Origin: an uncultured Croceitalea sp.
GTDB lineage: Bacteria > Bacteroidota > Bacteroidia > Flavobacteriales > Flavobacteriaceae
Direction of reading: 5' to 3'
DNA length: 64,000 bases
Assembly (NCBI GenBank): GCA_947495075.1
Contig: CANLXH010000001.1
Coordinates: 1,612,001-1,676,000 of the forward strand
Shown here: positions 1-64,000 of the stretch, one piece after another
How the letters are laid out: the number at the start of each line of letters is the position of its first letter
Numbering within the stretch: the first letter of the stretch is position 1
Position numbers and translations under genes: made by a program
The notes under the pieces: model-generated
What the model was told of the DNA's origin: nothing
Seen by the model: the letters and a program-made list of their open reading frames with translations, nothing else
Databases searched by the model: none

Positions 1-837
1 TGGATACTAGTTAGTAGTACAATTAATAATGAAAGTGTAGTTTCGTCAGAGTTCGAGATTTTAAAACAATCAAGAGCTAATTTCTCTGAAGACGATACGT
101 ATACCATAATCTATAAGACTGGTAGTTCCAACTCTTCAGGTTCTACTGTTTCAACAAGTACGCAAGAAGGAACATATACTGTGGAAGCATTAAATCAAGT
201 CACTTTTTTTAATTCTACTTCCACCATTGAATTCATTGATGATAAACTCCAACTTACTACTATCATAACAAATAGTAGTGGGATAGAACAAACTCGGATA
301 GATATTTTCTTAAGAAGTGATAACGAAGAGTTAAAAGCGCCAGAAGACACAGGAGTAGATATATCAGAAGATAGTGATGACCCCATAGACAACACTAATA
401 CTTATGATGGCACGGCTGTTATTGCCAAGTTACAAGGAAAATGGAACATAAGTGGTGTAACGAATGAGTGTTTGCAAATGAACACAATGGAGTTTAAATC
501 TGATACTTTACTTGAGTTTATTCAACACAAAACTACTTTTAATAGAAGTGATTTGTTAAATTACAATCTAAGTGTAGGCTATCCTACACCTGCAAATTTC
601 GCAGCGACCATGACTAGGGGCAACGAAATGGTGAGTTTTGACACTAAAGCTGACTGTCAGTTTGTAAAAACAAGCCAGCTAGAATTTATTGTAAAAAATG
701 AGAATACGGTTTTAATAAAAAATGTACCACAGGCTGAAATTTTATTGGAGAACGATACCACCCTTAAGCTCATATATACATATTCTGACGCTAATGCTAT
801 GGAAAAAACAATCGAATTTACATATGTAAAATTATAG
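1..837 (+). CDS. Lipocalin-like protein, 5' end outside window
   Basis: The reading frame is open from base 1 to the stop at 837, so the start lies to the left of the window; the GTG at 181 is only an internal codon. About 278 residues are visible. Two similar beta-rich segments can be seen, each ending in alternating polar and hydrophobic strands. The second begins with KLQGKWNISG, typical of the lipocalin-like domains common in Bacteroidota lipoproteins. A serine- and threonine-rich stretch and an acidic linker separate the strands. I see no catalytic motif. A tandem lipocalin-like surface or periplasmic protein is an inference; the missing N-terminus would show whether it is a lipoprotein. 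Confidence 0.6.
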   Translation, partial: WILVSSTINNESVVSSEFEILKQSRANFSEDDTYTIIYKTGSSNSSGSTVSTSTQEGTYTVEALNQVTFFNSTSTIEFIDDKLQLTTIITNSSGIEQTRIDIFLRSDNEELKAPEDTGVDISEDSDDPIDNTNTYDGTAVIAKLQGKWNISGVTNECLQMNTMEFKSDTLLEFIQHKTTFNRSDLLNYNLSVGYPTPANFAATMTRGNEMVSFDTKADCQFVKTSQLEFIVKNENTVLIKNVPQAEILLENDTTLKLIYTYSDANAMEKTIEFTYVKL

Positions 838-860
838 ATTAATATAAAGTTATCTATAGG

Positions 861-894
861 CAAAAGGGTACTTTTTAGAGTACCCTTTTGTTTT
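861..894 (+). terminator. Rho-independent terminator after lipocalin-like gene
   Basis: A perfect 12-bp stem (861-872 with 879-890, arms CAAAAGGGTACT and AGTACCCTTTTG) closes a 6-nt loop and is followed by TTTT. It lies 23 nt after the stop at 837. The A-rich 5' arm means it could also end minus-strand transcripts arriving from 1078, so it may work in both directions. Confidence 0.85.
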
Positions 895-1077
895 ATAAAA
901 TAGTCTTATGGTTCATTAATTATAATATTTGCATTTTGATAGTTGCCGGCGAAAGTTTTAAAAACTCAAATTACTTAGTGATATAAATGCGTCTTATAAG
1001 CACATCATCCTCTACTCAACAATTAGTATTTCGCAAACGTCATGATAAAGTATAAACTCTAGAAAAAACTTTACACG

Positions 1078-1380
1078 TTAATCATCACTTTGCGTAAGCA
1101 AACATAAGCTGTCTTTATTAGCTTCCACAGAATGTACAACACCCACAGGAATTTCAAACTCATCATATTGATTAAGTACGGTATTCCCCTTCTCTTCTTG
1201 GTAGGTCACGGATCCTTCTAGTACAGTTAATTTAGATGGCCATTTTGCCGTATGTGATTTCATTACCATACCTTTTCTAAATCCGAGTACCAAGACACGA
1301 AATGTGGCATTATGGTGTAGGGATTTTGCAATTGGGTTTTTTGCTGATTTTAATTCTTCTTTTATCTGTTTTATAATCAT
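1078..1380 (-). CDS. Small cupin-domain protein
   Basis: This 100-residue protein has a single cupin barrel: a stretch like KSHTAKWPSKLTVLEGSVTY (about residues 41-60) followed by a GVVHSVEA segment near the C-terminus. Only part of the usual histidine set is present, so metal binding is uncertain. It is the last gene of the minus-strand run that starts with the Rrf2 gene at 6934 and lies 11 nt after the hemerythrin gene. A second, distantly similar cupin lies at 10364-10705 next to the other Rrf2 gene. A role as a sensor or small-molecule binding protein in the same stress response is inferred from position only. Confidence 0.75.
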   Translation of the reverse strand: MIIKQIKEELKSAKNPIAKSLHHNATFRVLVLGFRKGMVMKSHTAKWPSKLTVLEGSVTYQEEKGNTVLNQYDEFEIPVGVVHSVEANKDSLCLLTQSDD

Positions 1381-1391
1381 TGTGACTCTAT

Positions 1392-1853
1392 TTATAACCA
1401 GAACTCATCTGAGGTATTTTCTATAAATTCTTTTTCTTCATGTGATTTAAATAGCGATGCTAACTGCTCCGCTGTTGCAACCTTCTGAATCTCATTAAAC
1501 AAGAACCTCTCTTCAAACCGAATATGAAGGGAAAGTTCTTTCTCTATTGCCTTTAAAGACTCTTCCACATCTTCGCTGTCAGTAAATAGTTTTATCAGAC
1601 TTTTATGTTGGACAATTGCTTTTTTTACCAGCTCATCATGATTTCCTAAGATGGGAAAAATATGCTGTTCTTCTTTTTCAAAATGTGGTTCAATATGATT
1701 TTCATAAAACCAATCCACATATCTTTTTATACGGTTCAACTCATTTTTTTTTGAAAAACCCATTCTTATCTTCCAACACAAAAGAAGTCCATGATGATGG
1801 TCATGACTCAGCGGGACAAGTGCTTTATGTCTTTTTAAGGGTCGCTTGCTCAT
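1392..1853 (-). CDS. Hemerythrin HHE-domain protein
   Basis: This 153-residue protein has the four-helix hemerythrin pattern: SHDHHHG near residue 17, HFEKEEQHIFP near 57-67 (the H-x3-E motif), a QHK histidine in the third helix and HIRFEERFLF in the fourth. These supply the His and Glu ligands of a non-haem di-iron site. HHE proteins bind O2 or NO or take part in iron-sulfur repair after nitrosative damage (YtfE/RIC family); this one is shorter than YtfE and lacks its N-terminal ScdA domain. It lies 13 nt after the four-helix membrane protein gene and shares a run with a truncated haemoglobin and a CcoN-like oxidase, which supports an O2 or NO function. Confidence 0.88.
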   Translation of the reverse strand: MSKRPLKRHKALVPLSHDHHHGLLLCWKIRMGFSKKNELNRIKRYVDWFYENHIEPHFEKEEQHIFPILGNHDELVKKAIVQHKSLIKLFTDSEDVEESLKAIEKELSLHIRFEERFLFNEIQKVATAEQLASLFKSHEEKEFIENTSDEFWL

Positions 1854-1866
1854 AGATGCGGCTTTT

Positions 1867-2319
1867 TCAAAAAATACTTTTTTTACTATTTACTAAATTA
1901 AAATTCGTTGCTACAATAGTAATTAGTAGAATAACTTTGATAGCCTCCATACCAACGTAATAAAAATGCATATACGAAGGTTCAGGCTGTATTCTAGCTA
2001 TAATTGTCTCGGCTCTCAAATCCAAAACTGGCAGAAGGTAAAGGGTCTGGATTACCAAAATAATAATAGGTAGCAAACACTGAATCATAGGTTTGGCACT
2101 TTTCTTTAGGTAATAAATAGCATGAATCAGAAGGATGGTTCCAAACAATAATTCCACTTTGTTTAGCGCATTAAATACCAACCTACCAATGCTTAGACCT
2201 ATTTCTAAAGTAACCCCGGGAGCTCTGAATTTAAGCCATGCTTCCATAAAACTAATTGCCGCAACAAACCCTATCCATAAGAGGGAGGTTATAATTGGAA
2301 TGGCAATTCTTCTTTTCAT
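1867..2319 (-). CDS. Four-helix integral membrane protein of unknown function
   Basis: This 150-residue protein has four hydrophobic stretches at about residues 7-25, 45-70, 78-97 and 120-142, with a short basic C-terminus. I do not recognise a named family. No haem-binding histidine pair or catalytic motif stands out. Its ATG at 2319 follows the haemoglobin gene by 6 nt, so it is almost certainly co-transcribed with it. Its place between a haemoglobin and a hemerythrin suggests a membrane partner in O2 or NO handling, but that is inference. Confidence 0.7.
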   Translation of the reverse strand: MKRRIAIPIITSLLWIGFVAAISFMEAWLKFRAPGVTLEIGLSIGRLVFNALNKVELLFGTILLIHAIYYLKKSAKPMIQCLLPIIILVIQTLYLLPVLDLRAETIIARIQPEPSYMHFYYVGMEAIKVILLITIVATNFNLVNSKKSIF

Positions 2320-2325
2320 GGACGA

Positions 2326-2697
2326 TTACTCCTGATTATAGTGATGTATTCTTGCCTGGAAAATTTCCGCTATTCTAGCGGCTCGCATTTTTGCTTCTTC
2401 TGCCTTATCACCCATAAAATTTTCATTTAATGCTATATAAAAAAGTTCAAGCCAACGATTAAAATGTTCCTTTGAGATGGGAAGATTTATATGATGTGCT
2501 AGAGGGTTGCCTCTATAAGAAGATTCATGTAATAACACAGTTTGCCAAAAACGATACATTTTACCAAGATGTTCTGGCCAATTATCCTGTATCACGGTAT
2601 TGAAGATGTCTCCTAAAAGGGAATCTTCCCTAACCTTTGCGTAGAAAGTATCCACCATGAGTTCTATATCTTCCTTTGTCTCAATTTCTTTCAACAT
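2326..2697 (-). CDS. Group III truncated haemoglobin
   Basis: This 123-residue protein has the short 2-on-2 globin layout of group III: an N-terminal DTFYAKVREDSLLGDIF segment with a B-helix Tyr (about residue 19), then FWQTVLL, then SKEHFNRWLELF, whose His (about residue 78) is the proximal haem ligand. Group III globins bind O2 or NO tightly and are often linked to NO stress. Its start codon overlaps the stop of the 140-residue gene upstream (ATGA at 2695-2699), a sign of translational coupling. It fits the haem and di-iron theme of this run. Confidence 0.9.
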   Translation of the reverse strand: MLKEIETKEDIELMVDTFYAKVREDSLLGDIFNTVIQDNWPEHLGKMYRFWQTVLLHESSYRGNPLAHHINLPISKEHFNRWLELFYIALNENFMGDKAEEAKMRAARIAEIFQARIHHYNQE

Positions 2698-3119
2698 CAG
2701 ACAAATGATTTATATAGTTGTGGACCCCAATACATAATTAGATAGAAAAGACCAAAAGCAGCGAACATTATTAAAAGAGCCCAAACCCAGGCAGGGATTG
2801 CCTTTGGCGTCTCAGAACCTGTTATCACAAATTCATCTTTAGTCTCGCTACCGTAAGCATTAATGGTAATTGGAATCTGGTCATCAATAACCTCATTTTC
2901 CTCGAGGCCAACAACTGCGATTGCAGGGCCATTTCGTACTTCAAAAGGAATATTTTTAATTCCTTCAACACCATTTGAAGACTTTGCTATGATTTTTAAA
3001 TTGTGTTTACCATCAGGGATTTTTGTGGTATCCAAAACGAACTTAACTGGAGGAGAAAACTCAGCAAAAGGAATGTCTTCATCATCCAAAAAAACTTTTA
3101 TGACTCTCTTATCTTCCAT
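2697..3119 (-). CDS. C-terminally anchored Ig-like membrane protein in oxidase run
   Basis: This 140-residue protein has no signal peptide. It begins with an Ig-like beta region of about 100 residues (VFLDDEDIPFAEFSPPVKF, then DGKHNLKIIAKSSNGVEG) and ends in one transmembrane helix (about residues 110-133, AWVWALLIMFAAFGLFYLIM) with a short tail. The sequence alone does not fix its topology. It has no haem motif. I do not know a named family, but its position five genes after the Rrf2 gene, beside the oxidase subunits, suggests a structural or assembly subunit. Confidence 0.72.
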   Translation of the reverse strand: MEDKRVIKVFLDDEDIPFAEFSPPVKFVLDTTKIPDGKHNLKIIAKSSNGVEGIKNIPFEVRNGPAIAVVGLEENEVIDDQIPITINAYGSETKDEFVITGSETPKAIPAWVWALLIMFAAFGLFYLIMYWGPQLYKSFV

Positions 3120-3124
3120 AGCTT

Positions 3125-3394
3125 TTAAAAATCTCTTTTTAGAATACTGTTCTTAATATGATTTGGATTGTCTTCCTTAGGGTTAACTAAGTACTTAACG
3201 CTATAAAAAAGTGTGAACCCCACTATAATAATTGCAGACCACGTAATGATGTAATCAATTGTTCCTGTAGGTCCTGTACCATGGGTTATATTTTCCAAAA
3301 CCTTTGGTTGGTTCTTTTTACACAAGTCGCAAGCATAGCCCATAGTTAGACCTAGGGTTAGAAATAAAATTAGAGAATAGATGATTTTTTTCAT
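3125..3394 (-). CDS. Small CxxC membrane protein in oxidase run
   Basis: This 89-residue protein has a signal peptide (MKKIIYSLILFLTLGLTMGYA), then CDLCKK, a CxxC pair that would sit outside the cytoplasm, and one transmembrane helix at about residues 49-68, followed by a charged cytoplasmic tail. Its ATG overlaps the previous stop by 4 nt (3391-3394), so it is translationally coupled to the 78-residue gene. The size and topology resemble small cbb3 accessory subunits such as CcoQ or CcoH, but I see no clear sequence match. The CxxC could bind metal, for example for CuB delivery, or act as a thiol pair; this is inference. Confidence 0.7.
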   Translation of the reverse strand: MKKIIYSLILFLTLGLTMGYACDLCKKNQPKVLENITHGTGPTGTIDYIITWSAIIIVGFTLFYSVKYLVNPKEDNPNHIKNSILKRDF

Positions 3395-3627
3395 TTTTTC
3401 CAGTAATTATTTGCCGCAGCAATAGTTTGAAATTCTGTTGCAATAACTTGTGCGGATGCTATAAGAGAAATAGGGTCTTCTGCATAAATAGGACGTAATT
3501 TCTTTTTGATTTCCGCATCTGGCTGTATGGCTCCGACAGATTTCCGTGCTAAAGTAATTGCCAACTGTCTACCTTCAAAAGGAGTATTAGTGATTAGGCT
3601 CGGTAAATAATCTTCTTTAGTTTCCAT
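3391..3627 (-). CDS. 78-residue protein of unknown function in oxidase run
   Basis: This small soluble protein has no signal peptide, membrane segment or cysteine. It is predicted to be mainly helical and ends in NNYWKK. I do not recognise it. It lies 5 nt after the CcoO-like gene and overlaps the next gene by 4 nt, so it is firmly inside the run, and that tight spacing is the main evidence that it is a real gene. A role as a small cytoplasmic partner of the oxidase is only a guess. Confidence 0.65.
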   Translation of the reverse strand: METKEDYLPSLITNTPFEGRQLAITLARKSVGAIQPDAEIKKKLRPIYAEDPISLIASAQVIATEFQTIAAANNYWKK

Positions 3628-3632
3628 ATGTT

Positions 3633-4640
3633 CTATTGGTTTAATTGCATCACAAAATCTCTTATCCGTTTTACGTCAGCTTCAGTAATGACTTCTCCTT
3701 CATTACCCCAACTTGTGCGCTCATGATTTACAATGGCTGCAATTTCAGCATCATCAAGTTGTTCTGCAAAGCCTGGCATCTGTCCATATTCACTCCTCGC
3801 ATCATAGCCTTGTAAAATTATCTTTACCATTAAATCATAATCAGGATCATTAACCACATCACTACCCGCTAAAGGAGGAAAAGCTCCTTTTAGTCCTTGA
3901 CCGTTCTGTTGATGACATGCTGCGCAAACCTGCATATAAAGGTTTTCCCCATTAACGGTTCCTTTCCCACCTGTTTCGTTTTCGTCATTTTCATTTATTT
4001 TACTCGATGGTATAAAGCCTACGGTCGAGGCATCTGGCATTGGGGTTTGTTTCAATGCTTGGAGGTAAGATACCAATTGAATGGCCTCTTGGGAGGCAAT
4101 AACTTTATTTCCCTTTTTGGATAAATACTTTTCCGGAACTGGAACAAGTACATCATTTTCACGAACCGATGTCGAATCCAATTCTTCAAAAAGCCAAGGG
4201 TACGATGGCATGATGGATTCTTTCACCACGATTCTTGGGTTGTATAGATGCAACAAATGCCATTCCTTGCCTGGTTGGCGTTTTCCAATGCTGGTTAAGT
4301 CTGGACCAGTTCTTTCACTTCCCAAAAGTGAGGGGGATTGGCGTAAAAAGCCCAATCTTTTCTTACTATAATAATAGTCTGATGGAATAGAAGGCCGCTC
4401 TCCCCAGACATTGTCCATTTCAATATTTCGGACTTGCTGTGTATGACATGCGGCACAATTTTCGGTCACATAAATATTTAAACCAGCGGATTCATTTGGG
4501 GTCATACCCGGTTGATTTGGTAATGGCTCGTAATCCTGCATTTGAAAAGCGGGTAGAACGGCAATGATAATACTTAGGCCTGCGAATACAGTAAGGGCAG
4601 TAACAACTAAGTTCTTATGATTTTTATGAAAGTCTAACAT
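3633..4640 (-). CDS. CcoO-like cytochrome c subunit with fused second cytochrome c domain
   Basis: An N-terminal transmembrane helix (about residues 10-32) leads into a CcoO-type domain with haem motif CAACH at 62-66, the family signature GSERTGPDL near 107-115, HLYNPR near 131-136 and an axial-Met region IMPSYPWLFE. After a polar linker (about 212-230) comes a class I cytochrome c domain with a second CAACH at 239-243 and the axial-Met segment GQMPGF. Normal CcoO is about 200 residues with one haem; this 335-residue form seems to merge CcoO with a CcoP-like domain, and no separate ccoP is nearby. A longer frame begins at TTG 4676, but ATG 4640 comes 7 nt after the ccoN-like stop and directly after AAGGAG, so I prefer it. 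Confidence 0.88.
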   Translation of the reverse strand: MLDFHKNHKNLVVTALTVFAGLSIIIAVLPAFQMQDYEPLPNQPGMTPNESAGLNIYVTENCAACHTQQVRNIEMDNVWGERPSIPSDYYYSKKRLGFLRQSPSLLGSERTGPDLTSIGKRQPGKEWHLLHLYNPRIVVKESIMPSYPWLFEELDSTSVRENDVLVPVPEKYLSKKGNKVIASQEAIQLVSYLQALKQTPMPDASTVGFIPSSKINENDENETGGKGTVNGENLYMQVCAACHQQNGQGLKGAFPPLAGSDVVNDPDYDLMVKIILQGYDARSEYGQMPGFAEQLDDAEIAAIVNHERTSWGNEGEVITEADVKRIRDFVMQLNQ

Positions 4641-4647
4641 CTCCTTA

Positions 4648-6456
4648 CTAATTTTGTGTTTTAAGTTTTTCTTCAACTAGAATATCCGTAGCACCGATAA
4701 CTTTACGTTTTTTTACCATATAATAGAAGTTATAAGCGAATATCAAATGAGAGAGAAACATAAAGGACCCTCCCACGGCGCGCCATAACCAATATGGTTT
4801 CATTAGTATCACAGATTCTATAAATGCATTTCCTTCAATCCAACTCAACCCTCTCAAAGTTCCTCCTGCCATTAATGACATCATATAAGCGAATAGGCCT
4901 ATAAACGCCATCCAGAAATGAGCTCCTACAAATGCCTGAGGCGGTTCTTTTCCGGTAAGCTTTGGAATAAGGGAATAAATACACGCCCATAATAAAAAAG
5001 TGATAATACCATACATGGTCATATGAGAATGGGCCACATTAAAGTCTGTAAAGTGCCATACGTAATTGGTAAACCGAAATGCTTGAAAGCTACCTTGAGT
5101 AGAACCTACAAAGTAGAATACAACTCCCACTAAAAAGAAGGGTAACACATAACTTTTAGAAATATTATTCCATGTACCCTTCATAGTCATAAAAAAGTTG
5201 GTAGTACCAGCAACTACTGGAATAAACATACCTGCGCTAAACACAATAGCGACAGTCTGAAGCCACCACGGGAGCGGACTAAAAACAAAATGGTGTGTTC
5301 CTATTAGGGTATAAAATAACATTTGTGTCCAGAAAGCCAATACTCCCAATGAATAAGAGTATATGGGCTTGTTCAATGCGGATGGTAAGAAATAATACAC
5401 TAGACCTAGGGTAAAAGTCATAAACCACATACCAACTCCCATGTGCATATAATAGCCCTGTATGATAGTTTCTCCTAAACCATCTTGATAAAAAGGCAAG
5501 TAAGCAATTGTAGACAATATTATAGTCCAACCTAAAGCAGCCAGTAGAAACCAATTGGAGATGTAGATTTCGGAAATTTTTCGATTAGCGACTGTCTTAT
5601 AAAAATTATGAAAGGTCATAATGAGACCGATTGCAAAAAGTAACATAATGGGCCACACATACTCTCTATATTCACCCCCACCGTTATTAACACCTGCCAT
5701 TAGCGAAAGGTTACCAATAACCAACGACGCATTGATAAGTACCCAAGCAATACGAGCATTTTTATAACTAAAGATTTTTGTATTTGATGTTCTAGCAATA
5801 ACAAAGTATCCGAGCCCTATCATTGCTAGAGAAGCCCAACCCCAAAAAACGGTATTGGTATGCACTGGTCTTAGCCTTCCAAAAGATAACCAAGATTGAC
5901 TATCCATTTCTGGCCAAACAAATTTCATTCCTAAATATTGCCCCACTAATGTTCCAAACACTAACCAGATTACAGCAGCACTTAAATAGTAAATGATAAT
6001 CTTTTTTAATTCTTCTGGAGTTTCGAGACCTAAAAGCGATTTCTTCTTTTCGTCAAACAATGGATTGTCTGGCTCATTTGTAACTTTGGAAATCAGTCCT
6101 TTTTTATCAAACACTTCTTTATCGCTCCCAAGCTCAGAGCCCTCTAAAGTATATTTTAGTGCTTTTTTTCGTTTCTCTAGAATAACATCTATTTCATCGT
6201 CATTCAAATTCAATATCTCTTCAGAAAATGCAAGTTCATTCTTTTTAAGTTGTTTCCATTTGTATTTATCAATGAAAGAGTTAAACCTGTAAAGCAGTAT
6301 AATTACCGCTAAAAAGAATACAATCAATAATAAAATAATGGTTCCTATGATTCCAGGGTTTTGAAGCCAATTCTCCGTGGATATAGGTTCGCTTTGGGCT
6401 GTGGTGATAATTGGAAATAATGCTGTAATGGTTAATAATTGCAATCGTTTTTTCAT
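4648..6456 (-). CDS. CcoN-like haem-copper oxidase subunit I, active-site Glu replaced by Gln
   Basis: This is a 602-residue protein with about twelve core membrane helices. It keeps all C-family ligands: haem b His199 (RPVHTN) and His478, haem b3 His476 (AHSH), CuB ligands His338, His388 and His389, and Tyr382, which matches the cross-linked Tyr. Spacing from His338 to His476 matches Pseudomonas stutzeri CcoN (207 to 345) without a gap, and residue 454, the Glu323 position, is Gln (GSTQG). Compared with the usual length of about 475, there is an N-terminal extension of roughly 150 residues with a signal-like segment, one helix (36-57) and a charged linker. It is probably a variant oxidase or an NO reductase. 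It lies 43 nt after the Rrf2 gene. Confidence 0.88.
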   Translation of the reverse strand: MKKRLQLLTITALFPIITTAQSEPISTENWLQNPGIIGTIILLLIVFFLAVIILLYRFNSFIDKYKWKQLKKNELAFSEEILNLNDDEIDVILEKRKKALKYTLEGSELGSDKEVFDKKGLISKVTNEPDNPLFDEKKKSLLGLETPEELKKIIIYYLSAAVIWLVFGTLVGQYLGMKFVWPEMDSQSWLSFGRLRPVHTNTVFWGWASLAMIGLGYFVIARTSNTKIFSYKNARIAWVLINASLVIGNLSLMAGVNNGGGEYREYVWPIMLLFAIGLIMTFHNFYKTVANRKISEIYISNWFLLAALGWTIILSTIAYLPFYQDGLGETIIQGYYMHMGVGMWFMTFTLGLVYYFLPSALNKPIYSYSLGVLAFWTQMLFYTLIGTHHFVFSPLPWWLQTVAIVFSAGMFIPVVAGTTNFFMTMKGTWNNISKSYVLPFFLVGVVFYFVGSTQGSFQAFRFTNYVWHFTDFNVAHSHMTMYGIITFLLWACIYSLIPKLTGKEPPQAFVGAHFWMAFIGLFAYMMSLMAGGTLRGLSWIEGNAFIESVILMKPYWLWRAVGGSFMFLSHLIFAYNFYYMVKKRKVIGATDILVEEKLKTQN

Positions 6457-6499
6457 TAGTTGGAGTGTTAGACTTTTTTATCTTATATAAATATATTTT

Positions 6500-6934
6500 T
6501 TATCTTTTTATGTGCGTTAGTCCTACATATAAGCCACTCGCAAGTTCGAACAAGCTGATATTTCCTACTACTTCTCTCAATTCATCACGTATAACAGAAA
6601 ACTTATCATGTACTGGACATGGCTTTTTTGCATTACACTTTTTTAATCCTAAGCCACAGCGTGTAAAAATCCCATCTCCATCTATAGTATGGACAATCTC
6701 TGCCAGTTGTATTGTATCTATCAAGCTCTTTTCAATTTGGAACCCGCCAGTAGGACCCATAGTTGACTGCATAATATCATTTCTTACCAGCTGCTGTAAA
6801 ATCTTAGCAGTAAATGCAACGGGGGAATCTATTTCGGCAGCTATATCTTTTAATGTCACCCGCTTATCCTCAAGAGATTGGGCAGCAACGTAAATTGAAG
6901 CTTTTATGGCATATTCACATGCTTTTGAAAACAT
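6500..6934 (-). CDS. Rrf2-family iron-sulfur transcription regulator (first copy)
   Basis: This 144-residue protein has an N-terminal winged helix (MFSKACEYAIKA, then PVAFTAKILQQLVR as recognition helix and GPTGGF as wing) and three cysteines, C93, C100 and C106 (C-x6-C-x5-C, ending CPVHDKF). That spacing is like the [4Fe-4S] or [2Fe-2S] site of NsrR and related members that sense NO or redox state. It heads the minus-strand oxidase run. A near-copy with the same cysteine positions lies at 9056. Its own promoter carries a palindrome shared with the second copy, which suggests autoregulation and cross-regulation. Confidence 0.92.
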   Translation of the reverse strand: MFSKACEYAIKASIYVAAQSLEDKRVTLKDIAAEIDSPVAFTAKILQQLVRNDIMQSTMGPTGGFQIEKSLIDTIQLAEIVHTIDGDGIFTRCGLGLKKCNAKKPCPVHDKFSVIRDELREVVGNISLFELASGLYVGLTHIKR

Positions 6935-6955
6935 AAAAGTTTTTCTAGGTTAAAA

Positions 6956-6994
6956 CAAAAATAAGACTATGTTTTAAATAGGACAAATTTATCC
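6956..6994 (-). promoter_or_regulatory. Rrf2 promoter with operator over -33 box
   Basis: On the minus strand the near-palindrome GGATAAATTTGTCC (plus strand 6981-6994, GGACAAATTTATCC) contains TTTG. Twenty nt after its TTG lies TATTTTTG (6956-6963), a perfect match to the Bacteroidota -7 box TAnnTTTG. The operator begins 46 nt before the start codon. The second Rrf2 gene has the same layout, differing in one core base, so this is very likely the regulator's own site. Confidence 0.75.
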
Positions 6995-7240
6995 GATAAT
7001 AAGCTTGTAAGAAATAAATATTTAAGTTTTAATAAACTTGACGACAATATAAAGAAAATGGAGCTAGTCATTAAAAACAGTAATACATTTTTGAATATCA
7101 GTGAATCTGTTCTGAATATTATTGATACTCATTTATACTAATTTGGATGCTATGTTTCCATATCTATTTCTATATTCTGGACTCATCCACTTTTCGCAAG
7201 TCCTTCATCAAATTAACTCAAAGTGTCTAATCTCTTATTT

Positions 7241-7274
7241 TAGTATTTTTAGACTAGTCTGTCTAAAAATACTA
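7241..7274. promoter_or_regulatory. TetR operator palindrome
   Basis: Perfect 14-bp arms TAGTATTTTTAGAC (7241-7254) and GTCTAAAAATACTA (7261-7274) flank a 6-nt spacer. The site lies just upstream of TATCTTTG (7284-7291), a perfect TAnnTTTG -7 box, and 40 nt before the TetR start. It covers the place of the -33 box, where no TTTG is seen. This is the layout expected for TetR autorepression. Confidence 0.82.
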
Positions 7275-7314
7275 TTATTGTTTTATCTTTGTCCTCACAG
7301 ATTGTATAATAATT

Positions 7315-7839
7315 ATGAAACCACGTAGTAGAATTCTAAAAACTGCTTCCCATTTATTTCATATCCAGGGATATAATTCAACTGGTATAAACCAGATAAT
7401 TGAGGAGGCTAGTGTAGCTAAAGGAAGCTTTTATTACAATTTTAAATCGAAAGAAGAAGTGTGCATTGCATTTTTAAACGCAAGACATGCGTATTGGTTT
7501 GAATCACTTAAAAACTACATTGAGCTAAAAAAGAATGAGGAACAACCTATACTTCTAGCCTTTGATTTTTTAATTGAGATGAACGTAAAAGAAAATTTTA
7601 GAGGGTGTAGTTTTCTAAATATTCTCTCAGAAATTCCAAGTGATAATTCAAAAATCTTAAAGGTAATACAGAATCATAAGAAAGATTTGCGACAATACAT
7701 TGCATCGTTGGTAAACAACAATAAGGTATCAGATCATATTTATCTTTTATTTGAGAGTTCTATAATCGAAAGCCAACTATATAGAGGCCAATGGCCTATA
7801 AAGAAATCAAAAAAGATTGTTAAACATTTAATTCAATAA
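7315..7839 (+). CDS. TetR/AcrR-family repressor
   Basis: The 174-residue protein has a typical TetR N-terminus: [20 protein letters not shown], then the helix-turn-helix [20 protein letters not shown] at about residues 26-45. The variable C-terminal domain would bind a ligand; a GCSF motif near residue 97 resembles TetR_C members of the YcdC/AefR kind. The ATG at 7315 sits 23 nt after a good -7 box. It is followed after 4 nt by the DUF1348 gene and then by a GlcG/HbpS-type gene, which are its likely targets. The operator palindrome upstream argues for autorepression. Confidence 0.92.
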
Positions 7840-7843
7840 AATT

Positions 7844-8254
7844 ATGGAACAAAAACATCCGCTCCCCCCTTTTAATGAGGAAACCGCATTGCAAAAAGTA
7901 CAAATGGCAGAAGATGCTTGGAATTCTAAAAATCCCGTTACTGTATCTAAAGCCTATTCAATAGATACAGAATGGCGAAATAGAATTGACTTTATTAACG
8001 GTCGAGAAGAAGTACAAAGTTTCTTGACTAGCAAATGGGAAAAGGAACTCAACTATAAACTTAAGAAAGAACTATGGGGTTTTAGAGGTAATCGAATAGC
8101 CGTAAGATTTGAGTATGAATACCATACAGCAGATGGTCAATGGTATAGAGCTTATGGCAATGAAAATTGGGAGTTTGATGATGACGGTTATATGAAGAAA
8201 AGATATGCTAGTATTAACGACCTTCCAATTACTGAAGAAGAAAGAAGGTTGTAG
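7844..8254 (+). CDS. DUF1348 family NTF2-like protein
   Basis: The 136-residue protein matches the DUF1348 pattern throughout: EDAWNSKNP at the N-terminus, DTEWRNR near residue 41, KELWGF and [10 protein letters not shown] in the middle, [12 protein letters not shown] near 105 and ASIND at the C-terminus. The fold is a small alpha-plus-beta cone of the nuclear transport factor 2 type. The biochemical role of this family is not established. It lies 4 nt after the TetR gene and is probably repressed by it. The first two codons after ATG (GAA CAA) follow a clean start with no alternative upstream. Confidence 0.88.
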
Positions 8255-8313
8255 GCTACACAATTAAGTATTTATTGTCAAAGAAATAAAAATTAAAATT
8301 TAGAACAGAAAAA

Positions 8314-8712
8314 ATGAATATTACTTTATCACATGCAGAAAAGATTATAGCAAATGCTCAGGCAAAATCAAAAGAAATAAATACAAAAATGAATATCGCC
8401 GTTGTGGATTCTGGGGCAAATTTAGTAGCTTTTGCCCGTATGGACGGTGCCTGGCTTGGGTCCTTAGACATATCTATAAAAAAAGCAAAAACAGCTCGAT
8501 TTTTTGATATGGACTCAGGAGCGATAGGAAATTTATCACAACCTGGCGGAGCACTATTTAATATTGAACACTCGAATAATGGGTTGATTACATTCCCAGG
8601 TGGTATTCCTATTAAGAATGATAACAATGAGGTCATCGGTGCTATCGGTGTTAGTGGGAGTACTGTTGAAAATGATCACATTGTCGCCGAAGCTGGAATA
8701 AAGATTTCCTAA
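8314..8712 (+). CDS. GlcG/HbpS-family protein
   Basis: This 132-residue protein has the family landmarks: [20 protein letters not shown] near residues 27-46, then [10 protein letters not shown], a glycine-rich GGIPI and a terminal GAIGVSGS near 107-114. The HbpS member binds haem and iron in Streptomyces; GlcG members occur with glycolate and other operons. No signal peptide is present, so it is likely cytoplasmic. It is the third gene of the TetR run, 59 nt after DUF1348, and is followed by a strong hairpin. Haem or small-molecule binding is inferred from the family only. Confidence 0.88.
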
Positions 8713-8739
8713 ACTAACAGTAAATCTTAGTTACTTAAG

Positions 8740-8766
8740 AAGGTGCATAAAAAATTTATGCACCTT
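8740..8766 (+). terminator. Terminator-like hairpin after TetR operon
   Basis: A perfect 12-bp stem (AAGGTGCATAAA at 8740-8751 with TTTATGCACCTT at 8755-8766) closes a 3-nt loop, 27 nt after the GlcG-type stop. There is no long T tract (AGTAAAAAAC follows), so termination strength is uncertain, but the position fits the end of the three-gene TetR operon. Confidence 0.65.
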
Positions 8767-8982
8767 AGTAAAAAACAGACTGGTGAGTTGACTTTCGAAA
8801 CATTTGATTAAGGTGCAATTTGCCAGTTTGACTATATTCAACGTTTAATATCTATTCTCTACTGATTTATATTAAATAGTGTCGTGATTAAAGAACTTCA
8901 CTTTTAAATCTTCAATATTTCAAAACACTAAAATGAAGGAAATCTCACCTTACAATTCAATAATATCTAATTTAAAAAAATA

Positions 8983-9033
8983 AAAATCTATTACGGACAA
9001 ATTTGTCCGTAATAGATTTTATCATTACTTTTA
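8983..9033 (+). promoter_or_regulatory. 38-bp perfect palindrome and promoter of second Rrf2 gene
   Basis: Bases 8983-9020 form a perfect palindrome of 19 + 19 bp with its centre between 9001 and 9002. The core GGACAAATTTGTCC (8995-9008) matches the first Rrf2 operator at 13 of 14 bases. The TTTG inside it is followed, 20 nt after the TTG, by TACTTTTA (9026-9033), one base off the TAnnTTTG box. The core ends 47 nt before the start codon, against 46 nt in the other copy. Confidence 0.78.
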
Positions 9034-9055
9034 TTTCATCCTATAAGAAATAATC

Positions 9056-9490
9056 ATGTTTTCAAAGGCTTGTGAATATGGAATAAAGGCGGCTATTTTC
9101 ATAGCATCACAATCTTCGCTAAATAAACGTGCTAGTCTAAAAGAAGTTGCATCGGAAATTGATTCTCCGGAGGCATTTACAGCTAAAATTCTTCAACGAC
9201 TCGCTCGTAATGGAATTTTGGAGTCCAACATAGGTCCAACGGGTGGATACTCGATTGAAAAGAAAAGAATCAAAAAAATAATGCTCAATGAAATAGTGGA
9301 TGCAATAGATGGCAATTCAATTTATATCAGTTGTGGATTAGGATTAAACAAATGCAACGCAAAAATACCATGTCCAGTTCATGATAAATTTTCAGTTATT
9401 CGAGAAGAACTACGAAAAATGCTTATGACTACTGGTTTATTGGAGCTTTCCAACGAGTTGAAAATGCAGCATTCGGTATTAATGCGTTAA
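9056..9490 (+). CDS. Rrf2-family iron-sulfur transcription regulator (second copy)
   Basis: This 144-residue paralogue of the regulator at 6500-6934 has the same length, start (MFSKACEYGIKA), wing (GPTGGY) and cysteines C93, C100 and C106, with CPVHDKFSVIR conserved after them. It is therefore also expected to hold an iron-sulfur cluster. The recognition-helix segment EAFTAKILQRLARNG is nearly the same as in the first copy, so both may bind the same sites. It starts a plus-strand series that includes DUF488, CDGSH and cupin genes, though gaps of 80-150 nt leave operon membership open. Confidence 0.92.
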   Translation: MFSKACEYGIKAAIFIASQSSLNKRASLKEVASEIDSPEAFTAKILQRLARNGILESNIGPTGGYSIEKKRIKKIMLNEIVDAIDGNSIYISCGLGLNKCNAKIPCPVHDKFSVIREELRKMLMTTGLLELSNELKMQHSVLMR

Positions 9491-9597
9491 AAAAAATAAA
9501 TTAAATTCAGAGTAAAAGGTCTATAACTCTATAATAAAATGATATTAAGACAGCTTATCTAATAAACTAAATGCTTAATATATTAAAAGAAGCAATT

Positions 9598-9963
9598 ATG
9601 AGTACTTTTAAAACAAACATAAAACTAGTAAGGGCTTATGAGGTGAAGGAGCCTAAAATGTTTGTGAGAATCCTAGTTGATAGATTATGGCCACGAGGAC
9701 TATCAAAACAGAAACTGGAAATTGATTTTTGGGAAAAAGAATTAGCTCCTTCTGCAATGTTAAGAAAATGGTATCATGAAGATTTAAGCAGGTGGAATGA
9801 ATTTAAAGAAAGATACGAGTTAGAAATGGAGGTTAATAAAGTTTATCTAAGTCAATTTCTTATTAAAATGGCTAAAGAAGAAGAAATACACCTCATATAT
9901 GGTGCTAAAAACAAGGAAGAGAATCATGCAATTGTATTAAAAAAATTCTTGGATTCTTTGTGA
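9598..9963 (+). CDS. DUF488 family protein (YeaO-like)
   Basis: About 121 residues from the ATG at 9598. An in-frame ATG at 9571 would add nine residues, but family members begin close to the IKLVRAYEV segment, so I favour 9598. The family signature FVRILVDRLWPRGLSK is complete, followed by the FWEKELAPSAMLRKWYHE stretch and a C-terminal HLIYGAKNKEENHA motif. The family function is unknown; members are often linked to haem, iron or nitrosative stress genes, which fits this neighbourhood. The gap from the Rrf2 stop is 107 nt with no hairpin, so co-transcription is possible. Confidence 0.88.
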   Translation: MSTFKTNIKLVRAYEVKEPKMFVRILVDRLWPRGLSKQKLEIDFWEKELAPSAMLRKWYHEDLSRWNEFKERYELEMEVNKVYLSQFLIKMAKEEEIHLIYGAKNKEENHAIVLKKFLDSL

Positions 9964-10115
9964 TGTATCTTCTAAAAATAAAGAATCGTTCAACCTTATA
10001 AAATTTTAATGATAAGTATAAATAAAGTAATAAACTTAATGACATGAATTAGTTTTAAGAACCGCTTGAAAAGACATTTAAAATCGATTAATAACTAGCT
10101 TTAAACAAATACTAT

Positions 10116-10352
10116 ATGAAACCTAAAATTGCCCAAAAAGAACCCTACAAGGTGTATCTAGAAGAGAATAAAAAATATTTCTGGTGCTCCTGTGGAGAAA
10201 GTCAAAACCAACCCTATTGCGATGGTAAACATGTTGGAACCGAGTTTCTTCCTTTACAATACACACCTTCCAAATCAGGAGATTTTTATTTATGTGGCTG
10301 CAAAAGAACAAACACAGAGCCACTCTGCGACGGTACACATTCAAACTTATAA
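10116..10352 (+). CDS. Double CDGSH iron-sulfur protein
   Basis: This 78-residue protein contains two CDGSH-type motifs: CSCGESQNQPYCDGKH (about residues 28-43) and CGCKRTNTEPLCDGTH (about 60-75). Each gives the C-x-C-x8-C-D-G-x-H pattern whose three Cys and one His hold a [2Fe-2S] cluster, as in mitoNEET. There is no membrane segment, so this is a soluble bacterial form with two clusters. Such clusters are redox- and NO-labile, and a possible role is electron or cluster transfer. It is followed 11 nt later by a cupin gene. Confidence 0.93.
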   Translation: MKPKIAQKEPYKVYLEENKKYFWCSCGESQNQPYCDGKHVGTEFLPLQYTPSKSGDFYLCGCKRTNTEPLCDGTHSNL

Positions 10353-10363
10353 ATAATAAAATC

Positions 10364-10705
10364 GTGAAGACAGCATTTATATATAACAATTTAGAATATA
10401 AAGAAGATAAGCCAGCAGTAACAATATTACTTGAAACTTCTTTTACCAAAGAAATCCGGATAACACTAAAAAAGAATCAGATTATGAAGGAGCACCATGC
10501 CCCTTTTCCTATAGTAGTCCATATTATTGAGGGAAAAATTGATTTTGGTGTTGACAATAGAATCTTGAAATTAGAAAAAGGTGGATTAATAGCCTTAGAG
10601 AGTAGTGTCCCACATGATTTAAGAGCTGAAGAAGATAGTATTATTCGTTTAACATTAAACAAGGCGGATAAGGCCAGTAGGGTAGAAAAAGTTATTACTA
10701 AATAA
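10364..10705 (+). CDS. Cupin-domain protein with GTG start
   Basis: The frame is open from 10292, but that start lies inside the CDGSH gene. GTG at 10364, 11 nt after the CDGSH stop, gives a 113-residue protein that begins VKTAFIYNN, and I prefer it. The cupin core is KEHHAPFPIVVHIIEGKIDF, with two His, then GGLIALESSVPHDLRAEEDS holding the second-motif His. It looks like a metal- or ligand-binding single-domain cupin and is distantly like the cupin at 1078-1380. Pairing with the CDGSH gene is supported by the short gap. Confidence 0.82.
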   Translation: MKTAFIYNNLEYKEDKPAVTILLETSFTKEIRITLKKNQIMKEHHAPFPIVVHIIEGKIDFGVDNRILKLEKGGLIALESSVPHDLRAEEDSIIRLTLNKADKASRVEKVITK

Positions 10706-10787
10706 AATTCCCAATACAAGAATGAGCAATCTTAAGGGGTTAGTTCAAAAATAAGAAATCAACAATAAATCACTAAAAACAAGAATT

Positions 10788-11141
10788 ATGAGCACACAAG
10801 AAGTAGCGAACCGTTTGGTAGAATTATGTCGTAAGGGGCAAAATATGCAAGCTGTTCAAGAACTGTATGGTAAGAACATTGTTAGTAAAGAAATCTCTGG
10901 GTCACCTAATGAGCTTACGCATGGGTTTGATGCCGTTACTAAAAAGGTTGAGAATTTTCTAGCTAGCATTGAAGAATTCCATGGTGTTGAGGTTTCAGAC
11001 CCCAATGTTGCGGAAAATCATTTTAGTTGCGCGATGAAAATGGACTTGACTTTTAAAGAACAAGGACGTGTAACTATGAATGAAATTAATGTATACAAAG
11101 TAGAAGATGGTAAAATAGTTGAAGAACAATTTTTCTATTAA
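10788..11141 (+). CDS. SnoaL/NTF2-like protein (first of pair)
   Basis: This 117-residue protein has an NTF2-like fold: an N-terminal helix (ANRLVELCRKGQNMQAVQEL), ELYGKNIVSKE and a C-terminal strand EINVYKVEDGKIVEEQFFY. The last segment is typical of SnoaL-like small proteins. No conserved catalytic Asp/His pair is clear, so enzyme activity is uncertain. It is followed after 42 nt by another 117-residue member with the same ending, evidence of local duplication and divergence, and then by an AhpD-like gene. Confidence 0.82.
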   Translation: MSTQEVANRLVELCRKGQNMQAVQELYGKNIVSKEISGSPNELTHGFDAVTKKVENFLASIEEFHGVEVSDPNVAENHFSCAMKMDLTFKEQGRVTMNEINVYKVEDGKIVEEQFFY

Positions 11142-11183
11142 GTATCAGTAAAGTATAAACTAGCTAAGAATTAAAGAATAGTT

Positions 11184-11537
11184 ATGGAAACGATACAAAT
11201 GAAAATCAATGATTTAAATAATCTCGCTGCACAAGGTAAAGGTTTGGAAGCTTTTGATAAATATTATCACGATGATGTGATAATGCAAGAAAACGAAAAC
11301 ACACCAACTGTTGGTAAGGCTAATAATCTAAAACGAGAAAAAGCCTTCTTTAAGGAGTTTGAAGAATTTAATATGATTGGCCCTCTTAAAGTAGCTGTTG
11401 GAGAAAATGTTTCAATGGTAGAATGGCACTACAAATTTATTCATAAGAAGAATGGACCAGGAGAATGGACTCAAGTATCTGTGCAAGAATGGAAAGAAGG
11501 CAAAATAATAAAAGAGAAATTTTACTATAATTCATAA
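11184..11537 (+). CDS. SnoaL/NTF2-like protein (second of pair)
   Basis: This is another 117-residue NTF2-like protein: LNNLAAQGKGLEAFDKYYHD at the N-terminus, a central VSMVEWHYKFIHK strand and a C-terminal QEWKEGKIIKEKFYYNS. It has the same length and end layout as the gene just before it but low identity, so the pair is an old duplication. YYHDDVIMQEN is a typical SnoaL-like ligand-pocket segment. Its stop is only 4 nt from the AhpD-like start, so the two are co-transcribed. The substrate is unknown. Confidence 0.84.
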   Translation: METIQMKINDLNNLAAQGKGLEAFDKYYHDDVIMQENENTPTVGKANNLKREKAFFKEFEEFNMIGPLKVAVGENVSMVEWHYKFIHKKNGPGEWTQVSVQEWKEGKIIKEKFYYNS

Positions 11538-11541
11538 TTAT

Positions 11542-11886
11542 ATGAGTGAACATAATTTATACCCAGAGATAGATAAAGAACTTGCGACAGAAATGGCTTC
11601 TTTATCGAAAGGAAATATCGATGTTTGGAGAAGTTTCAGTAGAACAGTATTTAAAGCGGGAGAGCTTTCGGAAAAGACGAAACAGTTAATTGCCATTGCA
11701 GTTTCCCATGTTACGCAATGCCCTTATTGTATAAGATCTCATACGGCTCAAGCGTTAAAAAAAGGAGCTACAGGTGAAGAAATAATGGAAGCCATTTGGG
11801 TCGCTGCTGAAATGAAAGCTGGGGCGGCATACGCTCACTCTGCTCTTGCTGTAGACGAAATACAAAAACAACAAAAGGCACAATAG
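11542..11886 (+). CDS. AhpD-like carboxymuconolactone decarboxylase family protein
   Basis: This 114-residue all-helical protein has the AhpD/CMD core: LIAIAVSHVTQCPYCIRSHT, with the redox pair C-x2-C and the following His (CPYCIRSH), then a KKGATGEEIMEAIWVAAEM helix. The CxxC and His are the residues needed for peroxidase or disulfide-reductase activity in AhpD, so a thiol-based antioxidant role is likely. It is the last of three closely spaced genes. A 170-nt gap follows, holding a weak bulged inverted repeat near 11963-11985. Confidence 0.9.
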   Translation: MSEHNLYPEIDKELATEMASLSKGNIDVWRSFSRTVFKAGELSEKTKQLIAIAVSHVTQCPYCIRSHTAQALKKGATGEEIMEAIWVAAEMKAGAAYAHSALAVDEIQKQQKAQ

Positions 11887-12056
11887 CTATTTGTCACAGA
11901 GGCAATCTAGGCAAAACTACGATTGCGCAGATAGTGGTTAAATATATAACGCTCTATTTTAAGACAATCCTGTGATAAGGTTGTCGGTAAGCCTATCTCA
12001 AATAGTATCTAAATAAGAAAAAGGAAAGAAATTGTGAAATTTTAATAATTTAAAAA

Positions 12057-12347
12057 ATGGAATTAATTGACAAACTGGTAGAATTCTTCAAAGCTCCGAA
12101 AGAAGAAACAAAAGATATTGCTCCAGAAGGTATTTGTGCTCTTTGCTGGGGTCACTACGCTTATGACAAAAAGATTAGAACGGTTTTAAAAGATAAACAG
12201 ATTGATGTAAACAACCATCGTGATAGTTATATGAAAGTAAAAAAGTTTCTAGTAGAACATGTTGATGGCCCTAAGCTCAAAAAAGGGCTTATTGAATGCT
12301 GCGGTAAGTGCGATGATTCTGAAAAGAACATACATAAAAATAATTAG
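12057..12347 (+). CDS. Small cysteine-rich protein of unknown function
   Basis: This 96-residue soluble protein has a CALCWGHY motif near residue 27 and an ECCGKCDD motif near residue 82, giving five cysteines in two clusters that could bind a metal or an iron-sulfur cluster. The middle is charged and helical. I do not recognise a named family. It lies 15 nt before the SDR gene and after the AhpD-like gene. Given the redox setting, a metal or thiol role is plausible but unproven. Confidence 0.72.
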   Translation: MELIDKLVEFFKAPKEETKDIAPEGICALCWGHYAYDKKIRTVLKDKQIDVNNHRDSYMKVKKFLVEHVDGPKLKKGLIECCGKCDDSEKNIHKNN

Positions 12348-12362
12348 TAGTAAGGCTATTAA

Positions 12363-13064
12363 ATGGATATAAAATCAAAAAATGTAGTTGTATCTGGTGC
12401 TAGTTCTGGTCTAGGTAGTGCGATATCTTCCGCTTTAGTAGAACATGGAGCTATTGTTTACGGACTCGCTAGGAATTTGGAGAAATTAAATGTGCTAAAA
12501 AATGTACTTGGAGGCAAGTTTATTCCTATGCAATTAGATATTTCAGCTCAGGAAGATGTTAATACTTGGTTACAGAACACATTTTCTCATAATCAATTAC
12601 CAAGTATTTTGATAAATAATGCAGGGGTTGGGGGCTTTGGAAAAATAGACGAGTTACCAACAGAACAATGGCACAAGATGATGCAGGTTAATCTAAATGG
12701 AATGTATTATCTAACCTCTGGCATAGTTCCTCTTATGAAGCAAAACAAGCAAAGTAGTCATATCATTAATATTGGTTCCATTTTAGGTACAGTTGGGCGT
12801 GAGGAAGGAACTGCCTATTGTACCAGCAAATTTGGTGTGCAGGGTTTTAGCGAAGCTTTATTTAAAGAGTTAAGATATGATGGAATAAAAGTAACCTGTA
12901 TTAATCCTGGATCTATTGCCACGGATTTTTTTAAGGATAATGGCGTTGTTGCCAATGATAAAATGCTCCAAACAAGCGATATCGCAAATACCTTGATTCA
13001 TATCCTAAACACACCAGACAACATGCTTATAGATACTGTTACGATACGCCCGTTAATTCCTTGA
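12363..13064 (+). CDS. Short-chain dehydrogenase/reductase
   Basis: This 233-residue classical SDR has the NAD(P)-binding GASSGLG near residue 12, NNAG in the fourth strand, and the catalytic Ser (NIGSILG) with Tyr and Lys (YCTSK, the YxxxK motif). The C-terminal CINPGSIATDFF segment is the usual PG motif. An Arg (ARN) after the second strand points weakly to NADP(H). The substrate cannot be read from sequence. It follows the cysteine-rich gene by 15 nt and ends the series that began at 10788; a 369-nt gap follows. Confidence 0.92.
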   Translation: MDIKSKNVVVSGASSGLGSAISSALVEHGAIVYGLARNLEKLNVLKNVLGGKFIPMQLDISAQEDVNTWLQNTFSHNQLPSILINNAGVGGFGKIDELPTEQWHKMMQVNLNGMYYLTSGIVPLMKQNKQSSHIINIGSILGTVGREEGTAYCTSKFGVQGFSEALFKELRYDGIKVTCINPGSIATDFFKDNGVVANDKMLQTSDIANTLIHILNTPDNMLIDTVTIRPLIP

Positions 13065-13433
13065 AAACAAAAGAGGGCTTCCCTTCATTAAACAGTACAT
13101 AATGAGTTTTAATAATATAGATTAGGATGGTAATCCTAAAAAATTCAAATACAATTATGATATAATAGCTCTTCTAAAAAATGTGACGTGGTCTTTTAAA
13201 ATTCAAAGAGAAAGTCAACTAACAGATGTAATAAAGTGTTTGGATACTAAAGCTATTCAAAGATGATTCATTAAATGCGCAATTTTTGAATAGTAAAGCA
13301 TAATAGCTGAGAAATATAAAATAAGTTTCTTCGAATTTTGTTTTCGAATTAAATACGTGGAAATATTTCCAATTAATGAAATTTATACTTCAGCTGCTTC
13401 AAATAAAGTACAGCAAATTTTAACATCAAGTTT
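13065..13433 (+). other. Intergenic region upstream of cytochrome genes
   Basis: This 369-nt AT-rich stretch has no credible gene. It contains a perfect 14-bp palindrome TGGAAATATTTCCA at 13358-13371, 62 nt before the cytochrome c start, and a TTCGAA...TTCGAA pair around 13330-13348. These are possible regulator sites, but I cannot match them to a known family. Confidence 0.5.
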
Positions 13434-13835
13434 ATGAAAAGGACATTTTTAGTTATATCGATTATCGTACTCTTTTTTAGTTTCTCGGCAAGTAATGCTC
13501 AAGATGGCCCATGGGTAGCTCCTGATAGTGCCAAAGAAATAAAGAACAAAGTCTCAGAAAATAAAAGGGCGGCTTCTGCAAAAAAGGGCGCTAAGGTTTT
13601 CACTGCACGTTGTGTGTTCTGCCATGGAAAGGAAGCAAAGGGTGATGGACCTGCTGGTGCACGATTAGTTCCAAAGCCGGCCAATTTAACATCGAGTCGT
13701 GTTCAAGATCAGGCAGATGGTGAAATCTTTTGGAAAATAACAAATGGCAGAGGTCCCATGCCAAAATGGGAAGCTATCCTCTCGGAAGAAGAACGTTGGA
13801 ATCTAGTAAATTTTATTAATACTCTTGGAGAATAG
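13434..13835 (+). CDS. Periplasmic class I cytochrome c
   Basis: This 133-residue protein has a signal peptide cleaved near SNAQ (residues 1-23), haem motif CVFCH at 60-64, the GDGPAGARLVPKPANLT segment typical of small electron-carrier cytochromes, and a likely axial Met at about 109 (GRGPMPKW). The C-terminal helix EEERWNLVNFINTL is normal. It could shuttle electrons in the periplasm, for example to the haem-copper oxidase or from the P460-like protein encoded next (80 nt later). Pairing with the latter is inferred from position. Confidence 0.92.
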   Translation: MKRTFLVISIIVLFFSFSASNAQDGPWVAPDSAKEIKNKVSENKRAASAKKGAKVFTARCVFCHGKEAKGDGPAGARLVPKPANLTSSRVQDQADGEIFWKITNGRGPMPKWEAILSEEERWNLVNFINTLGE

Positions 13836-13915
13836 TACAGCATCTTATATAAATATGTTTTAGTACGCTATTTGTATAAGAATTAAATAATCTTAAATCT
13901 AAAAAAACGTAGAAA

Positions 13916-14485
13916 ATGAGAAAAGAAATTTTAATATCTCTTTTAGTGATAGCAGGTATATTTACCTTGAGTTTTAATAGAGTTGCCAATATTGAAAGTG
14001 AATATCAGGTTATTCCCATTGAAGATAAGGTAGCATCTACTTTATCAGATTTAGCTTTGGATTATAAAAGCTGGTATAAGATAACAGAGGGAAATCCAAA
14101 TACAGGAGATCCTACAGGCTTTTTAGGTGGAAGGCATAAAGGTATAGAAGCCTACCGGGATGTTTACATCAATAAAATTGGCGAAGAAATAAACAAAGGT
14201 ACCGCACCTTACAAATACCCAGCGGGGACAATGATTGTGAAAGAGGAATTTAAAAATAAAGCAGCATGGGAGGCAGGTAAAAATCCAAGTATAAAGCTAA
14301 TGGTAAAGTTAGAAGCAGGGGAATCACCGGAAACAGGCGATTGGGGATATGCCAGTAAACTTAATGTAGACAAAATTGCTACTGGGAAATCCGGTAAAGC
14401 AAAATTTTGTTCTGGTTGCCACGTATTTGTAGCTGCAGAAGGAGACTATGTTTTCATGAATAGTGATTTTCTAAAAACTGAATAA
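13916..14485 (+). CDS. Cytochrome P460-like c-type haem protein
   Basis: This 189-residue protein has an N-terminal signal or anchor (about 1-23), a SWYKI segment, then YPAGTMIVKEEF near 101-112 and a single haem motif CSGCH at 165-169 close to the C-terminus. This order, beta-rich domain first and haem motif last, is that of the cytochrome P460/c'-beta family. P460 enzymes oxidise hydroxylamine and NO in ammonia oxidisers through a Lys-haem cross-link; c'-beta members bind NO. Lys109 of the VKEEF segment is one candidate, but sequence alone cannot prove a cross-link. Placed after a cytochrome c, it supports an NO or nitrogen-oxide theme. Confidence 0.75.
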   Translation: MRKEILISLLVIAGIFTLSFNRVANIESEYQVIPIEDKVASTLSDLALDYKSWYKITEGNPNTGDPTGFLGGRHKGIEAYRDVYINKIGEEINKGTAPYKYPAGTMIVKEEFKNKAAWEAGKNPSIKLMVKLEAGESPETGDWGYASKLNVDKIATGKSGKAKFCSGCHVFVAAEGDYVFMNSDFLKTE

Positions 14486-14601
14486 CTCATAAGAGAAAGA
14501 AAATAGGCTTACTTTTCAACTAACATCCAACAAAATAGGAACGGTCTAGATACTGATTCCCTGTCTCACGATTCTAACGGAAGGTGTCTTTTTCCTTAAC
14601 A

Positions 14602-15060
14602 TTACCGTACAATAGTAAAGCTAAGCTTCTTGTTTTTAGGCGGTAAACATTGTATATCGTTACAGACCATAAAATTGACTTTTCCGTTAACCACGAGCGG
14701 TTCTTTGTTTAAAACCGCTATGCGCTGGCGGAATGTGGCCGTATTCTCAAAGTACTTAATTTCCATATCAAATACGGGGTCTAGTACTGTTTTGCCTTTT
14801 TCTTCCAATACTTCGCCTACTAAGCTATAGGTTTCATTTTTCGTAAATGTAAAAATCGTTGGCAAGGGGCCGCCCGCCGGAACCTCTTGAGAGTAAAGGT
14901 GCCATTTACCCTCAATTGTTGCAATGGCTTTAAGTTCATATTCCGTATCGGTCAGCTTGGTTACCTCGGTTGCCCATTGCACAGGATTTGATTTTTGAGA
15001 AAATCCACAATGAAAGACACCAAAAACACAAAGCACTAGGAAAATCTTAAGTGAGTTCAT
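14602..15060 (-). CDS. Stand-alone DsbD-alpha-like secreted protein
   Basis: This 152-residue protein has a signal peptide (to about residue 21) and a single DsbD N-terminal-like domain: WHLYSQEVPAGGPLPTIF, DPVFDMEIKYFE and a C-terminal VCNDIQCLPP with a C-x4-C pair. It is clearly related to the first domain of the full DsbD at 54279 (shared WHLYSQ, DPVF, MVC and CLPP) but lacks the membrane and thioredoxin parts. In DsbD this domain passes electrons to periplasmic thiol partners; alone it would need another membrane electron source. It lies downstream of the M16-thioredoxin gene, 128 nt away. Confidence 0.85.
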   Translation of the reverse strand: MNSLKIFLVLCVFGVFHCGFSQKSNPVQWATEVTKLTDTEYELKAIATIEGKWHLYSQEVPAGGPLPTIFTFTKNETYSLVGEVLEEKGKTVLDPVFDMEIKYFENTATFRQRIAVLNKEPLVVNGKVNFMVCNDIQCLPPKNKKLSFTIVR

Positions 15061-15188
15061 ATGTTGTTATAATTAATATTGTGATATTTCAGTTTTAAAA
15101 ATAATCGACATATTTTAAAACAGGTTCTAAGGTCAGGCAAAAGATCCATCTAGACAGAAAATTTGTCTAACCTTCCTGTTTCAATTGA

Positions 15189-18100
15189 TTACAATTCTTT
15201 TAAGTGTTCTACCATTGCTGATATTTCATTTACCGTTCCTTCTATATCTGGATTGCCATAGCCTTTAAATCGCATTCTACCACTTCTATCCAATACTATT
15301 TTGGTAGGAAGCCCCTCTACATTGTAATCTATTGCCATTTTATCGTCTTCATCCATAAGTACATTAAAAGTGAGTCCCAATTTATTCATTAATTTCTGGG
15401 CATTGGCTTTTTTATTATCTCCCCTTTCCATAGTATTCACGAATAAAAAGACCACATCATCATCGTTTTCATATTTACTTTTAACTTTATCAAGCCCTGG
15501 AAAACTTTTGATACAGGGACCGCACCATGTTGCCCAGAAATCAAGCACCACTACCTTACCTTTTAGTGATTCTTTGGTAATTACCTCACCATCAAAGTTT
15601 TTTGCAACAAATTCAGGTGCTTCGATATTAATAATTTTCTTTATCACTTTTTCTTTCCAAACTTGCTCGTTCTCTTTAGTCAATAATGCTAAATAATCAT
15701 CAACAACCGCTTCTTTAGAAGCATGTTCTACCAAAATTGACCTTAATTGGCCCGCCATTTTTTGGCTGGCTTTACCTTTCTTAATAAGATCTGTGATGAG
15801 ATTAATGGTAGATTCGGTACCGTTTAACTTCTCATTTAGATTAACGTAACGCTCGTTCATAAACCAATCACTATAATTTGAAGCTTCACAGGCCATTTTC
15901 TTGGTTTCAAAGGCTTTTTGCATATCCCCTTTGTGGTAATATGCAATGGCAAGCGAATTATATATAGGCGGAGTATAAAAAGCAGATTCTTTAAGCCATT
16001 GGTGCCTTGTGGAATATTGTGGCCTATTACTATCATTTGCATAATATTTTTCTACTTCGTCGAGTCCTGTTTTACATAAGGATAACGCTTTTTCAATATC
16101 CGATTCAGAAGGGGAGCCCTTAAAATCTTCACCCATAAGTGCTTTTGTGGCAGTGGCATACGTATATAACTTAATATCGTCATCTAATTTAGACAGTACT
16201 GAATTAAATCCGTCCCAATTGCGTTCTTCTGCATAGTAATTTGCAACATTTGAATACTGTTGTTGATAAACAATAGTACCAATTGATTCTTCACCAAACT
16301 TAGCTGGGTTTATTTCTTTGAGAAGTTTGATTTTCTTCTGCACATCATCAGTTTGCGTAATAGGAGTCATCTTCTCTAAATTGGCATTGTCTCCATCGGG
16401 GTACTTTTTTAAAATATCTTCTTGAATCTTCATCATGGCTACACTATTTTCAACCATTGAATACAATGTCCTTACTTGTTCCATTTCTTTTTCGGTAAGA
16501 CTCTCTTTCCCTTTTAAAACAGCGATCTTTTCTTTGACAATTTTAGCCGCCTTTGGCTTATCTTTTTCTGAAAGCAGGTCTATGTATATCAAACTAACAT
16601 TACCTTCCAATGGACCAAAATTTTGCACTTCTTTTTCAATAGCTCGAAAAGCTTTTTCACTATTCGTATTGGCACCGTAATATAGCTCTGAATAAATATT
16701 GAAAATAGCTTCGTGCATGTAGGCACCTTTAACAGGTTTACCGTTATCATAAATGTAGGAATAGTACCCTAAACCCCCGTTGGTATCTTTTAACTCGCCA
16801 TCGTTCTTATCGCCTAATAGCACAGACACCATCTTTGTGTCTTTATGTAATTTGTAGGTTCCTATCAATTCGTCTCCAACCTTTTTAAACGGGACCTCTC
16901 GAGCATACGGGTCGTCATATCCATCGCTCATATATTCAAAAAGGGTCATGTAAATAGCGTCAACACCATCTAATTTTGAACCACTTAGGGTATAGGTCAA
17001 TGTAAGTTCTTTTCCCGCTTGTGGTTGTTCTGGACCAATTGTTAAACGTTTACCATTTAGTCTTGCTGATCCCTTGCTACCACCTTTAGGGGTCATCATG
17101 GCTTCAACAACATCTGCTGATGTTAAATACTTTGTGGCAAATGCCTTTATTTTTTTTGCCGTTATACCATCAACCGCTTTTTGATATGCTTTCAGTGGCG
17201 TATATTCCACACCTTCGATAAGACCGTAAAGTACTTGTGAATACCAAAACCTGTCTTGATCAACCCCCTCTTGTCGGTCTTTTTTTAGACTGTTTTTTAT
17301 TTGCTTGACATGCGCATCCGATGGTCCATTTGCGATTAACTTATCTAGCTCGTCTTTGGCTATTTGTAATAGTTTTTCTCCTTTATCTGGATTACAGTTA
17401 AATTGAAAAGAAAGTTCGTAATTGTTTTCGGGAATACTCCTAAATTCATGCTGAACACGAACACCGTAACTACCCCCTTCTTCTTCTCGTATGGTCTCGT
17501 TATACCTCATTCCCAGCGTCTTAGAAATAAACTCCATAATCAATTCGTTTTCAAGGGAATATTTTTCCTTTACGGATAATGTATACCCTATGGTCGTCTG
17601 TGGGTTCTGCATTTCTCTTGAAAAATGGACTTTGGTCAATCCCTTTTTTTGTCTATAATTATGGTCTTTCCAATTTTTTGTGGTATCCTCTGAAGTAATA
17701 TTCCCTAAATATTTCTGAAAAAGTGGCAAGGTTTTTTCCAAATCAAAATTTCCAATAAATACAAAGGTAAAATCATCGGCATCAGAGAAACTTTTTTTAT
17801 AGATTTCTTCTGCCTTATCAAGGTTGGCCATATCAAAATCTGAAGTATTCATTAATCTTTTCCATGGGTCATGCCCATTGACTGCACCCTCAATAGAGTC
17901 ATTGAATACAAATGCGGGCTCTTTATTATTGCCCTCTATAAAACTTTTCCAACTAGGCAGTTGTGATTTAAATAATTCAGCGTCGAATCTTGGGTGTTCA
18001 AAGCCCAGATATATTTTCTGCAATAACAACTCTATATCTTCAATAGAACTCTGCCCGCCCATAAAATTGATATATTGTTCTATTGAAGTCTCCATATGGG

Positions 18101-19883
18101 CTATGCGACCGGCATTTTTCTTATCCAGCGTAACCGCATCAAATTCTCCAAGGCCGGACATACCTGCATAATCTGACGCAAAAAATGCAGAAGATAAATC
18201 TGCTTTTTCAAGGTTTGAAATACCCCCAAAACTTGTACCAGCCATCATTACATTGCCACCCTCTTCTTTAGAGGGCAAGAGAATTATTTTAAGGCCGTTA
18301 TTAAGCACATAACCCTTGGCATCGGAGGTATTCTTAACTGCAAAAGTGCTCTTAATGGGGGTAATTGTTAAATTATCGCTCACTAGAGGACTGTCATTTA
18401 CGTCGTCCGTATAGGCTTCTAAATCTTCTTTCTTTACCTTATCCATCGTTTCCAATACCTGATTTTTAGTAGGATATTTGATAGCAGTATCTTCTGGGCC
18501 CGTTATTATAATGGTGGTGTTGTTTTTGTAGTTAGCAAACACTTCAGAAAAGGATTTAACATCATTCAAGGTAATGGAAGCCAATTGTTTTGAAGCCAGT
18601 TCCAATTTTGCTTCTGGCTCCATAAAAGGATCTGCTACAAAGAAATGCTGCCCTAATTCTGAGGCCCACTCATTACTAGTAACTGTTTTCTGGTTCTTTA
18701 CTTTCTGTTTGTATGTCTCAAGGACGCTCTTCTTGTTTCGTTGCAGTTCACTTTCGTTAACCCCAAAACGTATAGCACGTTCTATCTCCTTGTAGGCTTG
18801 TGCTATAGCCTGTAACTCCATACCCTTGCGTGGAAACAGTCTTAACGTATGGCTTTTTGTGAATCTGGTAATTGGTTCTGAACCAAACATAACCATACTT
18901 ATGGTACTCTCTGGTTTTTGGGACATCTCTTGTAATCTAGCACTCATTATACCGTAAAAGAGTTCTTCTATAAGAGATTCGCGAAGGTAAGCTTCATCTT
19001 TTACTTTGTGCATTTTTTGTTTAAAACTCAAAGAAACCATTACATTGCCCGCTTCTTTATCGGTTGCCAAAACATAATTGGTCTTTTGATTATCCAAAAG
19101 GTCATAATAAGGTCTTTCCTCAGCATTTTGAGGCATTTGAATTTTGGAGAACAGGGCTTTTACCTTGCGCTCTATCTCATCAACATCAATATCGCCTACT
19201 ACTATTACCGCTTGCAAATCTGGTCGATACCACTTCGTATAATAGTTTCTTAAATTCTGGTATTTAAAGGTTTGTATAAAATCAGGGTCGCCTATAATGT
19301 CTCTTTTTGCATATTTTGAACCTTCGACAAGTACAGGAAATGTCTTTTCATGAAGACGTATACCTTGATTTCTATTTGACCGCCATTCTTCTTTGATTAC
19401 ACCTCTTTCTTTGTCTATCTCTTTATCGAGCAGCTCCAAAGAGCCCGACCAATCGTGTAAAATCAAAAGTGATTTATCTATTAATTCCTTGTTCTTTGTG
19501 GGTACATTGCTTATGTTATACATAGTTTCATCGAAAGCGGTATAAGCATTCATATCACGGCCCATGGTAAGCCCGTGCGATTCAAGGTATGTGTTCATTG
19601 AACTTCCTTTAAAATTTTCTGAGCCGTTAAAGGCCATGTGCTCTAAGAAGTGGGCCAATCCATCTTCATCATCGTCTTCAAGAATGGCACCTACGTTTTG
19701 TGCAAAATAAAAACTCACTCTTTCCTTGGGTTCTTGATTGTGCATAATGTAGTAGGTCATTCCATTTTCAAGGGTGCCATATCTCACATTTTCGGGTAAG
19801 GGAATATTCGTTGTTAACTGCGCATAGCTACCTGCTAATGCAAAAAGACATAGGGCTATGATTGTAAGTGTTCTTCGTGTCAT
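15189..19883 (-). CDS. M16 zinc protease fused to C-terminal TlpA-type thioredoxin domain
   Basis: With ATG 19883 (a TTG at 19898 would add five residues) this is 1564 residues. After a signal peptide (RTLTIIALCLFALAGSYAQ) come the M16 domains: zinc motif HFLEH at about 78-82, a downstream Glu near 165, and a second, inactive-type M16 half to about residue 940. The middle (about 970-1420) resembles the helical spacer of TlpA proteins. The C-terminus is a thioredoxin domain with WCGPC at about 1453-1457 and the cis-Pro motif GLPT. Normal M16B proteins of this type are about 930 residues. It starts 11 nt after the TlpA lipoprotein stop. A protease that opens disulfides in its own substrate is an attractive inference. 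Confidence 0.9.
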   Translation of the reverse strand: MTRRTLTIIALCLFALAGSYAQLTTNIPLPENVRYGTLENGMTYYIMHNQEPKERVSFYFAQNVGAILEDDDEDGLAHFLEHMAFNGSENFKGSSMNTYLESHGLTMGRDMNAYTAFDETMYNISNVPTKNKELIDKSLLILHDWSGSLELLDKEIDKERGVIKEEWRSNRNQGIRLHEKTFPVLVEGSKYAKRDIIGDPDFIQTFKYQNLRNYYTKWYRPDLQAVIVVGDIDVDEIERKVKALFSKIQMPQNAEERPYYDLLDNQKTNYVLATDKEAGNVMVSLSFKQKMHKVKDEAYLRESLIEELFYGIMSARLQEMSQKPESTISMVMFGSEPITRFTKSHTLRLFPRKGMELQAIAQAYKEIERAIRFGVNESELQRNKKSVLETYKQKVKNQKTVTSNEWASELGQHFFVADPFMEPEAKLELASKQLASITLNDVKSFSEVFANYKNNTTIIITGPEDTAIKYPTKNQVLETMDKVKKEDLEAYTDDVNDSPLVSDNLTITPIKSTFAVKNTSDAKGYVLNNGLKIILLPSKEEGGNVMMAGTSFGGISNLEKADLSSAFFASDYAGMSGLGEFDAVTLDKKNAGRIAHMETSIEQYINFMGGQSSIEDIELLLQKIYLGFEHPRFDAELFKSQLPSWKSFIEGNNKEPAFVFNDSIEGAVNGHDPWKRLMNTSDFDMANLDKAEEIYKKSFSDADDFTFVFIGNFDLEKTLPLFQKYLGNITSEDTTKNWKDHNYRQKKGLTKVHFSREMQNPQTTIGYTLSVKEKYSLENELIMEFISKTLGMRYNETIREEEGGSYGVRVQHEFRSIPENNYELSFQFNCNPDKGEKLLQIAKDELDKLIANGPSDAHVKQIKNSLKKDRQEGVDQDRFWYSQVLYGLIEGVEYTPLKAYQKAVDGITAKKIKAFATKYLTSADVVEAMMTPKGGSKGSARLNGKRLTIGPEQPQAGKELTLTYTLSGSKLDGVDAIYMTLFEYMSDGYDDPYAREVPFKKVGDELIGTYKLHKDTKMVSVLLGDKNDGELKDTNGGLGYYSYIYDNGKPVKGAYMHEAIFNIYSELYYGANTNSEKAFRAIEKEVQNFGPLEGNVSLIYIDLLSEKDKPKAAKIVKEKIAVLKGKESLTEKEMEQVRTLYSMVENSVAMMKIQEDILKKYPDGDNANLEKMTPITQTDDVQKKIKLLKEINPAKFGEESIGTIVYQQQYSNVANYYAEERNWDGFNSVLSKLDDDIKLYTYATATKALMGEDFKGSPSESDIEKALSLCKTGLDEVEKYYANDSNRPQYSTRHQWLKESAFYTPPIYNSLAIAYYHKGDMQKAFETKKMACEASNYSDWFMNERYVNLNEKLNGTESTINLITDLIKKGKASQKMAGQLRSILVEHASKEAVVDDYLALLTKENEQVWKEKVIKKIINIEAPEFVAKNFDGEVITKESLKGKVVVLDFWATWCGPCIKSFPGLDKVKSKYENDDDVVFLFVNTMERGDNKKANAQKLMNKLGLTFNVLMDEDDKMAIDYNVEGLPTKIVLDRSGRMRFKGYGNPDIEGTVNEISAMVEHLKEL

Positions 19884-19894
19884 AATAGTGTTAT

Positions 19895-21097
19895 TCAATT
19901 TAATTCTATATTATTTTTTAGAAAATCCATTAAATCGGATTCATTCATATCCTGTGCTAAAATTTTTCCTTCTTTATCTATTAAGAAAGTAGTTGGCAAG
20001 TAGTTTACATTATAGGTCTCCGTAATTTTTGCGGATTGTTCTTTTTTCAAATCCACAATAACCTGAGACCATGGCAAATCGTGTTCCTTAAGTGCTGCTT
20101 TCCACAGTTCTTCATTTGGATCATCAGAAATGTTGATGATTTCAAAATCATGCTTGTTATAAATTGCATATATCTCTTCTAATTTTGGAAAAGTATCTAT
20201 ACAAGGTTTGCACCAGTGCGCCCAGAAGTTTAAATACACGTATTTACCTTTAAAATCGGATAAAGACAACTTGGAACCATCAGGTGTTCCCAAAGAAAAA
20301 TCAGGGGCATATTTACCTTTGGATACGCGTTTTTTCAAGACAATTTGTTTCTTACAATCGGCGTAGTAACTCGTATTTTCCAAACTTGTATCGAGCGATA
20401 GAAACAAGTGCTCAATTTCCTCTAAAGTATATTTGGTGGCCAGAAATCCCGCCTCACTGTACAAAAGCAGATAAGGTGATACTACTGATGTGCTATTCTT
20501 TAAAACAAATACTTTTAAAATATTTTTCAGTTCGGCCTCTCTTTCTTCATGATATTTAAAAAGTTGGGTTTTAAGTTCCTTGTGTCTTGTACTATCATTA
20601 GCGGAACTGACGTATTCGTAGTTTTTGATAAGGTTTATTTTTTCTTTGAATCTGGGAAGGTTATCCAATGAATCGATAGCCTTTAAATACTCTAGGTATT
20701 CATTATTTATTTTAGAGTGTTTGTACAGGGGTCTAATTTCTCGAAAGTCATTATATGATAATCTATTCATCGTATCGGCCTCTAAGTAAATTTCACCTTC
20801 CACTATAAATAGGGGTGTTACATACTTATGATTCCATGAGATATAAGCCTGCTTTGGTTCAGATACATTACTGGTCAATTCAAAATAATTGTCTTGCAAA
20901 ATGGCAGCGTCCAATACCACGTGCTCTCCGTTTCCAGTAAATTCATAAAGCGTTATCTCGCTATTTTGAAGTCCATTAAAAGTGCCCGAAATCTGGCATT
21001 GTTTCTCTTCTTCTTTTACGTTAGCACAACAAAAACACACAAGCATGGTCGTAACTGCCAAAGCCCATTTTAAGTGTATGTGTACGGCTATTCTCAT
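19895..21097 (-). CDS. TlpA-family thioredoxin lipoprotein with DUF4369 domain
   Basis: This 400-residue protein begins with a hydrophobic leader and a cysteine cluster (CFCCAN) that probably includes the lipobox Cys. A DUF4369-type beta domain follows (CQISGTFNGLQNSEITLYEF at about 33-52), then a helical spacer and a C-terminal TlpA/ResA thioredoxin domain with FWAHWCKPC and the cis-Pro segment YLPTTF. It would reduce or exchange disulfides in the periplasm or at a membrane face. Its start overlaps the FecR stop (ATGA at 21094-21097), so it is translationally coupled to the anti-sigma gene. Confidence 0.92.
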   Translation of the reverse strand: MRIAVHIHLKWALAVTTMLVCFCCANVKEEEKQCQISGTFNGLQNSEITLYEFTGNGEHVVLDAAILQDNYFELTSNVSEPKQAYISWNHKYVTPLFIVEGEIYLEADTMNRLSYNDFREIRPLYKHSKINNEYLEYLKAIDSLDNLPRFKEKINLIKNYEYVSSANDSTRHKELKTQLFKYHEEREAELKNILKVFVLKNSTSVVSPYLLLYSEAGFLATKYTLEEIEHLFLSLDTSLENTSYYADCKKQIVLKKRVSKGKYAPDFSLGTPDGSKLSLSDFKGKYVYLNFWAHWCKPCIDTFPKLEEIYAIYNKHDFEIINISDDPNEELWKAALKEHDLPWSQVIVDLKKEQSAKITETYNVNYLPTTFLIDKEGKILAQDMNESDLMDFLKNNIELN

Positions 21098-22254
21098 TGT
21101 ATAGTGACTTGGTTTTGGTTTATTTTAAAGGTGAAATCACTTTCTTCTTTGAATGCATTCAATATTTCTTCTAGGCTTTCGGTATCAAATTTTGCCGTAA
21201 ATGTCTGTCCGTTCAGTTCGTCGTTTTCATTTGTAATGATCACACCGAACTTTCGTTCTAAGCTTTTTAAGACATCTTTGAAAAGAATCTTATTAAAAAT
21301 TATTTTTTGAGACATCCAGGCCGTATGGGTATAGGTGTTCACTTCATTCACTACCAATGTATTCGTCTCGGTACTAAAAAATGCTTTTTGATTAGGTACT
21401 AATAGCACTTTTTCTTTAGTGTTTTTTGATGTTACTTTTACTACGCCCTCTACCAAAACGGTTTGCGTACTGGAATTTTCAGGATAGGCGGAGACGTTGA
21501 ATTGCGTTCCTAAAACACTGATTTCAGAATCGTGCGTGGTAACCGTAAAAGGGTTTTTCTTATTCTTGGCAACATCAAAAAATGCTCGCCCTACTAAAGA
21601 AACATTCCTTGGATAATCTAAATTGAGACCTGAGCGATATTTTAAGGAAGTTCCCGCATCGCAGTACACCTTTGTGCCATCTGAAAAGCTTACTCTAAAA
21701 TTTTGACCATTGGGTACTTTTAGCTCATGATAATCTTTAGAATCTTGTACTGTGGCAATGTCTTTTAAATAATGAAGCTCATTTCCTTTTTGCTTTGCAA
21801 TAACAACACCTTGATTATTCTTAATAAGTTGTTCTCCGCCGCTATTAAAAGTTAAAAGCAGGTTGTCAGCCGTTTTTAAGGTTACAGTAGAAATTTCTAA
21901 CTTATTTTGGGCTTCCGGTAGAAGTTGGGTCTCCGTAAAAATATCTTGAGTGTTATAGTAGTAGATACCAAATGCAAATAATGCAAAAATGGCTACATAT
22001 TTAAGCATTGGTCTAAGCAAGGAAACTGTTTTGGGGCTGGTTTTATTTTCTTCTGGCGCAATGGAATCCACTATATGTTGCCAAGCCTTATCCGTTTCTA
22101 TGGCATCAAAGGTGTTAAATGTATCAACTACCCGTTTGCGGTCTATTTGATTTATTTCATCCTCGTAGCCAATAAGTTCTTGGTCTTCTTCTTTGGAAAG
22201 TATCCTGAACCATTTTTTTAAACCCAGAATCGCTATGTTAGAAAACTGCTTCAC
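21094..22254 (-). CDS. FecR-family anti-sigma factor (minus-strand operon)
   Basis: This 386-residue protein has an N-terminal cytoplasmic part (about 1-85), one transmembrane helix (MLKYVAIFALFAFGIYYY), a periplasmic FecR domain with VPNGQNFRVSFSDGTKVYCD and GTQFNVSAY, and a C-terminal DUF4974 domain (FTAKFDTESLEEILNAF). Such proteins hold an ECF sigma factor until a TonB-dependent receptor's STN domain signals. The start is GTG at 22254, with an in-frame stop a few codons upstream and no ATG nearby. It lies 222 nt after the ECF gene and is coupled to the TlpA gene. Its receptor is probably the SusC at 24424 on the other strand. Confidence 0.92.
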   Translation of the reverse strand: MKQFSNIAILGLKKWFRILSKEEDQELIGYEDEINQIDRKRVVDTFNTFDAIETDKAWQHIVDSIAPEENKTSPKTVSLLRPMLKYVAIFALFAFGIYYYNTQDIFTETQLLPEAQNKLEISTVTLKTADNLLLTFNSGGEQLIKNNQGVVIAKQKGNELHYLKDIATVQDSKDYHELKVPNGQNFRVSFSDGTKVYCDAGTSLKYRSGLNLDYPRNVSLVGRAFFDVAKNKKNPFTVTTHDSEISVLGTQFNVSAYPENSSTQTVLVEGVVKVTSKNTKEKVLLVPNQKAFFSTETNTLVVNEVNTYTHTAWMSQKIIFNKILFKDVLKSLERKFGVIITNENDELNGQTFTAKFDTESLEEILNAFKEESDFTFKINQNQVTIQ

Positions 22255-22476
22255 AAGATTTAGTTTTCAGTAAAACAACTCAGCATTAAAAAAGGTACTA
22301 CTCTAAGAACTTTTTTTATTTGTTATCATGTAGTCTGTTTAACAAGTGTGAAGCATTTCTTTATTTTAAAAGATTGGATTACAGTAGTTTTAGATTGGAT
22401 ACTAAAAATTATTTTCTATGGATTCTTTTTAAACGTTCACCCAGAGTTGCAGTAAACAATTGGCAACAGATAACTT

Positions 22477-23052
22477 TTATGCCAAAAGAAATAAAATGAT
22501 AAAAGGCAAGGCCCCGGTAAGTTGCAATTCCGCTACTTTTTCGCGAATGGTTATCATTGCTTTTCTAATCTGACTCTCTACGGTACGTTCAGATATATTC
22601 TGCATTATTGCAATTTCTTTGTACTTATAGTTGTTCAGTTTGTTCAGCACAAAAATTTTCTGGCGTTTTTGGGGCAGCTCCCCAATAATTTTAAAAATTA
22701 TGGATAATCGTTCTTGATTGAAATCATTTTCAGCAAATTCCAATTCAAGAATGGCTTCTTCCCTTAATGATGCTATCAATGATTTTTTACGAACTTTTAA
22801 ATTGTAGTTATTCACAAAATTATTGTAAGCACATTTGTACAAATACGAATTTAAAGAATGAGGTTTCCTTAGCGTAGCCCGTTTTTCCCATAAGCTCAGC
22901 AACGTCTCCTGAGCAATATCCTCTGCATGTGCATTATGGTTAGATAATGAGTACACGTATTTGCATAATTTATCGTAATACTTTAGGTATATATGAGCAA
23001 AAGCAGCTTTGTTACTGCGTTGCAGAGCGGTAAATATTGCTTCGTCAGACAT
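22477..23052 (-). CDS. ECF sigma factor (module A)
   Basis: From ATG 23052 (MSDEAIFTALQ) this is 191 residues. An in-frame ATG at 23067 adds five residues and is also possible; the longer open frame to 23172 is hydrophobic and unlike a sigma factor. Region 2 contains YYDKLCKYVYSLSNHNAHAE and DIAQETLLSLWEKR; region 4 contains LPQKRQKIFVLNKLNNYKYK and the helix-turn-helix EIAIMQNISERTVESQI. The C-terminus is hydrophobic (LPFIILFLLA), as often in this family. It faces the FecR at 23177 across a 124-nt divergent gap and also precedes the FecR at 21094. Confidence 0.92.
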   Translation of the reverse strand: MSDEAIFTALQRSNKAAFAHIYLKYYDKLCKYVYSLSNHNAHAEDIAQETLLSLWEKRATLRKPHSLNSYLYKCAYNNFVNNYNLKVRKKSLIASLREEAILELEFAENDFNQERLSIIFKIIGELPQKRQKIFVLNKLNNYKYKEIAIMQNISERTVESQIRKAMITIREKVAELQLTGALPFIILFLLA

Positions 23053-23128
23053 ATTCGCATATCCCATAAATAGTGTTACAATTTTGATGAATTGATAGTA
23101 CAATATATAAAAATATACGAATAGCGTA

Positions 23129-23154
23129 AGGGTTTTTAGAAAATTACCAGTCAT
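23129..23154 (+). promoter_or_regulatory. Candidate ECF promoter of module A FecR
   Basis: AGGGT (23129-23133) and AGTCAT (23149-23154) lie 22 nt before the FecR ATG. The same pairing, with GGGT then a GTC-like element 15-16 nt later, occurs before the FecR genes at 32549, 41180 and 57410. The downstream part resembles the classic ECF -10 element CGTC. This suggests each module's own ECF drives its FecR. Confidence 0.5.
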
Positions 23155-23176
23155 TACAAATAGAAAACACAACTAA

Positions 23177-24325
23177 ATGCTAAAATCCGATTTCTTTGAC
23201 CTTGTAGATAAATTTCTATCTGATACTATTTCCGAAGATGAAAAAAAAGTATTGGAAGAACTGCTTCTAGACAAGAAAAATGCTATCATATTTAAGAATC
23301 TGATTAAAGAAGATTATCTTATTAAAACAAATAGTATCAAATTTGATGCACAAAAATCTTTAGACGACTCCCTTTTAAAACTCAAAGGTGTACCACCACA
23401 AAAAAGAAATTATCCCACGCTATTAAAATATGCGGCAGTAACACTTGTTCTCATAGGCATGGCATTGGTTTATAGAACCTTGAGCACAACGCCCGACACT
23501 ACTTTTATTATGCCAAGCCAAGTGGCAGAAAAACAGATACGGTTACTCTTGGAAGACGGTACGGAAAAACTACTGTCAACTACGATTACAGATAGTGTAC
23601 ATGGGCAAAGTAACCATGTTCTTGGGTACGTAAACAAAGGTAAATTGCAATATATAAAGCAGACCGGTGACAACAAATTAGCTTACAATATTTTAAAAGT
23701 ACCTCATGGCAAGCAATTTCAGGTTGTTCTTTCTGATGGCACTTTGGTACATATAAATGCAGGCAGTTCGCTAAAGTACCCTGTTAGCTTTTCTGAAAAT
23801 GGTAATAGAGAGGTTTTTTTAGATGGGGAAGCATTTTTTGAGGTAGAGAAAGATGTCGCGAGAAAATTTATTGTGAAGGCAAACGTCCTGAATGTAGAAG
23901 TTTTGGGCACCCAGTTTAACGTCTCTTCTTATTCAGAGGACTTCTTGGTACAGACCACATTAGAAGAAGGTTCCGTGAAAGTATATGACAAACAATCGCC
24001 CGAAAAAGCTCTGTTTTTGGAACCTAATGAACAATCTTCTTTTGATAAAGAAAACAAAAGTTTGAAGAAGGGTAAGGTAGATATCAATCAATTTACCGCA
24101 TGGAGACAAGGCAGTCTGGTTTTCAAGAAAACAGCTTTCTCAAAAATCATTAAAATGTTGGAACGGCATTATGATGTGAAAATCATCAATAAAAATAAAA
24201 GTTTAGATAACGAGACGTTTACAGCTCGTTTCGATGAAGAAGAAATTGCTGAAATCATAAATTATTTTAGTAACAGTTACGGATTCAAATTCAATATAAA
24301 TAATCAAACAATAGAAATAGAGTAA
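23177..24325 (+). CDS. FecR-family anti-sigma factor (module A, plus strand)
   Basis: This 382-residue protein has a cytoplasmic N-terminus (FDLVDKFLSDTISEDEKKVL), a transmembrane helix near 80-100 (LLKYAAVTLVLIGMALVY), a FecR domain with VPHGKQFQVVLSDGTLVHIN and LGTQFNVSSY, and a C-terminal DUF4974 domain (FTARFDEEEIAEIINYF). It is divergent from the ECF at 22477 and is followed after 98 nt by a SusC gene. The module thus has two FecR genes around one ECF; this one is the likely partner of the downstream SusC. Confidence 0.92.
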   Translation: MLKSDFFDLVDKFLSDTISEDEKKVLEELLLDKKNAIIFKNLIKEDYLIKTNSIKFDAQKSLDDSLLKLKGVPPQKRNYPTLLKYAAVTLVLIGMALVYRTLSTTPDTTFIMPSQVAEKQIRLLLEDGTEKLLSTTITDSVHGQSNHVLGYVNKGKLQYIKQTGDNKLAYNILKVPHGKQFQVVLSDGTLVHINAGSSLKYPVSFSENGNREVFLDGEAFFEVEKDVARKFIVKANVLNVEVLGTQFNVSSYSEDFLVQTTLEEGSVKVYDKQSPEKALFLEPNEQSSFDKENKSLKKGKVDINQFTAWRQGSLVFKKTAFSKIIKMLERHYDVKIINKNKSLDNETFTARFDEEEIAEIINYFSNSYGFKFNINNQTIEIE

Positions 24326-24350
24326 TGATAAAATACAAATAAAACAAGAT

Positions 24351-24372
24351 GGGAGATGCAGCAACATCTCCC
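24351..24372 (+). promoter_or_regulatory. Hairpin between FecR and SusC (module A)
   Basis: A perfect 8-bp stem (GGGAGATG with CATCTCCC) and a 6-nt loop lie 25 nt after the FecR stop and 52 nt before SusC, without a T tract. Equivalent inverted repeats occur at the same place in the other three modules. It may be a processing or attenuation signal that separates regulator from transporter expression. Confidence 0.55.
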
Positions 24373-24423
24373 AAGCTCTGTAATCAGTAAAATTTACTAA
24401 CCACTCATAATACTTTCAAAGAT

Positions 24424-27400
24424 ATGAAAATACTTTGTACGCTAATTAAGGGCATACTAGGCCTATTCAAATTAGACTTAAAAATGAAACTTACATACCT
24501 CCTTTTCGCCATGGCGTTACTGCAGACATTTGCAAAAGGAAGCGCTCAGACCAAAATAACCATCAATGTAGAAAATGCATCTATTGAAGAAGTATTTGAA
24601 TTAATAGAGTCTTCTACCGATTATAGATTTCTCTACAACACCAAGTACTTAAATCTTAGTAGAAAAGTTTCTATAAGTGCACAGAACCGTCCTTTGGAGA
24701 ACGTTTTGAGTAAAATTTTTAAAGGTACCAATGTAGACTATGTACTACTTAAAAAACAAATTGTTTTAAAACTCAAAAAGGAAGAGGAAAAGGAAAAACG
24801 GGGTCCCACGGCGGTCACCTTAGCGGACCAAATAATACAAAGAACCATTAGCGGTTATGTTACGGACAATGTAGGTCAGTTTCTAGAAAGTGTTACCATA
24901 CTAGTTTTGGGTACCCAGAAAGGTACTGTAACCGATGCTTCTGGCTACTTTGAAATAGAAGCGACCACTGGAGATGCCCTAATATTTAGCTACTTAGGCT
25001 TTCTAGACGAAGAAGTCATTATCAGTGATACGGATTCTTATGAAGTTACAATGAGAGAATCTTCTTTACAGCTTGATGAAGTACTCTTAGTTTCAACGGG
25101 ATATCAGAATATTTCAAAAGAACGGGCCACAGGATCGTTCGATAAACTAGAAGAACGCACTCTTGAAGTAAAAATCAATCAAGATATTTTGGACAAATTG
25201 GAGGGTGAAGTTGCAGGTCTTACCACCGATGCCCAAGGCAACATTATAATTAGGGGCCTAAGTTCCATATTTGCTGAGACCCAACCATTGATTGTTGTAG
25301 ACGGCTTTCCTATAGAAGGGGATATTAGCACCATAAACCCAAACGACGTTCAAAGTGTTTCTATATTAAAAGATGCGGCAGCAGCTTCTATATGGGGTAT
25401 ACGAGCTTCTAGTGGCGTTATCGTTATTGTTACAAAAAAAGGACAACGCAACAATCTGTTGACAATTGAAGCTACGGCAACAACGGCATTTACAATGGAA
25501 CCAGATATATTTGCCGCTCAGAGTGTTGGTACGCCCAGCACGCAAATAGCCTATCAAAGAGACCTGTACAATCTAGGGGACGTATACAGTACAGATCAGT
25601 TGTTCTCCGGTAGTTTGTCCCCAACATCATTGGTACAGGTTAACCCTGTTGCCGAAATTCTTTTGTTGCAAGAAAGAGGAGATATTTCAAGTGTTGAGGC
25701 CAATACCAGAATACAAGATTTAGGCACTAGAGATGTACGAAAAGAATACCGGAATCTCGTTACAAGGCCTGAAACATGGCAACGTTACAACATATCTGTA
25801 ACGGGTGGTGGCGAACTACATGATTTTCGTTCGTCACTTTCATACAATAAAAACGAGTTCAATGTAGTAGGTACCAATCAAAATCAGGTAATAATTAATT
25901 TTGCCAATTCTTTTGATATTTCCCCAAAAATGAAAGTTAGGGGGAGTATTAATTTTTCACAACTAAAAATAAATAGACCGCCAAGTAGCATTGATGACGG
26001 TCCCGAAGTTCTTGGAACCGAGGATTTGTCATCACCTGTAAATTTCTTGAATAATATTCCTATTACAAGCCGTATTTTAGATGATGATGGCAATTACCTC
26101 CCCATGGTCGGCGGTGCAAACTTACAAAGTTCAGAATTTGCATTAAGCCAAGGGTACGCCTTTCCTTGGACCTATAACTTAAGACAGGAAATAGATAACG
26201 CCAATAATGTAAACAGGGAAACCTCTCTCAGGTTACAGGGCGCATTAGACTATAAATTGCTCAAAGATTTGACTGCAACACTCAGCTATCAATATGAGTG
26301 GACAGATCTTGAGTCAAGAATGCTGTACAATGAAAATTCATTTTCTGCGCGAAATAGGGTCAACCTATTTACCCAAGTAGACAATGCCGGGGTTGTCACG
26401 GGTAACCCTGTACCCATAGGAGGTATTCTGGATTTAAACAATGGTACCCAAAAGTCGCATACAGCTAGAGCGCAATTAAACTATGATAGCAATTTTAATG
26501 ATGGGATACACCAATTGACCGGTATTGCTGGTTATGAAGTACGAAAAACCATTCTATCAGGATCAACGGATAGGCTATACGGTTATAATGATCAGCAACT
26601 GGTATCGGTAAATCCAAATTTTAGAACGGTTTTCTCTCTTCCCTTGAACGAGGATGGTTTGGGAAGCACTATACCGGCAAATTCTAGGGTAAACTTTGTT
26701 GAAAATAGATTCTTGTCCTATTATGCAAATTTGGGCTATACCTTTAAAAGAAGATATACCTTATCAGCTAGCACAAGGTTAGATGACACGAACCTTTTTG
26801 GTGCATCCGAAGAATTTAGGAACATACCGTTATTCTCCCTTGGCCTAAAATGGGACATACATAAAGAGAAGTTCTTGGAAGATAGTGTTATAAGCACGCT
26901 AGGGTTAAGAACCACCTATGGTACAAACGGTAATGTTGATAGAAGTACTGGCCCATTTTTACAAGCAGGTTTCTTTCAAGAGGATTTTTTCTTCGTAAAC
27001 CGATCTTCATTTATCCGAAATGCTCCTAACCCATTACTCCGTTTAGAAAAAACCCGTACCCTAAACTTAGGGTTCGATTTGGGTTTTTTTAATAATCGAA
27101 TATTGCTCAGTGCGGAATATTACGACAAGAATACCGAAGATTTATTGTCCAACACTTCTTTGAACCCTACACTGGGTATTCGCAATGTATTATTAAATGC
27201 AGGTAGACTAAGCAATCAAGGAGTAGAGGCAGAACTTAAACTAGACGTTATAAGAAGTCAAAACTTCAATTACACCACTACAGGTATTTTTAGTTACAAT
27301 AACAACACCTTGGTAAGAGCAGATATCGATGCCCAAGACCTAATAGCATTTACAAGTGGATCTGCACCAGTGCAAGGCGAAGCCTTACAAACAATCTATA

Positions 27401-28008
27401 GTTTCAATTTCGCAGGTTTAGATCGTAACGGTGCCCCACAATTTATTAATATAGACGGTGATATTGTTGACACCAATACCAATATAGAAGATGTTGGTGC
27501 TTTGTTAAAAAGCGGTACGTTAATACCACGGTACTACGGATCATGGCTGAATGATTTTAGATATAAAGGTTTTTTCTTAAGAACATTGACCAGCTTTAAG
27601 GCGGGTCATGTTTTTAGGTACTTTGACGGTAGTTTTACCTCTAGTCCATTTCTGGCCAATGTACCAGAAGATTATAATGACAGATGGCAACAGCTAGGTG
27701 ATGAGAATAGAACGGATATTCCCGCTCTTGTATCCATACAAGGAGGAGCAAGCAGCCCTGGATACACGCAACTTTCAAATGCTGATAAGTTCGTTGATTC
27801 CGCAGCGCATATCCGCTTAAGACAACTAAGCTTTGGATACGATTTTAGATCAGAAGATTTAAAAAAAATAAAATTTCAAGCATTAAGAGTTGGTTTTCAA
27901 GTAGATAATTTGGCGGTTTGGGACTTTAACAAATGGGGGATTGATCCGGAAAACCCTAACATACCTATACCCGCAACCTACACACTAAATATCACTGCCT
28001 CTTTTTAA
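24424..28008 (+). CDS. SusC/RagA-type TonB-dependent receptor with STN domain (module A)
   Basis: This 1194-residue protein carries, in order, a leader helix (about 21-40, ending GSAQ), an STN signalling domain (about 44-117), a carboxypeptidase-regulatory-like domain (about 141-212), the junction DEVLLVSTGYQ near 218-228, a plug with VVDGFPIEGD and SVSILKDAAAASIWG, and a long beta-barrel ending in Phe. SusC proteins form the outer-membrane pore and work with a SusD lid. The STN domain means it also signals to a FecR anti-sigma, matching the FecR just upstream. SusD follows after 10 nt. The cargo cannot be read; peptides are inferred from the M16 and TlpA neighbours. Confidence 0.95.
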   Translation: MKILCTLIKGILGLFKLDLKMKLTYLLFAMALLQTFAKGSAQTKITINVENASIEEVFELIESSTDYRFLYNTKYLNLSRKVSISAQNRPLENVLSKIFKGTNVDYVLLKKQIVLKLKKEEEKEKRGPTAVTLADQIIQRTISGYVTDNVGQFLESVTILVLGTQKGTVTDASGYFEIEATTGDALIFSYLGFLDEEVIISDTDSYEVTMRESSLQLDEVLLVSTGYQNISKERATGSFDKLEERTLEVKINQDILDKLEGEVAGLTTDAQGNIIIRGLSSIFAETQPLIVVDGFPIEGDISTINPNDVQSVSILKDAAAASIWGIRASSGVIVIVTKKGQRNNLLTIEATATTAFTMEPDIFAAQSVGTPSTQIAYQRDLYNLGDVYSTDQLFSGSLSPTSLVQVNPVAEILLLQERGDISSVEANTRIQDLGTRDVRKEYRNLVTRPETWQRYNISVTGGGELHDFRSSLSYNKNEFNVVGTNQNQVIINFANSFDISPKMKVRGSINFSQLKINRPPSSIDDGPEVLGTEDLSSPVNFLNNIPITSRILDDDGNYLPMVGGANLQSSEFALSQGYAFPWTYNLRQEIDNANNVNRETSLRLQGALDYKLLKDLTATLSYQYEWTDLESRMLYNENSFSARNRVNLFTQVDNAGVVTGNPVPIGGILDLNNGTQKSHTARAQLNYDSNFNDGIHQLTGIAGYEVRKTILSGSTDRLYGYNDQQLVSVNPNFRTVFSLPLNEDGLGSTIPANSRVNFVENRFLSYYANLGYTFKRRYTLSASTRLDDTNLFGASEEFRNIPLFSLGLKWDIHKEKFLEDSVISTLGLRTTYGTNGNVDRSTGPFLQAGFFQEDFFFVNRSSFIRNAPNPLLRLEKTRTLNLGFDLGFFNNRILLSAEYYDKNTEDLLSNTSLNPTLGIRNVLLNAGRLSNQGVEAELKLDVIRSQNFNYTTTGIFSYNNNTLVRADIDAQDLIAFTSGSAPVQGEALQTIYSFNFAGLDRNGAPQFINIDGDIVDTNTNIEDVGALLKSGTLIPRYYGSWLNDFRYKGFFLRTLTSFKAGHVFRYFDGSFTSSPFLANVPEDYNDRWQQLGDENRTDIPALVSIQGGASSPGYTQLSNADKFVDSAAHIRLRQLSFGYDFRSEDLKKIKFQALRVGFQVDNLAVWDFNKWGIDPENPNIPIPATYTLNITASF

Positions 28009-28018
28009 AAAAACAGAT

Positions 28019-29440
28019 ATGAAAATAATAAAATATAGCGTGTTAGTAATGCTTGCTCTATTTATAGTAAGCTCATGCACTAGAGAAAATTATTTAGACT
28101 TTGAACCAAAGGGTCTGGTCATACCTAATAACCTTATCGATTATAGACTGTTATTAGACAATATTTCTGAGCCCATATTCATTGAGAATATTGTTCCCTT
28201 GACCGTTGGGTTTGGTGAAAAACATGGGCGAAATGTATTTATGAGTGATAATCTAACATTGGATGAAGATGTAATCACGATTCTTGGTCTTAGTAGAATA
28301 GACAGAAACACCTACTTATTTGCTGAAAATAGCTTTACCAATCAAGAAAATGATAGGGATTGGGATAATTATTACAACCAAATTTATGCGGCAAATGTTA
28401 TCATAGATGGTCTTTCAAGGGTAGAAGACGGCACTGCCGAAGAAATAGCTGAATTGGTAGGAGAAGCAAAATTACATAGAGCTTACGCTTATTTTAATTT
28501 GGTTAACCTATATGGACTACATTATAACCCTGCCAGTGCCGGAACAGATTTAGGTGTTCCTATCCGAAAAGGTATAGAATTAGAAAATGTAGATCTTACA
28601 AGAGCCTCGGTACAAGAGGTATATGATTTTGTTATTGCTGACATTACGGAAAGTATAGATGCGTTACCAGATGTACAAGCTTTGAACAAAAGGTTTAGAC
28701 CCTCAAAAGCCGCAGCTTTTGGATTGTTATCCAAAGTATATCTATACCAGGCAAGATATGATGAAGCGTTGGAAGCATCCAATGGCGTTCTTGGTCTTTC
28801 CGGTATCATCAGGGATATAAACGATGATGAATTTAATAGTAGTGGCACCGTCCGGTTATTACCGTCAATACAAGGTGACCTTGAAATAATATGGTTCAAA
28901 AATAGGTCGAACTCTCTCTTTGCTTCAGATGAGCTTATAGATCTATATGCTATCGGAGATCTAAGAATGGAGTGGTTTACCACAGTTTCAGATTTTTTCG
29001 GTATTGACAGCAATCAATTTATTTTGGCATTTGATTTTGGGCCCAACAATCAAGCCGATGGTATTCAAAGCACAGATATGTACTTAATACGTGCCGAATG
29101 CAACGCCCGTTTGGGCAACCTTGATGCGGCCAATGCAGATTTAAACGCCTTACGTATAAATCGTTTCGACTCATTTGCCTTTGAGCCATTGAACATTACC
29201 GATCAAGCAACATTAATCCAGTTTGTCAAAGATGAAAGAAGAAGGGAAAAAGTCAGAAGCTTGGATCGAACTTTTGATATTAAACGCTACAACCTTTTTG
29301 ACAATGACCAAATTACAGTTAGCCACACCTTAGATGGTATAACCACCACTTTATTACCCAATAGCAAAAATTGGGCGATGCCCATTGCTCCCAGGTATAT
29401 ACTGTTTAATCCAGAAATAGAACAAAATCCAAGAGATTAA
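28019..29440 (+). CDS. SusD/RagB-family lipoprotein (module A)
   Basis: This 473-residue lipoprotein has signal VSSCTRE with the lipid Cys near residue 20. The first half contains the TPR-like helices (NQIYAANVIIDGLSRVEDG, EAKLHRAYAYFNLVNLYG) and the TDLGVPIR segment common in SusD. The C-terminal part has YLIRAECNARLGNLDAANAD and DERRREKVRS, the usual SusD signature. It caps the SusC barrel and captures substrate on the cell surface. It lies 10 nt after SusC and 10 nt before the repeat lipoprotein. Confidence 0.94.
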   Translation: MKIIKYSVLVMLALFIVSSCTRENYLDFEPKGLVIPNNLIDYRLLLDNISEPIFIENIVPLTVGFGEKHGRNVFMSDNLTLDEDVITILGLSRIDRNTYLFAENSFTNQENDRDWDNYYNQIYAANVIIDGLSRVEDGTAEEIAELVGEAKLHRAYAYFNLVNLYGLHYNPASAGTDLGVPIRKGIELENVDLTRASVQEVYDFVIADITESIDALPDVQALNKRFRPSKAAAFGLLSKVYLYQARYDEALEASNGVLGLSGIIRDINDDEFNSSGTVRLLPSIQGDLEIIWFKNRSNSLFASDELIDLYAIGDLRMEWFTTVSDFFGIDSNQFILAFDFGPNNQADGIQSTDMYLIRAECNARLGNLDAANADLNALRINRFDSFAFEPLNITDQATLIQFVKDERRREKVRSLDRTFDIKRYNLFDNDQITVSHTLDGITTTLLPNSKNWAMPIAPRYILFNPEIEQNPRD

Positions 29441-29450
29441 TAAAATTAAG

Positions 29451-30995
29451 ATGAAAAAGTTATACATATTTCCAATTATTTTACTGGTACTCCTAATCGC
29501 CTGTACCACAGAAGATGATAGTAAACCAACCGTTCTGACTACAGCAGATCATATTATTGATATTCAAGATAATGTTATCGTTGGAGATACCATAGGCATC
29601 GTACCCGGCACTTCAAATAAAGGTACTATTAGTTACGAAATTGTTTCGCAAACACCTGACGGAGCTTTTACCATCGGCGAAACCTATGGAGAACTTATTG
29701 TTGCAGATGCCAGCTTAATCAGTAGTGAGACAAATCCTCAAATGACGCTAGAGGTAATGGTTTCCAAAGAAGATTTAAATAAAATATCAAATGTTATCAT
29801 AAATGTTAGTATGGCAGCAGAATGCCTAGATGTAGATCTTTCTTTTTGGGAAGATACCATTACAATTGAAGAAGATGGCAGTAGCCATGTTGTAGAAGGT
29901 GTTGGTACCGCAGGTGAATGTGGTATACTTACTTTAGCAGTGACAGATTTTATTGATTTTCTATGTGATCAAGAGGGTGAACTACTATTACGATTTATCC
30001 CTTCTGAAAATGATGATACTACTGGTATGGTAATTATAGACGAAATGGAATATGCCTGTGATGGCTTTGCCACAATATTACTTTCAGGAACAGGGGAATA
30101 TGATATTTCAACCGGAACCATACTTCTTGATTACGCATATGAAGGTCTAGGTCCCTTTCCTATTACAGGAAGCAAGATTATTACCATAGGGGCCAATACC
30201 GGAGGAGGTTGTACTTCTACCGTTAATACGGCTATTTGGAACGGAACCCTTGACCTAGTAGAAACCGATCCTGATTTCGGCGGTACTTCAGCTGGTGAAG
30301 GGGTCGCAGAATGTGGTGAATTAATCGTAAGTGGCGATCTGGCATTCTCTGGTTGTGATGCAGGCATACCTGAGATTACAATGGTCCTTACCCCGGAATC
30401 GACAGGTGCTACAAATGGTACTGTAACCGTAGCCAGACAAAGTTATGACTGTTTTGATGGTTTTGCTATTGAATACGAAGCTACCGGCACCTACGATGAA
30501 CTTACGGAAATCATAGAACTCAACTATAATCTCTATGATGGGGATACCGGGGATAACTTTGCGCAAGGAGTAAATATTATTACTGTTGCTTCTGGTGGTG
30601 GCGGAACTTGTACTTCTACCGTTAATACGGTCATTTGGGATGGAGCCCTAGATTTGATAGAAACCGACCCCGATTTAGGTGGTACTTCGGATGGTGAAGG
30701 AGTTGCAGAATGTGGTGAACTAATCGTAAGTGGAGATCTGGCATTCTCTGGTTGTGATGCGGGCATACCTGAAATTACACTGGTCTTTACACCGGAATCG
30801 GCAGGAGCTACAAACGGTACCGTAACCGTAGCCAGACAAACTTATGATTGTTTTGATGAGTTTGCCATTGAATACGAAGCTACCGGCACCTACGATGAAC
30901 TTACGGAAATCATAGAACTCAACTATAATCTCTATGATGGGGATACTGGGGATAATTTTGCACAAGGAGAAAATGTCATTTCCCCTAAAATCTAA
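29451..30995 (+). CDS. Repeat-containing surface lipoprotein of SusCD operon
   Basis: This 514-residue lipoprotein has lipobox LIACTTE with Cys near residue 18. After an N-terminal beta domain of about 105 residues it has three copies of a roughly 130-residue, cysteine-containing unit, starting near residues 125, 254 and 387. Units two and three are nearly identical (CTSTVNT at the start, VAECGEL, SGCDAGIPEIT and YDCF), while unit one is diverged. Conserved cysteines may form disulfides on the surface. I do not recognise the family. Position directly after SusD is that of SusE/F-type surface binding lipoproteins, so a substrate-binding role is a fair inference. Confidence 0.82.
   Translation: MKKLYIFPIILLVLLIACTTEDDSKPTVLTTADHIIDIQDNVIVGDTIGIVPGTSNKGTISYEIVSQTPDGAFTIGETYGELIVADASLISSETNPQMTLEVMVSKEDLNKISNVIINVSMAAECLDVDLSFWEDTITIEEDGSSHVVEGVGTAGECGILTLAVTDFIDFLCDQEGELLLRFIPSENDDTTGMVIIDEMEYACDGFATILLSGTGEYDISTGTILLDYAYEGLGPFPITGSKIITIGANTGGGCTSTVNTAIWNGTLDLVETDPDFGGTSAGEGVAECGELIVSGDLAFSGCDAGIPEITMVLTPESTGATNGTVTVARQSYDCFDGFAIEYEATGTYDELTEIIELNYNLYDGDTGDNFAQGVNIITVASGGGGTCTSTVNTVIWDGALDLIETDPDLGGTSDGEGVAECGELIVSGDLAFSGCDAGIPEITLVFTPESAGATNGTVTVARQTYDCFDEFAIEYEATGTYDELTEIIELNYNLYDGDTGDNFAQGENVISPKI
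30210..30972 (+). repeat. Tandem 399-bp coding repeat in surface lipoprotein
   Basis: Two tandem copies begin at 30210 and 30609 (period 399 bp, 133 codons, in frame). Long blocks are base-for-base identical, such as the stretches around 30479-30545 and 30878-30944. An older copy starting near 29823 is only recognisable at protein level. The near-identity points to a recent duplication or ongoing gene conversion, and copy number could vary between strains. Confidence 0.88.
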
Positions 30996-31004
30996 ATTCA
31001 AATG

Positions 31005-31043
31005 AATGATGACCCACCATTTTTTATAAGGTGAGTCATTATT
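31005..31043 (+). terminator. Hairpin after module A SusCD operon
   Basis: AATGATGACCCACC (31005-31018) pairs with GGTGAGTCATTATT (31030-31043) with two mismatch or wobble positions and an 11-nt loop. It lies 9 nt after the lipoprotein stop and 34 nt before the next sigma gene. The T content after the stem is weak, so partial termination is possible. Confidence 0.6.
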
Positions 31044-31077
31044 TAAGTATCAGTGTGGTTATGGCTGGTTCGGGACG

Positions 31078-31602
31078 ATGGGTAAAATTCATATTATAAA
31101 TAAAGATGTCTTAAAAATACTATTCGATGCTTACTATAAACCTCTGGTAATTTATGCAAGGTCATTTAATTTGATACAAGCTGAATGTGAAGACCTTGCT
31201 CAAGAAGTTTTTATTGGCCTATGGAAGGAAAAAGTATTTTTTACCAACGAAAAAGTATTTCGAAGTTATATATATAAGAACATCAAGAACAAATGTTTGA
31301 ATGCAATAAAACATAAAAAGGTAATAGAAAAATATGCAATACAAACTAGGGAACATTCCGAAGTCAAAATCAACCCATTCAATTCAGAAATAGAACTAGA
31401 GATTGTCAAAACATTACATAGAGCTATTGAAATATTGTCTCCACGACGAAAACAAGTAATAAAATTGACACTCCAAGGATTTCGAAACAATCAAATAGCT
31501 GAACAGATGAAGATTCAATTGCAAACGGTAAAAACCTTAAAATCGCAGGCATACCATGATTTACGAAACTATTTTAGAGAATTAAAAATACAGCCAAAGT
31601 AA
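31078..31602 (+). CDS. ECF-type sigma factor, no FecR partner adjacent
   Basis: This 174-residue protein has region 2 (LFDAYYKPLVIYARSFNLIQ, CEDLAQEVFIGLWKEK) and region 4 (LSPRRKQVIKLTLQGFRNNQ, then IAEQMKIQLQTVKTLKSQAY). It follows the module A lipoprotein on the same strand after 82 nt and faces the next ECF gene (31792, minus) tail to tail. Unlike the other four ECF genes it is not divergent from a FecR. It could be a second sigma for module A, which has a spare FecR, or a separate regulator. Confidence 0.88.
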   Translation: MGKIHIINKDVLKILFDAYYKPLVIYARSFNLIQAECEDLAQEVFIGLWKEKVFFTNEKVFRSYIYKNIKNKCLNAIKHKKVIEKYAIQTREHSEVKINPFNSEIELEIVKTLHRAIEILSPRRKQVIKLTLQGFRNNQIAEQMKIQLQTVKTLKSQAYHDLRNYFRELKIQPK

Positions 31603-31791
31603 CAATAGAATAGTATTCACTAAATTTCGATGTATCTATTAAGGAATAAAAGGAGTATGCAACAATATCAGGAATAAACTGAACTGGCATATTGAAATTC
31701 CTTAACAAGGGTATTTAATTTTATTGCACTATCTAGACACTTTCAGGAATAGTGCCAATTTCTAAAATATATTTGGAGGCATTTTTCAGGT

Positions 31792-32412
31792 TTAGTCTAT
31801 CATTTTTAGATTAAGTTTTACTCGACCTAACTTTGAATTAAAGAACAAAAATAAAACAGTCTTAATCCTGTCATTTAATGTATTTCTAACTACTTTATAC
31901 GCTCTGGAAATTTGTGTTTCAACAGTCTTAATCGAAATGTTCAGATGTTCGGCAATTTCAATATTGCTTAAGCCGTTTGTTTTACTGAGTACGAAAATTT
32001 CTTTACATTTAGGTGGTAAGGTTTGCACCACCTGAGAAATCATTTTTAAAGCTTTTTCCAACTTTTCATTGTCATAATAATCCTCGGCAACGGAGTTTAA
32101 ATGTTCCAGATAGCGCTGTTCTACCTTTAAAACAGTGACATTTTTTCTATATTGATCAATAAACTCATTGTAAGTAGATTTATATAACAAGCTTTCCAAA
32201 GAGATTTTCACATTTAATTTTTGCCTCCTACTCCACAGTTTAATAAAAACGTTCTGTACAATATCTTCGGCTAATAAAGAATCGTTGATTAGACTATTTG
32301 CATAAACACACAATTTATGATGGTAGTTTTCCATTAAGTGTACATAGGCATTTTCATCTCCTCTTTTGAGCTGTAAAATAAGCTTGGTATTATGGTTTAT
32401 TATTGTTTTCAA
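31792..32412 (-). CDS. ECF sigma factor (module B), TTG start
   Basis: This 206-residue protein has region 2 with YHHKLCVYANSLINDSLLAE and DIVQNVFIKLWSRR, and region 4 with LPPKCKEIFVLSKTNGLSN and the helix-turn-helix IEIAEHLNISIKTVETQI. It ends in a basic, hydrophobic tail. The first ATG falls at residue 27 inside region 2, so translation most likely starts at TTG 32412. It is divergent from the FecR at 32549 across 136 nt. It closely resembles the ECF genes at 40484 and 56687, which share YYHHKLCVYA-like and ISIKTVE segments. Confidence 0.9.
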   Translation of the reverse strand: MKTIINHNTKLILQLKRGDENAYVHLMENYHHKLCVYANSLINDSLLAEDIVQNVFIKLWSRRQKLNVKISLESLLYKSTYNEFIDQYRKNVTVLKVEQRYLEHLNSVAEDYYDNEKLEKALKMISQVVQTLPPKCKEIFVLSKTNGLSNIEIAEHLNISIKTVETQISRAYKVVRNTLNDRIKTVLFLFFNSKLGRVKLNLKMID

Positions 32413-32503
32413 TATCTCTAAATTAATGCTGTTATATAAACCAAAATATAACAGTCTATTGGTTTGGAATAAGCAATTTATAAAAAAAAAAAGGGAATTT
32501 GTA

Positions 32504-32529
32504 GGGGTGTAACATTTGGCACTCGTCTA
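32504..32529 (+). promoter_or_regulatory. Candidate ECF promoter of module B FecR
   Basis: GGGGT (32504-32508) and CGTCTA (32524-32529) are separated by 15 nt and lie 19 nt before the FecR ATG. CGTC is the classic ECF -10 core. This is the clearest of four equivalent sites in the window. Confidence 0.6.
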
Positions 32530-32548
32530 GTAAATAGATGAAAGAGGT

Positions 32549-33718
32549 ATGAAATCAGAGGAATTTATTGAATTAATAATAAAATACATTAACAATTCAA
32601 TTACGGCGATTGAATTGGATACATTTAATTCTTATTTAACGAATGAGGAATATGATGCTCTTTTCAAATCATATATCCAGGCCAATTATGTAATTGGTTT
32701 TCGAATGAACGCATTTAATACGCAAGATGCTAAACAAGAATTGATTGAATTTATAAGAACCGAGAAATCAGTAAAGAAAAAGAAGAAAATTGTCTTTTAC
32801 AGATATGCTGCCGCTGCCACAATTCTCCTATTGGTCTCACTTTCGTTTATTTTAAGAGATAACGCCTCTAGCGTGGATGCTGTAGAAACCGTCGTTTCCA
32901 ATGAACGCATTGAACCCGGAACCGACAAGGCTATCTTAACTTTGCAAAATGGCAAACATATTCCTCTGGAAAAAGGACAGAAGTTTAATACTGCGTATGC
33001 AGACAGTGATGGTGAAAATTTGGTGTATCAAGAAAAAGATGGTACAACAACTACTAGTGAAACAGCATATAATTATCTAACTGTTCCTCGCGGTGGACAA
33101 TTTCATATCATATTATCCGATAGCACAGAAGTATGGTTAAACTCAGAAAGCCGATTAAAGTATCCCGTTACTTTTATAAAAGGTCAAACCAGAGAGGTTG
33201 AATTGATGTATGGTGAAGCTTACTTTGATGTTTCACCGAGTATTAATAATGATAAATCCAAATTTAAGGTACTTTCTGGTATCCAAAGGATTGAAGTATT
33301 AGGTACTGAATTCAATATTAAGGCTTATAAGGATGAATTAAGTATCTATACCACACTCGTTGAAGGTAAAATTCTTATTGAAAATGGACTGAATAAAAAA
33401 ATATTAAGCCCTAACGAACAATCCGTTATTAATACGAACAATGGTGAATTACAAGTTACCTCTGTAAAGGTTATTAACGAGATTAGTTGGGTTCAAGGAG
33501 AATTTATTTTTGAGCGTAAGCCATTAAAAGAAATTATGAAAGTACTCTCAAGATGGTATGATATGAATGTTGTATTTGTTAATAAAGAATCTGAAAATTT
33601 AATGTTTACAGGAACATTGTATAAAAAACAAAGTATTGAAGAAGTCCTATTCTTAATTAAGAATACTCATTTCATTAATAATTATGAGATAAATAATAGA
33701 ACAATACTATTACATTAA
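32549..33718 (+). CDS. FecR-family anti-sigma factor (module B)
   Basis: This 389-residue protein has a cytoplasmic N-terminus, a transmembrane helix near 90-107 (FYRYAAAATILLLVSLSFIL), the segment GTDKAILTLQNGKHI, the FecR core with VPRGGQFHIILSDSTEVWLN, GEAYFDVSPS and EVLGTEFNIKAY, and a C-terminal DUF4974 domain. It is the partner of the ECF at 31792 and of the SusC that follows after 142 nt. It shares long identical stretches with the FecR proteins at 41180 and 57410, showing that modules B to D are closer to each other than to module A. Confidence 0.93.
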   Translation: MKSEEFIELIIKYINNSITAIELDTFNSYLTNEEYDALFKSYIQANYVIGFRMNAFNTQDAKQELIEFIRTEKSVKKKKKIVFYRYAAAATILLLVSLSFILRDNASSVDAVETVVSNERIEPGTDKAILTLQNGKHIPLEKGQKFNTAYADSDGENLVYQEKDGTTTTSETAYNYLTVPRGGQFHIILSDSTEVWLNSESRLKYPVTFIKGQTREVELMYGEAYFDVSPSINNDKSKFKVLSGIQRIEVLGTEFNIKAYKDELSIYTTLVEGKILIENGLNKKILSPNEQSVINTNNGELQVTSVKVINEISWVQGEFIFERKPLKEIMKVLSRWYDMNVVFVNKESENLMFTGTLYKKQSIEEVLFLIKNTHFINNYEINNRTILLH

Positions 33719-33770
33719 TTATTTGAGGAAATATTTTAAACGTGAGATAGAACATTTTAAACTAAAAAAA

Positions 33771-33810
33771 GGGAAGTAGTATGAACCTAGACAGTGCTAA
33801 CTACATTCCC
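33771..33810 (+). promoter_or_regulatory. Hairpin between FecR and SusC (module B)
   Basis: GGGAAGTAGT (33771-33780) pairs with ACTACATTCCC (33800-33810) with one bulged base and a 19-nt loop, 52 nt after FecR and 50 nt before SusC. It is the counterpart of the hairpins in the other three modules. Confidence 0.5.
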
Positions 33811-33860
33811 ATAATACCATTAATCAATTAAATATTTAACTAATTAACACAACCAAATTT

Positions 33861-36800
33861 ATGGAAATTAAATTAACTAATGTTCTTTTCTTATTTAGAA
33901 AAAAACTACTATTAATTATTATGAGGGTTCTCCTGTTATTGTTTTGTTCAACCGTTTTTAGCATTACACCTAGTAAGGCTATTTCTCAAAACGTGAAAAT
34001 AAAAATCGAATCAGATATGACTTTAACAGTTGATGAGGTGTTCGCTCTTATAACTGAGCAAACAGACTATTCTTTTATTTATCATTCAGATCTTTTTAAA
34101 ACCTCTCCTAGTATCTTTATTAAGAAAGGTATTAAAAGAGCAAATGTACTTCTTAAAGAAAGTCTTTATAATGGTAATTTTAATATAGTAGTAACAAAGA
34201 ACAATGCCATTATAATTAAAAAGAAAAGGTGGGTTGATAGTATTCTGCAGTGGAAAATTTCTGGAAAAGTCACAGACGAGTCAAGTATGCCAATACCTAG
34301 TGTTTCGGTCCTAATTAAGGGTACAGGACAAGGTACCACTACAGATATAGACGGGAACTATGCTCTTGATGTTTCGTTTCCCGAGAATGTATTGATTTTT
34401 TCTTCATTAGGATATGAAACTCAAGAAGTTTTGGTCGGAAATAATACGATTATCAACGTGTCCTTAAAAGAAAAAGTAGAAAGTTTAGACGAAGTAGTAT
34501 TAGTATCTGATGGATATCAAAAAGTGTCAATTGAAAAAGTGACAGGATCTTATGGACTTATTTCATCTAAACAAATAAGCAGACAAATAAACGATAATTT
34601 AATTAGTTCTTTAGAGGGTTTAACACCTGGTCTTATAATTAATAATTATTCTAATGGAGTAAGTCCAAGTACTGGTTTTAACCCACCAACTTTTTTTGTT
34701 AGAGGTATTGGCTCGTTTGGTAATACCCAACCACTAATAGTTTTAGATGGTTTTCCTATTGAAATTGATAGGCTAGAATTAATAAACAATCAAGATATTG
34801 AGAGTGTAACATTACTTAAAGATGCAGCAGCGGCTTCTATATGGGGTGTCGGTGGCGCCAATGGAGCACTTGTTATAACTACTAAAAAGGGGAAACAAGA
34901 AAAAATATCATTTTCATTGAGGAATACGATAACGTTTAAACAAAGACCAGATTTATCTTATCTAAATTTGGCCAACTCACAAGACGCTATCAATATTGAA
35001 AGAGGTCGATTTTCTCAATTTTCACCAACAAGGGCTAATTTTGATGCAAATGCTACACCGTATTCTCCTGTTTATGAAGCGTTATTTGATTTTGATGATG
35101 GAATTATTACAGAAGCTCAACTGAACAGTCGATTAGCAACTTTAGCTTTAATTGATAATACTAAAGACCTTGAGAAGGCATTTCTTAATACTCCAGTAAC
35201 AAATATTACAAACCTTAGTTTTAAAGGAGGTATACAAGATAAACTAAACTATTATGGGGCATTCAATCTTACAAACCGAGATGGTAATTATAACGGAGAT
35301 GAGGATAAAATTATAAATATTAATCTAAATTCTGAATATCAAGTTAATGATAAAACCAGCTTTGAATTGATAACAAATTATGTAATAGGAGACCAACAGA
35401 TCTCGCCACTTAGAGAGTTAGAACAAGGAGGTAGAGTTCCAAGAATTTTAAGAACTTTGCCATATCAAAACTTAAGAGATAATAATGGCAATTCTGCTAT
35501 AATAAATTCTAATTATAGCAATACAAGATTACAGAATCTCATAAATGCAGGAGGTAAAGATTTATTTTATAGACCGTTGGATGATTTATTAGGTAATTAT
35601 GCTTTCAATACCGAAGAAAATACCATCAGAATAAATGCTAAAATTAGAAGAGAAATTTTTAATGGATTTACTGGTGAACTATCTTATTTATATCAAAAAT
35701 CTGATATTTTAAATGAAAATTTATATACAGACCGTTCGTTTTTTACAAATCAATTATTATCACAATATACTGAAGGTGTATTTGAAAATATTGCGTTAGC
35801 TGGTTTAGGAGATCAAGCGCTCCCGGATGGCGGTATTTTTAAACGTACCAATAATAAAAGTGTATCAAATGTAATACGGTTTCAACTTAATTATAACAAA
35901 TCATTTTATAATGGAAATCATCTTGTAAATGCCATATTGGGAACCGAAAGAAGGAAAAACGAGTTTATGAGTAGTGTAAACACTTTATTCGGATTTAATG
36001 AAGGTAATTCATTGTTTTCTCCTATAGATCAACAAGTACAGCGTTTTGATAATGTTTTATCTGGTATTCCTTTACCCTTAGGCAGTACATTCTTTGATTT
36101 TGCGAGACGAGAAGAAAGACTTTTGTCTTATTACCTTAATGGAAGCTATCTTTTGAATAAGAAATACGGGTTAAATTTTTCAGGAAGAATAGACCGATCT
36201 AGTCAATTTTCTTTATCTAAACAATATTTAGGGTCAGTAGGCTTTAAATGGAACATTAAAAAGGAACTATTTAATGATTCTGATAAGATTAATAATTTAC
36301 AAGTAAGAGCGACGTGGGGTGTTTTAGGAAATACACCTCTACTTGGACAGAGCTCCCTTAATACAATTGGCCAACCTCTTAATAATTTTGTAACTGGTCT
36401 TCCTTCAATACGCATTTTAAATCCAGCGAATGGGAAATTAACTTTTGAAGTAACTAAAACTAAAAATTTAGGTATAGATTTTGGCTTTTTTGACCAGAGA
36501 ATTAATGGTAGCATCGATTATTATAACAAAGTATCTTCTGATATTATATCTGGTAATACTGCTGATCCAACTATTGGGTTTTTTACCATTCAAGAAAACG
36601 TAGCAGATATTACAAATAATGGTATTGAATTAAGATTGAATACGTTGAATATTGATTCTCGTGATTTTAAATGGCAAACAGATATAAATTTTTCCTACAA
36701 CAAAAATAAAGTAGATAATTCTACAGAGGATATTAATCGAGCATTCAGAAGAACTCCAGTTAATCTAGCTAATTACCCTGCTTATAGTATGTTTGCGTAC

Positions 36801-37427
36801 CGATTTGCTGGTTTAGATGCTAGTGGTAACCCACAAGTATTTTTTACTAATAGTGCTGGTGAACAAGAAGCAACTATATCTCCAAGTGATCTCACTTTTG
36901 AAGATTTAGAACATGTTGGTAGTATCATACCAAATATTACCATTGGTCTAGGAAATAATGTTACTTATAAAGGATTTGATCTTTATTTTAGGTTTATCTA
37001 TAATGGAGGGCACATACTAAACCTTGAAGATAGAACGCCTCCATTATTAGTTAATGTTGCAGGTGGTTCTTTACCAAACTTTAGTAATAATTTAGTTAAT
37101 TTCTGGAAAGAACCAGGAGATGAGAATAATACTGATGTTCCAGCTTTTGGTGCAAATAATGTTCAATTTAGAAATCAATCAAGTTTGGGTTTTGCTGATG
37201 CAGATTATTTAAAACTTAGGCAAGTTATTCTTAGTTATTCAATAAATCCTGATTACTTAAGAAAGACACCATTTACCAATGTAAGATTGCATTTACAAGC
37301 AGATAATATTTGGTCTTGGGAAAAAAACAAAGAAGGTATAGATCCAGAAGCATATTTACCGCAATCTGCTAGAAGAACACTTCCTTTAACTTCATCGTAT
37401 AGTCTTGGAGCAACAATTAATTTCTAA
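33861..37427 (+). CDS. SusC/RagA-type TonB-dependent receptor with STN domain (module B)
   Basis: This 1188-residue protein starts with a long leader (about 42 residues, ending KAISQN), then an STN domain (about 45-115: DMTLTVDEVFALITEQTDYS), a carboxypeptidase-regulatory-like domain (about 132-203), the DEVVLVSDGYQ junction and a plug with VLDGFPIEID and SVTLLKDAAAASIWG. The barrel ends in a terminal Phe. Plug and junction motifs are close to module A. The internal Met at residue 21 could be the true start of a normal-length signal peptide. SusD follows after 10 nt. No accessory gene follows SusD, so the substrate is unknown. Confidence 0.94.
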   Translation: MEIKLTNVLFLFRKKLLLIIMRVLLLLFCSTVFSITPSKAISQNVKIKIESDMTLTVDEVFALITEQTDYSFIYHSDLFKTSPSIFIKKGIKRANVLLKESLYNGNFNIVVTKNNAIIIKKKRWVDSILQWKISGKVTDESSMPIPSVSVLIKGTGQGTTTDIDGNYALDVSFPENVLIFSSLGYETQEVLVGNNTIINVSLKEKVESLDEVVLVSDGYQKVSIEKVTGSYGLISSKQISRQINDNLISSLEGLTPGLIINNYSNGVSPSTGFNPPTFFVRGIGSFGNTQPLIVLDGFPIEIDRLELINNQDIESVTLLKDAAAASIWGVGGANGALVITTKKGKQEKISFSLRNTITFKQRPDLSYLNLANSQDAINIERGRFSQFSPTRANFDANATPYSPVYEALFDFDDGIITEAQLNSRLATLALIDNTKDLEKAFLNTPVTNITNLSFKGGIQDKLNYYGAFNLTNRDGNYNGDEDKIININLNSEYQVNDKTSFELITNYVIGDQQISPLRELEQGGRVPRILRTLPYQNLRDNNGNSAIINSNYSNTRLQNLINAGGKDLFYRPLDDLLGNYAFNTEENTIRINAKIRREIFNGFTGELSYLYQKSDILNENLYTDRSFFTNQLLSQYTEGVFENIALAGLGDQALPDGGIFKRTNNKSVSNVIRFQLNYNKSFYNGNHLVNAILGTERRKNEFMSSVNTLFGFNEGNSLFSPIDQQVQRFDNVLSGIPLPLGSTFFDFARREERLLSYYLNGSYLLNKKYGLNFSGRIDRSSQFSLSKQYLGSVGFKWNIKKELFNDSDKINNLQVRATWGVLGNTPLLGQSSLNTIGQPLNNFVTGLPSIRILNPANGKLTFEVTKTKNLGIDFGFFDQRINGSIDYYNKVSSDIISGNTADPTIGFFTIQENVADITNNGIELRLNTLNIDSRDFKWQTDINFSYNKNKVDNSTEDINRAFRRTPVNLANYPAYSMFAYRFAGLDASGNPQVFFTNSAGEQEATISPSDLTFEDLEHVGSIIPNITIGLGNNVTYKGFDLYFRFIYNGGHILNLEDRTPPLLVNVAGGSLPNFSNNLVNFWKEPGDENNTDVPAFGANNVQFRNQSSLGFADADYLKLRQVILSYSINPDYLRKTPFTNVRLHLQADNIWSWEKNKEGIDPEAYLPQSARRTLPLTSSYSLGATINF

Positions 37428-37437
37428 AAATAATAAA

Positions 37438-38778
37438 ATGAAAAATATAAAAATATATAATTTGCTTAGCATAATAATGTTACTTTTTATTGGATGCGAG
37501 GCTGAAGATGAATTTCTAACTCCAGATTTTACAGGAGAAGTTATTTTAAATAAAATTTCAGATTATGATTTATTATTAAATTCGAACGATTTGGATGGCA
37601 TTCTTCGTATAGCTAACGAGCCTGGGACGTTAATGTCTGATAATATTAGTTTAACCGATTCTGATGTAAGTAGATTGAGCGATACAGAATTAAATATATA
37701 TTCCTGGGCCGAATCTATATATACTATTGATGAAAATCCTAGTATTTGGACAGAACACTACAATGCTATCTTTTCTTATAATTCTATTATAAACAATATT
37801 GAGAATGCTTCAGATATTAATGTTAGAGGAAACGATTTTTTAGCAAAAAAATATAAAGCAGAAGCATTGTTAGGTAGAGCTTTTGAACATCTTTGGTTAG
37901 TAAATATCTTCGCTCAACCCTATAGCGAAACTAGCAAGTCTTCTCCAGGAATACCCTATATGATTAATGATGACTCATCCTTGCCAACTCCGTCTAGAGA
38001 AACAATCGAAGATACTTATGCAAAAATAGAACAAGATTTAACGGAAGCGTTAATTGATTTACCTGATTCACCAGACATTTCTACTAGAGGAAGTAAGGCC
38101 GCTGTTTATGGAGTTCTCGCCAGAATGTATTTATATAAGCAAGATTACGACAATGTCATAATAAACGCACAGAAAGCATTAAATATTAAAAATGATGTTT
38201 TAGATTTTACTACTTTCCCTACTTTACCAGACTTAGCAAAACACGAGAATATTGAAAATGTATATGTTCGTGTCATAGCTGGTAGAACGGCATTTTTTAA
38301 ACCGCTATCTAGCGATCTCTCAGCTTTATTTAATCCTTTAGACTTAAGAAGAAATTTATACGCTTTCTTTGGGCGATTTGGATTTCAACACGTTTACCCC
38401 ATGATTGGAATTAGCGTACCAGAGATTATGCTATCTAAAGCTGAAGCTCACGCTAGAAAGAACGAGCTTACCAACGCACTTGATATACTTAATGAATTAA
38501 GCCAGAAAAGGCTCTTCGTTGCTTTACCTTTATCCTCAACTAATCAAGAAGAAGTTTTAAATTGGGTTTTAGAAGAACGAAGACGAGAAACAATGGTTAG
38601 TGGATTGCGTTTTTCAGATATGCGCAGATTACAATTAGAAGGTAGAATTGGTGTGGTAACACATGATCTTGAAAATGGAGATTTGGTGAACTTAGAAGAG
38701 GGCAGTAATAGATATACATTAGCAATACCGAAAGTCGTCATAGATAAAAATCCTGAAATGCAACAAAATCCAAGGTAA
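37438..38778 (+). CDS. SusD/RagB-family lipoprotein (module B)
   Basis: The start is ATG 37438, 10 nt after the SusC stop; an upstream in-frame start lies inside SusC. The 446-residue protein has lipobox LLFIGCEAE (Cys near 19), TPR-like helices (HYNAIFSYNSIINNIEN, AKKYKAEALLGRAFEHL), a SPGIPYMI segment and a C-terminal EIMLSKAEAHARKNELTNAL and EERRRETMVSGLRF. These are standard SusD landmarks. It would cap the SusC at 33861. The 1.7-kb decayed region follows. Confidence 0.93.
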   Translation: MKNIKIYNLLSIIMLLFIGCEAEDEFLTPDFTGEVILNKISDYDLLLNSNDLDGILRIANEPGTLMSDNISLTDSDVSRLSDTELNIYSWAESIYTIDENPSIWTEHYNAIFSYNSIINNIENASDINVRGNDFLAKKYKAEALLGRAFEHLWLVNIFAQPYSETSKSSPGIPYMINDDSSLPTPSRETIEDTYAKIEQDLTEALIDLPDSPDISTRGSKAAVYGVLARMYLYKQDYDNVIINAQKALNIKNDVLDFTTFPTLPDLAKHENIENVYVRVIAGRTAFFKPLSSDLSALFNPLDLRRNLYAFFGRFGFQHVYPMIGISVPEIMLSKAEAHARKNELTNALDILNELSQKRLFVALPLSSTNQEEVLNWVLEERRRETMVSGLRFSDMRRLQLEGRIGVVTHDLENGDLVNLEEGSNRYTLAIPKVVIDKNPEMQQNPR

Positions 38779-39189
38779 GAGGTTTCTTGTCAGAAGTGGT
38801 AACCAAGAGTTATGTATCCCTATTTATATAATGTTTTGGTAGCTTCAGAAGAACTAGCTGTTAAGAAAATAAACCTGAAAGACAGTTTTAAACTAGGAAT
38901 ATCTACAATAATAATTTTTTTTGAGCTATTTTAAGTTTCGTTGATAGAGATTTAGAACCAAATTATATAGATTATTGTTCAAGAGATATTGAAATCTCTA
39001 TATTAAAAAGTAAATAATACAATTAAGAAATCGATAGATCTAAATAGGCTAGTCATTACAAAATCAGGATTCTTAAATCAAGAAGATAAGTCGGGAAATT
39101 ATTTTAAAACAGAACTATTTGAATTAGCTATTCATCTTTCATAAGAATTATTTTATAAATCTAGTTTTAAGTTAATGAAAGATGTTCTA

Positions 39190-39220
39190 GGGTTGAGCTC
39201 TGAAAAAGCTCAACCCTTTT
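39190..39220 (+). terminator. Strong rho-independent terminator
   Basis: GGGTTGAGCT (39190-39199) and AGCTCAACCC (39207-39216) make a perfect 10-bp stem with a 7-nt loop, followed by TTTTCTT. It is over 400 nt past the SusD stop, so it may once have ended a gene that has since decayed between them. Confidence 0.88.
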
Positions 39221-39295
39221 CTTAAATAATAACTTATGAGCATCTCCCAATCATTAGGACAGGTTTGTATTAAATTAAGTTCTGGTTATTAATCA

Positions 39296-39655
39296 TTATG
39301 CTGCTTTTTGTTGTTGTTTCAAATACCTTTTAAAAGGTATTTGATTGTCGATTCCCTGATGTCTTCTTCTGTTATTCTAATAACCAAAATACCCATTGAG
39401 TTATTTGTATGGATCGATTCCGGAGTTCGGGGGGGATTGAGAAATACTTTCATATTTAACACTTCTCCAAAGACGCTTTATTAATACACTGTCGATTGCC
39501 CTTCCTTTGCCGTTCTTACTCAATTTAATCTCCTTGGATAAGATCTAGCGAGTGAATATCTGATTACCTTAATCAGTATTGATAATCTCTAGTTTACCAT
39601 GTATCGCAATCAGGGACAACAATCATAATTCTAATTTTCCAGTGTTTATAAGCCT
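39296..39655 (-). pseudogene. IS3-family transposase remnant (orfB C-terminal part)
   Basis: On the minus strand, short frames can be joined into an IS3/IS150-type DDE integrase end: IAIHGKLEIINTD, then GNQ, LSKNGKGRAIDSVL and KRLWRSVKYESI, then NPPRTPESIH, and finally NNRRRHQGIDNQIPF and KRYLKQQQKAA before a TAA at 39296-39298. Known members read PEIINTDQGNQ and FIERLWR here. The remnant has stops within the DDE region (after NTD and later), at least one frameshift, and Lys in place of the third catalytic acid. The N-terminal part and terminal repeats are not evident, so the element is dead. Confidence 0.82.
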
Positions 39656-39901
39656 TTTAAAAAGTGCTATTTTTAATGGTCACCGAATTGATCTCGATTT
39701 AACAAATTTTAACGTCCGGTTTGTTTCAATGAGGTCAAATTGAACTAACACACAGCAAATTTTATTCTGATAATAGCTAGATAATGAAAAAGGATAAACA
39801 CAAAATATTGGTGAATTATATTTATTAAATTCTTTTATGCCCTACTAACCCCAAGTTCACTCGTAAAGAGCAAGTAATTGAATTTACCTGAATCAAATAT
39901 T

Positions 39902-40109
39902 TTAAGAGGGCGTAAAAATTATTTGTTTGGGTAAATAAGGTGCGACATGTTATTTTTTTTGGATTCTATATTATAATTTATACTTATAAATCTTATCCAT
40001 TTAGTATACTGAATGGAAAAAGTTCTAGAGAAAGAAGGACTATCTAAAATTCAATTTTTCTGTATTCGTAAGGCTTAGCAATAGTAGCAAATTTTTTACG
40101 TCCTCTTAA
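39902..40109. repeat. MITE-like element with imperfect terminal inverted repeats
   Basis: The left end TTAAGAGGGCGTAAAAATT (from 39902) and the reverse complement of the right end, TTAAGAGGACGTAAAAAATT (ending 40109), match over about 20 bp with only small differences. They bound 208 bp without a reading frame. The flanks are AT-rich, so target duplications cannot be judged. It could be a non-autonomous transposon or two ends of a deleted element. Confidence 0.45.
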
Positions 40110-40483
40110 TATTTATTTATCTGCTTTAATAAGTTTTAGCTTTATTTTCAAGTTGAAGATTAAAACCCGGAACGGTGCAGTGGTAGAAGCTTGATTTGTT
40201 TTACAATATTTAGATTAAATGATTTTTGCTTATTATTTTCCAACTTTCCTTTAATGCTTTTAGCGCAAGGCATTCTTAAAAAATCAAGCTCTACTCTCTG
40301 TGTAACCTATTACCTTAAGCAGGTGGTCTTTTTTATTCCACTCTATGCTTGATAGATTTTTCGACTCTTGTTAAATACAATTTCCGATTGAGATAAAAAT
40401 TTGTGCTTCCAGAGATTGACCCGTTGATAGTAATACCTCGAATCTTTGGTCATATGAGGAAATTTAAGTTTCTTTTTGAGAAC

Positions 40484-41086
40484 TTAATCCACTGTCTCAA
40501 CCTTAGGAAGATGTCTAAACAGAAGGAATAAAAATTGTTCAATTTTGGCTCCCACACTCTCTCTTAATTTTTTAAATGCTAAAAGCATTTGAGCTTCAAC
40601 AGTTTTTATAGAGATATTTAAATGATCAGAGATTTCTATGTAAGTAAGACCTTCTTGCTTACTCATTAAAAAAATCTCTTTGCATCTTGGTGGTAATTTT
40701 TGAATTTCTTCTTTAATAATTTTTATTTTCTTATTCGTTAAATTATCTATTTCTTCATCTCTTATAAGGTCAAGAGTTTCAAAATATTCTTTTTCAAAAA
40801 CTAAGACTCGCCCTGAATATCTTAATTGTTTAATAAATTCATTGTAAACAGCCCTATAAAGATAACTCTTAAAGTTTTTGATATTTGGTAAGTCTTTTCT
40901 TCTTTCCCATATGTTGACAAAAACGTTTTGAACTATGTCTTTTGCTCCATCATAATCACTTGATAAGCTATAGGCATATACACATAATCTGTGGTGATAA
41001 TTGTCTATGAGATACTTCAAAGAATCTGAATTACTTTTCTTTAATTCCAACAAAATATTTTGATCTTCAGAATAATCTTTTTTCAT
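40484..41086 (-). CDS. ECF sigma factor (module C)
   Basis: This 200-residue protein starts at ATG 41086. Region 2 has YHHRLCVYAYSLSSDYDGAK and DIVQNVFVNIWERR; region 4 has LPPRCKEIFLMSKQEGLTY and the helix-turn-helix IEISDHLNISIKTVEAQM. It is divergent from the FecR at 41180 across 93 nt, which holds a GGGT and GTTC promoter candidate. Its 3' end faces the decay zone. Its segments are close to those of the module B and D sigma factors, so cross-talk between modules is possible. Confidence 0.93.
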   Translation of the reverse strand: MKKDYSEDQNILLELKKSNSDSLKYLIDNYHHRLCVYAYSLSSDYDGAKDIVQNVFVNIWERRKDLPNIKNFKSYLYRAVYNEFIKQLRYSGRVLVFEKEYFETLDLIRDEEIDNLTNKKIKIIKEEIQKLPPRCKEIFLMSKQEGLTYIEISDHLNISIKTVEAQMLLAFKKLRESVGAKIEQFLFLLFRHLPKVETVD

Positions 41087-41136
41087 GAAAAATTATTAAA
41101 GAACTAGCAATTTATAAAAAATATTAATTTTTATTA

Positions 41137-41162
41137 AGGGTATAGCAACTTAAATGGTTCAT
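41137..41162 (+). promoter_or_regulatory. Candidate ECF promoter of module C FecR
   Basis: AGGGT (41137-41141) is followed at the same spacing as in the other modules by GGTTCAT (41156-41162), a weaker match to the GTC element. It lies 17 nt before the TTG start. Confidence 0.4.
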
Positions 41163-41179
41163 AAAAGAAAAAACAGTAA

Positions 41180-42331
41180 TTGAATTTGGAAAAAATAGAA
41201 AACATAATAATAAAACATTTCTCAAAATCTGCTACAATTTCAGAGCTTGAAGAACTGACAAAGTGGTTGGATAAAGAAAAAAATAAACTTTATTTCAAAG
41301 AATATGTTAAGTTAAACTATTATATAGATTATAATTTATTAGACTTTGAATTATCACAGGAAAGGGAAAAGATTCTCAAACGTACAAAACTTAAAAGAGT
41401 CCGATTATTAAATAACTTTTATAAATATGCAGCTGCAATAGTAGTATTGATTTCCCTAGGATATTTCATTTTAACTCCTGATGAGTTAATCAATGAGGTT
41501 CCAATAATTGTTAATAATGATATTAAGATTGGTACAGATAAAGCTATACTTACTACTGAAAATGGTAAGGACTTTATTTTGGAAGAAGGCAAGCAATTTA
41601 TGTCTGACAATGTAAGTAGCGATGGTAAAACCATTGTCTATAAAAGTGTGGGAAAAGACGTAGTAAATGCTGAAATAGCATATAATTATATAACGGTTCC
41701 TCGTGGTGGGCAATTTTATATCAAACTGTCAGATAATACTAAAATCTGGCTAAATTCTGATTCAAAAATCAAATACCCAAAAGAGTTCGTTGCCAATCAA
41801 GATCGCGAAGTAGAACTTATTTACGGTGAAGCTTATTTTGATGTGTCGCCAAGTACTAATCATAACGGCAGCAAATTTAAATTGCTATCAAGGGGGCAAA
41901 AAGTAGAGGTTCTAGGTACAGAATTTAATGTCAAAGCTTATCAAGATGAAATTCATACATATACGACCTTGGTTGAAGGGAAAGTGCAGGTATTCAATGC
42001 TAAAGGAGGTAGACAATTAGCACCTGGTCAGCAATCTATTGTTAACGTTGAAACTCTCAATCTAAATATTAACGAAATAGATGTATATAATCATATTTCT
42101 TGGAAGGATGGAGTCTTTAGCTTTAAAAGCGTTGCACTAAAAGATATCGTAAAGGTTCTAGAGCGATGGTATGACGTAGAAATCACTATTGAAAACAAGG
42201 CCATAGAAGACATTAAATTTATTGGAGTGTTTAGAAAGGATTATGCTCTTGAAAAAATAATAAAACAAATAAAAAACACAAACTTTATTAATGCCTATGA
42301 AATAAACAATCAAAAAATTAGTATCAAATAA
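41180..42331 (+). CDS. FecR-family anti-sigma factor (module C), TTG start
   Basis: A TAA stop directly precedes TTG 41180 in frame and no ATG occurs before the transmembrane part, so TTG (here or the one two codons on) must start this 383-residue protein. It has a transmembrane helix near 79-97 (FYKYAAAIVVLISLGYFIL), GTDKAILTTENGKDF, VPRGGQFYIKLSDNTKIWLN, GEAYFDVSPS and EVLGTEFNVKAY, and a C-terminal DUF4974 domain (FIGVFRKDYALEKIIKQI). It pairs with the ECF at 40484 and with the SusC 99 nt downstream. Confidence 0.93.
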   Translation: MNLEKIENIIIKHFSKSATISELEELTKWLDKEKNKLYFKEYVKLNYYIDYNLLDFELSQEREKILKRTKLKRVRLLNNFYKYAAAIVVLISLGYFILTPDELINEVPIIVNNDIKIGTDKAILTTENGKDFILEEGKQFMSDNVSSDGKTIVYKSVGKDVVNAEIAYNYITVPRGGQFYIKLSDNTKIWLNSDSKIKYPKEFVANQDREVELIYGEAYFDVSPSTNHNGSKFKLLSRGQKVEVLGTEFNVKAYQDEIHTYTTLVEGKVQVFNAKGGRQLAPGQQSIVNVETLNLNINEIDVYNHISWKDGVFSFKSVALKDIVKVLERWYDVEITIENKAIEDIKFIGVFRKDYALEKIIKQIKNTNFINAYEINNQKISIK

Positions 42332-42337
42332 CAAAAA

Positions 42338-42380
42338 GGACCCAAGTTTTAGACCGTGAGAAGTATAAACTGCGGGGTCC
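42338..42380 (+). promoter_or_regulatory. Inverted repeat between FecR and SusC (module C)
   Basis: GGACCC (42338-42343) pairs perfectly with GGGTCC (42375-42380) across a 31-nt loop that itself is AT-rich. It starts 6 nt after the FecR stop and ends 50 nt before SusC, the same place as in the other modules. Confidence 0.45.
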
Positions 42381-42430
42381 CTAGTAAAATCTCAATTAGT
42401 CAAAAATTTAACTAACCAAAACACGAATTT

Positions 42431-45400
42431 ATGAAATTAAATTTAACTAAAATACCTTTCATAAAAAGGAGGGTATTAATAAATCTGATGAGAACATTTA
42501 TTTTTCTTTGTTGTACTGTAGTATTTAGTTTTTCTCCAAATGATATTTTTTCACAAAAAGAAAAAATTGACATTGAGCAAGACATGACAATTACAGTCGA
42601 CGAGGTTTTTGAAATTATTAAATCTCAAACTAATTATACCTTTATTTACCAAGAAGATTTATTTAAAAATGCACCATTGGTGCATTTGACCAAAGGTAAA
42701 ATTAAGATCAATCTTTTATTAGAAAAGAGTTTGTCTACGGAATCTTATCAATTAAATTTTGATAACGTAGGCACTATAACGGTACAAACAAAACCACAAC
42801 TTAATACGAATACTGCTCAAGAAAGGGTTCTGTCAGGAAAAGTCACAGATGAGAGTGGCATAGGATTACCAGGTGTTAATGTTATTGTAAAACAAAGAGG
42901 TGTAACAACAGATATTGACGGAAGCTATAAAATAACCGTGAAGATTGGTGATGTTGTAAGCTATAGTTATTTAGGTTTTGAAACACAAGAAATTACCGTT
43001 GCATCTCAATTGTTTGTAAATATTATATTAAAAGAACGTACAAATGAGCTTGAAGAAGTTGTATTAGTTGGTTACGGTGTTCAAAGACGTGAAGAAGTTA
43101 CCTCTGCAGTATCATCAGTCAAAAGCAAAGATATTACTAAAAATTCAGTAGGTCAAGTCTCTTTTGACCGCTCATTGTCGGGTTTAATAAAAGGAGTAAA
43201 TGTAAACTCAAATTCTGGGGCGCCTGGAAGCAGTATCGATATCAACATTAGAGGGTTTACTTCGCCTTTTGCAGGTAGTGACAACAACCCATTATTTGTA
43301 ATAGACGGGGTACCATTTCAAGCAAGGCCCACTTCTTTGAGAAATGATGAAACTAGATTTACTCAGGCCCAAAACCCCTTATTAGCAATAAACCCTAATG
43401 ATATTGAGAGTATAGATGTACTAAAAGATGCCGCGGCCACCGCTATTTATGGTTCTAGAGGAGCCAACGGAGTTGTTATTGTAAATACTAAGAAGGGAAA
43501 GAAAAACACCGGACCTCAAGTATCATGGTCGTCTTCGGTAACCATGTCAGATCCTATTGCCACACAAGATTATTTAAGCACTTCACAATGGAAAGATTAT
43601 CTTAACGTACTTTTTACAAACACTTCAAATGCTATAGAAACGGGCGCTTTTAATCCCTTTACCTTATTCACTTTTGCTAATTTAGGGATGATTAATCTTA
43701 CGCCAGGGTTTTTATATGACGGTCTAAACGAAGACTTTTTTGGTACTGAAAATGTAGATTGGAACGATGTAATATATAACACTGGGTACACCCAAAATTA
43801 TAATCTAAGTATAAGGGGTGGTAGTAAGAGTACCTCATACTCTTTTTCTGCTGGCTTTACAGATCAGGAAGCCATTGTAATTAATGATGATTTTAAGCAA
43901 TATAGTTTGAGAATGGCTATTGATAGCAAATTAAGCGATGTTGTTGAAATAGGCACAAACCTTAATTTAGGCTATAATAAAAGAGCAAGAGGTTCGGGAA
44001 TTGGTGAATTTGGGGAAGGCGGTCAAAATTTTAGACCAGATTTACCAGTTTTTGATGAATTTGGGAACCCGACTCGATCACCAGGTTTATTTTTTGGTTT
44101 CTTCCCTGGGGTATTACCAAACCCCTTCGCTAGTCAATTACATAAGAATAATACTAGAGGTTACAATGTTTTAGGTAATACCTTTCTAAAAGTAAATTTA
44201 GATAAGAATTTTTATGTTAAAGCCGATTTAAATGGGTCATTTTTATTAACTAAAAGTTATTTATTCGAACCCAAAAGTATTGTTGGATCAGACGTTCCTG
44301 CATTTGGACGCATTGCAGATCCATCAAACTCATTTGGTCGTGACAACGAAAGTATAGTTTCAAACCTTACTACAGACCTTACTGCAAATTACACCAATAG
44401 TTTTGGAAAACACAATATAAATGTACTTTTAGGCTACTCCTGGTTTAGAGGAGCAGATGAAAGAACCAATAGCTTTTTAACAGGCTTTCCTGATGATTTT
44501 ATATTAACAAATCCATCTAATGCAACGAGTTCTGATATTTCTTCATCTATCATAGAACAAGGGCTAAATTCAGCTCTTGGTCGTATTAGTTATAACTATG
44601 ATTCTAAGTATTTTTTAACGGCTAGTATAAGGCGTGATGCCTCATCTAGATTTGGTCCAGAAGAGCAAGAAGGGTATTTCCCATCCCTATCATTAGGATG
44701 GAATATGGCCAAAGAAAACTTTTTACAAGACTCTGATCTGATAAACCTGATGCGTTTAAGAGCCAGCGCTGGAATAACTGGTAATAATAACCTTCCAGAT
44801 TTTGGATTTTTACAAGGTTTTGCACCTGGATTTAGAACAGCGGGTACCTATGCAGGACAACCTGCGATAGGATTTAGAGATCAGTTGGCCAATCCATCCC
44901 TAAGTTGGGAAGAAACCAAAGAAGTTAATCTTGGGTTAGATTTTGGCCTCTTAAAGAACCGTCTTCGAGGTAGTTTTGATATATATAACAGAAAAACAAC
45001 AGGGGCGTTGCTTCAAACACCTATTCCATTTGAAAATGGTTTGCAAAGATTTACGAGCAATTTTGCCGATTTAACCAATCAAGGCTTTGAGGTAGAAATA
45101 GGAGGTGATATTGTGGCCAATGATAATTGGACCTGGTCACTTAGTGCTAACCTATCCAAAAACAATAACAGAGTAGATAGGCTTTCCCAAATATTTAGCG
45201 AAGATGCTCGAAGACCTTATGAAGTAGGCGAAGAAATTAACCTTATTCGTGGCATTAAGGTATTGGGCATAGTACAAAATCAGACAGAGGTAGATGCGTT
45301 AAATGCGGCAGCGCCAGGCGGCAGTTATATAGATCCGAGTTTAGGTGGTGTTCTTCTACCCGGTGATTATCTATATGAAGATACGAATGGCGATGGCGTT

Positions 45401-45955
45401 ATAACTTTCGATGATTTTACCGCTATTATAGGTAAAACTTTACCTGATTTTTTTGGAGGTATTAATACCAAATTACGCTATAAGGGCTTAGATTTAGCCG
45501 CTTATTTTAATTTTGTAAGTGGAGGAGAGGTGTTTTTAAATAACAGACCAAATCTTAACTCTGTTACAACAAATACCATTCCCTCGTTTAATGTAGAAAA
45601 CAGATGGTCACCTACCAATACAGATGCTACTTTACCTCAAATAATATATAGACCTAATGATTTTAATAATTTTCCCAATTCAGAACAAGTAGCAGATAGG
45701 TCATTTATTCGCTTAAAAAATATCCAGTTAGGTTATAATTTACCTAAAACAGCAATTTCAATTTGGGGTTTATCCAATGCCTATATTTTTGTCTCAGGAT
45801 CAAATTTAATTACCTGGACTAATTTCCCAGGTCTAGACCCAGAGAATTCGGGACTAACAAATAGTTCAGGTACCAGAGATGGTATTGCTGGATTTGGAGG
45901 ATCTTCATATCCAAATGCAAAGTCGTGGTCTTTTGGTATTAATCTTAACTTTTAA
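42431..45955 (+). CDS. SusC/RagA-type TonB-dependent receptor with STN domain (module C)
   Basis: This 1174-residue protein has a leader (to about 42, FSQ), an STN domain (DMTITVDEVFEIIKSQTNYT), a carboxypeptidase-regulatory-like domain (about 134-202) and the classic junction LEEVVLVGYGVQRREEVTSA. The plug has FVIDGVPFQA, then SIDVLKDAAATAIYGSRGAN. The barrel carries a DTNGDGVITFDDF segment, an EF-hand-like calcium site common in SusC barrels, and ends in Phe. Its junction and plug are closest to the canonical SusC consensus and differ from modules A and B, so the substrate is probably different. SusD starts 1 nt after its stop. Confidence 0.95.
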   Translation: MKLNLTKIPFIKRRVLINLMRTFIFLCCTVVFSFSPNDIFSQKEKIDIEQDMTITVDEVFEIIKSQTNYTFIYQEDLFKNAPLVHLTKGKIKINLLLEKSLSTESYQLNFDNVGTITVQTKPQLNTNTAQERVLSGKVTDESGIGLPGVNVIVKQRGVTTDIDGSYKITVKIGDVVSYSYLGFETQEITVASQLFVNIILKERTNELEEVVLVGYGVQRREEVTSAVSSVKSKDITKNSVGQVSFDRSLSGLIKGVNVNSNSGAPGSSIDINIRGFTSPFAGSDNNPLFVIDGVPFQARPTSLRNDETRFTQAQNPLLAINPNDIESIDVLKDAAATAIYGSRGANGVVIVNTKKGKKNTGPQVSWSSSVTMSDPIATQDYLSTSQWKDYLNVLFTNTSNAIETGAFNPFTLFTFANLGMINLTPGFLYDGLNEDFFGTENVDWNDVIYNTGYTQNYNLSIRGGSKSTSYSFSAGFTDQEAIVINDDFKQYSLRMAIDSKLSDVVEIGTNLNLGYNKRARGSGIGEFGEGGQNFRPDLPVFDEFGNPTRSPGLFFGFFPGVLPNPFASQLHKNNTRGYNVLGNTFLKVNLDKNFYVKADLNGSFLLTKSYLFEPKSIVGSDVPAFGRIADPSNSFGRDNESIVSNLTTDLTANYTNSFGKHNINVLLGYSWFRGADERTNSFLTGFPDDFILTNPSNATSSDISSSIIEQGLNSALGRISYNYDSKYFLTASIRRDASSRFGPEEQEGYFPSLSLGWNMAKENFLQDSDLINLMRLRASAGITGNNNLPDFGFLQGFAPGFRTAGTYAGQPAIGFRDQLANPSLSWEETKEVNLGLDFGLLKNRLRGSFDIYNRKTTGALLQTPIPFENGLQRFTSNFADLTNQGFEVEIGGDIVANDNWTWSLSANLSKNNNRVDRLSQIFSEDARRPYEVGEEINLIRGIKVLGIVQNQTEVDALNAAAPGGSYIDPSLGGVLLPGDYLYEDTNGDGVITFDDFTAIIGKTLPDFFGGINTKLRYKGLDLAAYFNFVSGGEVFLNNRPNLNSVTTNTIPSFNVENRWSPTNTDATLPQIIYRPNDFNNFPNSEQVADRSFIRLKNIQLGYNLPKTAISIWGLSNAYIFVSGSNLITWTNFPGLDPENSGLTNSSGTRDGIAGFGGSSYPNAKSWSFGINLNF

Positions 45956-45956
45956 A

Positions 45957-47381
45957 ATGAAAAAGATGAAAAAATTGAAATATATCTTATATACAGTTTG
46001 TTTGTTAGTAATAAACAGTTGTAGTATTGATAATGTTGAACCCCAAGAACAATTATTAGAAGACACGGTTATTACTGATGAAAGTTCAGCTATAAATGTA
46101 TTGAACCGTATTTATAATTCAACAATAAGGAGCGGTTTTTATGGAGAAACTAACGGTGCTTTTGACTTGGGCATATCTGGGTTGATTTCAGTGTCCGGAA
46201 CCACAATGCGTCCAGAAGGGACTCCCTTTGGTATGATTCCTTACTTTGAAAATAATGTGCCTGTTGATGATAATTCTATATCAACCCTTTATCGCGATAT
46301 GTATTTTGCTATAAATCTTAGTAACTTTTTTATTGAGTTGGTAGAACGTGGTGATGCGAATGTTTCGGATACTCGAAAAAATGAACTACTGGCAGAAGCT
46401 AGATGTATGAGGGGTTTAGCTTATTTTAATTTGCTTCGTGTTTTCGGTCAATTTTATGACCTAAACTCATCATTTGGCACAGTGGTATATACAGACCCTT
46501 TAAGAGGTAATACTGAATTTCCACGTAGTTCGGTACAAGAAACGTATAATCTTATACTAGATGATTTACAATTTGCATCTGCAAATGCCAATGGAGGTAG
46601 AGAGCATTATTATGCCAGTGCTATTACCGCACAGGCCTTGTTGGCAAGAGTACAGTTATATATGGGCGATTATACCAATGCTGCAACAAATGCTCTAGCC
46701 GTTATTAACAATACAGATGGTTATATGTTAGATCCTAGTTATGCCAATGTATTCAATGAACGTTGGGGTGCAGAAACCTTGTTAGCATCCTTTGTAAACA
46801 CAGAGACAGAAGGAACTCAAGGAGGGTTATTTGCATTCGACACACAAGCACCTACCACTACATTTATAGACCTAGCTGATGCTCAAGATGGTGTTCTAAC
46901 TGATGGCAGTGCAGACTTTACAACAGGTTACGACCCCCGTTTTACATTTGGATTTGTACAAACCACACACCCTCTATTTGGTAAATATCCATTAGGCGTA
47001 GGCTTTACTGACCCCGGCAATACCGCAAAAATATTACGTATGGGTGAAGTCTATTTAATCTATGCCGAAGCAGAAGCTAGACGTTCTGGTGGGGTTTTGG
47101 CAAATGCCCTAACACGGTTAAATGAGGTTAGAGCCCGTGCAGGCGTGATGCCAAAATTATTAACAGATCAGGCAACGCTGCTGAAAGACATTAGAGAAGA
47201 AAAGATATTAGAGCTTTATGCTGAAGTTGGTGAAAACTGGTTTGATTTAGTACGCTATAGTCAATTAGGAGATATTGATGTAAGCACCTTAAAGCCCTCT
47301 ATCACATCTGTAGATCAACTTATATTTCCAATCCCTGCAGATGCGTTAACAGGTAATTCTTTATTGATACCTAATCCATAA
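45957..47381 (+). CDS. SusD/RagB-family lipoprotein (module C)
   Basis: The start is ATG 45957 (MKKMKKLKYI), one base after the SusC stop; ATG 45966 is also possible, and the longer frame from 45879 lies inside SusC. The 474-residue protein has lipobox VINSCSI, then LYRDMYFAINLSNFFIELVE, EARCMRGLAYFNLLRVFGQF, and the C-terminal segments MGEVYLIYAEAEARRSGG, LNEVRARAG, and EKILELYAEVGENWFDLVRY. These are very typical SusD motifs. A hairpin (47397-47426) follows before the TlpA gene. Confidence 0.95.
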   Translation: MKKMKKLKYILYTVCLLVINSCSIDNVEPQEQLLEDTVITDESSAINVLNRIYNSTIRSGFYGETNGAFDLGISGLISVSGTTMRPEGTPFGMIPYFENNVPVDDNSISTLYRDMYFAINLSNFFIELVERGDANVSDTRKNELLAEARCMRGLAYFNLLRVFGQFYDLNSSFGTVVYTDPLRGNTEFPRSSVQETYNLILDDLQFASANANGGREHYYASAITAQALLARVQLYMGDYTNAATNALAVINNTDGYMLDPSYANVFNERWGAETLLASFVNTETEGTQGGLFAFDTQAPTTTFIDLADAQDGVLTDGSADFTTGYDPRFTFGFVQTTHPLFGKYPLGVGFTDPGNTAKILRMGEVYLIYAEAEARRSGGVLANALTRLNEVRARAGVMPKLLTDQATLLKDIREEKILELYAEVGENWFDLVRYSQLGDIDVSTLKPSITSVDQLIFPIPADALTGNSLLIPNP

Positions 47382-47396
47382 CTAATATAGCTTAGA

Positions 47397-47426
47397 AGCA
47401 GGTCTTACTATTTTTTGAGACCTGCT
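47397..47426 (+). terminator. Terminator-like hairpin after module C SusD
   Basis: AGCAGGTCT (47397-47405) and AGACCTGCT (47418-47426) form a perfect 9-bp stem with a 12-nt T-rich loop, 15 nt after the SusD stop. The following sequence (CTAATTAAGC) has no T tract, so it may lower rather than end transcription into the TlpA gene 30 nt later. Confidence 0.6.
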
Positions 47427-47456
47427 CTAATTAAGCAATAATTAAAAAATAAATAG

Positions 47457-48602
47457 ATGAAGTATAAAATTATTTTAGTAGCCGTATTAATAATAACACT
47501 ATATAGCTGCAATAAGAAACCAGAAGCTTTTAAAATAACTGGAACCATTCAAGGAGTGAATGAGGGTACCCAAATGGTAGCGTTGGTTACTCCTGGAGGC
47601 AAAGACACCTTGGCAACCGCACAGTTGACTGATGGCAAATTTTCTCTTGAAGGAAAAGTAACAGAGCCTAGTATGCATTTTGTAGCCTATGGAAGTTCTT
47701 TTAAAGGCTTTGTGTTAGAAAATGCTGAATACGAGTCAGAGATCAATTTTAAAGATCCTTTAAATTCTCATATTAAAGGAGGGCACTTAAATACTATGCT
47801 AAACAAGTATAAGTTTGGCTCTGATTATATGTCAATTGGTAAGGAAATATTAGGCTTGTACAAAGAATATGGGCAAATGAATCAAAGTGATATAGCTGCC
47901 GTAGAGAAGTTGGGAAAAGTGGTTCAGGAAAAAAATGATGCAATATTTGACATTGAAGCTAACTATCTTAAAGAAATAGTAGAAGGTGATTACCCTGCCA
48001 TAGATAAATTTTATGCGTTAAAAAATATAAGAAAAAATATATATACCGATGATGAAAAATTAGCATTAGTACGTTCCTATAAAAAACAATATGGAGAACT
48101 GAAAAGTATGGATGATTATATGGCATCTATTAAAAATAAAATAGAACAAGAAACTATGAGCAAGACGGTTGCTATTGGTAGTTCTTATAAAGAGGTAATT
48201 GCCAGGACCAATAAAGATGAAGAAATAAGATTAAGTAATATTATTGCTAAAAATGAATATACGTTGTTAGAGTTTTGGGCAAGTTGGTGCGGTCCTTGTA
48301 GAGTTGAATTTCCCAATTTAAAAACTGCTTATGAAAAATATCATGGAGAAGGGTTTGAAATTTATGGTTTGTCCATTGATGAAAGTAAAGAGAAGTGGTT
48401 AAAAGCCGAAAAAGAAGAAGATATTCCTTGGATTAGTGTTGTAGATTTTAATGCTAAGGATAGTAAACCAATGAAAGATTACGGTGTTTTGGGTATTCCT
48501 TCAAGCTTTCTGATTGCCAAAGATGGTACTATTGTAGCCTCAGGTATGGAAATTAGAGGTTTTTACCTTGATAAAAAGTTAGAAGAATTATTTGGTAAAT
48601 AA
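47457..48602 (+). CDS. TlpA-family thioredoxin lipoprotein with DUF4369 domain (module C)
   Basis: This 381-residue lipoprotein (LYSCNKK, Cys near 18) has a DUF4369 domain (FKITGTIQGVNEGTQMVALV and onwards), a helical spacer rich in Lys and Glu, and a C-terminal TlpA/ResA domain with FWASWCGPC and a cis-Pro segment GIPSSFLI. It would act as a periplasm-facing thiol reductase. It is the counterpart of the module A protein at 19895 but with WCGPC instead of WCKPC. The next gene follows after 65 nt. Confidence 0.94.
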   Translation: MKYKIILVAVLIITLYSCNKKPEAFKITGTIQGVNEGTQMVALVTPGGKDTLATAQLTDGKFSLEGKVTEPSMHFVAYGSSFKGFVLENAEYESEINFKDPLNSHIKGGHLNTMLNKYKFGSDYMSIGKEILGLYKEYGQMNQSDIAAVEKLGKVVQEKNDAIFDIEANYLKEIVEGDYPAIDKFYALKNIRKNIYTDDEKLALVRSYKKQYGELKSMDDYMASIKNKIEQETMSKTVAIGSSYKEVIARTNKDEEIRLSNIIAKNEYTLLEFWASWCGPCRVEFPNLKTAYEKYHGEGFEIYGLSIDESKEKWLKAEKEEDIPWISVVDFNAKDSKPMKDYGVLGIPSSFLIAKDGTIVASGMEIRGFYLDKKLEELFGK

Positions 48603-48667
48603 GGCAAAGGTTATCTGGTCAATTGATTACAGATAATGACTTTAATGTATCATTTATAAATAGAGTT

Positions 48668-50230
48668 ATGAAAAAATTATTAATAGTATTATTAATTGCA
48701 ACCTCTTTTTTAGGGTTTTGTCAAGAAATTAAAAAGCAAAACATTAGTGTTTTATACGTAGGTTACAATTCTGAAAAACCAATGCCAGAAGATTTGGATT
48801 CTCCTCGTGTTACAGGAGGTATGACTCCGGAACGATTTAAAGTGGAGTATGGAAAAAGAATGTCCGCATTTAAAAACTTATTACAAACGTATTTCACTAA
48901 AGTAACATTAGTTGATTCGAGAGATTATAAAGAAGGGATGTCTTCACAACATGATGTCACTATTTTTGATGAAACACCAACATTAATAAAAGAACAGGTG
49001 ATTCACAATGACCCTGAAACAGGTAAATTCGTTAGCATAGAGCAAGCAGAATATGTGAGTGATGATTTTAATAGTGCAGCAATTTTTATTGGCCATACAG
49101 CATCTACTATTGGAGCAAGCTTAGGTTCAAAATTAGATTGGTATTGCCTGTGTTTAGATAGACACGCCCATCATATTAAAGTAGAGCATGCCATTTTTAA
49201 AGGACCATTTAAAACAACGATTACTCTTAAGGATAGAAAAACACCGGATAATTTATTACTGGCTTTTGATGGAGGTAATGTCTCAAAAGAAATCCCTATG
49301 TGGGAAGTTGATAAAGAGGGATACTTAGACGGAAAAGGAATTAGAGTGGGTATGGTAGCTCGTGGTTGGGGTTTTGAAGATTCTCCGAATTCTGAAATTA
49401 TTTCTAGTGGAGTATGTACTAAAGAAAAAACAGCAGTTGCATTAGGCAGACATGGAAAATTCTTTTTATGGGGCTTTGCAGGCTCTCCAGATTATATGAC
49501 TGAAGAAGCAAAAAAAGTATTTGCTAATGTTGTTGTTTATACCAATAAGCATAAAGAGAATAAACTAATTGCAAGAAAGTATAATGATCGTATCGCTACA
49601 AAACAATACATTGATAGGATGTTGTTTAACACAACTAAACGCGCATATTTAAATTATATTGAATATTATAAGAAGATGAACGAAGAAATTATGAAGATAA
49701 AAGCAATAGCAAAGAAAAAGCAGGAAGCTGGAGAGAAATTATCTCGGGATCAAGAAATGGTATTGAATAGTAAACCACTAGTTGTTAAAACAAGAGAACA
49801 GTTTTTGGAGAATAGTATTGGTAAAAATTCTTGGTCAAAGATTACGGGATTAGACACACTTGCTATAAGAAAATACTTGAAAGAAAATAGGGATTATTTT
49901 TATTCAGAACCAGCAGGTTTTTATGATTTAAAAGTAGATGAAGATATTAAAAGTTTAGGCATTGCAAATACTAATATAAAAGTGCTTGATAAAGCTATTA
50001 GCATCCTAGAAAAGGGTGCTGAAAAAGACAAAGCATCTAGAATTTTATTACGCTATACGCTTGAAAACTTTAAAACAGCTAATGATTGGAGAGTATGGTT
50101 TAATAAAAATAAAGATAATATGTTCTTTACTGAAACTGGAGGATATGTATGGATGGTAAATGATGCGAGTGCTAATTCAAAAACAAGACCAAGAAGTGAA
50201 AAGGAGATTGCTCAAATTCGATCCAAATAA
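48668..50230 (+). CDS. Secreted 520-residue protein of unknown function (module C)
   Basis: The start is ATG 48668, giving a clean signal peptide (MKKLLIVLLIATSFLGFCQ); an upstream in-frame start at 48623 is unlikely. The first half looks like an alpha/beta fold (ISVLYVGYNSEKPMPEDL, then SAAIFIGHTAS, a CLCLDRHAHH cluster and LLLAFDGGN). The second half is helical and ends in YVWMVNDAS. A Cys-x-Cys and several His residues near the middle could bind metal. I do not recognise the family. It lies between a TlpA gene and a stand-alone DsbD-alpha gene with short gaps, so a role in the same thiol or peptide chemistry is inferred. Confidence 0.78.
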   Translation: MKKLLIVLLIATSFLGFCQEIKKQNISVLYVGYNSEKPMPEDLDSPRVTGGMTPERFKVEYGKRMSAFKNLLQTYFTKVTLVDSRDYKEGMSSQHDVTIFDETPTLIKEQVIHNDPETGKFVSIEQAEYVSDDFNSAAIFIGHTASTIGASLGSKLDWYCLCLDRHAHHIKVEHAIFKGPFKTTITLKDRKTPDNLLLAFDGGNVSKEIPMWEVDKEGYLDGKGIRVGMVARGWGFEDSPNSEIISSGVCTKEKTAVALGRHGKFFLWGFAGSPDYMTEEAKKVFANVVVYTNKHKENKLIARKYNDRIATKQYIDRMLFNTTKRAYLNYIEYYKKMNEEIMKIKAIAKKKQEAGEKLSRDQEMVLNSKPLVVKTREQFLENSIGKNSWSKITGLDTLAIRKYLKENRDYFYSEPAGFYDLKVDEDIKSLGIANTNIKVLDKAISILEKGAEKDKASRILLRYTLENFKTANDWRVWFNKNKDNMFFTETGGYVWMVNDASANSKTRPRSEKEIAQIRSK

Positions 50231-50235
50231 TCCAA

Positions 50236-50748
50236 ATGAAATATAATGTATATCTATATATATTATTGTTTTTTACACAGCTAACAGTTGCTCAGACAAT
50301 AAAGATATTACCAGAGTTAAAACAAAAGGTAGAAAAAGCAGCAAATGAATTATCAAATCCTCAGACAAGCCTCGTGGATCCAGTTTCTATAAATGGAACT
50401 TTGGTTTGGTCTGAAGATAAAACGCAAGTAGCGGTTGTATTAAAAGCTAGTATTAAAAATCAATGGCATATATACGCCTATGTACCAAAAGATCAGCCGT
50501 TCATTACGTCAGAATTACGGTTAAAACTACCTAAAGGGATAAAGGCAATTGGAACATGGAATCTTCCTTATAACGATGCTTATGGAAAAGGAATTTATGT
50601 TTATCGTGATATGCCAGTTTTTATTCAATATTGTGCAGTAGAAAAATATAATATAAATGCAGAATTGGAATGTGGATTATTTTATCAGGCATGTGATCCT
50701 AATATATGTTTTCCACCACAAACTAAAATGAAAGTATTAAAGCTATAG
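50236..50748 (+). CDS. Stand-alone DsbD-alpha-like secreted protein (module C)
   Basis: This 170-residue protein has a signal peptide (to about residue 19, TVAQ) and one DsbD-alpha-like domain: VAVVLKASIKNQWHIYAYVP, then a C-terminal ACDPNICFPP with the same C-x4-C and PP layout as the proteins at 14602 and 54279. It lacks the membrane and thioredoxin parts of DsbD. It starts 5 nt after the previous stop, so it is co-transcribed with it. Electron transfer between the DsbD of 54279 and substrates such as the TlpA or unknown protein is a possible role. Confidence 0.8.
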   Translation: MKYNVYLYILLFFTQLTVAQTIKILPELKQKVEKAANELSNPQTSLVDPVSINGTLVWSEDKTQVAVVLKASIKNQWHIYAYVPKDQPFITSELRLKLPKGIKAIGTWNLPYNDAYGKGIYVYRDMPVFIQYCAVEKYNINAELECGLFYQACDPNICFPPQTKMKVLKL

Positions 50749-50766
50749 TTCTTAAAATAAATAGAA

Positions 50767-51034
50767 ATGGAAAAAATAATATTTCCTATTGCAGCGGTCT
50801 TTTTCTTAGTATTACTTGGCTGTAAAGAGGCATATCCATAAAAGAATAAAGCTGTAACCTTAAAAGGTTCTCTAGTTAATTATGGTAAAGATATCCTATA
50901 TGTATAATATGCTTTCAGAGTCTATGTAATTCAAAAAGGATACTCATACTATTACATTAAAAGGAAAGTAAATTTTGAGTAAAAGTAGTGGGAATACCAA
51001 GGTTCTTGTTATAGACAAAACTTCAATATTATAG
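50767..51034 (+). pseudogene. Decayed lipoprotein gene, probably TlpA/DUF4369 type
   Basis: A 24-codon frame begins at ATG 50767 with a complete lipoprotein signal (FPIAAVFFLVLLGCKEAYP) and then stops. Downstream, frames such as VTLKGSLVNYGKDILYV and later KVLVIDKTSIL can be read between stops and shifts. The VTLKGSLVNY part resembles the first strands of DUF4369 domains. The rest of the gene is missing. Identification as a TlpA-type remnant is inference. Confidence 0.5.
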
Positions 51035-51354
51035 CTGTTTTTGTCCTATTACCTTCTTCTAAAGGTATAGAGAAAATAATTGATGTATGTATAATCATAA
51101 TAAGAGTTTAGATGAAATTTAAGAGTATGTTTTTTAACCTTTTCTCTTGCATTAATTAAATACTATTCTCTTACCATTAAGAAAACAGATAAGAACCTTT
51201 GCTAAAAAATAATCATTTTAAAAGTAAGGGTACTAATGTTTTCAAACGTCATAATAAAAAGGTTCTAAAATTATTCCTATAAGCACATTAACATATTTGA
51301 TTCGAAGTATTAATTTTTTGAGACGTATAACAATAGATAATAAAAATATAAGCA
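51035..51354. other. Non-coding stretch before M16 protease
   Basis: About 320 nt of AT-rich sequence between the decayed lipoprotein and the M16 gene. I see no gene and no clear hairpin. A promoter for the M16 gene may lie near its end, but no perfect TAnnTTTG box stands out. Confidence 0.45.
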
Positions 51355-54159
51355 ATGAATAAACGAATTAACCCTAAAATACTATTTTTTGTAGTAGCTC
51401 TTTTTTCAACTCATCAATTCCTTTTAGCTCAAAATAATAAATTCACTAAGATCAAAGAACTAAGTGGTATTGAAGAATACTTATATGAGCCAAATGGAAT
51501 GAACATATTATTAGTTCAGGATAATTCAGCACCTGTGGTGACGGTACAAATTGTTTATCGTGTAGGTTCTAAACACGAGGTTTCTGGGAACACGGGTTCA
51601 ACTCATTTATTAGAGCATTTAAACTTTAAAGGAACGCCTACTTTTAATAAAAGAAATGGAAATGCCATTTTTAATGTGCTTCAAGGTATGGGTGCTCAAA
51701 TGAATGCTACCACGTGGAATGACAGAACCAATTATTATGAGACCATACCAAGTGATAAAATAGCCGTAGCATTAGAAATTGAAGCTGATAGAATGCGAAA
51801 TTCATTATTGTTAAAAGAAGACAAAGATGCAGAGATGACGGTTGTACGCAATGAGTTTGAGCGAGGAGAGAATAATCCAAATAGTGTTTTAAGTAAGGAG
51901 GTTTGGGCAACCGCATATATGGCTCATACCTACCATCATTCTACCATTGGATGGCGTTCAGATATTGAAAAAATGCCCATTGAAGTATTACGTAAATTTT
52001 ATAATACTTATTACTGGCCAGATAATGCAACACTAACCATTATCGGCGATTTTCAAAAAGAGAACCTGTTCGATTTAGTTGATACATACTTTGGCAAAAT
52101 TACCAAAGCACCACATGGGATGCCGCAGCCATATACCGATGAGCCAGTTCAGTATGGGCCTAGAAAAGTAGTTATAAAAAAACCTGGGCAGCAGGGAGTC
52201 ATTTTAATTGGCTATAAGATTCCAGGAAGAATGCATAAAGATTTACCAGCATTGCAGGTACTGAGCCAAATAATTGGTTCAGGAACGTCTTCTCTTGTAA
52301 ATAAAGAATTTGTAGACAAAAAATTAGCATTTTATGGATATTCACAAGCTAGTAATTTTCAAGAAGTAGGTATGTTTACTATAGGTTTAGGGATAGCGCC
52401 AACTTCTGATTTTGAGGATGTTAATAAGCAATTAATTATGGCAGTAGAGAAAATTAAGTCTGAAGGTGTCAATCAAGAAGATGTTGATAGAGTTATTGCA
52501 AAATTGAATGCACAAACGGTATTGTCCAGAGACGGATCTGGTAGCATTGCGGGGCAATTAACAGAAGCGATAGCTGGTGGTGACTGGACAGATTTTATTA
52601 AAGGCTCAGAAAGATTAAGTGCTGTAACTATTGAAGATGTAAAACGCGTTGCGAATAAATATCTAGTAGAAGATCAAAGTACAACAGGTTATTTCATACC
52701 AAATTTACCAGGAGCGAATAAAAAACAGGAACCAAAAGCATCTAATTTTACTGAGGCAGATAATGGTAAATATTATTACAGACGTCCAGAACAAACTAAT
52801 AAATCTCATGCTGAACATTCAGTTAACTTAGTTGCTTCTGAAACTTTAAAAATAGAATCTAATAATGATGTTTTACCAGCAACCAGTAAAAAGGAATTTA
52901 CACGTAAAAAGATAAACGGTATAGATGTTATAACTACAAAAACAGGTGCTAAAGATTTTGTAACAGTTGCCGCTAGTTTCCCTATAGGTAGCTATTTAAA
53001 TAGCAATAAAAACGAAATGGTCCCAAGTTTAACTGTTCAGATGTTAAGTAAGGGAACCACGTTGAATGATAAATTCAAATTCTCACAAAAGTTAGAAAAA
53101 TTAGGAGTCTCTTTAAATGTAAATGCTGAGACGCAAAAAATCAATATTAGTTTTAAATGTCTTAAAAAAGACGTGCCGAATGCAATAGGATTGTTAGCAG
53201 AAGAATTACGTTATCCGTTATTTGATGAAAAAGAGTTTGAAATTCTAAAAAATCAAATACTTGGGAATATGCAACGAGGACTATCTGATCCTGGAACTAT
53301 GGGGCAGATAGCACTCTCGCAAACAGTATACCCTAAAGGACATCCTAATTATTCAACAGATATTAAGCAATCTTTAGAAGATGTTAAGAAGGCAAGCCTA
53401 GCTGAATTAAAAGCTTTTCATAAAATGTATTTTGGCCCTATAGATATGCATATGATTGCTGTAGGTGATATAGATACTAAAATATTGTACAAAGCTATTA
53501 AAAAGTCATTCTATGGTTGGAAAGGTGGTGTAAAGGGTAATGCCAAATATGATAATCCTTCAAAAGTTAATACTCAGACCAAAATAGTAAGCATTCCTCA
53601 AAAACCAAGTGCAGAATTGTTTATTGGTCAATACACAGGATTAAAAAGGTCCCATCCAGATTATATGCCATTTTACATAGGTAGCTTCACATTAGGGGGA
53701 GGCTTTTCAGGTCGATTAATGCGCACGGTTAGAGACGAAGACGGGTTAACGTACAATATTGGCTCAAATCATTCAAGGCATATGCATACTGGTGGTCATT
53801 GGTATGTGAATGCCTCGTTCAATCCAAACTTATTTCAAAAAGGATTGGATGCCACTATGGTACAGATTAAAAAATGGGTGAACCAGGGAATTACTGCAGA
53901 AGAACTGGCCGCAAAAAAAACAAATCTTACAGGAAGCTTCAAAGTAGGGATGGCTACTACAGGTGGTTTGGCACGAACTATTTTAAGTTTTGTTGAGAGA
54001 GGTTTAGGGCCAAATTATATCGATCAATATCCAACAGAAGTTGAAGCTATCACCTTGGAGCAGGTCAACGCAGCTATCACAAAATATATAGATTTAGATA
54101 AGCTAATTATTATAAAGTCGGGATCGTTAGATCAAGACGGTAAACCATTGGCTGAATAA
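51355..54159 (+). CDS. M16B-family zinc protease (module C)
   Basis: This 934-residue protein has a signal peptide (to about 26, LLAQ), then an active N-terminal M16 half with HLLEH at 84-88 and an ENNPNSVLSKEVW region after the third ligand, followed by an inactive second half with the Arg/Tyr-type segment (TLGGGFSGRLMRTVRDEDGL and YNIGSNHS) that normally closes over the substrate. Such periplasmic two-repeat proteases cleave short peptides. It is the shorter, unfused relative of the M16-thioredoxin protein of module A. A terminator-like hairpin follows before DsbD. Confidence 0.94.
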   Translation: MNKRINPKILFFVVALFSTHQFLLAQNNKFTKIKELSGIEEYLYEPNGMNILLVQDNSAPVVTVQIVYRVGSKHEVSGNTGSTHLLEHLNFKGTPTFNKRNGNAIFNVLQGMGAQMNATTWNDRTNYYETIPSDKIAVALEIEADRMRNSLLLKEDKDAEMTVVRNEFERGENNPNSVLSKEVWATAYMAHTYHHSTIGWRSDIEKMPIEVLRKFYNTYYWPDNATLTIIGDFQKENLFDLVDTYFGKITKAPHGMPQPYTDEPVQYGPRKVVIKKPGQQGVILIGYKIPGRMHKDLPALQVLSQIIGSGTSSLVNKEFVDKKLAFYGYSQASNFQEVGMFTIGLGIAPTSDFEDVNKQLIMAVEKIKSEGVNQEDVDRVIAKLNAQTVLSRDGSGSIAGQLTEAIAGGDWTDFIKGSERLSAVTIEDVKRVANKYLVEDQSTTGYFIPNLPGANKKQEPKASNFTEADNGKYYYRRPEQTNKSHAEHSVNLVASETLKIESNNDVLPATSKKEFTRKKINGIDVITTKTGAKDFVTVAASFPIGSYLNSNKNEMVPSLTVQMLSKGTTLNDKFKFSQKLEKLGVSLNVNAETQKINISFKCLKKDVPNAIGLLAEELRYPLFDEKEFEILKNQILGNMQRGLSDPGTMGQIALSQTVYPKGHPNYSTDIKQSLEDVKKASLAELKAFHKMYFGPIDMHMIAVGDIDTKILYKAIKKSFYGWKGGVKGNAKYDNPSKVNTQTKIVSIPQKPSAELFIGQYTGLKRSHPDYMPFYIGSFTLGGGFSGRLMRTVRDEDGLTYNIGSNHSRHMHTGGHWYVNASFNPNLFQKGLDATMVQIKKWVNQGITAEELAAKKTNLTGSFKVGMATTGGLARTILSFVERGLGPNYIDQYPTEVEAITLEQVNAAITKYIDLDKLIIIKSGSLDQDGKPLAE

Positions 54160-54236
54160 TACATCTTTTTGAAAAAACTCGATTCGTAGTTTTAAATTAT
54201 TTGAATTAGTCAAAAATAAGATTAAGAGGATGTTAG

Positions 54237-54265
54237 GGGGCTATCCTTTGGGATGGCTCCTTTTT
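54237..54265 (+). terminator. Terminator-like hairpin directly before DsbD
   Basis: GGGGCTATCC (54237-54246) pairs with GGATGGCTCC (54251-54260) over 10 bp with two G-U pairs and a 4-nt loop, followed by TTTTT. It sits 77 nt after the M16 stop and only 13 nt before the DsbD ATG, so it may serve as a terminator for M16 or as an attenuator in a DsbD leader. Confidence 0.75.
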
Positions 54266-54278
54266 AAACCCATGACAG

Positions 54279-56423
54279 ATGAGAAAAAATAGTATTATTT
54301 TTATTATTGCCTTCTTACTCCAATACTTTGTATCGGCACAGATTCTAGATCCAGTTAAATGGACCACTTCGGTGGAAAGACTGTCGGATACTGAGTACAA
54401 TTTGATATCAACAGCTACCATAGACCCAGGCTGGCATTTGTATTCACAGAATGTTCCAGAAGATGGTCCCATACCTACCCTATTTACTTATAGCACTGAA
54501 GATAAATCTTTCAAGCTGTCTGGTGCTACAATTGAGGAAAAAGGGCATACGATTGATGATCCGGTTTTTAATATGAAAATTAAATTCTTTGAGAACAAGG
54601 CCATCTTTGAACAAAAAGTGGAAGTTCTGGAGAACACCACTTCCATATCTGGGGTAGTTGAGTTCATGGTCTGTGATGATAAAAGTTGCCTCCCTCCTAC
54701 CGAGGTAGACCTGGTATTTAAACTGCCACCTATTTCTATCAAAACACAAGACAGTTCTGCTGAAAACAAAACTTTAAGTCCAGAAGAGAGTGAAAAGAAA
54801 GTGGATCGTTCTTCTACAAAAATACCATCAGAAATAGAAACAAAAAAGCTTCAAATTGAAGAAGACTCAGAAGATGCTTCTATTGAAATACAATCAGAAA
54901 CAGAAGCAACTAAAGATAGTAGTGAGACAGCAATGCCTTCTATGAAAGAAGGCATTCATACCCCCACTACAAAACCAGAATCTAAAAAAGGACTCTGGGC
55001 CATTTTTTTCATAGCCTTTATCTCAGGGTTCGCAGCATTGTTAACACCCTGCGTATTTCCTATGATACCCTTAACCGTGAGCTTTTTTACCAAACAAAGC
55101 AAGAACAAGGCTACTGGTATCAGGAATGCGATTTTCTATGGCTTGTGCATAATTGTCATCTATGTTCTTTTAGGAACAGCCGTTACGGCAATATTCGGTG
55201 CAGATACTCTAAACGCTTTAGCGACCAATGTATGGTTTAATATTATCTTCTTCCTTTTGCTCGTTGTATTTGCATTATCTTTTTTGGGGGCTTTCGAGAT
55301 TACGCTTCCCAGTTCATGGGCGAACAAAGCAGATTCGCAGTCTTATAAGAGAGGTGGGCTTATAGGTATATTTTTTATGGCCTTGGCCTTGGCTATAGTT
55401 TCTTTTTCATGCACTGGTCCTATCGTGGGAACACTTCTGGTAGAAGCCGCATCAAAAGGAGGTTTGGCCCCTATAATTGGAATGCTCGGTTTCTCATTGG
55501 CGATAGCCTTGCCCTTTGCCCTATTTGCCGCATTTCCCGGTTGGCTAAATTCCCTTCCAAAATCAGGAGGTTGGTTGAATACGGTAAAAGTTGTATTGGG
55601 GTTTCTCGAACTTGCCTTGGCATTTAAATTTTTGTCCCAGGCCGATCTTGTACTGCAACTTCATTGGTTGGAACGTGAAGTTTTCATCGCTATTTGGATA
55701 GCTATATTCGGTACGTTGGCCTTTTATCTTTTTGGAAAGATACAATTACCTCATGATTCCCCTTTGGTCCATATTTCTGTAGGTAGGTTGGCCTTGGCAT
55801 TACTGACATTGACCTTTACCATATACATGATTCCAGGTCTTTGGGGAGCTCCACTAAATCTTATCAGCGCCTTCCCTCCTCCTTTGGACTATAGTGAATC
55901 ACCCTATGGCGTAGGGAACTCGAAAGCGGGAGGAATTGTTTCTAATAATCATGGAGACATCCCCGATGGCGGGCATTTATTGGCACCCCATGATATTCTT
56001 GCTTTTAACGATTATAATAAAGGGTTGACCTATGCCAAAAAAGTAGGTAAACCAGTCATGATTGATTTCACTGGATGGGCTTGTGTCAACTGCCGAAAAA
56101 TGGAACAGAACGTATGGCCTAAACCCAAAGTACTGGACATCCTTAAGGATAAAGTTGTCCTTATCTCTTTGTACGTGGATGACAAACGACCTCTACCCAA
56201 TGGACAGGAAGTAGAATCAAGGCTAAAGCCCGGAAAAAAATTAAAGTACATCGGACAGAAATGGAGCGAGATGCAGACACTTAGGTACAAAGCCAATTCA
56301 CAGCCTTTCTATGTGCTGATGGACCATAAGGAAGAAAATCTGATTACGCCAATCGCATATACCCCAGACATAGATGAATACTACAACTGGCTAAAAAAAG
56401 GAATATCCAATTTTAAAGATTAG
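54279..56423 (+). CDS. dsbD: DsbD-family transmembrane thiol:disulfide interchange protein
   Basis: This 714-residue protein has all three DsbD parts. Residues about 1-150 are a signal peptide and the alpha domain with [12 protein letters not shown] charged, Ser/Glu-rich linker (about 151-235) follows. The membrane domain (about 236-520) has the paired cysteines in [15 protein letters not shown] and [13 protein letters not shown]. The C-terminal thioredoxin domain has WACVNC (Cys at about 602 and 605). It carries electrons from cytoplasmic thioredoxin to the periplasm and could feed the TlpA proteins and stand-alone alpha domains in this window. The gene looks richer in G and C than its neighbours by eye. 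Confidence 0.95.
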
Positions 56424-56686
56424 AAATACCTTTAAAATATTACAAAATAAAAAGCTATGGTTAAGTCAGAGAAAATAATAAGATAGTTTCGTTTTAGATA
56501 TTCCATTTTTCTGCTTTTTCAAAAAAGATTTCGATTTTGAAACTACTCAGATAATCAATCCTTACTCACAAAAGTTAGTGTAGCTCTTATGTTCTATCCT
56601 CATGATATAATTATTTTTTGGTAGCAGCTAACTACCCTATTTTCCATATTTCGACTCAAAAAACACTAGACAGTCAAAAAAGCGAA

Positions 56687-57292
56687 TTAGACTATACAAA
56701 CACTATTATTTCCTGGATTATTTCCCAAACCAAAAATCAAAAAGAATAGTGGTTTAATCTTATGATTTAATTTTTCATTTAATAATTTAAACGCCCGGGT
56801 AATGTGCCCCTCCACAGTTTTGACTGAAATATTCAAATATTCGGAAATCTCAAGGTGAGTAAGACCCTCCCTTTTGTTTAAAATAAATACCTTCTTACAT
56901 TTTGGTGGAAGATTACTTATTTCGATATCAAGATGCTTCATCCATAAATCCAAATTCGAATCATCTTTTTCAATAACCAAATCCAATGCTTCAATATATT
57001 TTCTTTCTAAGAAAACAATCTCTTCATTTTTACGGAACCGATTAATAAACTCATTGTAAACGGATTTATATAAATAATTTTTTATAGATACCTTAAAGTT
57101 TGTCTTTTCACGAGCCACCCATAATTTTATCATGACATCTTGAACAATATCTTCAGATTTTCCCAAATCATTAATTAGGGTATAGGCGTAAGAGCAGAGT
57201 TTTTGATAATAGATTTCCATCAAAAAGTCATAGGCCTTCTCATCCCCTGATTTTAATCTTCTTGCTAAAAAATCCTCCGAACTAAAATCCAA
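56687..57292 (-). CDS. ECF sigma factor (module D), TTG start
   Basis: This 201-residue protein has region 2 with YYQKLCSYAYTLINDLGKSE and DIVQDVMIKLWVAR, and region 4 with LPPKCKKVFILNKREGLTH and the helix-turn-helix LEISEYLNISVKTVEGHI. An in-frame TAA lies two codons before TTG 57292 and the first ATG is at residue 26 inside region 2, so TTG (or the ATT before it) must be the start. It is divergent from the FecR at 57410 across 117 nt and converges with DsbD. Confidence 0.93.
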   Translation of the reverse strand: MDFSSEDFLARRLKSGDEKAYDFLMEIYYQKLCSYAYTLINDLGKSEDIVQDVMIKLWVAREKTNFKVSIKNYLYKSVYNEFINRFRKNEEIVFLERKYIEALDLVIEKDDSNLDLWMKHLDIEISNLPPKCKKVFILNKREGLTHLEISEYLNISVKTVEGHITRAFKLLNEKLNHKIKPLFFLIFGLGNNPGNNSVCIV

Positions 57293-57363
57293 AATTTAGA
57301 ATTTTTGATGTTAAAATGTTCTCGTGAACCGAACAAATCTATAATAATGTTTATAAAAATAGA

Positions 57364-57388
57364 GGGGTTCAGTAAAAAAATACGTCTT
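57364..57388 (+). promoter_or_regulatory. Candidate ECF promoter of module D FecR
   Basis: GGGGT (57364-57368) and CGTCTT (57383-57388) are 14 nt apart and lie 21 nt before the FecR ATG. This is very like the module B site (GGGGT, 15 nt, CGTCTA). Confidence 0.58.
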
Positions 57389-57409
57389 TATTAATATAGA
57401 GTACCAGAA

Positions 57410-58564
57410 ATGAAGAATCCCCAAATAGAGTTATTTATTGTCAAATTCCTCAATAATGAGGCAACTCAAGAAGAGCTTATTAAGCTAAATTTTTGGTTGA
57501 GGGATAATAATAATACTACCCAATTTAACCAATTTGTTAAAACTCATTATTTAACGACTGTGCATATGAATAAATTCGATGTTGAGAAAGCCAGGACAAC
57601 AGTTAAAGAAAAAATTGAAATGAATAAAAAGAGATCAAAAATCATTACGATTAAAAAATATATAGCTGTGGCATCCATAGCTCTTTTAGTCGCATTGACT
57701 TTTCTTTTTAAAAACCAATACGCTAATACAACTAATGTGATTCTCCAAGAAGACACAATTACACCTGGTGTTAGTAAAGCAACTCTGACATTAGAAAATG
57801 GAAAACACATCACATTAGGAAAAGGGAATGATTTTAAAACAAAGAACAGCTCAAGCGATGGTGAAAAATTGATTTATACTAAATCTTCAAATCTAAAGAA
57901 CGATGAAATCGCCTATAACTATTTAACCATTCCAAGAGGGGCACAATTTTTTGTTAGGTTATCTGACGGTACGGAAGTCTGGCTCAATTCTGATTCTAAA
58001 TTGAAGTATCCTGTTATTTTTAATCAAGGAATTTTGCGTGAGGTTGAATTGGTTTATGGAGAAGCCTATTTTGATGTTTCCCCCAGTTCAGAAAATCAAG
58101 GCTCAAAATTTATGGTTCGATCAAGAATCCAAGGTATCGAAGTATTTGGAACAGAATTTAATGTAAAATCTAATAAAGAAGTTGATAAGATTTATACCAC
58201 ATTGGTCGAAGGAAGTATCACCATAGACAATGGGGTGTCCAGCAATCTTCTTTTGCCAGGGGAACAAGCGATACTTGATGTGTCCACAGAAACTATTGAA
58301 ATAAATAAAGATGTTGATATATATAATGAGGTTTCATGGAAAAATGGATTTTTCAGCTTTGACGATAAAGCTTTAACGGATATTATGCAAGTCTTAGGCA
58401 AGTGGTATGATGTTGACATTACCTTCGAAAATAAAGCAGTTGAAAAGATTCGTTTTAGCGGAGTCTTCAATAGGAATCAGAATTTAGAAGATATTTTGTT
58501 TGTCATGCAAAATACTAAAGAAGCAAGTTTTGAAATAAAAGAGACAACAGTCATCATAAAATAA
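57410..58564 (+). CDS. FecR-family anti-sigma factor (module D)
   Basis: This 384-residue protein has a cytoplasmic N-terminus, a transmembrane helix near 83-101 (KYIAVASIALLVALTFLF), then GVSKATLTLENGKHITLGKG, IPRGAQFFVRLSDGTEVWLN, GEAYFDVSPS and EVFGTEFNVKS, and a C-terminal DUF4974 domain (FSGVFNRNQNLEDILFVM). It is closely related to the FecR proteins of modules B and C. It pairs with the ECF at 56687 and with the SusC 98 nt downstream. Confidence 0.94.
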   Translation: MKNPQIELFIVKFLNNEATQEELIKLNFWLRDNNNTTQFNQFVKTHYLTTVHMNKFDVEKARTTVKEKIEMNKKRSKIITIKKYIAVASIALLVALTFLFKNQYANTTNVILQEDTITPGVSKATLTLENGKHITLGKGNDFKTKNSSSDGEKLIYTKSSNLKNDEIAYNYLTIPRGAQFFVRLSDGTEVWLNSDSKLKYPVIFNQGILREVELVYGEAYFDVSPSSENQGSKFMVRSRIQGIEVFGTEFNVKSNKEVDKIYTTLVEGSITIDNGVSSNLLLPGEQAILDVSTETIEINKDVDIYNEVSWKNGFFSFDDKALTDIMQVLGKWYDVDITFENKAVEKIRFSGVFNRNQNLEDILFVMQNTKEASFEIKETTVIIK

Positions 58565-58568
58565 AAAA

Positions 58569-58613
58569 AGGAACAGAATATATTGACATGCGACCGACAA
58601 TTTACCTGCTCCT
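58569..58613 (+). promoter_or_regulatory. Inverted repeat between FecR and SusC (module D)
   Basis: AGGAACAG (58569-58576) pairs with CTGCTCCT (58606-58613) at 7 of 8 positions across a 29-nt loop. It starts 4 nt after the FecR stop and ends 49 nt before SusC, as in modules B and C. Confidence 0.42.
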
Positions 58614-58662
58614 AATCTGAATATTAATTAGTTAAAAAATTAACCAATCAACTCACGAATTT

Positions 58663-61600
58663 ATGAAAATTAAATTTATTCAATTTCCACATTCTTTACT
58701 AAAAAGAATGTGCACTCTTCTTATGAGAACATTTATTTTATTTTTTTGCTCGTTAACTTTTGGATTTAATCCCAACAGTGGTTTTTCACAAAACTTCAGG
58801 ATTGAAATTCCAGAAGATAGAGAACTTTCCGTAATTGAAGTATTCGACCTGATAAGGAAACAGACTGACTATACGTTTATTTATCGCACAGACGCATTTA
58901 AAAATGCTCCAAAAATCAAATTAGAAAAAGGTACTATTAATGCGCATGATTTATTACTTAAAAGTCTTTCTTTTGGTAATTTCATATATAAGCTGACTCC
59001 AGAAAGAACTATTCTATTAAACCAAAGACAAAATGTTAGCAAAATTATTTTACAATCTGAAGTTAGAGGCGTCGTAACAGATGAGAACAATTATGTTTTA
59101 CCCGGAGTAGCGATTATTGAAAAAGGAACATCAAACGGCGTAATATCGGATTTCGATGGTAACTATTCTATTAAAACTAGCGGACCTGAGGCTATTCTAA
59201 TATTTTCCCACGTTGGTTATCTAACTCAAGAGATTACTGTCAACACACAATTTGAAATAAATGTAAAACTCCTATTAAATGCAAACCAATTAGATGAGGT
59301 AGTCGTAACGGGATACCAGGAATTAGCTAGAGAAAGGAGCTCTGGATCCTTTTCGAAAGCAAACTTAGACGTAGTTAAAAGTCGTAGTACAAGCACTAAT
59401 ATCTTAGACCGTTTGGATGGTTTAATACCAGGGTTGGTGATTAATAATGCGCCCAATTCGGAAGAGAATGGGAACAATTCTGTATTGATTAGAGGGTTAA
59501 ACTCCATTAATTCAAACCGGCAACCCCTGTTTGTGGTAGATGGCGTAGCTATAACTAATATCTCACTTATCAACCCACAAGATGTAGAAAGCCTATATGT
59601 TTTAAAAGATGCCACCGCCGCATCTATTTACGGGTCTCGTGCTACCAATGGAATTATTGTAATTACTACAAAAAAAGGAACTTACAATAATAAAATACAG
59701 ATAGACTATGACAGCTATATAAATTTTCAAGGGAAGCCAGATTTAGACTATCTGCCTCGGTTAAACAGCCAAGAATTCATACAAACCGCTCGAGAACTTT
59801 TTGACCCCGTACAAAACCCATATAGTGACATTTCCACATATCTAGACTCCGGTTCTAGGGCTGTACCTCCTCATGAGCAAATTTTATATGATCTTGATAA
59901 TGGCTTAATTAATTCAGCTACTGCAGATGCACGTTTGAATGAATTGGCAAATTTTGATAATCTGGGACAGATAGAAGATTTATTCTATAGAAATGCTACA
60001 CTTCAGAATCATACCATTTCTGCAAGAGGAGGTTCAAAAAAACATACTTTTTATGGCTCTTTTGCCTACACCGATACTAGAAACAATGTTCCCAAGGACA
60101 AGAACGAAACCTATAAATTAAATTTAAATCAAGAATTTAAGTTTAATGACCATGTAAGCATCAGGCTTATTACAGACCTTACAAATAGACGCGCTCGTGG
60201 TAAAAAACCATTAAGTATAAACGGTAGGACACTTCCATATGTGAGATTTCAAGATCAAGCGGGAAACAATTTATCCACAAATTTTATGCAAAACTTCTCT
60301 AATGAACAGTTACCTGGGTTTGAAAATGCTACGGGTATAAGTTTACAGTATGTGCCTTTAGATGAAGTTGATGCTGGCTTTACCAAAGGTGATGATTTCA
60401 ATGCTCGAATGAACCTAGGCTTAGGCATAAATATCTTTAAAGGATTAAAATTTCAAGGTAGGTATGGTTATGTACATGGCAATGCCTTCAATGAATCTTT
60501 CGATAATGAGAATAGTTACACAGTACGTTTGGAAAGAGCTCAATTTGTGGAGGCAGGTCCTGTTTACCGTCTGCCTGAAACTGGGGGGCATTATGCGGTT
60601 GAAAATTTGAGACAACGTGATTGGCTTCTAAGAAATCAGTTGAATTATAATAATTCTTGGTTGGAAGAAAAGCATCAACTGAGTTTACTTTTAGGACAAG
60701 AATCGCAAGAATCTTTTTCAGAATTCGAACGCAGGTTTGTAAGAGGTTATGACCCACGCTTGCTAACAGCTGCTTTTGTGGATATTGAGACCCTTACAAT
60801 AGATGGACTTAGCAATCCTATCATACCAACCGTAGGCGGTCAAAGTAAGCTATCAGTTTTTGGTGAAAGAATTCCGTTTAGACGATTAGAAGATATAAGT
60901 AGGACATTATCATATTATGGTAATATCGGGTATGTCTTTGATACAAAATATGTGTTCAATGGGAGTTGGCGTATAGATAAATCGAGCCTTTTCGGAATAG
61001 ATAAATCTGCACAGAATAGACCTATATGGAGCGTAGGTGGAAAATGGTTACTCGGTAAGGAAACATTTATGGAAAGTGCTAATTGGATTAATGAATTGTC
61101 TTTAAGAACCTCTTATGGCATTACAGGTAATGCTCCAACACCTGGAACCGCATCATCATTTGATATTTTATCTCCCTTAATTTCTAGTTTTGATGGAGAA
61201 ACAACTTTGTCCATCAACAGTCCAGCCAATAAAAAATTAACATGGGAAAGTACGGAAAACATCAACTTTGGACTGGATTTTAGGTTTTTAAACAATCGCA
61301 TCAATGGTTCAGTAGATTACTATCGAAAAAAAACTACCGATTTGATAGGCATAATTGACAACAATATTTTAAACGGATTTTCAAGCATAACAGGAAACTT
61401 AGGGGATATGGAGAATACTGGTCTTGAACTGTCACTTAATACTTTGAATATAACCACTGACAATTTCTTTTGGAACAGTACTCTTAATTTTGCATATAAC
61501 AAGAATATTATTACTAAATTAAATAATACGACCCCTTTATTAACGGCAGACAATCTAGTTAGAGCACGTTTTGTTGAAGGACAATCCGCCTTTACGGTTT

Positions 61601-62271
61601 ATGCATATGATTTTGCAGGATTGGATAATCTGGGAGACCCTCAAATACGATTAGCTGATGGTACTATTACCAAAGATCCACAGGCAGGTTTAGCAGAAGA
61701 CGTAAGATATATGGGAACCTATCTGCCCAAGGTAACAGGAGGTTTCAGTAATACATTTGGATTTAAGGGTTTTACTATAAATGCGAATGTAGTTTACAGC
61801 TTGGGTGCAGTACTAAAAGTTGACGTTCCGCGAGTATTTAGAAATTATACAGGGGGAAGATTTGTTCCAGGAGCTGGAAGTTTTACAAGTGGTAATCCCC
61901 ATCCAGAAATACTTAATCGTTGGAGACAACCCGGTGATGAAAATAGTACCAACGTACCTTCATACGTAGGTGATTCCTCAATAAACTCGTTTCGGCGAAA
62001 CCTTAGATTTTATACAGAGAGTGATATCAACGTAGTATCGGCCGACTATATAAAGTTAAGGGATATAACCTTTTCTTATGCTGTGCCTGAAGTAGTCAAC
62101 AATATTCTTGACACTGACGAGATTAGTTTTCGCTTGCAACTTTCCAACGTGATGTTATGGAAAGCGAATAATAAAAATATAGATCCAGAATTCCACGATT
62201 CTTTCCTTGGTACAAGGAGTAGCATTTTTAATCAAAAAACCATAACCGCCGGTTTTCACATTACCTTTTAA
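58663..62271 (+). CDS. SusC/RagA-type TonB-dependent receptor with STN domain (module D)
   Basis: This 1202-residue protein has a leader (to about 43, GFSQN), an STN domain (ELSVIEVFDLIRKQTDYTFI), a carboxypeptidase-regulatory-like domain (about 133-205), the junction LDEVVVTGYQELARERSSGS and a plug with FVVDGVAITN and SLYVLKDATAASIYGSRATN. The barrel ends in Phe. Its leader (ACGAATTT before ATGAAA, then AAATT-rich codons) is nearly the same as in modules B and C. SusD follows after 26 nt. A thioredoxin-like gene starts 155 nt after SusD, which suggests the same theme as modules A and C. Confidence 0.95.
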   Translation: MKIKFIQFPHSLLKRMCTLLMRTFILFFCSLTFGFNPNSGFSQNFRIEIPEDRELSVIEVFDLIRKQTDYTFIYRTDAFKNAPKIKLEKGTINAHDLLLKSLSFGNFIYKLTPERTILLNQRQNVSKIILQSEVRGVVTDENNYVLPGVAIIEKGTSNGVISDFDGNYSIKTSGPEAILIFSHVGYLTQEITVNTQFEINVKLLLNANQLDEVVVTGYQELARERSSGSFSKANLDVVKSRSTSTNILDRLDGLIPGLVINNAPNSEENGNNSVLIRGLNSINSNRQPLFVVDGVAITNISLINPQDVESLYVLKDATAASIYGSRATNGIIVITTKKGTYNNKIQIDYDSYINFQGKPDLDYLPRLNSQEFIQTARELFDPVQNPYSDISTYLDSGSRAVPPHEQILYDLDNGLINSATADARLNELANFDNLGQIEDLFYRNATLQNHTISARGGSKKHTFYGSFAYTDTRNNVPKDKNETYKLNLNQEFKFNDHVSIRLITDLTNRRARGKKPLSINGRTLPYVRFQDQAGNNLSTNFMQNFSNEQLPGFENATGISLQYVPLDEVDAGFTKGDDFNARMNLGLGINIFKGLKFQGRYGYVHGNAFNESFDNENSYTVRLERAQFVEAGPVYRLPETGGHYAVENLRQRDWLLRNQLNYNNSWLEEKHQLSLLLGQESQESFSEFERRFVRGYDPRLLTAAFVDIETLTIDGLSNPIIPTVGGQSKLSVFGERIPFRRLEDISRTLSYYGNIGYVFDTKYVFNGSWRIDKSSLFGIDKSAQNRPIWSVGGKWLLGKETFMESANWINELSLRTSYGITGNAPTPGTASSFDILSPLISSFDGETTLSINSPANKKLTWESTENINFGLDFRFLNNRINGSVDYYRKKTTDLIGIIDNNILNGFSSITGNLGDMENTGLELSLNTLNITTDNFFWNSTLNFAYNKNIITKLNNTTPLLTADNLVRARFVEGQSAFTVYAYDFAGLDNLGDPQIRLADGTITKDPQAGLAEDVRYMGTYLPKVTGGFSNTFGFKGFTINANVVYSLGAVLKVDVPRVFRNYTGGRFVPGAGSFTSGNPHPEILNRWRQPGDENSTNVPSYVGDSSINSFRRNLRFYTESDINVVSADYIKLRDITFSYAVPEVVNNILDTDEISFRLQLSNVMLWKANNKNIDPEFHDSFLGTRSSIFNQKTITAGFHITF

Positions 62272-62297
62272 TTATATCAACTTTAAAATAAAAATCA

Positions 62298-63737
62298 ATG
62301 AAAATATTCTATATAAAAAAAATGGCTATTTCATTTATAATGGGAATTATGTTGGCTTCTTGCTCAGATGACTTTTTGGAAGTAGATGTGAATGGTCGCT
62401 TAATAGCTGAAACAACGGAAGACTACAGTCAATTATTGAGCAGTCCTTTTTTAGCCGGATACTTTAGTCCTACCCGTATTGCCTTGTCTCCTGAAGTTTG
62501 CATGTTGGAACCGTTTAATTCAGGAGTCTTTTTTCCAACAAAACTACCTGCTTTTCGGTGGCAGGATGATATCTATCTTCCTGATGATGATATTAATGAA
62601 ATTTCAGAATTTGCTCGCAGTCTCTACACATACAATAAGATTATAAATGAAGTGCTGAATTCGAAAGGCGGTAGCGAAAGTGAGAAACTAAGTCTACAAG
62701 CCGAAGCTTATGCCGGGAGAGCATGGACTTATTTCCAACTTATTAATTATTTTGGAAAACCTTATGACCCAGCCACTTCCAGTACAGATCTTGGTTTTCC
62801 AATTATTACCGAATCAGATATTACACAGACGAATTTTGAACAAGGAACTGTTGAAGATGTCTATCAATTCATACTTGATGATTTAAATAAAGCCATTCCA
62901 AATTTACCCGATACATTCAATCGATTACGGATGTCTTTGGGTGCAGGCAAAGCTTTGTTGGCTAAAGTGCACATTTTCATGGGAGATTATGGACAAGGTT
63001 TGGATAATTTAAACGAGGCCTTTATACACTTTGACGCGGCTCCATTAGAGGTAGGTATATATGATTACAATATAACAACTTTGCCCGGCGGAGTTCATGC
63101 GCTTGGCTTTTTAGGACCTGGATTCGTAAATGCTAATGTAAATATTGAGAACCCCTATAGTAGGGAAAATATTAATTTTGATGGGTTTTTTGGTGCCGAA
63201 TTATTATTGGCTCCAGAAACAACCATGCTTTACGGTGCAACAGATATTAGACGTAATCACTTTTTCTCTAACTCTGCAAATGCTTTTGCGCCTCCGTTTG
63301 CATTGCCCAATATTTTAAGATTAACTTCAGGTCCTTCCGCTCCTTATGGAATAAACATTCCTGATCTATATCTATTACGAGCTGAATGTAAATTAAGATT
63401 GAATAATATTGATGGGGCAATCGAAGATTTACAATTTTTAAGAAGTCATAGAATGCCTGTGACGGATGCTTCCTTACCTGCGGGTTTATCCAAAGACGAG
63501 CTTTTAATATTTACAATAGAAGAACGTACAAGGGAATTCGCCGTTAGGGGCATGGAATGGTTTACAACCAGAAGGTTGTTTACCGATCCATTGTTTAGTG
63601 GTAAAACCCATACGCACACCATCTACAATACGGATGGAACTATCAAAGAAACCTTTGTTTTAACTCCAGAGCGCCTAGTGGTAAGGTTTAACAAAAGATT
63701 CATCAACCAAAACCCCAATTTCACAAATAACCCATGA
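62298..63737 (+). CDS. SusD/RagB-family lipoprotein (module D)
   Basis: This 479-residue lipoprotein has lipobox MLASCSDDF (Cys near 22), then LYTYNKIINEVLNSKGG, QAEAYAGRAWTYFQLINYFG, a TDLGFPI segment and C-terminal LYLLRAECKLRLNNIDGAIE and EERTREFAVRGMEWFTTRR. These are standard SusD landmarks, and the last Arg-rich stretch resembles the module A and B proteins. It caps the SusC at 58663. Confidence 0.94.
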   Translation: MKIFYIKKMAISFIMGIMLASCSDDFLEVDVNGRLIAETTEDYSQLLSSPFLAGYFSPTRIALSPEVCMLEPFNSGVFFPTKLPAFRWQDDIYLPDDDINEISEFARSLYTYNKIINEVLNSKGGSESEKLSLQAEAYAGRAWTYFQLINYFGKPYDPATSSTDLGFPIITESDITQTNFEQGTVEDVYQFILDDLNKAIPNLPDTFNRLRMSLGAGKALLAKVHIFMGDYGQGLDNLNEAFIHFDAAPLEVGIYDYNITTLPGGVHALGFLGPGFVNANVNIENPYSRENINFDGFFGAELLLAPETTMLYGATDIRRNHFFSNSANAFAPPFALPNILRLTSGPSAPYGINIPDLYLLRAECKLRLNNIDGAIEDLQFLRSHRMPVTDASLPAGLSKDELLIFTIEERTREFAVRGMEWFTTRRLFTDPLFSGKTHTHTIYNTDGTIKETFVLTPERLVVRFNKRFINQNPNFTNNP

Positions 63738-63892
63738 TAAAAAGAGTTAAAAAATAATAATCTCAAGGGTATTATCGAGTCGGTTCCAATTGACAGAAAC
63801 AATAACAACTGGTAAAACTCGATTATTGGCTCAGGCTATAAATAAAGACACGATAGTAATTTATACATCAATCAAGATTAAAAGCGCTTAAG

Positions 63893-64000
63893 ATGAAAAA
63901 AAGTATCCTCAATATTACTGTATTGATATTACACGTATTTGCATTCTCCCAGACAGAAGGTATTAAATGGGTAAAAACAACCGAAGGAAAGACATTTGAA
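63893..64000 (+). CDS. Secreted protein start, probably thioredoxin family (3' end outside window)
   Basis: ATG 63893 begins an open frame that runs to the window end (36 codons). It has a signal peptide (ILNITVLILHVFAFSQ) followed by EGIKWVKTTEGKTFE, which resembles the start of the mature part of Bacteroidota secreted thioredoxin-fold proteins (an EGIKF...TFEEAL-like opening). The active-site region is not in the window, so the family call is tentative. Its place 155 nt after SusD parallels the TlpA gene after SusD in module C. Confidence 0.6.
   Translation, partial: MKKSILNITVLILHVFAFSQTEGIKWVKTTEGKTFE

Follow-up and report, generated by a model that had tools for sequence, protein, structure and literature searches.

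A conserved Rrf2-led operon of Bacteroidota with a variant cbb3-like reductase and a putative link to nitric oxide

The closest described relatives of the locus analysed here are the cbb3 oxidases (CcoNOQP, C-family) and, in the same superfamily, the NO reductases cNOR/qNOR (NorBC, NorZ) and eNOR, sNOR and gNOR; for its regulator they are the NsrR/IscR class of Rrf2 proteins. At the diagnostic active-site position, the residue table in the excerpt of PMC8756737 lists Y for O2 reductases and E, E, N, Q, D and N for cNOR, qNOR, sNOR, eNOR, gNOR and CuANOR, respectively. Canonical cbb3 of P. stutzeri can itself reduce NO, according to part of a review (PMC8780969), and norB is missing from a third of nirK+nosZ Bacteroidetes, a gap that the excerpt of PMC4250227 attributes to Flavobacteriales. 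The locus lies in a 64,000-nt stretch (the window) of the genome of an uncultured Croceitalea sp., and no published description of such an operon was found in our literature search. The reading we prefer, with a probability of about 0.45, is that it encodes an NO-responsive cbb3-like terminal reductase, working under NO and probably reducing NO too.

All ten head-to-tail genes of the original prediction were found in place: in the ORF list of the window, ten minus-strand ORFs at 6934 to 1078 form a single unit (Table 1), with intergenic gaps of 5 to 43 nt, the largest between rrf2 and ccoN, and two overlaps, of 4 nt between the HTHP gene and the 89-aa gene and of 1 nt between the 140-aa gene and the globin gene. 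As in cbb3 operons, the ccoN- and ccoO-like genes are followed by genes for two small TM proteins; unlike in cbb3 operons, the run is Rrf2-led and the maturation genes lie outside it. For ccoO, a TTG start at 4676 in the ORF list, which would overlap ccoN, was rejected because homologues favour the ATG at 4640, 7 nt past the ccoN end.

Table 1. Features of the ten-gene run and of the second rrf2 locus in the window.
Feature	Coordinates	Strand	Basis or remark
Rrf2-family regulator (rrf2)	6500..6934	-	profile and PDB scores, cysteine spacing
Variant CcoN-like haem-copper reductase subunit I, 602 aa	4648..6456	-	profiles, alignment, tree
CcoO-like subunit with C-terminal cytochrome c domain, two CxxCH	3633..4640	-	profiles, motifs
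HTHP, hexameric tyrosine-coordinated haem protein, 78 aa	3391..3627	-	PF11534, PDB 2oyy
89-aa single-TM protein, AC-x2-C after signal-like segment (Q*)	3125..3394	-	sequence features
140-aa protein, beta-rich N-terminal part and one C-terminal TM helix (P*)	2697..3119	-	sequence features
Group III truncated haemoglobin	2326..2697	-	profile, PDB match
Four-helix membrane protein (TM4)	1867..2319	-	present in 28/79 loci
Hemerythrin-domain protein	1392..1853	-	profile match
Cupin-like protein	1078..1380	-	match below Pfam cut-off
Predicted Rrf2 operator TCGGATAAATTTGTCCTA	6979..6996	-	1 mismatch from palindromic consensus TCGGA-N8-TCCGA
TAnnTTTG (-7-like) element	6956..6963	-	20 nt past operator TTG
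Second predicted operator, perfect palindrome ACGGACAAATTTGTCCGT	8993..9010	+	2 mismatches from consensus; 63 nt before second rrf2
Second Rrf2 regulator, same CX6CX5C spacing	9056..9490	+	NsrR profile 27.1 of 182 bits
Genes past second rrf2	9571..13064	+	ORF list, cluster similarity
DUF488-like	within 9571..13064	+	cluster similarity, no family call
CDGSH protein; cupin; two SnoaL-like	10116 (CDGSH); 10292 (cupin); within 9571..13064	+
AhpD-like (by eye); 96-aa CxLCWG protein; SDR (by eye)	11542; 12057; 12363, respectively	+

The CcoN-like protein keeps the six His ligands of haem and CuB and the cross-link Tyr of cbb3 oxidases in all 79 variants aligned on the CcoN pattern. In a tree of 59 rows, the variants form one clade (support 100/100) that joins the CcoN rows at 98/99; the inner order of this tree is weak (87/35), the bootstrap was still unconverged, and row cNOR_L129 proved to hold the wrong ORF and was dropped from later work. 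Both the ligand/Tyr pattern and the grouping with CcoN, not NorB, are those of a C-family haem-copper reductase in the broad sense and, judged by alignment and tree, the protein is a clade of the cbb3 family apart from canonical cbb3, in agreement with the variant haem-copper oxidase first proposed. It carries an N-terminal extension of about 150 aa and scores 248 bits on TIGR00780 (ccoN), under the cut-off of 583.15. Positions 371, 374, 378 and 454 are G, A, Q and Q in 79/79 variants and S, H, L and E in 14/14 canonical CcoN, the usable yield of 27 canonical-cbb3 loci. Across residues 150-585, 76 positions are fixed differently (in at least 97.5% of 80 variants and in 14/14 canonical sequences), 13 of them at residues 327 to 346, around the CuB histidine 338. 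None of the 79 variants has E, N, Q or D at the diagnostic Tyr site, no Glu was found at the cNOR position (HLWVEG-type), and the variant groups apart from both cNOR and qNOR in the tree, which was built without eNOR, sNOR and gNOR rows. The suggestion of an NO-reducing or micro-oxic system rather than ordinary respiration is not supported in that wording and is at best tentative, the O2-reductase Tyr being kept throughout.

The CcoO-like protein (92.4 bits on TIGR00781, cut-off 200.65) retains a mono-haem part resembling CcoO and, unlike cbb3, has a second cytochrome c domain fused at its C-terminus, as located by domain search. The 89-aa and 140-aa proteins are, as predicted from their features, two small conserved membrane proteins, at the positions of the ccoQ-like gene and of ccoP, respectively, in canonical operons. 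GSE-x-P and W are invariant in the 140-aa protein, which contains no CxxCH, so that the operon has no haem-carrying CcoP. Profiles on its family are weak, with FixP_N matching 31/58 members at E <= 1 (best 0.0033), P5-ATPase at best 0.0023 and Big_7 at best 0.00074, and in hhalign its TM is a closer match to CcoQ than to CcoP. These two, with weak or ambiguous matches, keep their place among the three small proteins originally listed as unknown; the third, of 78 aa, is HTHP (PF11534, 118.3 bits vs a cut-off of 25, E 1.9e-34; PDB 2oyy, E 3e-20).

The usual cbb3 genes ccoP, ccoG and ccoI, which had been described as absent, are missing locally but present elsewhere in the genome, at C1:1736000-1752000, where a heavy-metal P-type ATPase whose position makes it CcoI-like, a fused ccoNO, ccoP, ccoG and FixH/ccoH were found. 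The fused ccoNO reaches 1354 bits against a cut-off of 1080, the canonical ccoN copy 672 bits on TIGR00780, and ccoP 112 bits, under its cut-off of 180, with FixP_N above its own. The genome encodes three PF00115 proteins, namely this canonical cbb3, the variant and a third, 619-aa frame that is presumably aa3.

The regulator exceeds the cut-offs of PF02082 (82.6 vs 30 bits) and TIGR00738 (78.9 vs 73.3 bits) and, like members of the NsrR/IscR class, has three clustered cysteines (93/100/106) and a predicted palindromic operator before its own gene. Its spacing, CX6CX5C, is unlike the CX4CX5C-like spacing of NsrR and the CX5CX5C of IscR. IscR is the nearest match in PDB, the NCBIfam scores are likewise closer to IscR/SUF regulators, and the NsrR profile NF008240 gives 21 of 182 bits, under its cut-off; the sensor of the NsrR kind announced by the original prediction is thus replaced by one nearer IscR/SUF. 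NO as its signal is for this reason deduced from the neighbouring genes only. Under what we take to be the Bacteroidota promoter consensus, the operator TTG (6984-6986) is the -33-like element, and the predicted palindromic site sits on a Bacteroidota-type promoter before rrf2. Sites with at most 1 mismatch were found in 21/80 upstream regions (0.2 in shuffles) and with at most 2 in 38/80 (3.6 in shuffles), and TAnnTTTG follows 18-22 nt downstream in 30/39 operator sites, compared with a shuffle expectation of 0.25. A scan of the own genome returned, as its two best sites, those ahead of rrf2 and of its second copy in the window; four more sites have 3 mismatches (control count 3), three of which fall within a gene or at its end, while one, between two divergent small ORFs, may be a further operator.

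The gene order recurs in Bacteroidota, contrary to the refuting condition set for the original prediction (an order found nowhere else), and this conservation supports reading the ten-gene run as one conserved operon. Among 347 relatives in genome contigs the best 80 were used, 79 of which could be anchored (L112 has no ORF anchor). Same-strand neighbours in these 79 loci are ccoO (79), the 140-aa gene (67), the 89-aa gene (63), rrf2 (62), the globin gene (48), a Ric/ScdA-like repair gene (41, a label based on the scan of one cluster member), TM4 (28) and HTHP (27). The cupin is the least constant gene, with 26 loci holding a cupin of that cluster and 19/80 a window-like one. The globin was confirmed as a truncated haemoglobin, of group III (PDB 2ig3, E 3.7e-19); for TM4, neither Pfam nor NCBIfam gives a family, and Foldseek yields nothing at E <= 0.001.

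CDGSH, 2Fe-2S, OsmC-like and AhpD-like genes (the last two by eye) also occur near operon homologues, and HTHP and the peroxide-type neighbours fit an oxidative-stress role equally well. A module against Fe-S and peroxide stress, in which Rrf2 would sense Fe-S loss, HTHP and cupins would remove peroxide and the oxidase would lower cellular O2, could account for these neighbours, for HTHP in 27/79 loci and for a regulator nearest IscR; it is nevertheless very unlikely in view of the NirK association described below and of a qNOR-like gene at most 5 kb upstream in 5/80 loci.

Within the family, NirK was detected in 6/9 carriers of the operon vs 39/210 non-carriers (p 0.003; without the own genome 5/8 carriers, p 0.009), and NosZ was not enriched (5/9 vs 103/210, p 0.75). 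At the class level, where E <= 1e-60 served as the NirK threshold (32 genomes, among them G124, slightly short of the curated cut-off), the values were 5/16 vs 27/330 (p 0.01; 4/15, p 0.04, with the own genome left out). NirK is missing in 3/9 family, 11/16 class and 17/48 named carriers, the last drawn from 50 of the 80 loci with preference for isolates, with L058 and L101 left out, and at least three of these 48 seem to be also in the family sample, so that the sets overlap. The originally suggested link to NO is upheld by this enrichment together with the Ric/ScdA-like gene and the upstream qNOR-like gene. A higher frequency beside NirK and a probable NO context are traits that the operon has in common with the NO reductases. 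An alternative is an additional high-affinity oxidase of the ordinary cbb3 type, serving micro-oxic growth, with the NO-linked genes carried along since places where NO is formed are poor in O2 as well. The O2-reductase active-site residues, the many carriers without NirK, and a globin and a hemerythrin, proteins able to bind O2, would all suit such an enzyme, whereas the scores under the NCBIfam ccoN and ccoO cut-offs, the 76 fixed differences, the Rrf2-led layout with a conserved predicted operator, the Ric/ScdA-like gene in 41/79 loci and the NirK enrichment within the family make it improbable.

Both NirK and NosZ are encoded in the own genome, and its sole match to the NorB profile is the variant CcoN (E 4e-4). 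All NOR types counted are missing in 21/36 NirK-positive carriers vs 5/27 NirK-positive non-carriers (p 0.002; 0.004 with the own genome left out), and in NirK+NosZ genomes in 19/30 vs 2/18 (p 0.0007, also with the own genome left out). The own genome is one of the 9, 16 and 36 carriers counted above. These figures, the published norB gap (as excerpted from PMC4250227) and the altered K-path-like positions argue for a genuine NO reductase that evolved within the cbb3 family; its principal task would be to convert 2 NO to N2O using cytochrome c electrons, and it would close the NOR gap of NirK-positive Bacteroidota without cNOR/qNOR. We regard this as rather unlikely. The cross-link Tyr is kept, unlike the NOR residues in the excerpted table (PMC8756737), the cNOR Glu is absent, and a qNOR-like gene lies upstream in the 5/80 loci. 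The complementarity also leans much on a third, NorBC-like type, counted as NOR, that lacks two of the ligand histidines and is perhaps no NO reductase: for cNOR and qNOR alone the difference is weak, with 23/36 vs 11/27 NirK-positive genomes (p 0.08) and 21/30 vs 8/18 NirK+NosZ genomes (p 0.13) missing them. Moreover, NirK-negative carriers are without NOR just as often (14/17, a count that does not include the 11 from the class sample), and the groups differ in taxonomy. Slightly more doubtful still is the bolder proposal of an independent further NO reductase line in the cbb3 family, reading as an oxidase for its retained Tyr, supplying NO to N2O in NirK+NosZ Bacteroidota without norB and forming, with the Rrf2 operator, a self-contained NO-switched respiratory module.

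For the NO-responsive terminal reductase that we prefer, it is proposed that Rrf2 binds an Fe-S cluster and represses its own operon until the cluster reacts with NO, or suffers Fe-S damage, and the operator is released. The enzyme would then draw electrons from the cytochrome c pool via the CcoO-cytochrome c fusion and reduce O2 at a site tuned to function while NO blocks the canonical oxidases, and would probably also reduce NO to N2O; the NO tolerance assumed here rests on context. Alongside, globin, hemerythrin, Ric/ScdA and HTHP may scavenge NO, O2 or peroxide or repair Fe-S clusters, and for maturation the complex would depend on the canonical cco genes at their separate locus. The operon is a concrete candidate for NO handling in nirK+nosZ Bacteroidetes without norB, as a hidden NO reductase or as an oxidase working under NO, and on either reading a gene survey that takes it for an ordinary 'cbb3 oxidase' could go wrong on where N2O comes from and on how Bacteroidota respire at low oxygen.

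Plasmid CcoN variants of Paraburkholderia fungorum (L124) and Sinorhizobium meliloti (L125) resemble the window protein as cbb3-like subunits I with K-path-like changes (G for H, Q for E), but are only about 31-32% identical to it. Their neighbours are LysR, P-type ATPase and molybdopterin-oxidoreductase genes in L124 and hemA and P-type ATPase genes in L125, and the annotation of the 17.5-kb stretches shows no NO gene for either. At the second rrf2 locus of the window, no exact TAnnTTTG lies downstream of the predicted operator, and several of the gene kinds behind this rrf2 lie near the ccoN operon in other genomes.

On the minus strand, ten open reading frames follow one another head to tail between 6934 and 1078, separated by gaps of 5-43 nt and joined at two short overlaps, confirming the predicted layout. 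The three small proteins that the original prediction had left as unknowns were resolved in part: one is HTHP, while the 89-aa (Q*) and 140-aa (P*) proteins, in the places of CcoQ and CcoP, respectively, still have no clear family. With a probability of roughly 0.45, we favour an operon for an NO-responsive, cbb3-like terminal reductase, in which NO would be the signal and the enzyme would tolerate NO, reducing O2 and probably also NO.

Genes of the operon in order from 6934 to 1078
Product	Location	Strand	Basis of assignment
Rrf2 regulator	operon gene	minus	family and PDB searches
COX1/CcoN-like protein, 602 aa	operon gene	minus	family and PDB searches
FixO/CcoO-like protein with added cytochrome c domain	operon gene	minus	family and PDB searches
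HTHP	operon gene	minus	family and PDB searches
89-aa single-TM protein (Q*)	operon gene	minus	no clear family in family/PDB searches
140-aa single-TM protein (P*)	operon gene	minus	no clear family in family/PDB searches
Group III truncated haemoglobin	operon gene	minus	family and PDB searches
Four-helix membrane protein (TM4)	operon gene	minus	
Hemerythrin-domain protein	operon gene	minus	family and PDB searches
Cupin, weak match	operon gene	minus	family and PDB searches

A genome_contigs scan found CcoN-like relatives encoded at 347 places, the best 80 of which all have Bacteroidota record titles. Neighbours were counted at the 79 of these best 80 loci with an ORF anchor, some of them cut by contig ends, and each cluster was named from one scanned member. 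These loci have ccoO (79), the 140-aa gene (67), the 89-aa gene (63), rrf2 (62), the globin (48), a protein of 242 aa (41), hemerythrin (33), TM4 (28), HTHP (27), the cupin cluster (26), a 2Fe-2S protein (16) and a tryptophan dioxygenase-like protein (12). With its ScdA_N and hemerythrin domains, the 242-aa protein resembles Ric/ScdA, a family that repairs nitrosative damage, and the Campylobacter group III globin Ctb is reportedly NO-induced. The order rrf2-ccoN-ccoO-HTHP-Q*-P*-globin-TM4 is uninterrupted at several loci (L037, L040, L065, L072, L075, L085 and L092). The operon's CcoN-like clade (the variant) was present at >60% identity in 3 among 59 relatives of the source genome, and its CcoO scored >300 bits in 16/346 Bacteroidia, source genome counted, the next match reaching only 77.5 bits; the variant is thus patchy yet widespread. 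No published description of the operon or the CcoN clade was found in titles, abstract starts and passages of mostly open-access journal literature.

In a tree of 59 rows, one cNOR row of which was a wrong ORF, the variant forms a single clade (100/100) joining the CcoN rows (98/99), separated from cNOR, from qNOR and from a third, NorBC-like group; the order among CcoN groups is weak. Six histidines and a tyrosine six residues ahead of the CuB His pair are kept in 79/79 variants (best 80 of 347), as are two glutamates, which we take to be of the calcium-site kind. A table in PMC8756737 lists Tyr as the mark of O2 reductases, whereas NO reductases have E, N, Q or D; by this criterion the variant, which keeps its Tyr, is an O2 reductase. 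A true NO reductase is the second most probable reading, ranking below the NO-responsive terminal reductase. Positions 371/374/378/454 of the window protein are G/A/Q/Q in 79/79 variants versus S/H/L/E in 14/14 canonical CcoN, and 76 positions within 150-585, 13 of them within 327-346, are fixed differently between the two. The four positions correspond approximately to S240, H243, L247 and E323 in P. stutzeri numbering, near the K-type proton path; Q378, four residues ahead of the tyrosine, would by sequence spacing lie on the same helix face. An ordinary micro-oxic cbb3 is unlikely and ranks third, below both the NO-responsive terminal reductase and a true NO reductase. The source genome encodes three PF00115 proteins. 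Its canonical cbb3 locus, which could serve maturation of the variant enzyme, comprises ccoNO, a CcoP, ccoG, FixH/ccoH and a P-type ATPase; NosZ lies ~12 kb from ccoNO.

NirK, scored by the TIGR02376 cut-off, was found in 31/48 named carriers of the variant (50 chosen from the best 80 of 347 loci, 48 searched; clustered by genus). NirK was present in 5/16 carriers versus 27/330 non-carriers in Bacteroidia (p 0.01, or 0.04 without the source genome; kinship ignored) and in 6/9 versus 39/210 in Flavobacteriaceae (p 0.003, or 0.009), the within-family comparison being the only one of our carrier statistics to take account of phylogeny. In a search of 80 genomes with a two-sequence NorB profile, types were assigned from score plus frame length; seven proteins of the third type and two qNOR were also read as sequence. 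The 36 NirK-positive carriers gave 3 cNOR, 10 qNOR only, 2 third type and 21 none, the 27 NirK-positive non-carriers 12, 4, 6 and 5, respectively, and the 17 NirK-negative carriers 3 qNOR and 14 none. Absence was commoner in NirK-positive carriers than in NirK-positive non-carriers (Fisher p 0.002, kinship ignored); p rises to 0.08 when third-type proteins are left out of the NOR count, which may be fairer because that type lacks two ligand histidines. NosZ occurred in 30/36 NirK-positive carriers, 15/17 NirK-negative carriers and 18/27 NirK-positive non-carriers; within the family (5/9 carriers versus 103/210 non-carriers) there is therefore no enrichment. The 10-kb flanks of the best 80 of 347 loci held NirK at 2, NosZ at 4 and a qNOR-like gene at 5, one of the five being a contig-end fragment.

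A palindrome, TCGGA-N8-TCCGA, is common to the operon upstream regions, mostly 53-65 nt ahead of the rrf2 start. This predicted operator occurs with ≤1 mismatch in 21/80 regions (0.2 expected from shuffles) and with ≤2 in 38/80 (3.6 expected; best 80 of 347). A TAnnTTTG element follows 18-22 nt past its TTG at 30/39 sites (0.25 expected), a spacing that we take to match the -33/-7 promoter type of Bacteroidota; the 39 include the site of a second, plus-strand rrf2 (9056-9490), one of nine without the element. At ≤3 mismatches the source genome has six sites versus three for a reversed control. The two highest-ranking ones stand before the window's two rrf2 genes; of the remainder, three fall within genes or at a gene end, and one separates a pair of small divergent ORFs. 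On the plus strand, the second rrf2 leads a gene set of cupin, AhpD-like, SDR, 96-aa CxCWG and DUF488-like kinds. Since such kinds also neighbour the ccoN operon of other genomes, a regulon of two operons is probable for the window. The operon's regulator has cysteines in a CX6CX5C arrangement and scores nearer to IscR/SUF regulators than to NsrR, so the proposed NsrR-kind sensor was not upheld. Peroxidatic activity is known for Silicibacter pomeroyi HTHP, according to PMC4813847. An Fe-S/peroxide module is the least probable of the four readings.

Between the two rrf2 genes (7315-8712) lie genes for a TetR regulator, a DUF1348 protein and an HbpS-like protein of a haem-degrading family. Just past the second set (13434-14485), a small cytochrome c gene precedes a gene of the cytochrome P460 family (PF16694, E 8.4e-14); neither has relatives in the best 80 of 347 loci at E ≤ 1e-15. 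The third NorBC-like pair occurs in other Bacteroidota genomes (L143, L144, L145, L146, L147, L148 and L149) as a 438-464 aa COX1-family protein, with a 139-144 aa cytochrome c beside it at 5/7 loci. In 7/7 the COX1-family protein has another residue in place of the helix VI CuB/FeB histidine (HLWVEG in cNOR), and its H-x-H pair has Met where the second His would be. On a Methylophaga thalassica plasmid (L126), ccoN adjoins sulfite reductase, DsrE-family and nitronate monooxygenase genes, with no annotated ccoO within the 13.6-kb stretch. Near the operon at 10 loci, including L075:17522-18745, is a gene for a 407-aa multi-TM protein with a HAHSHFAFAGW-type motif and no Pfam family, and at L141 qNOR is followed by a protein that resembles it by eye.
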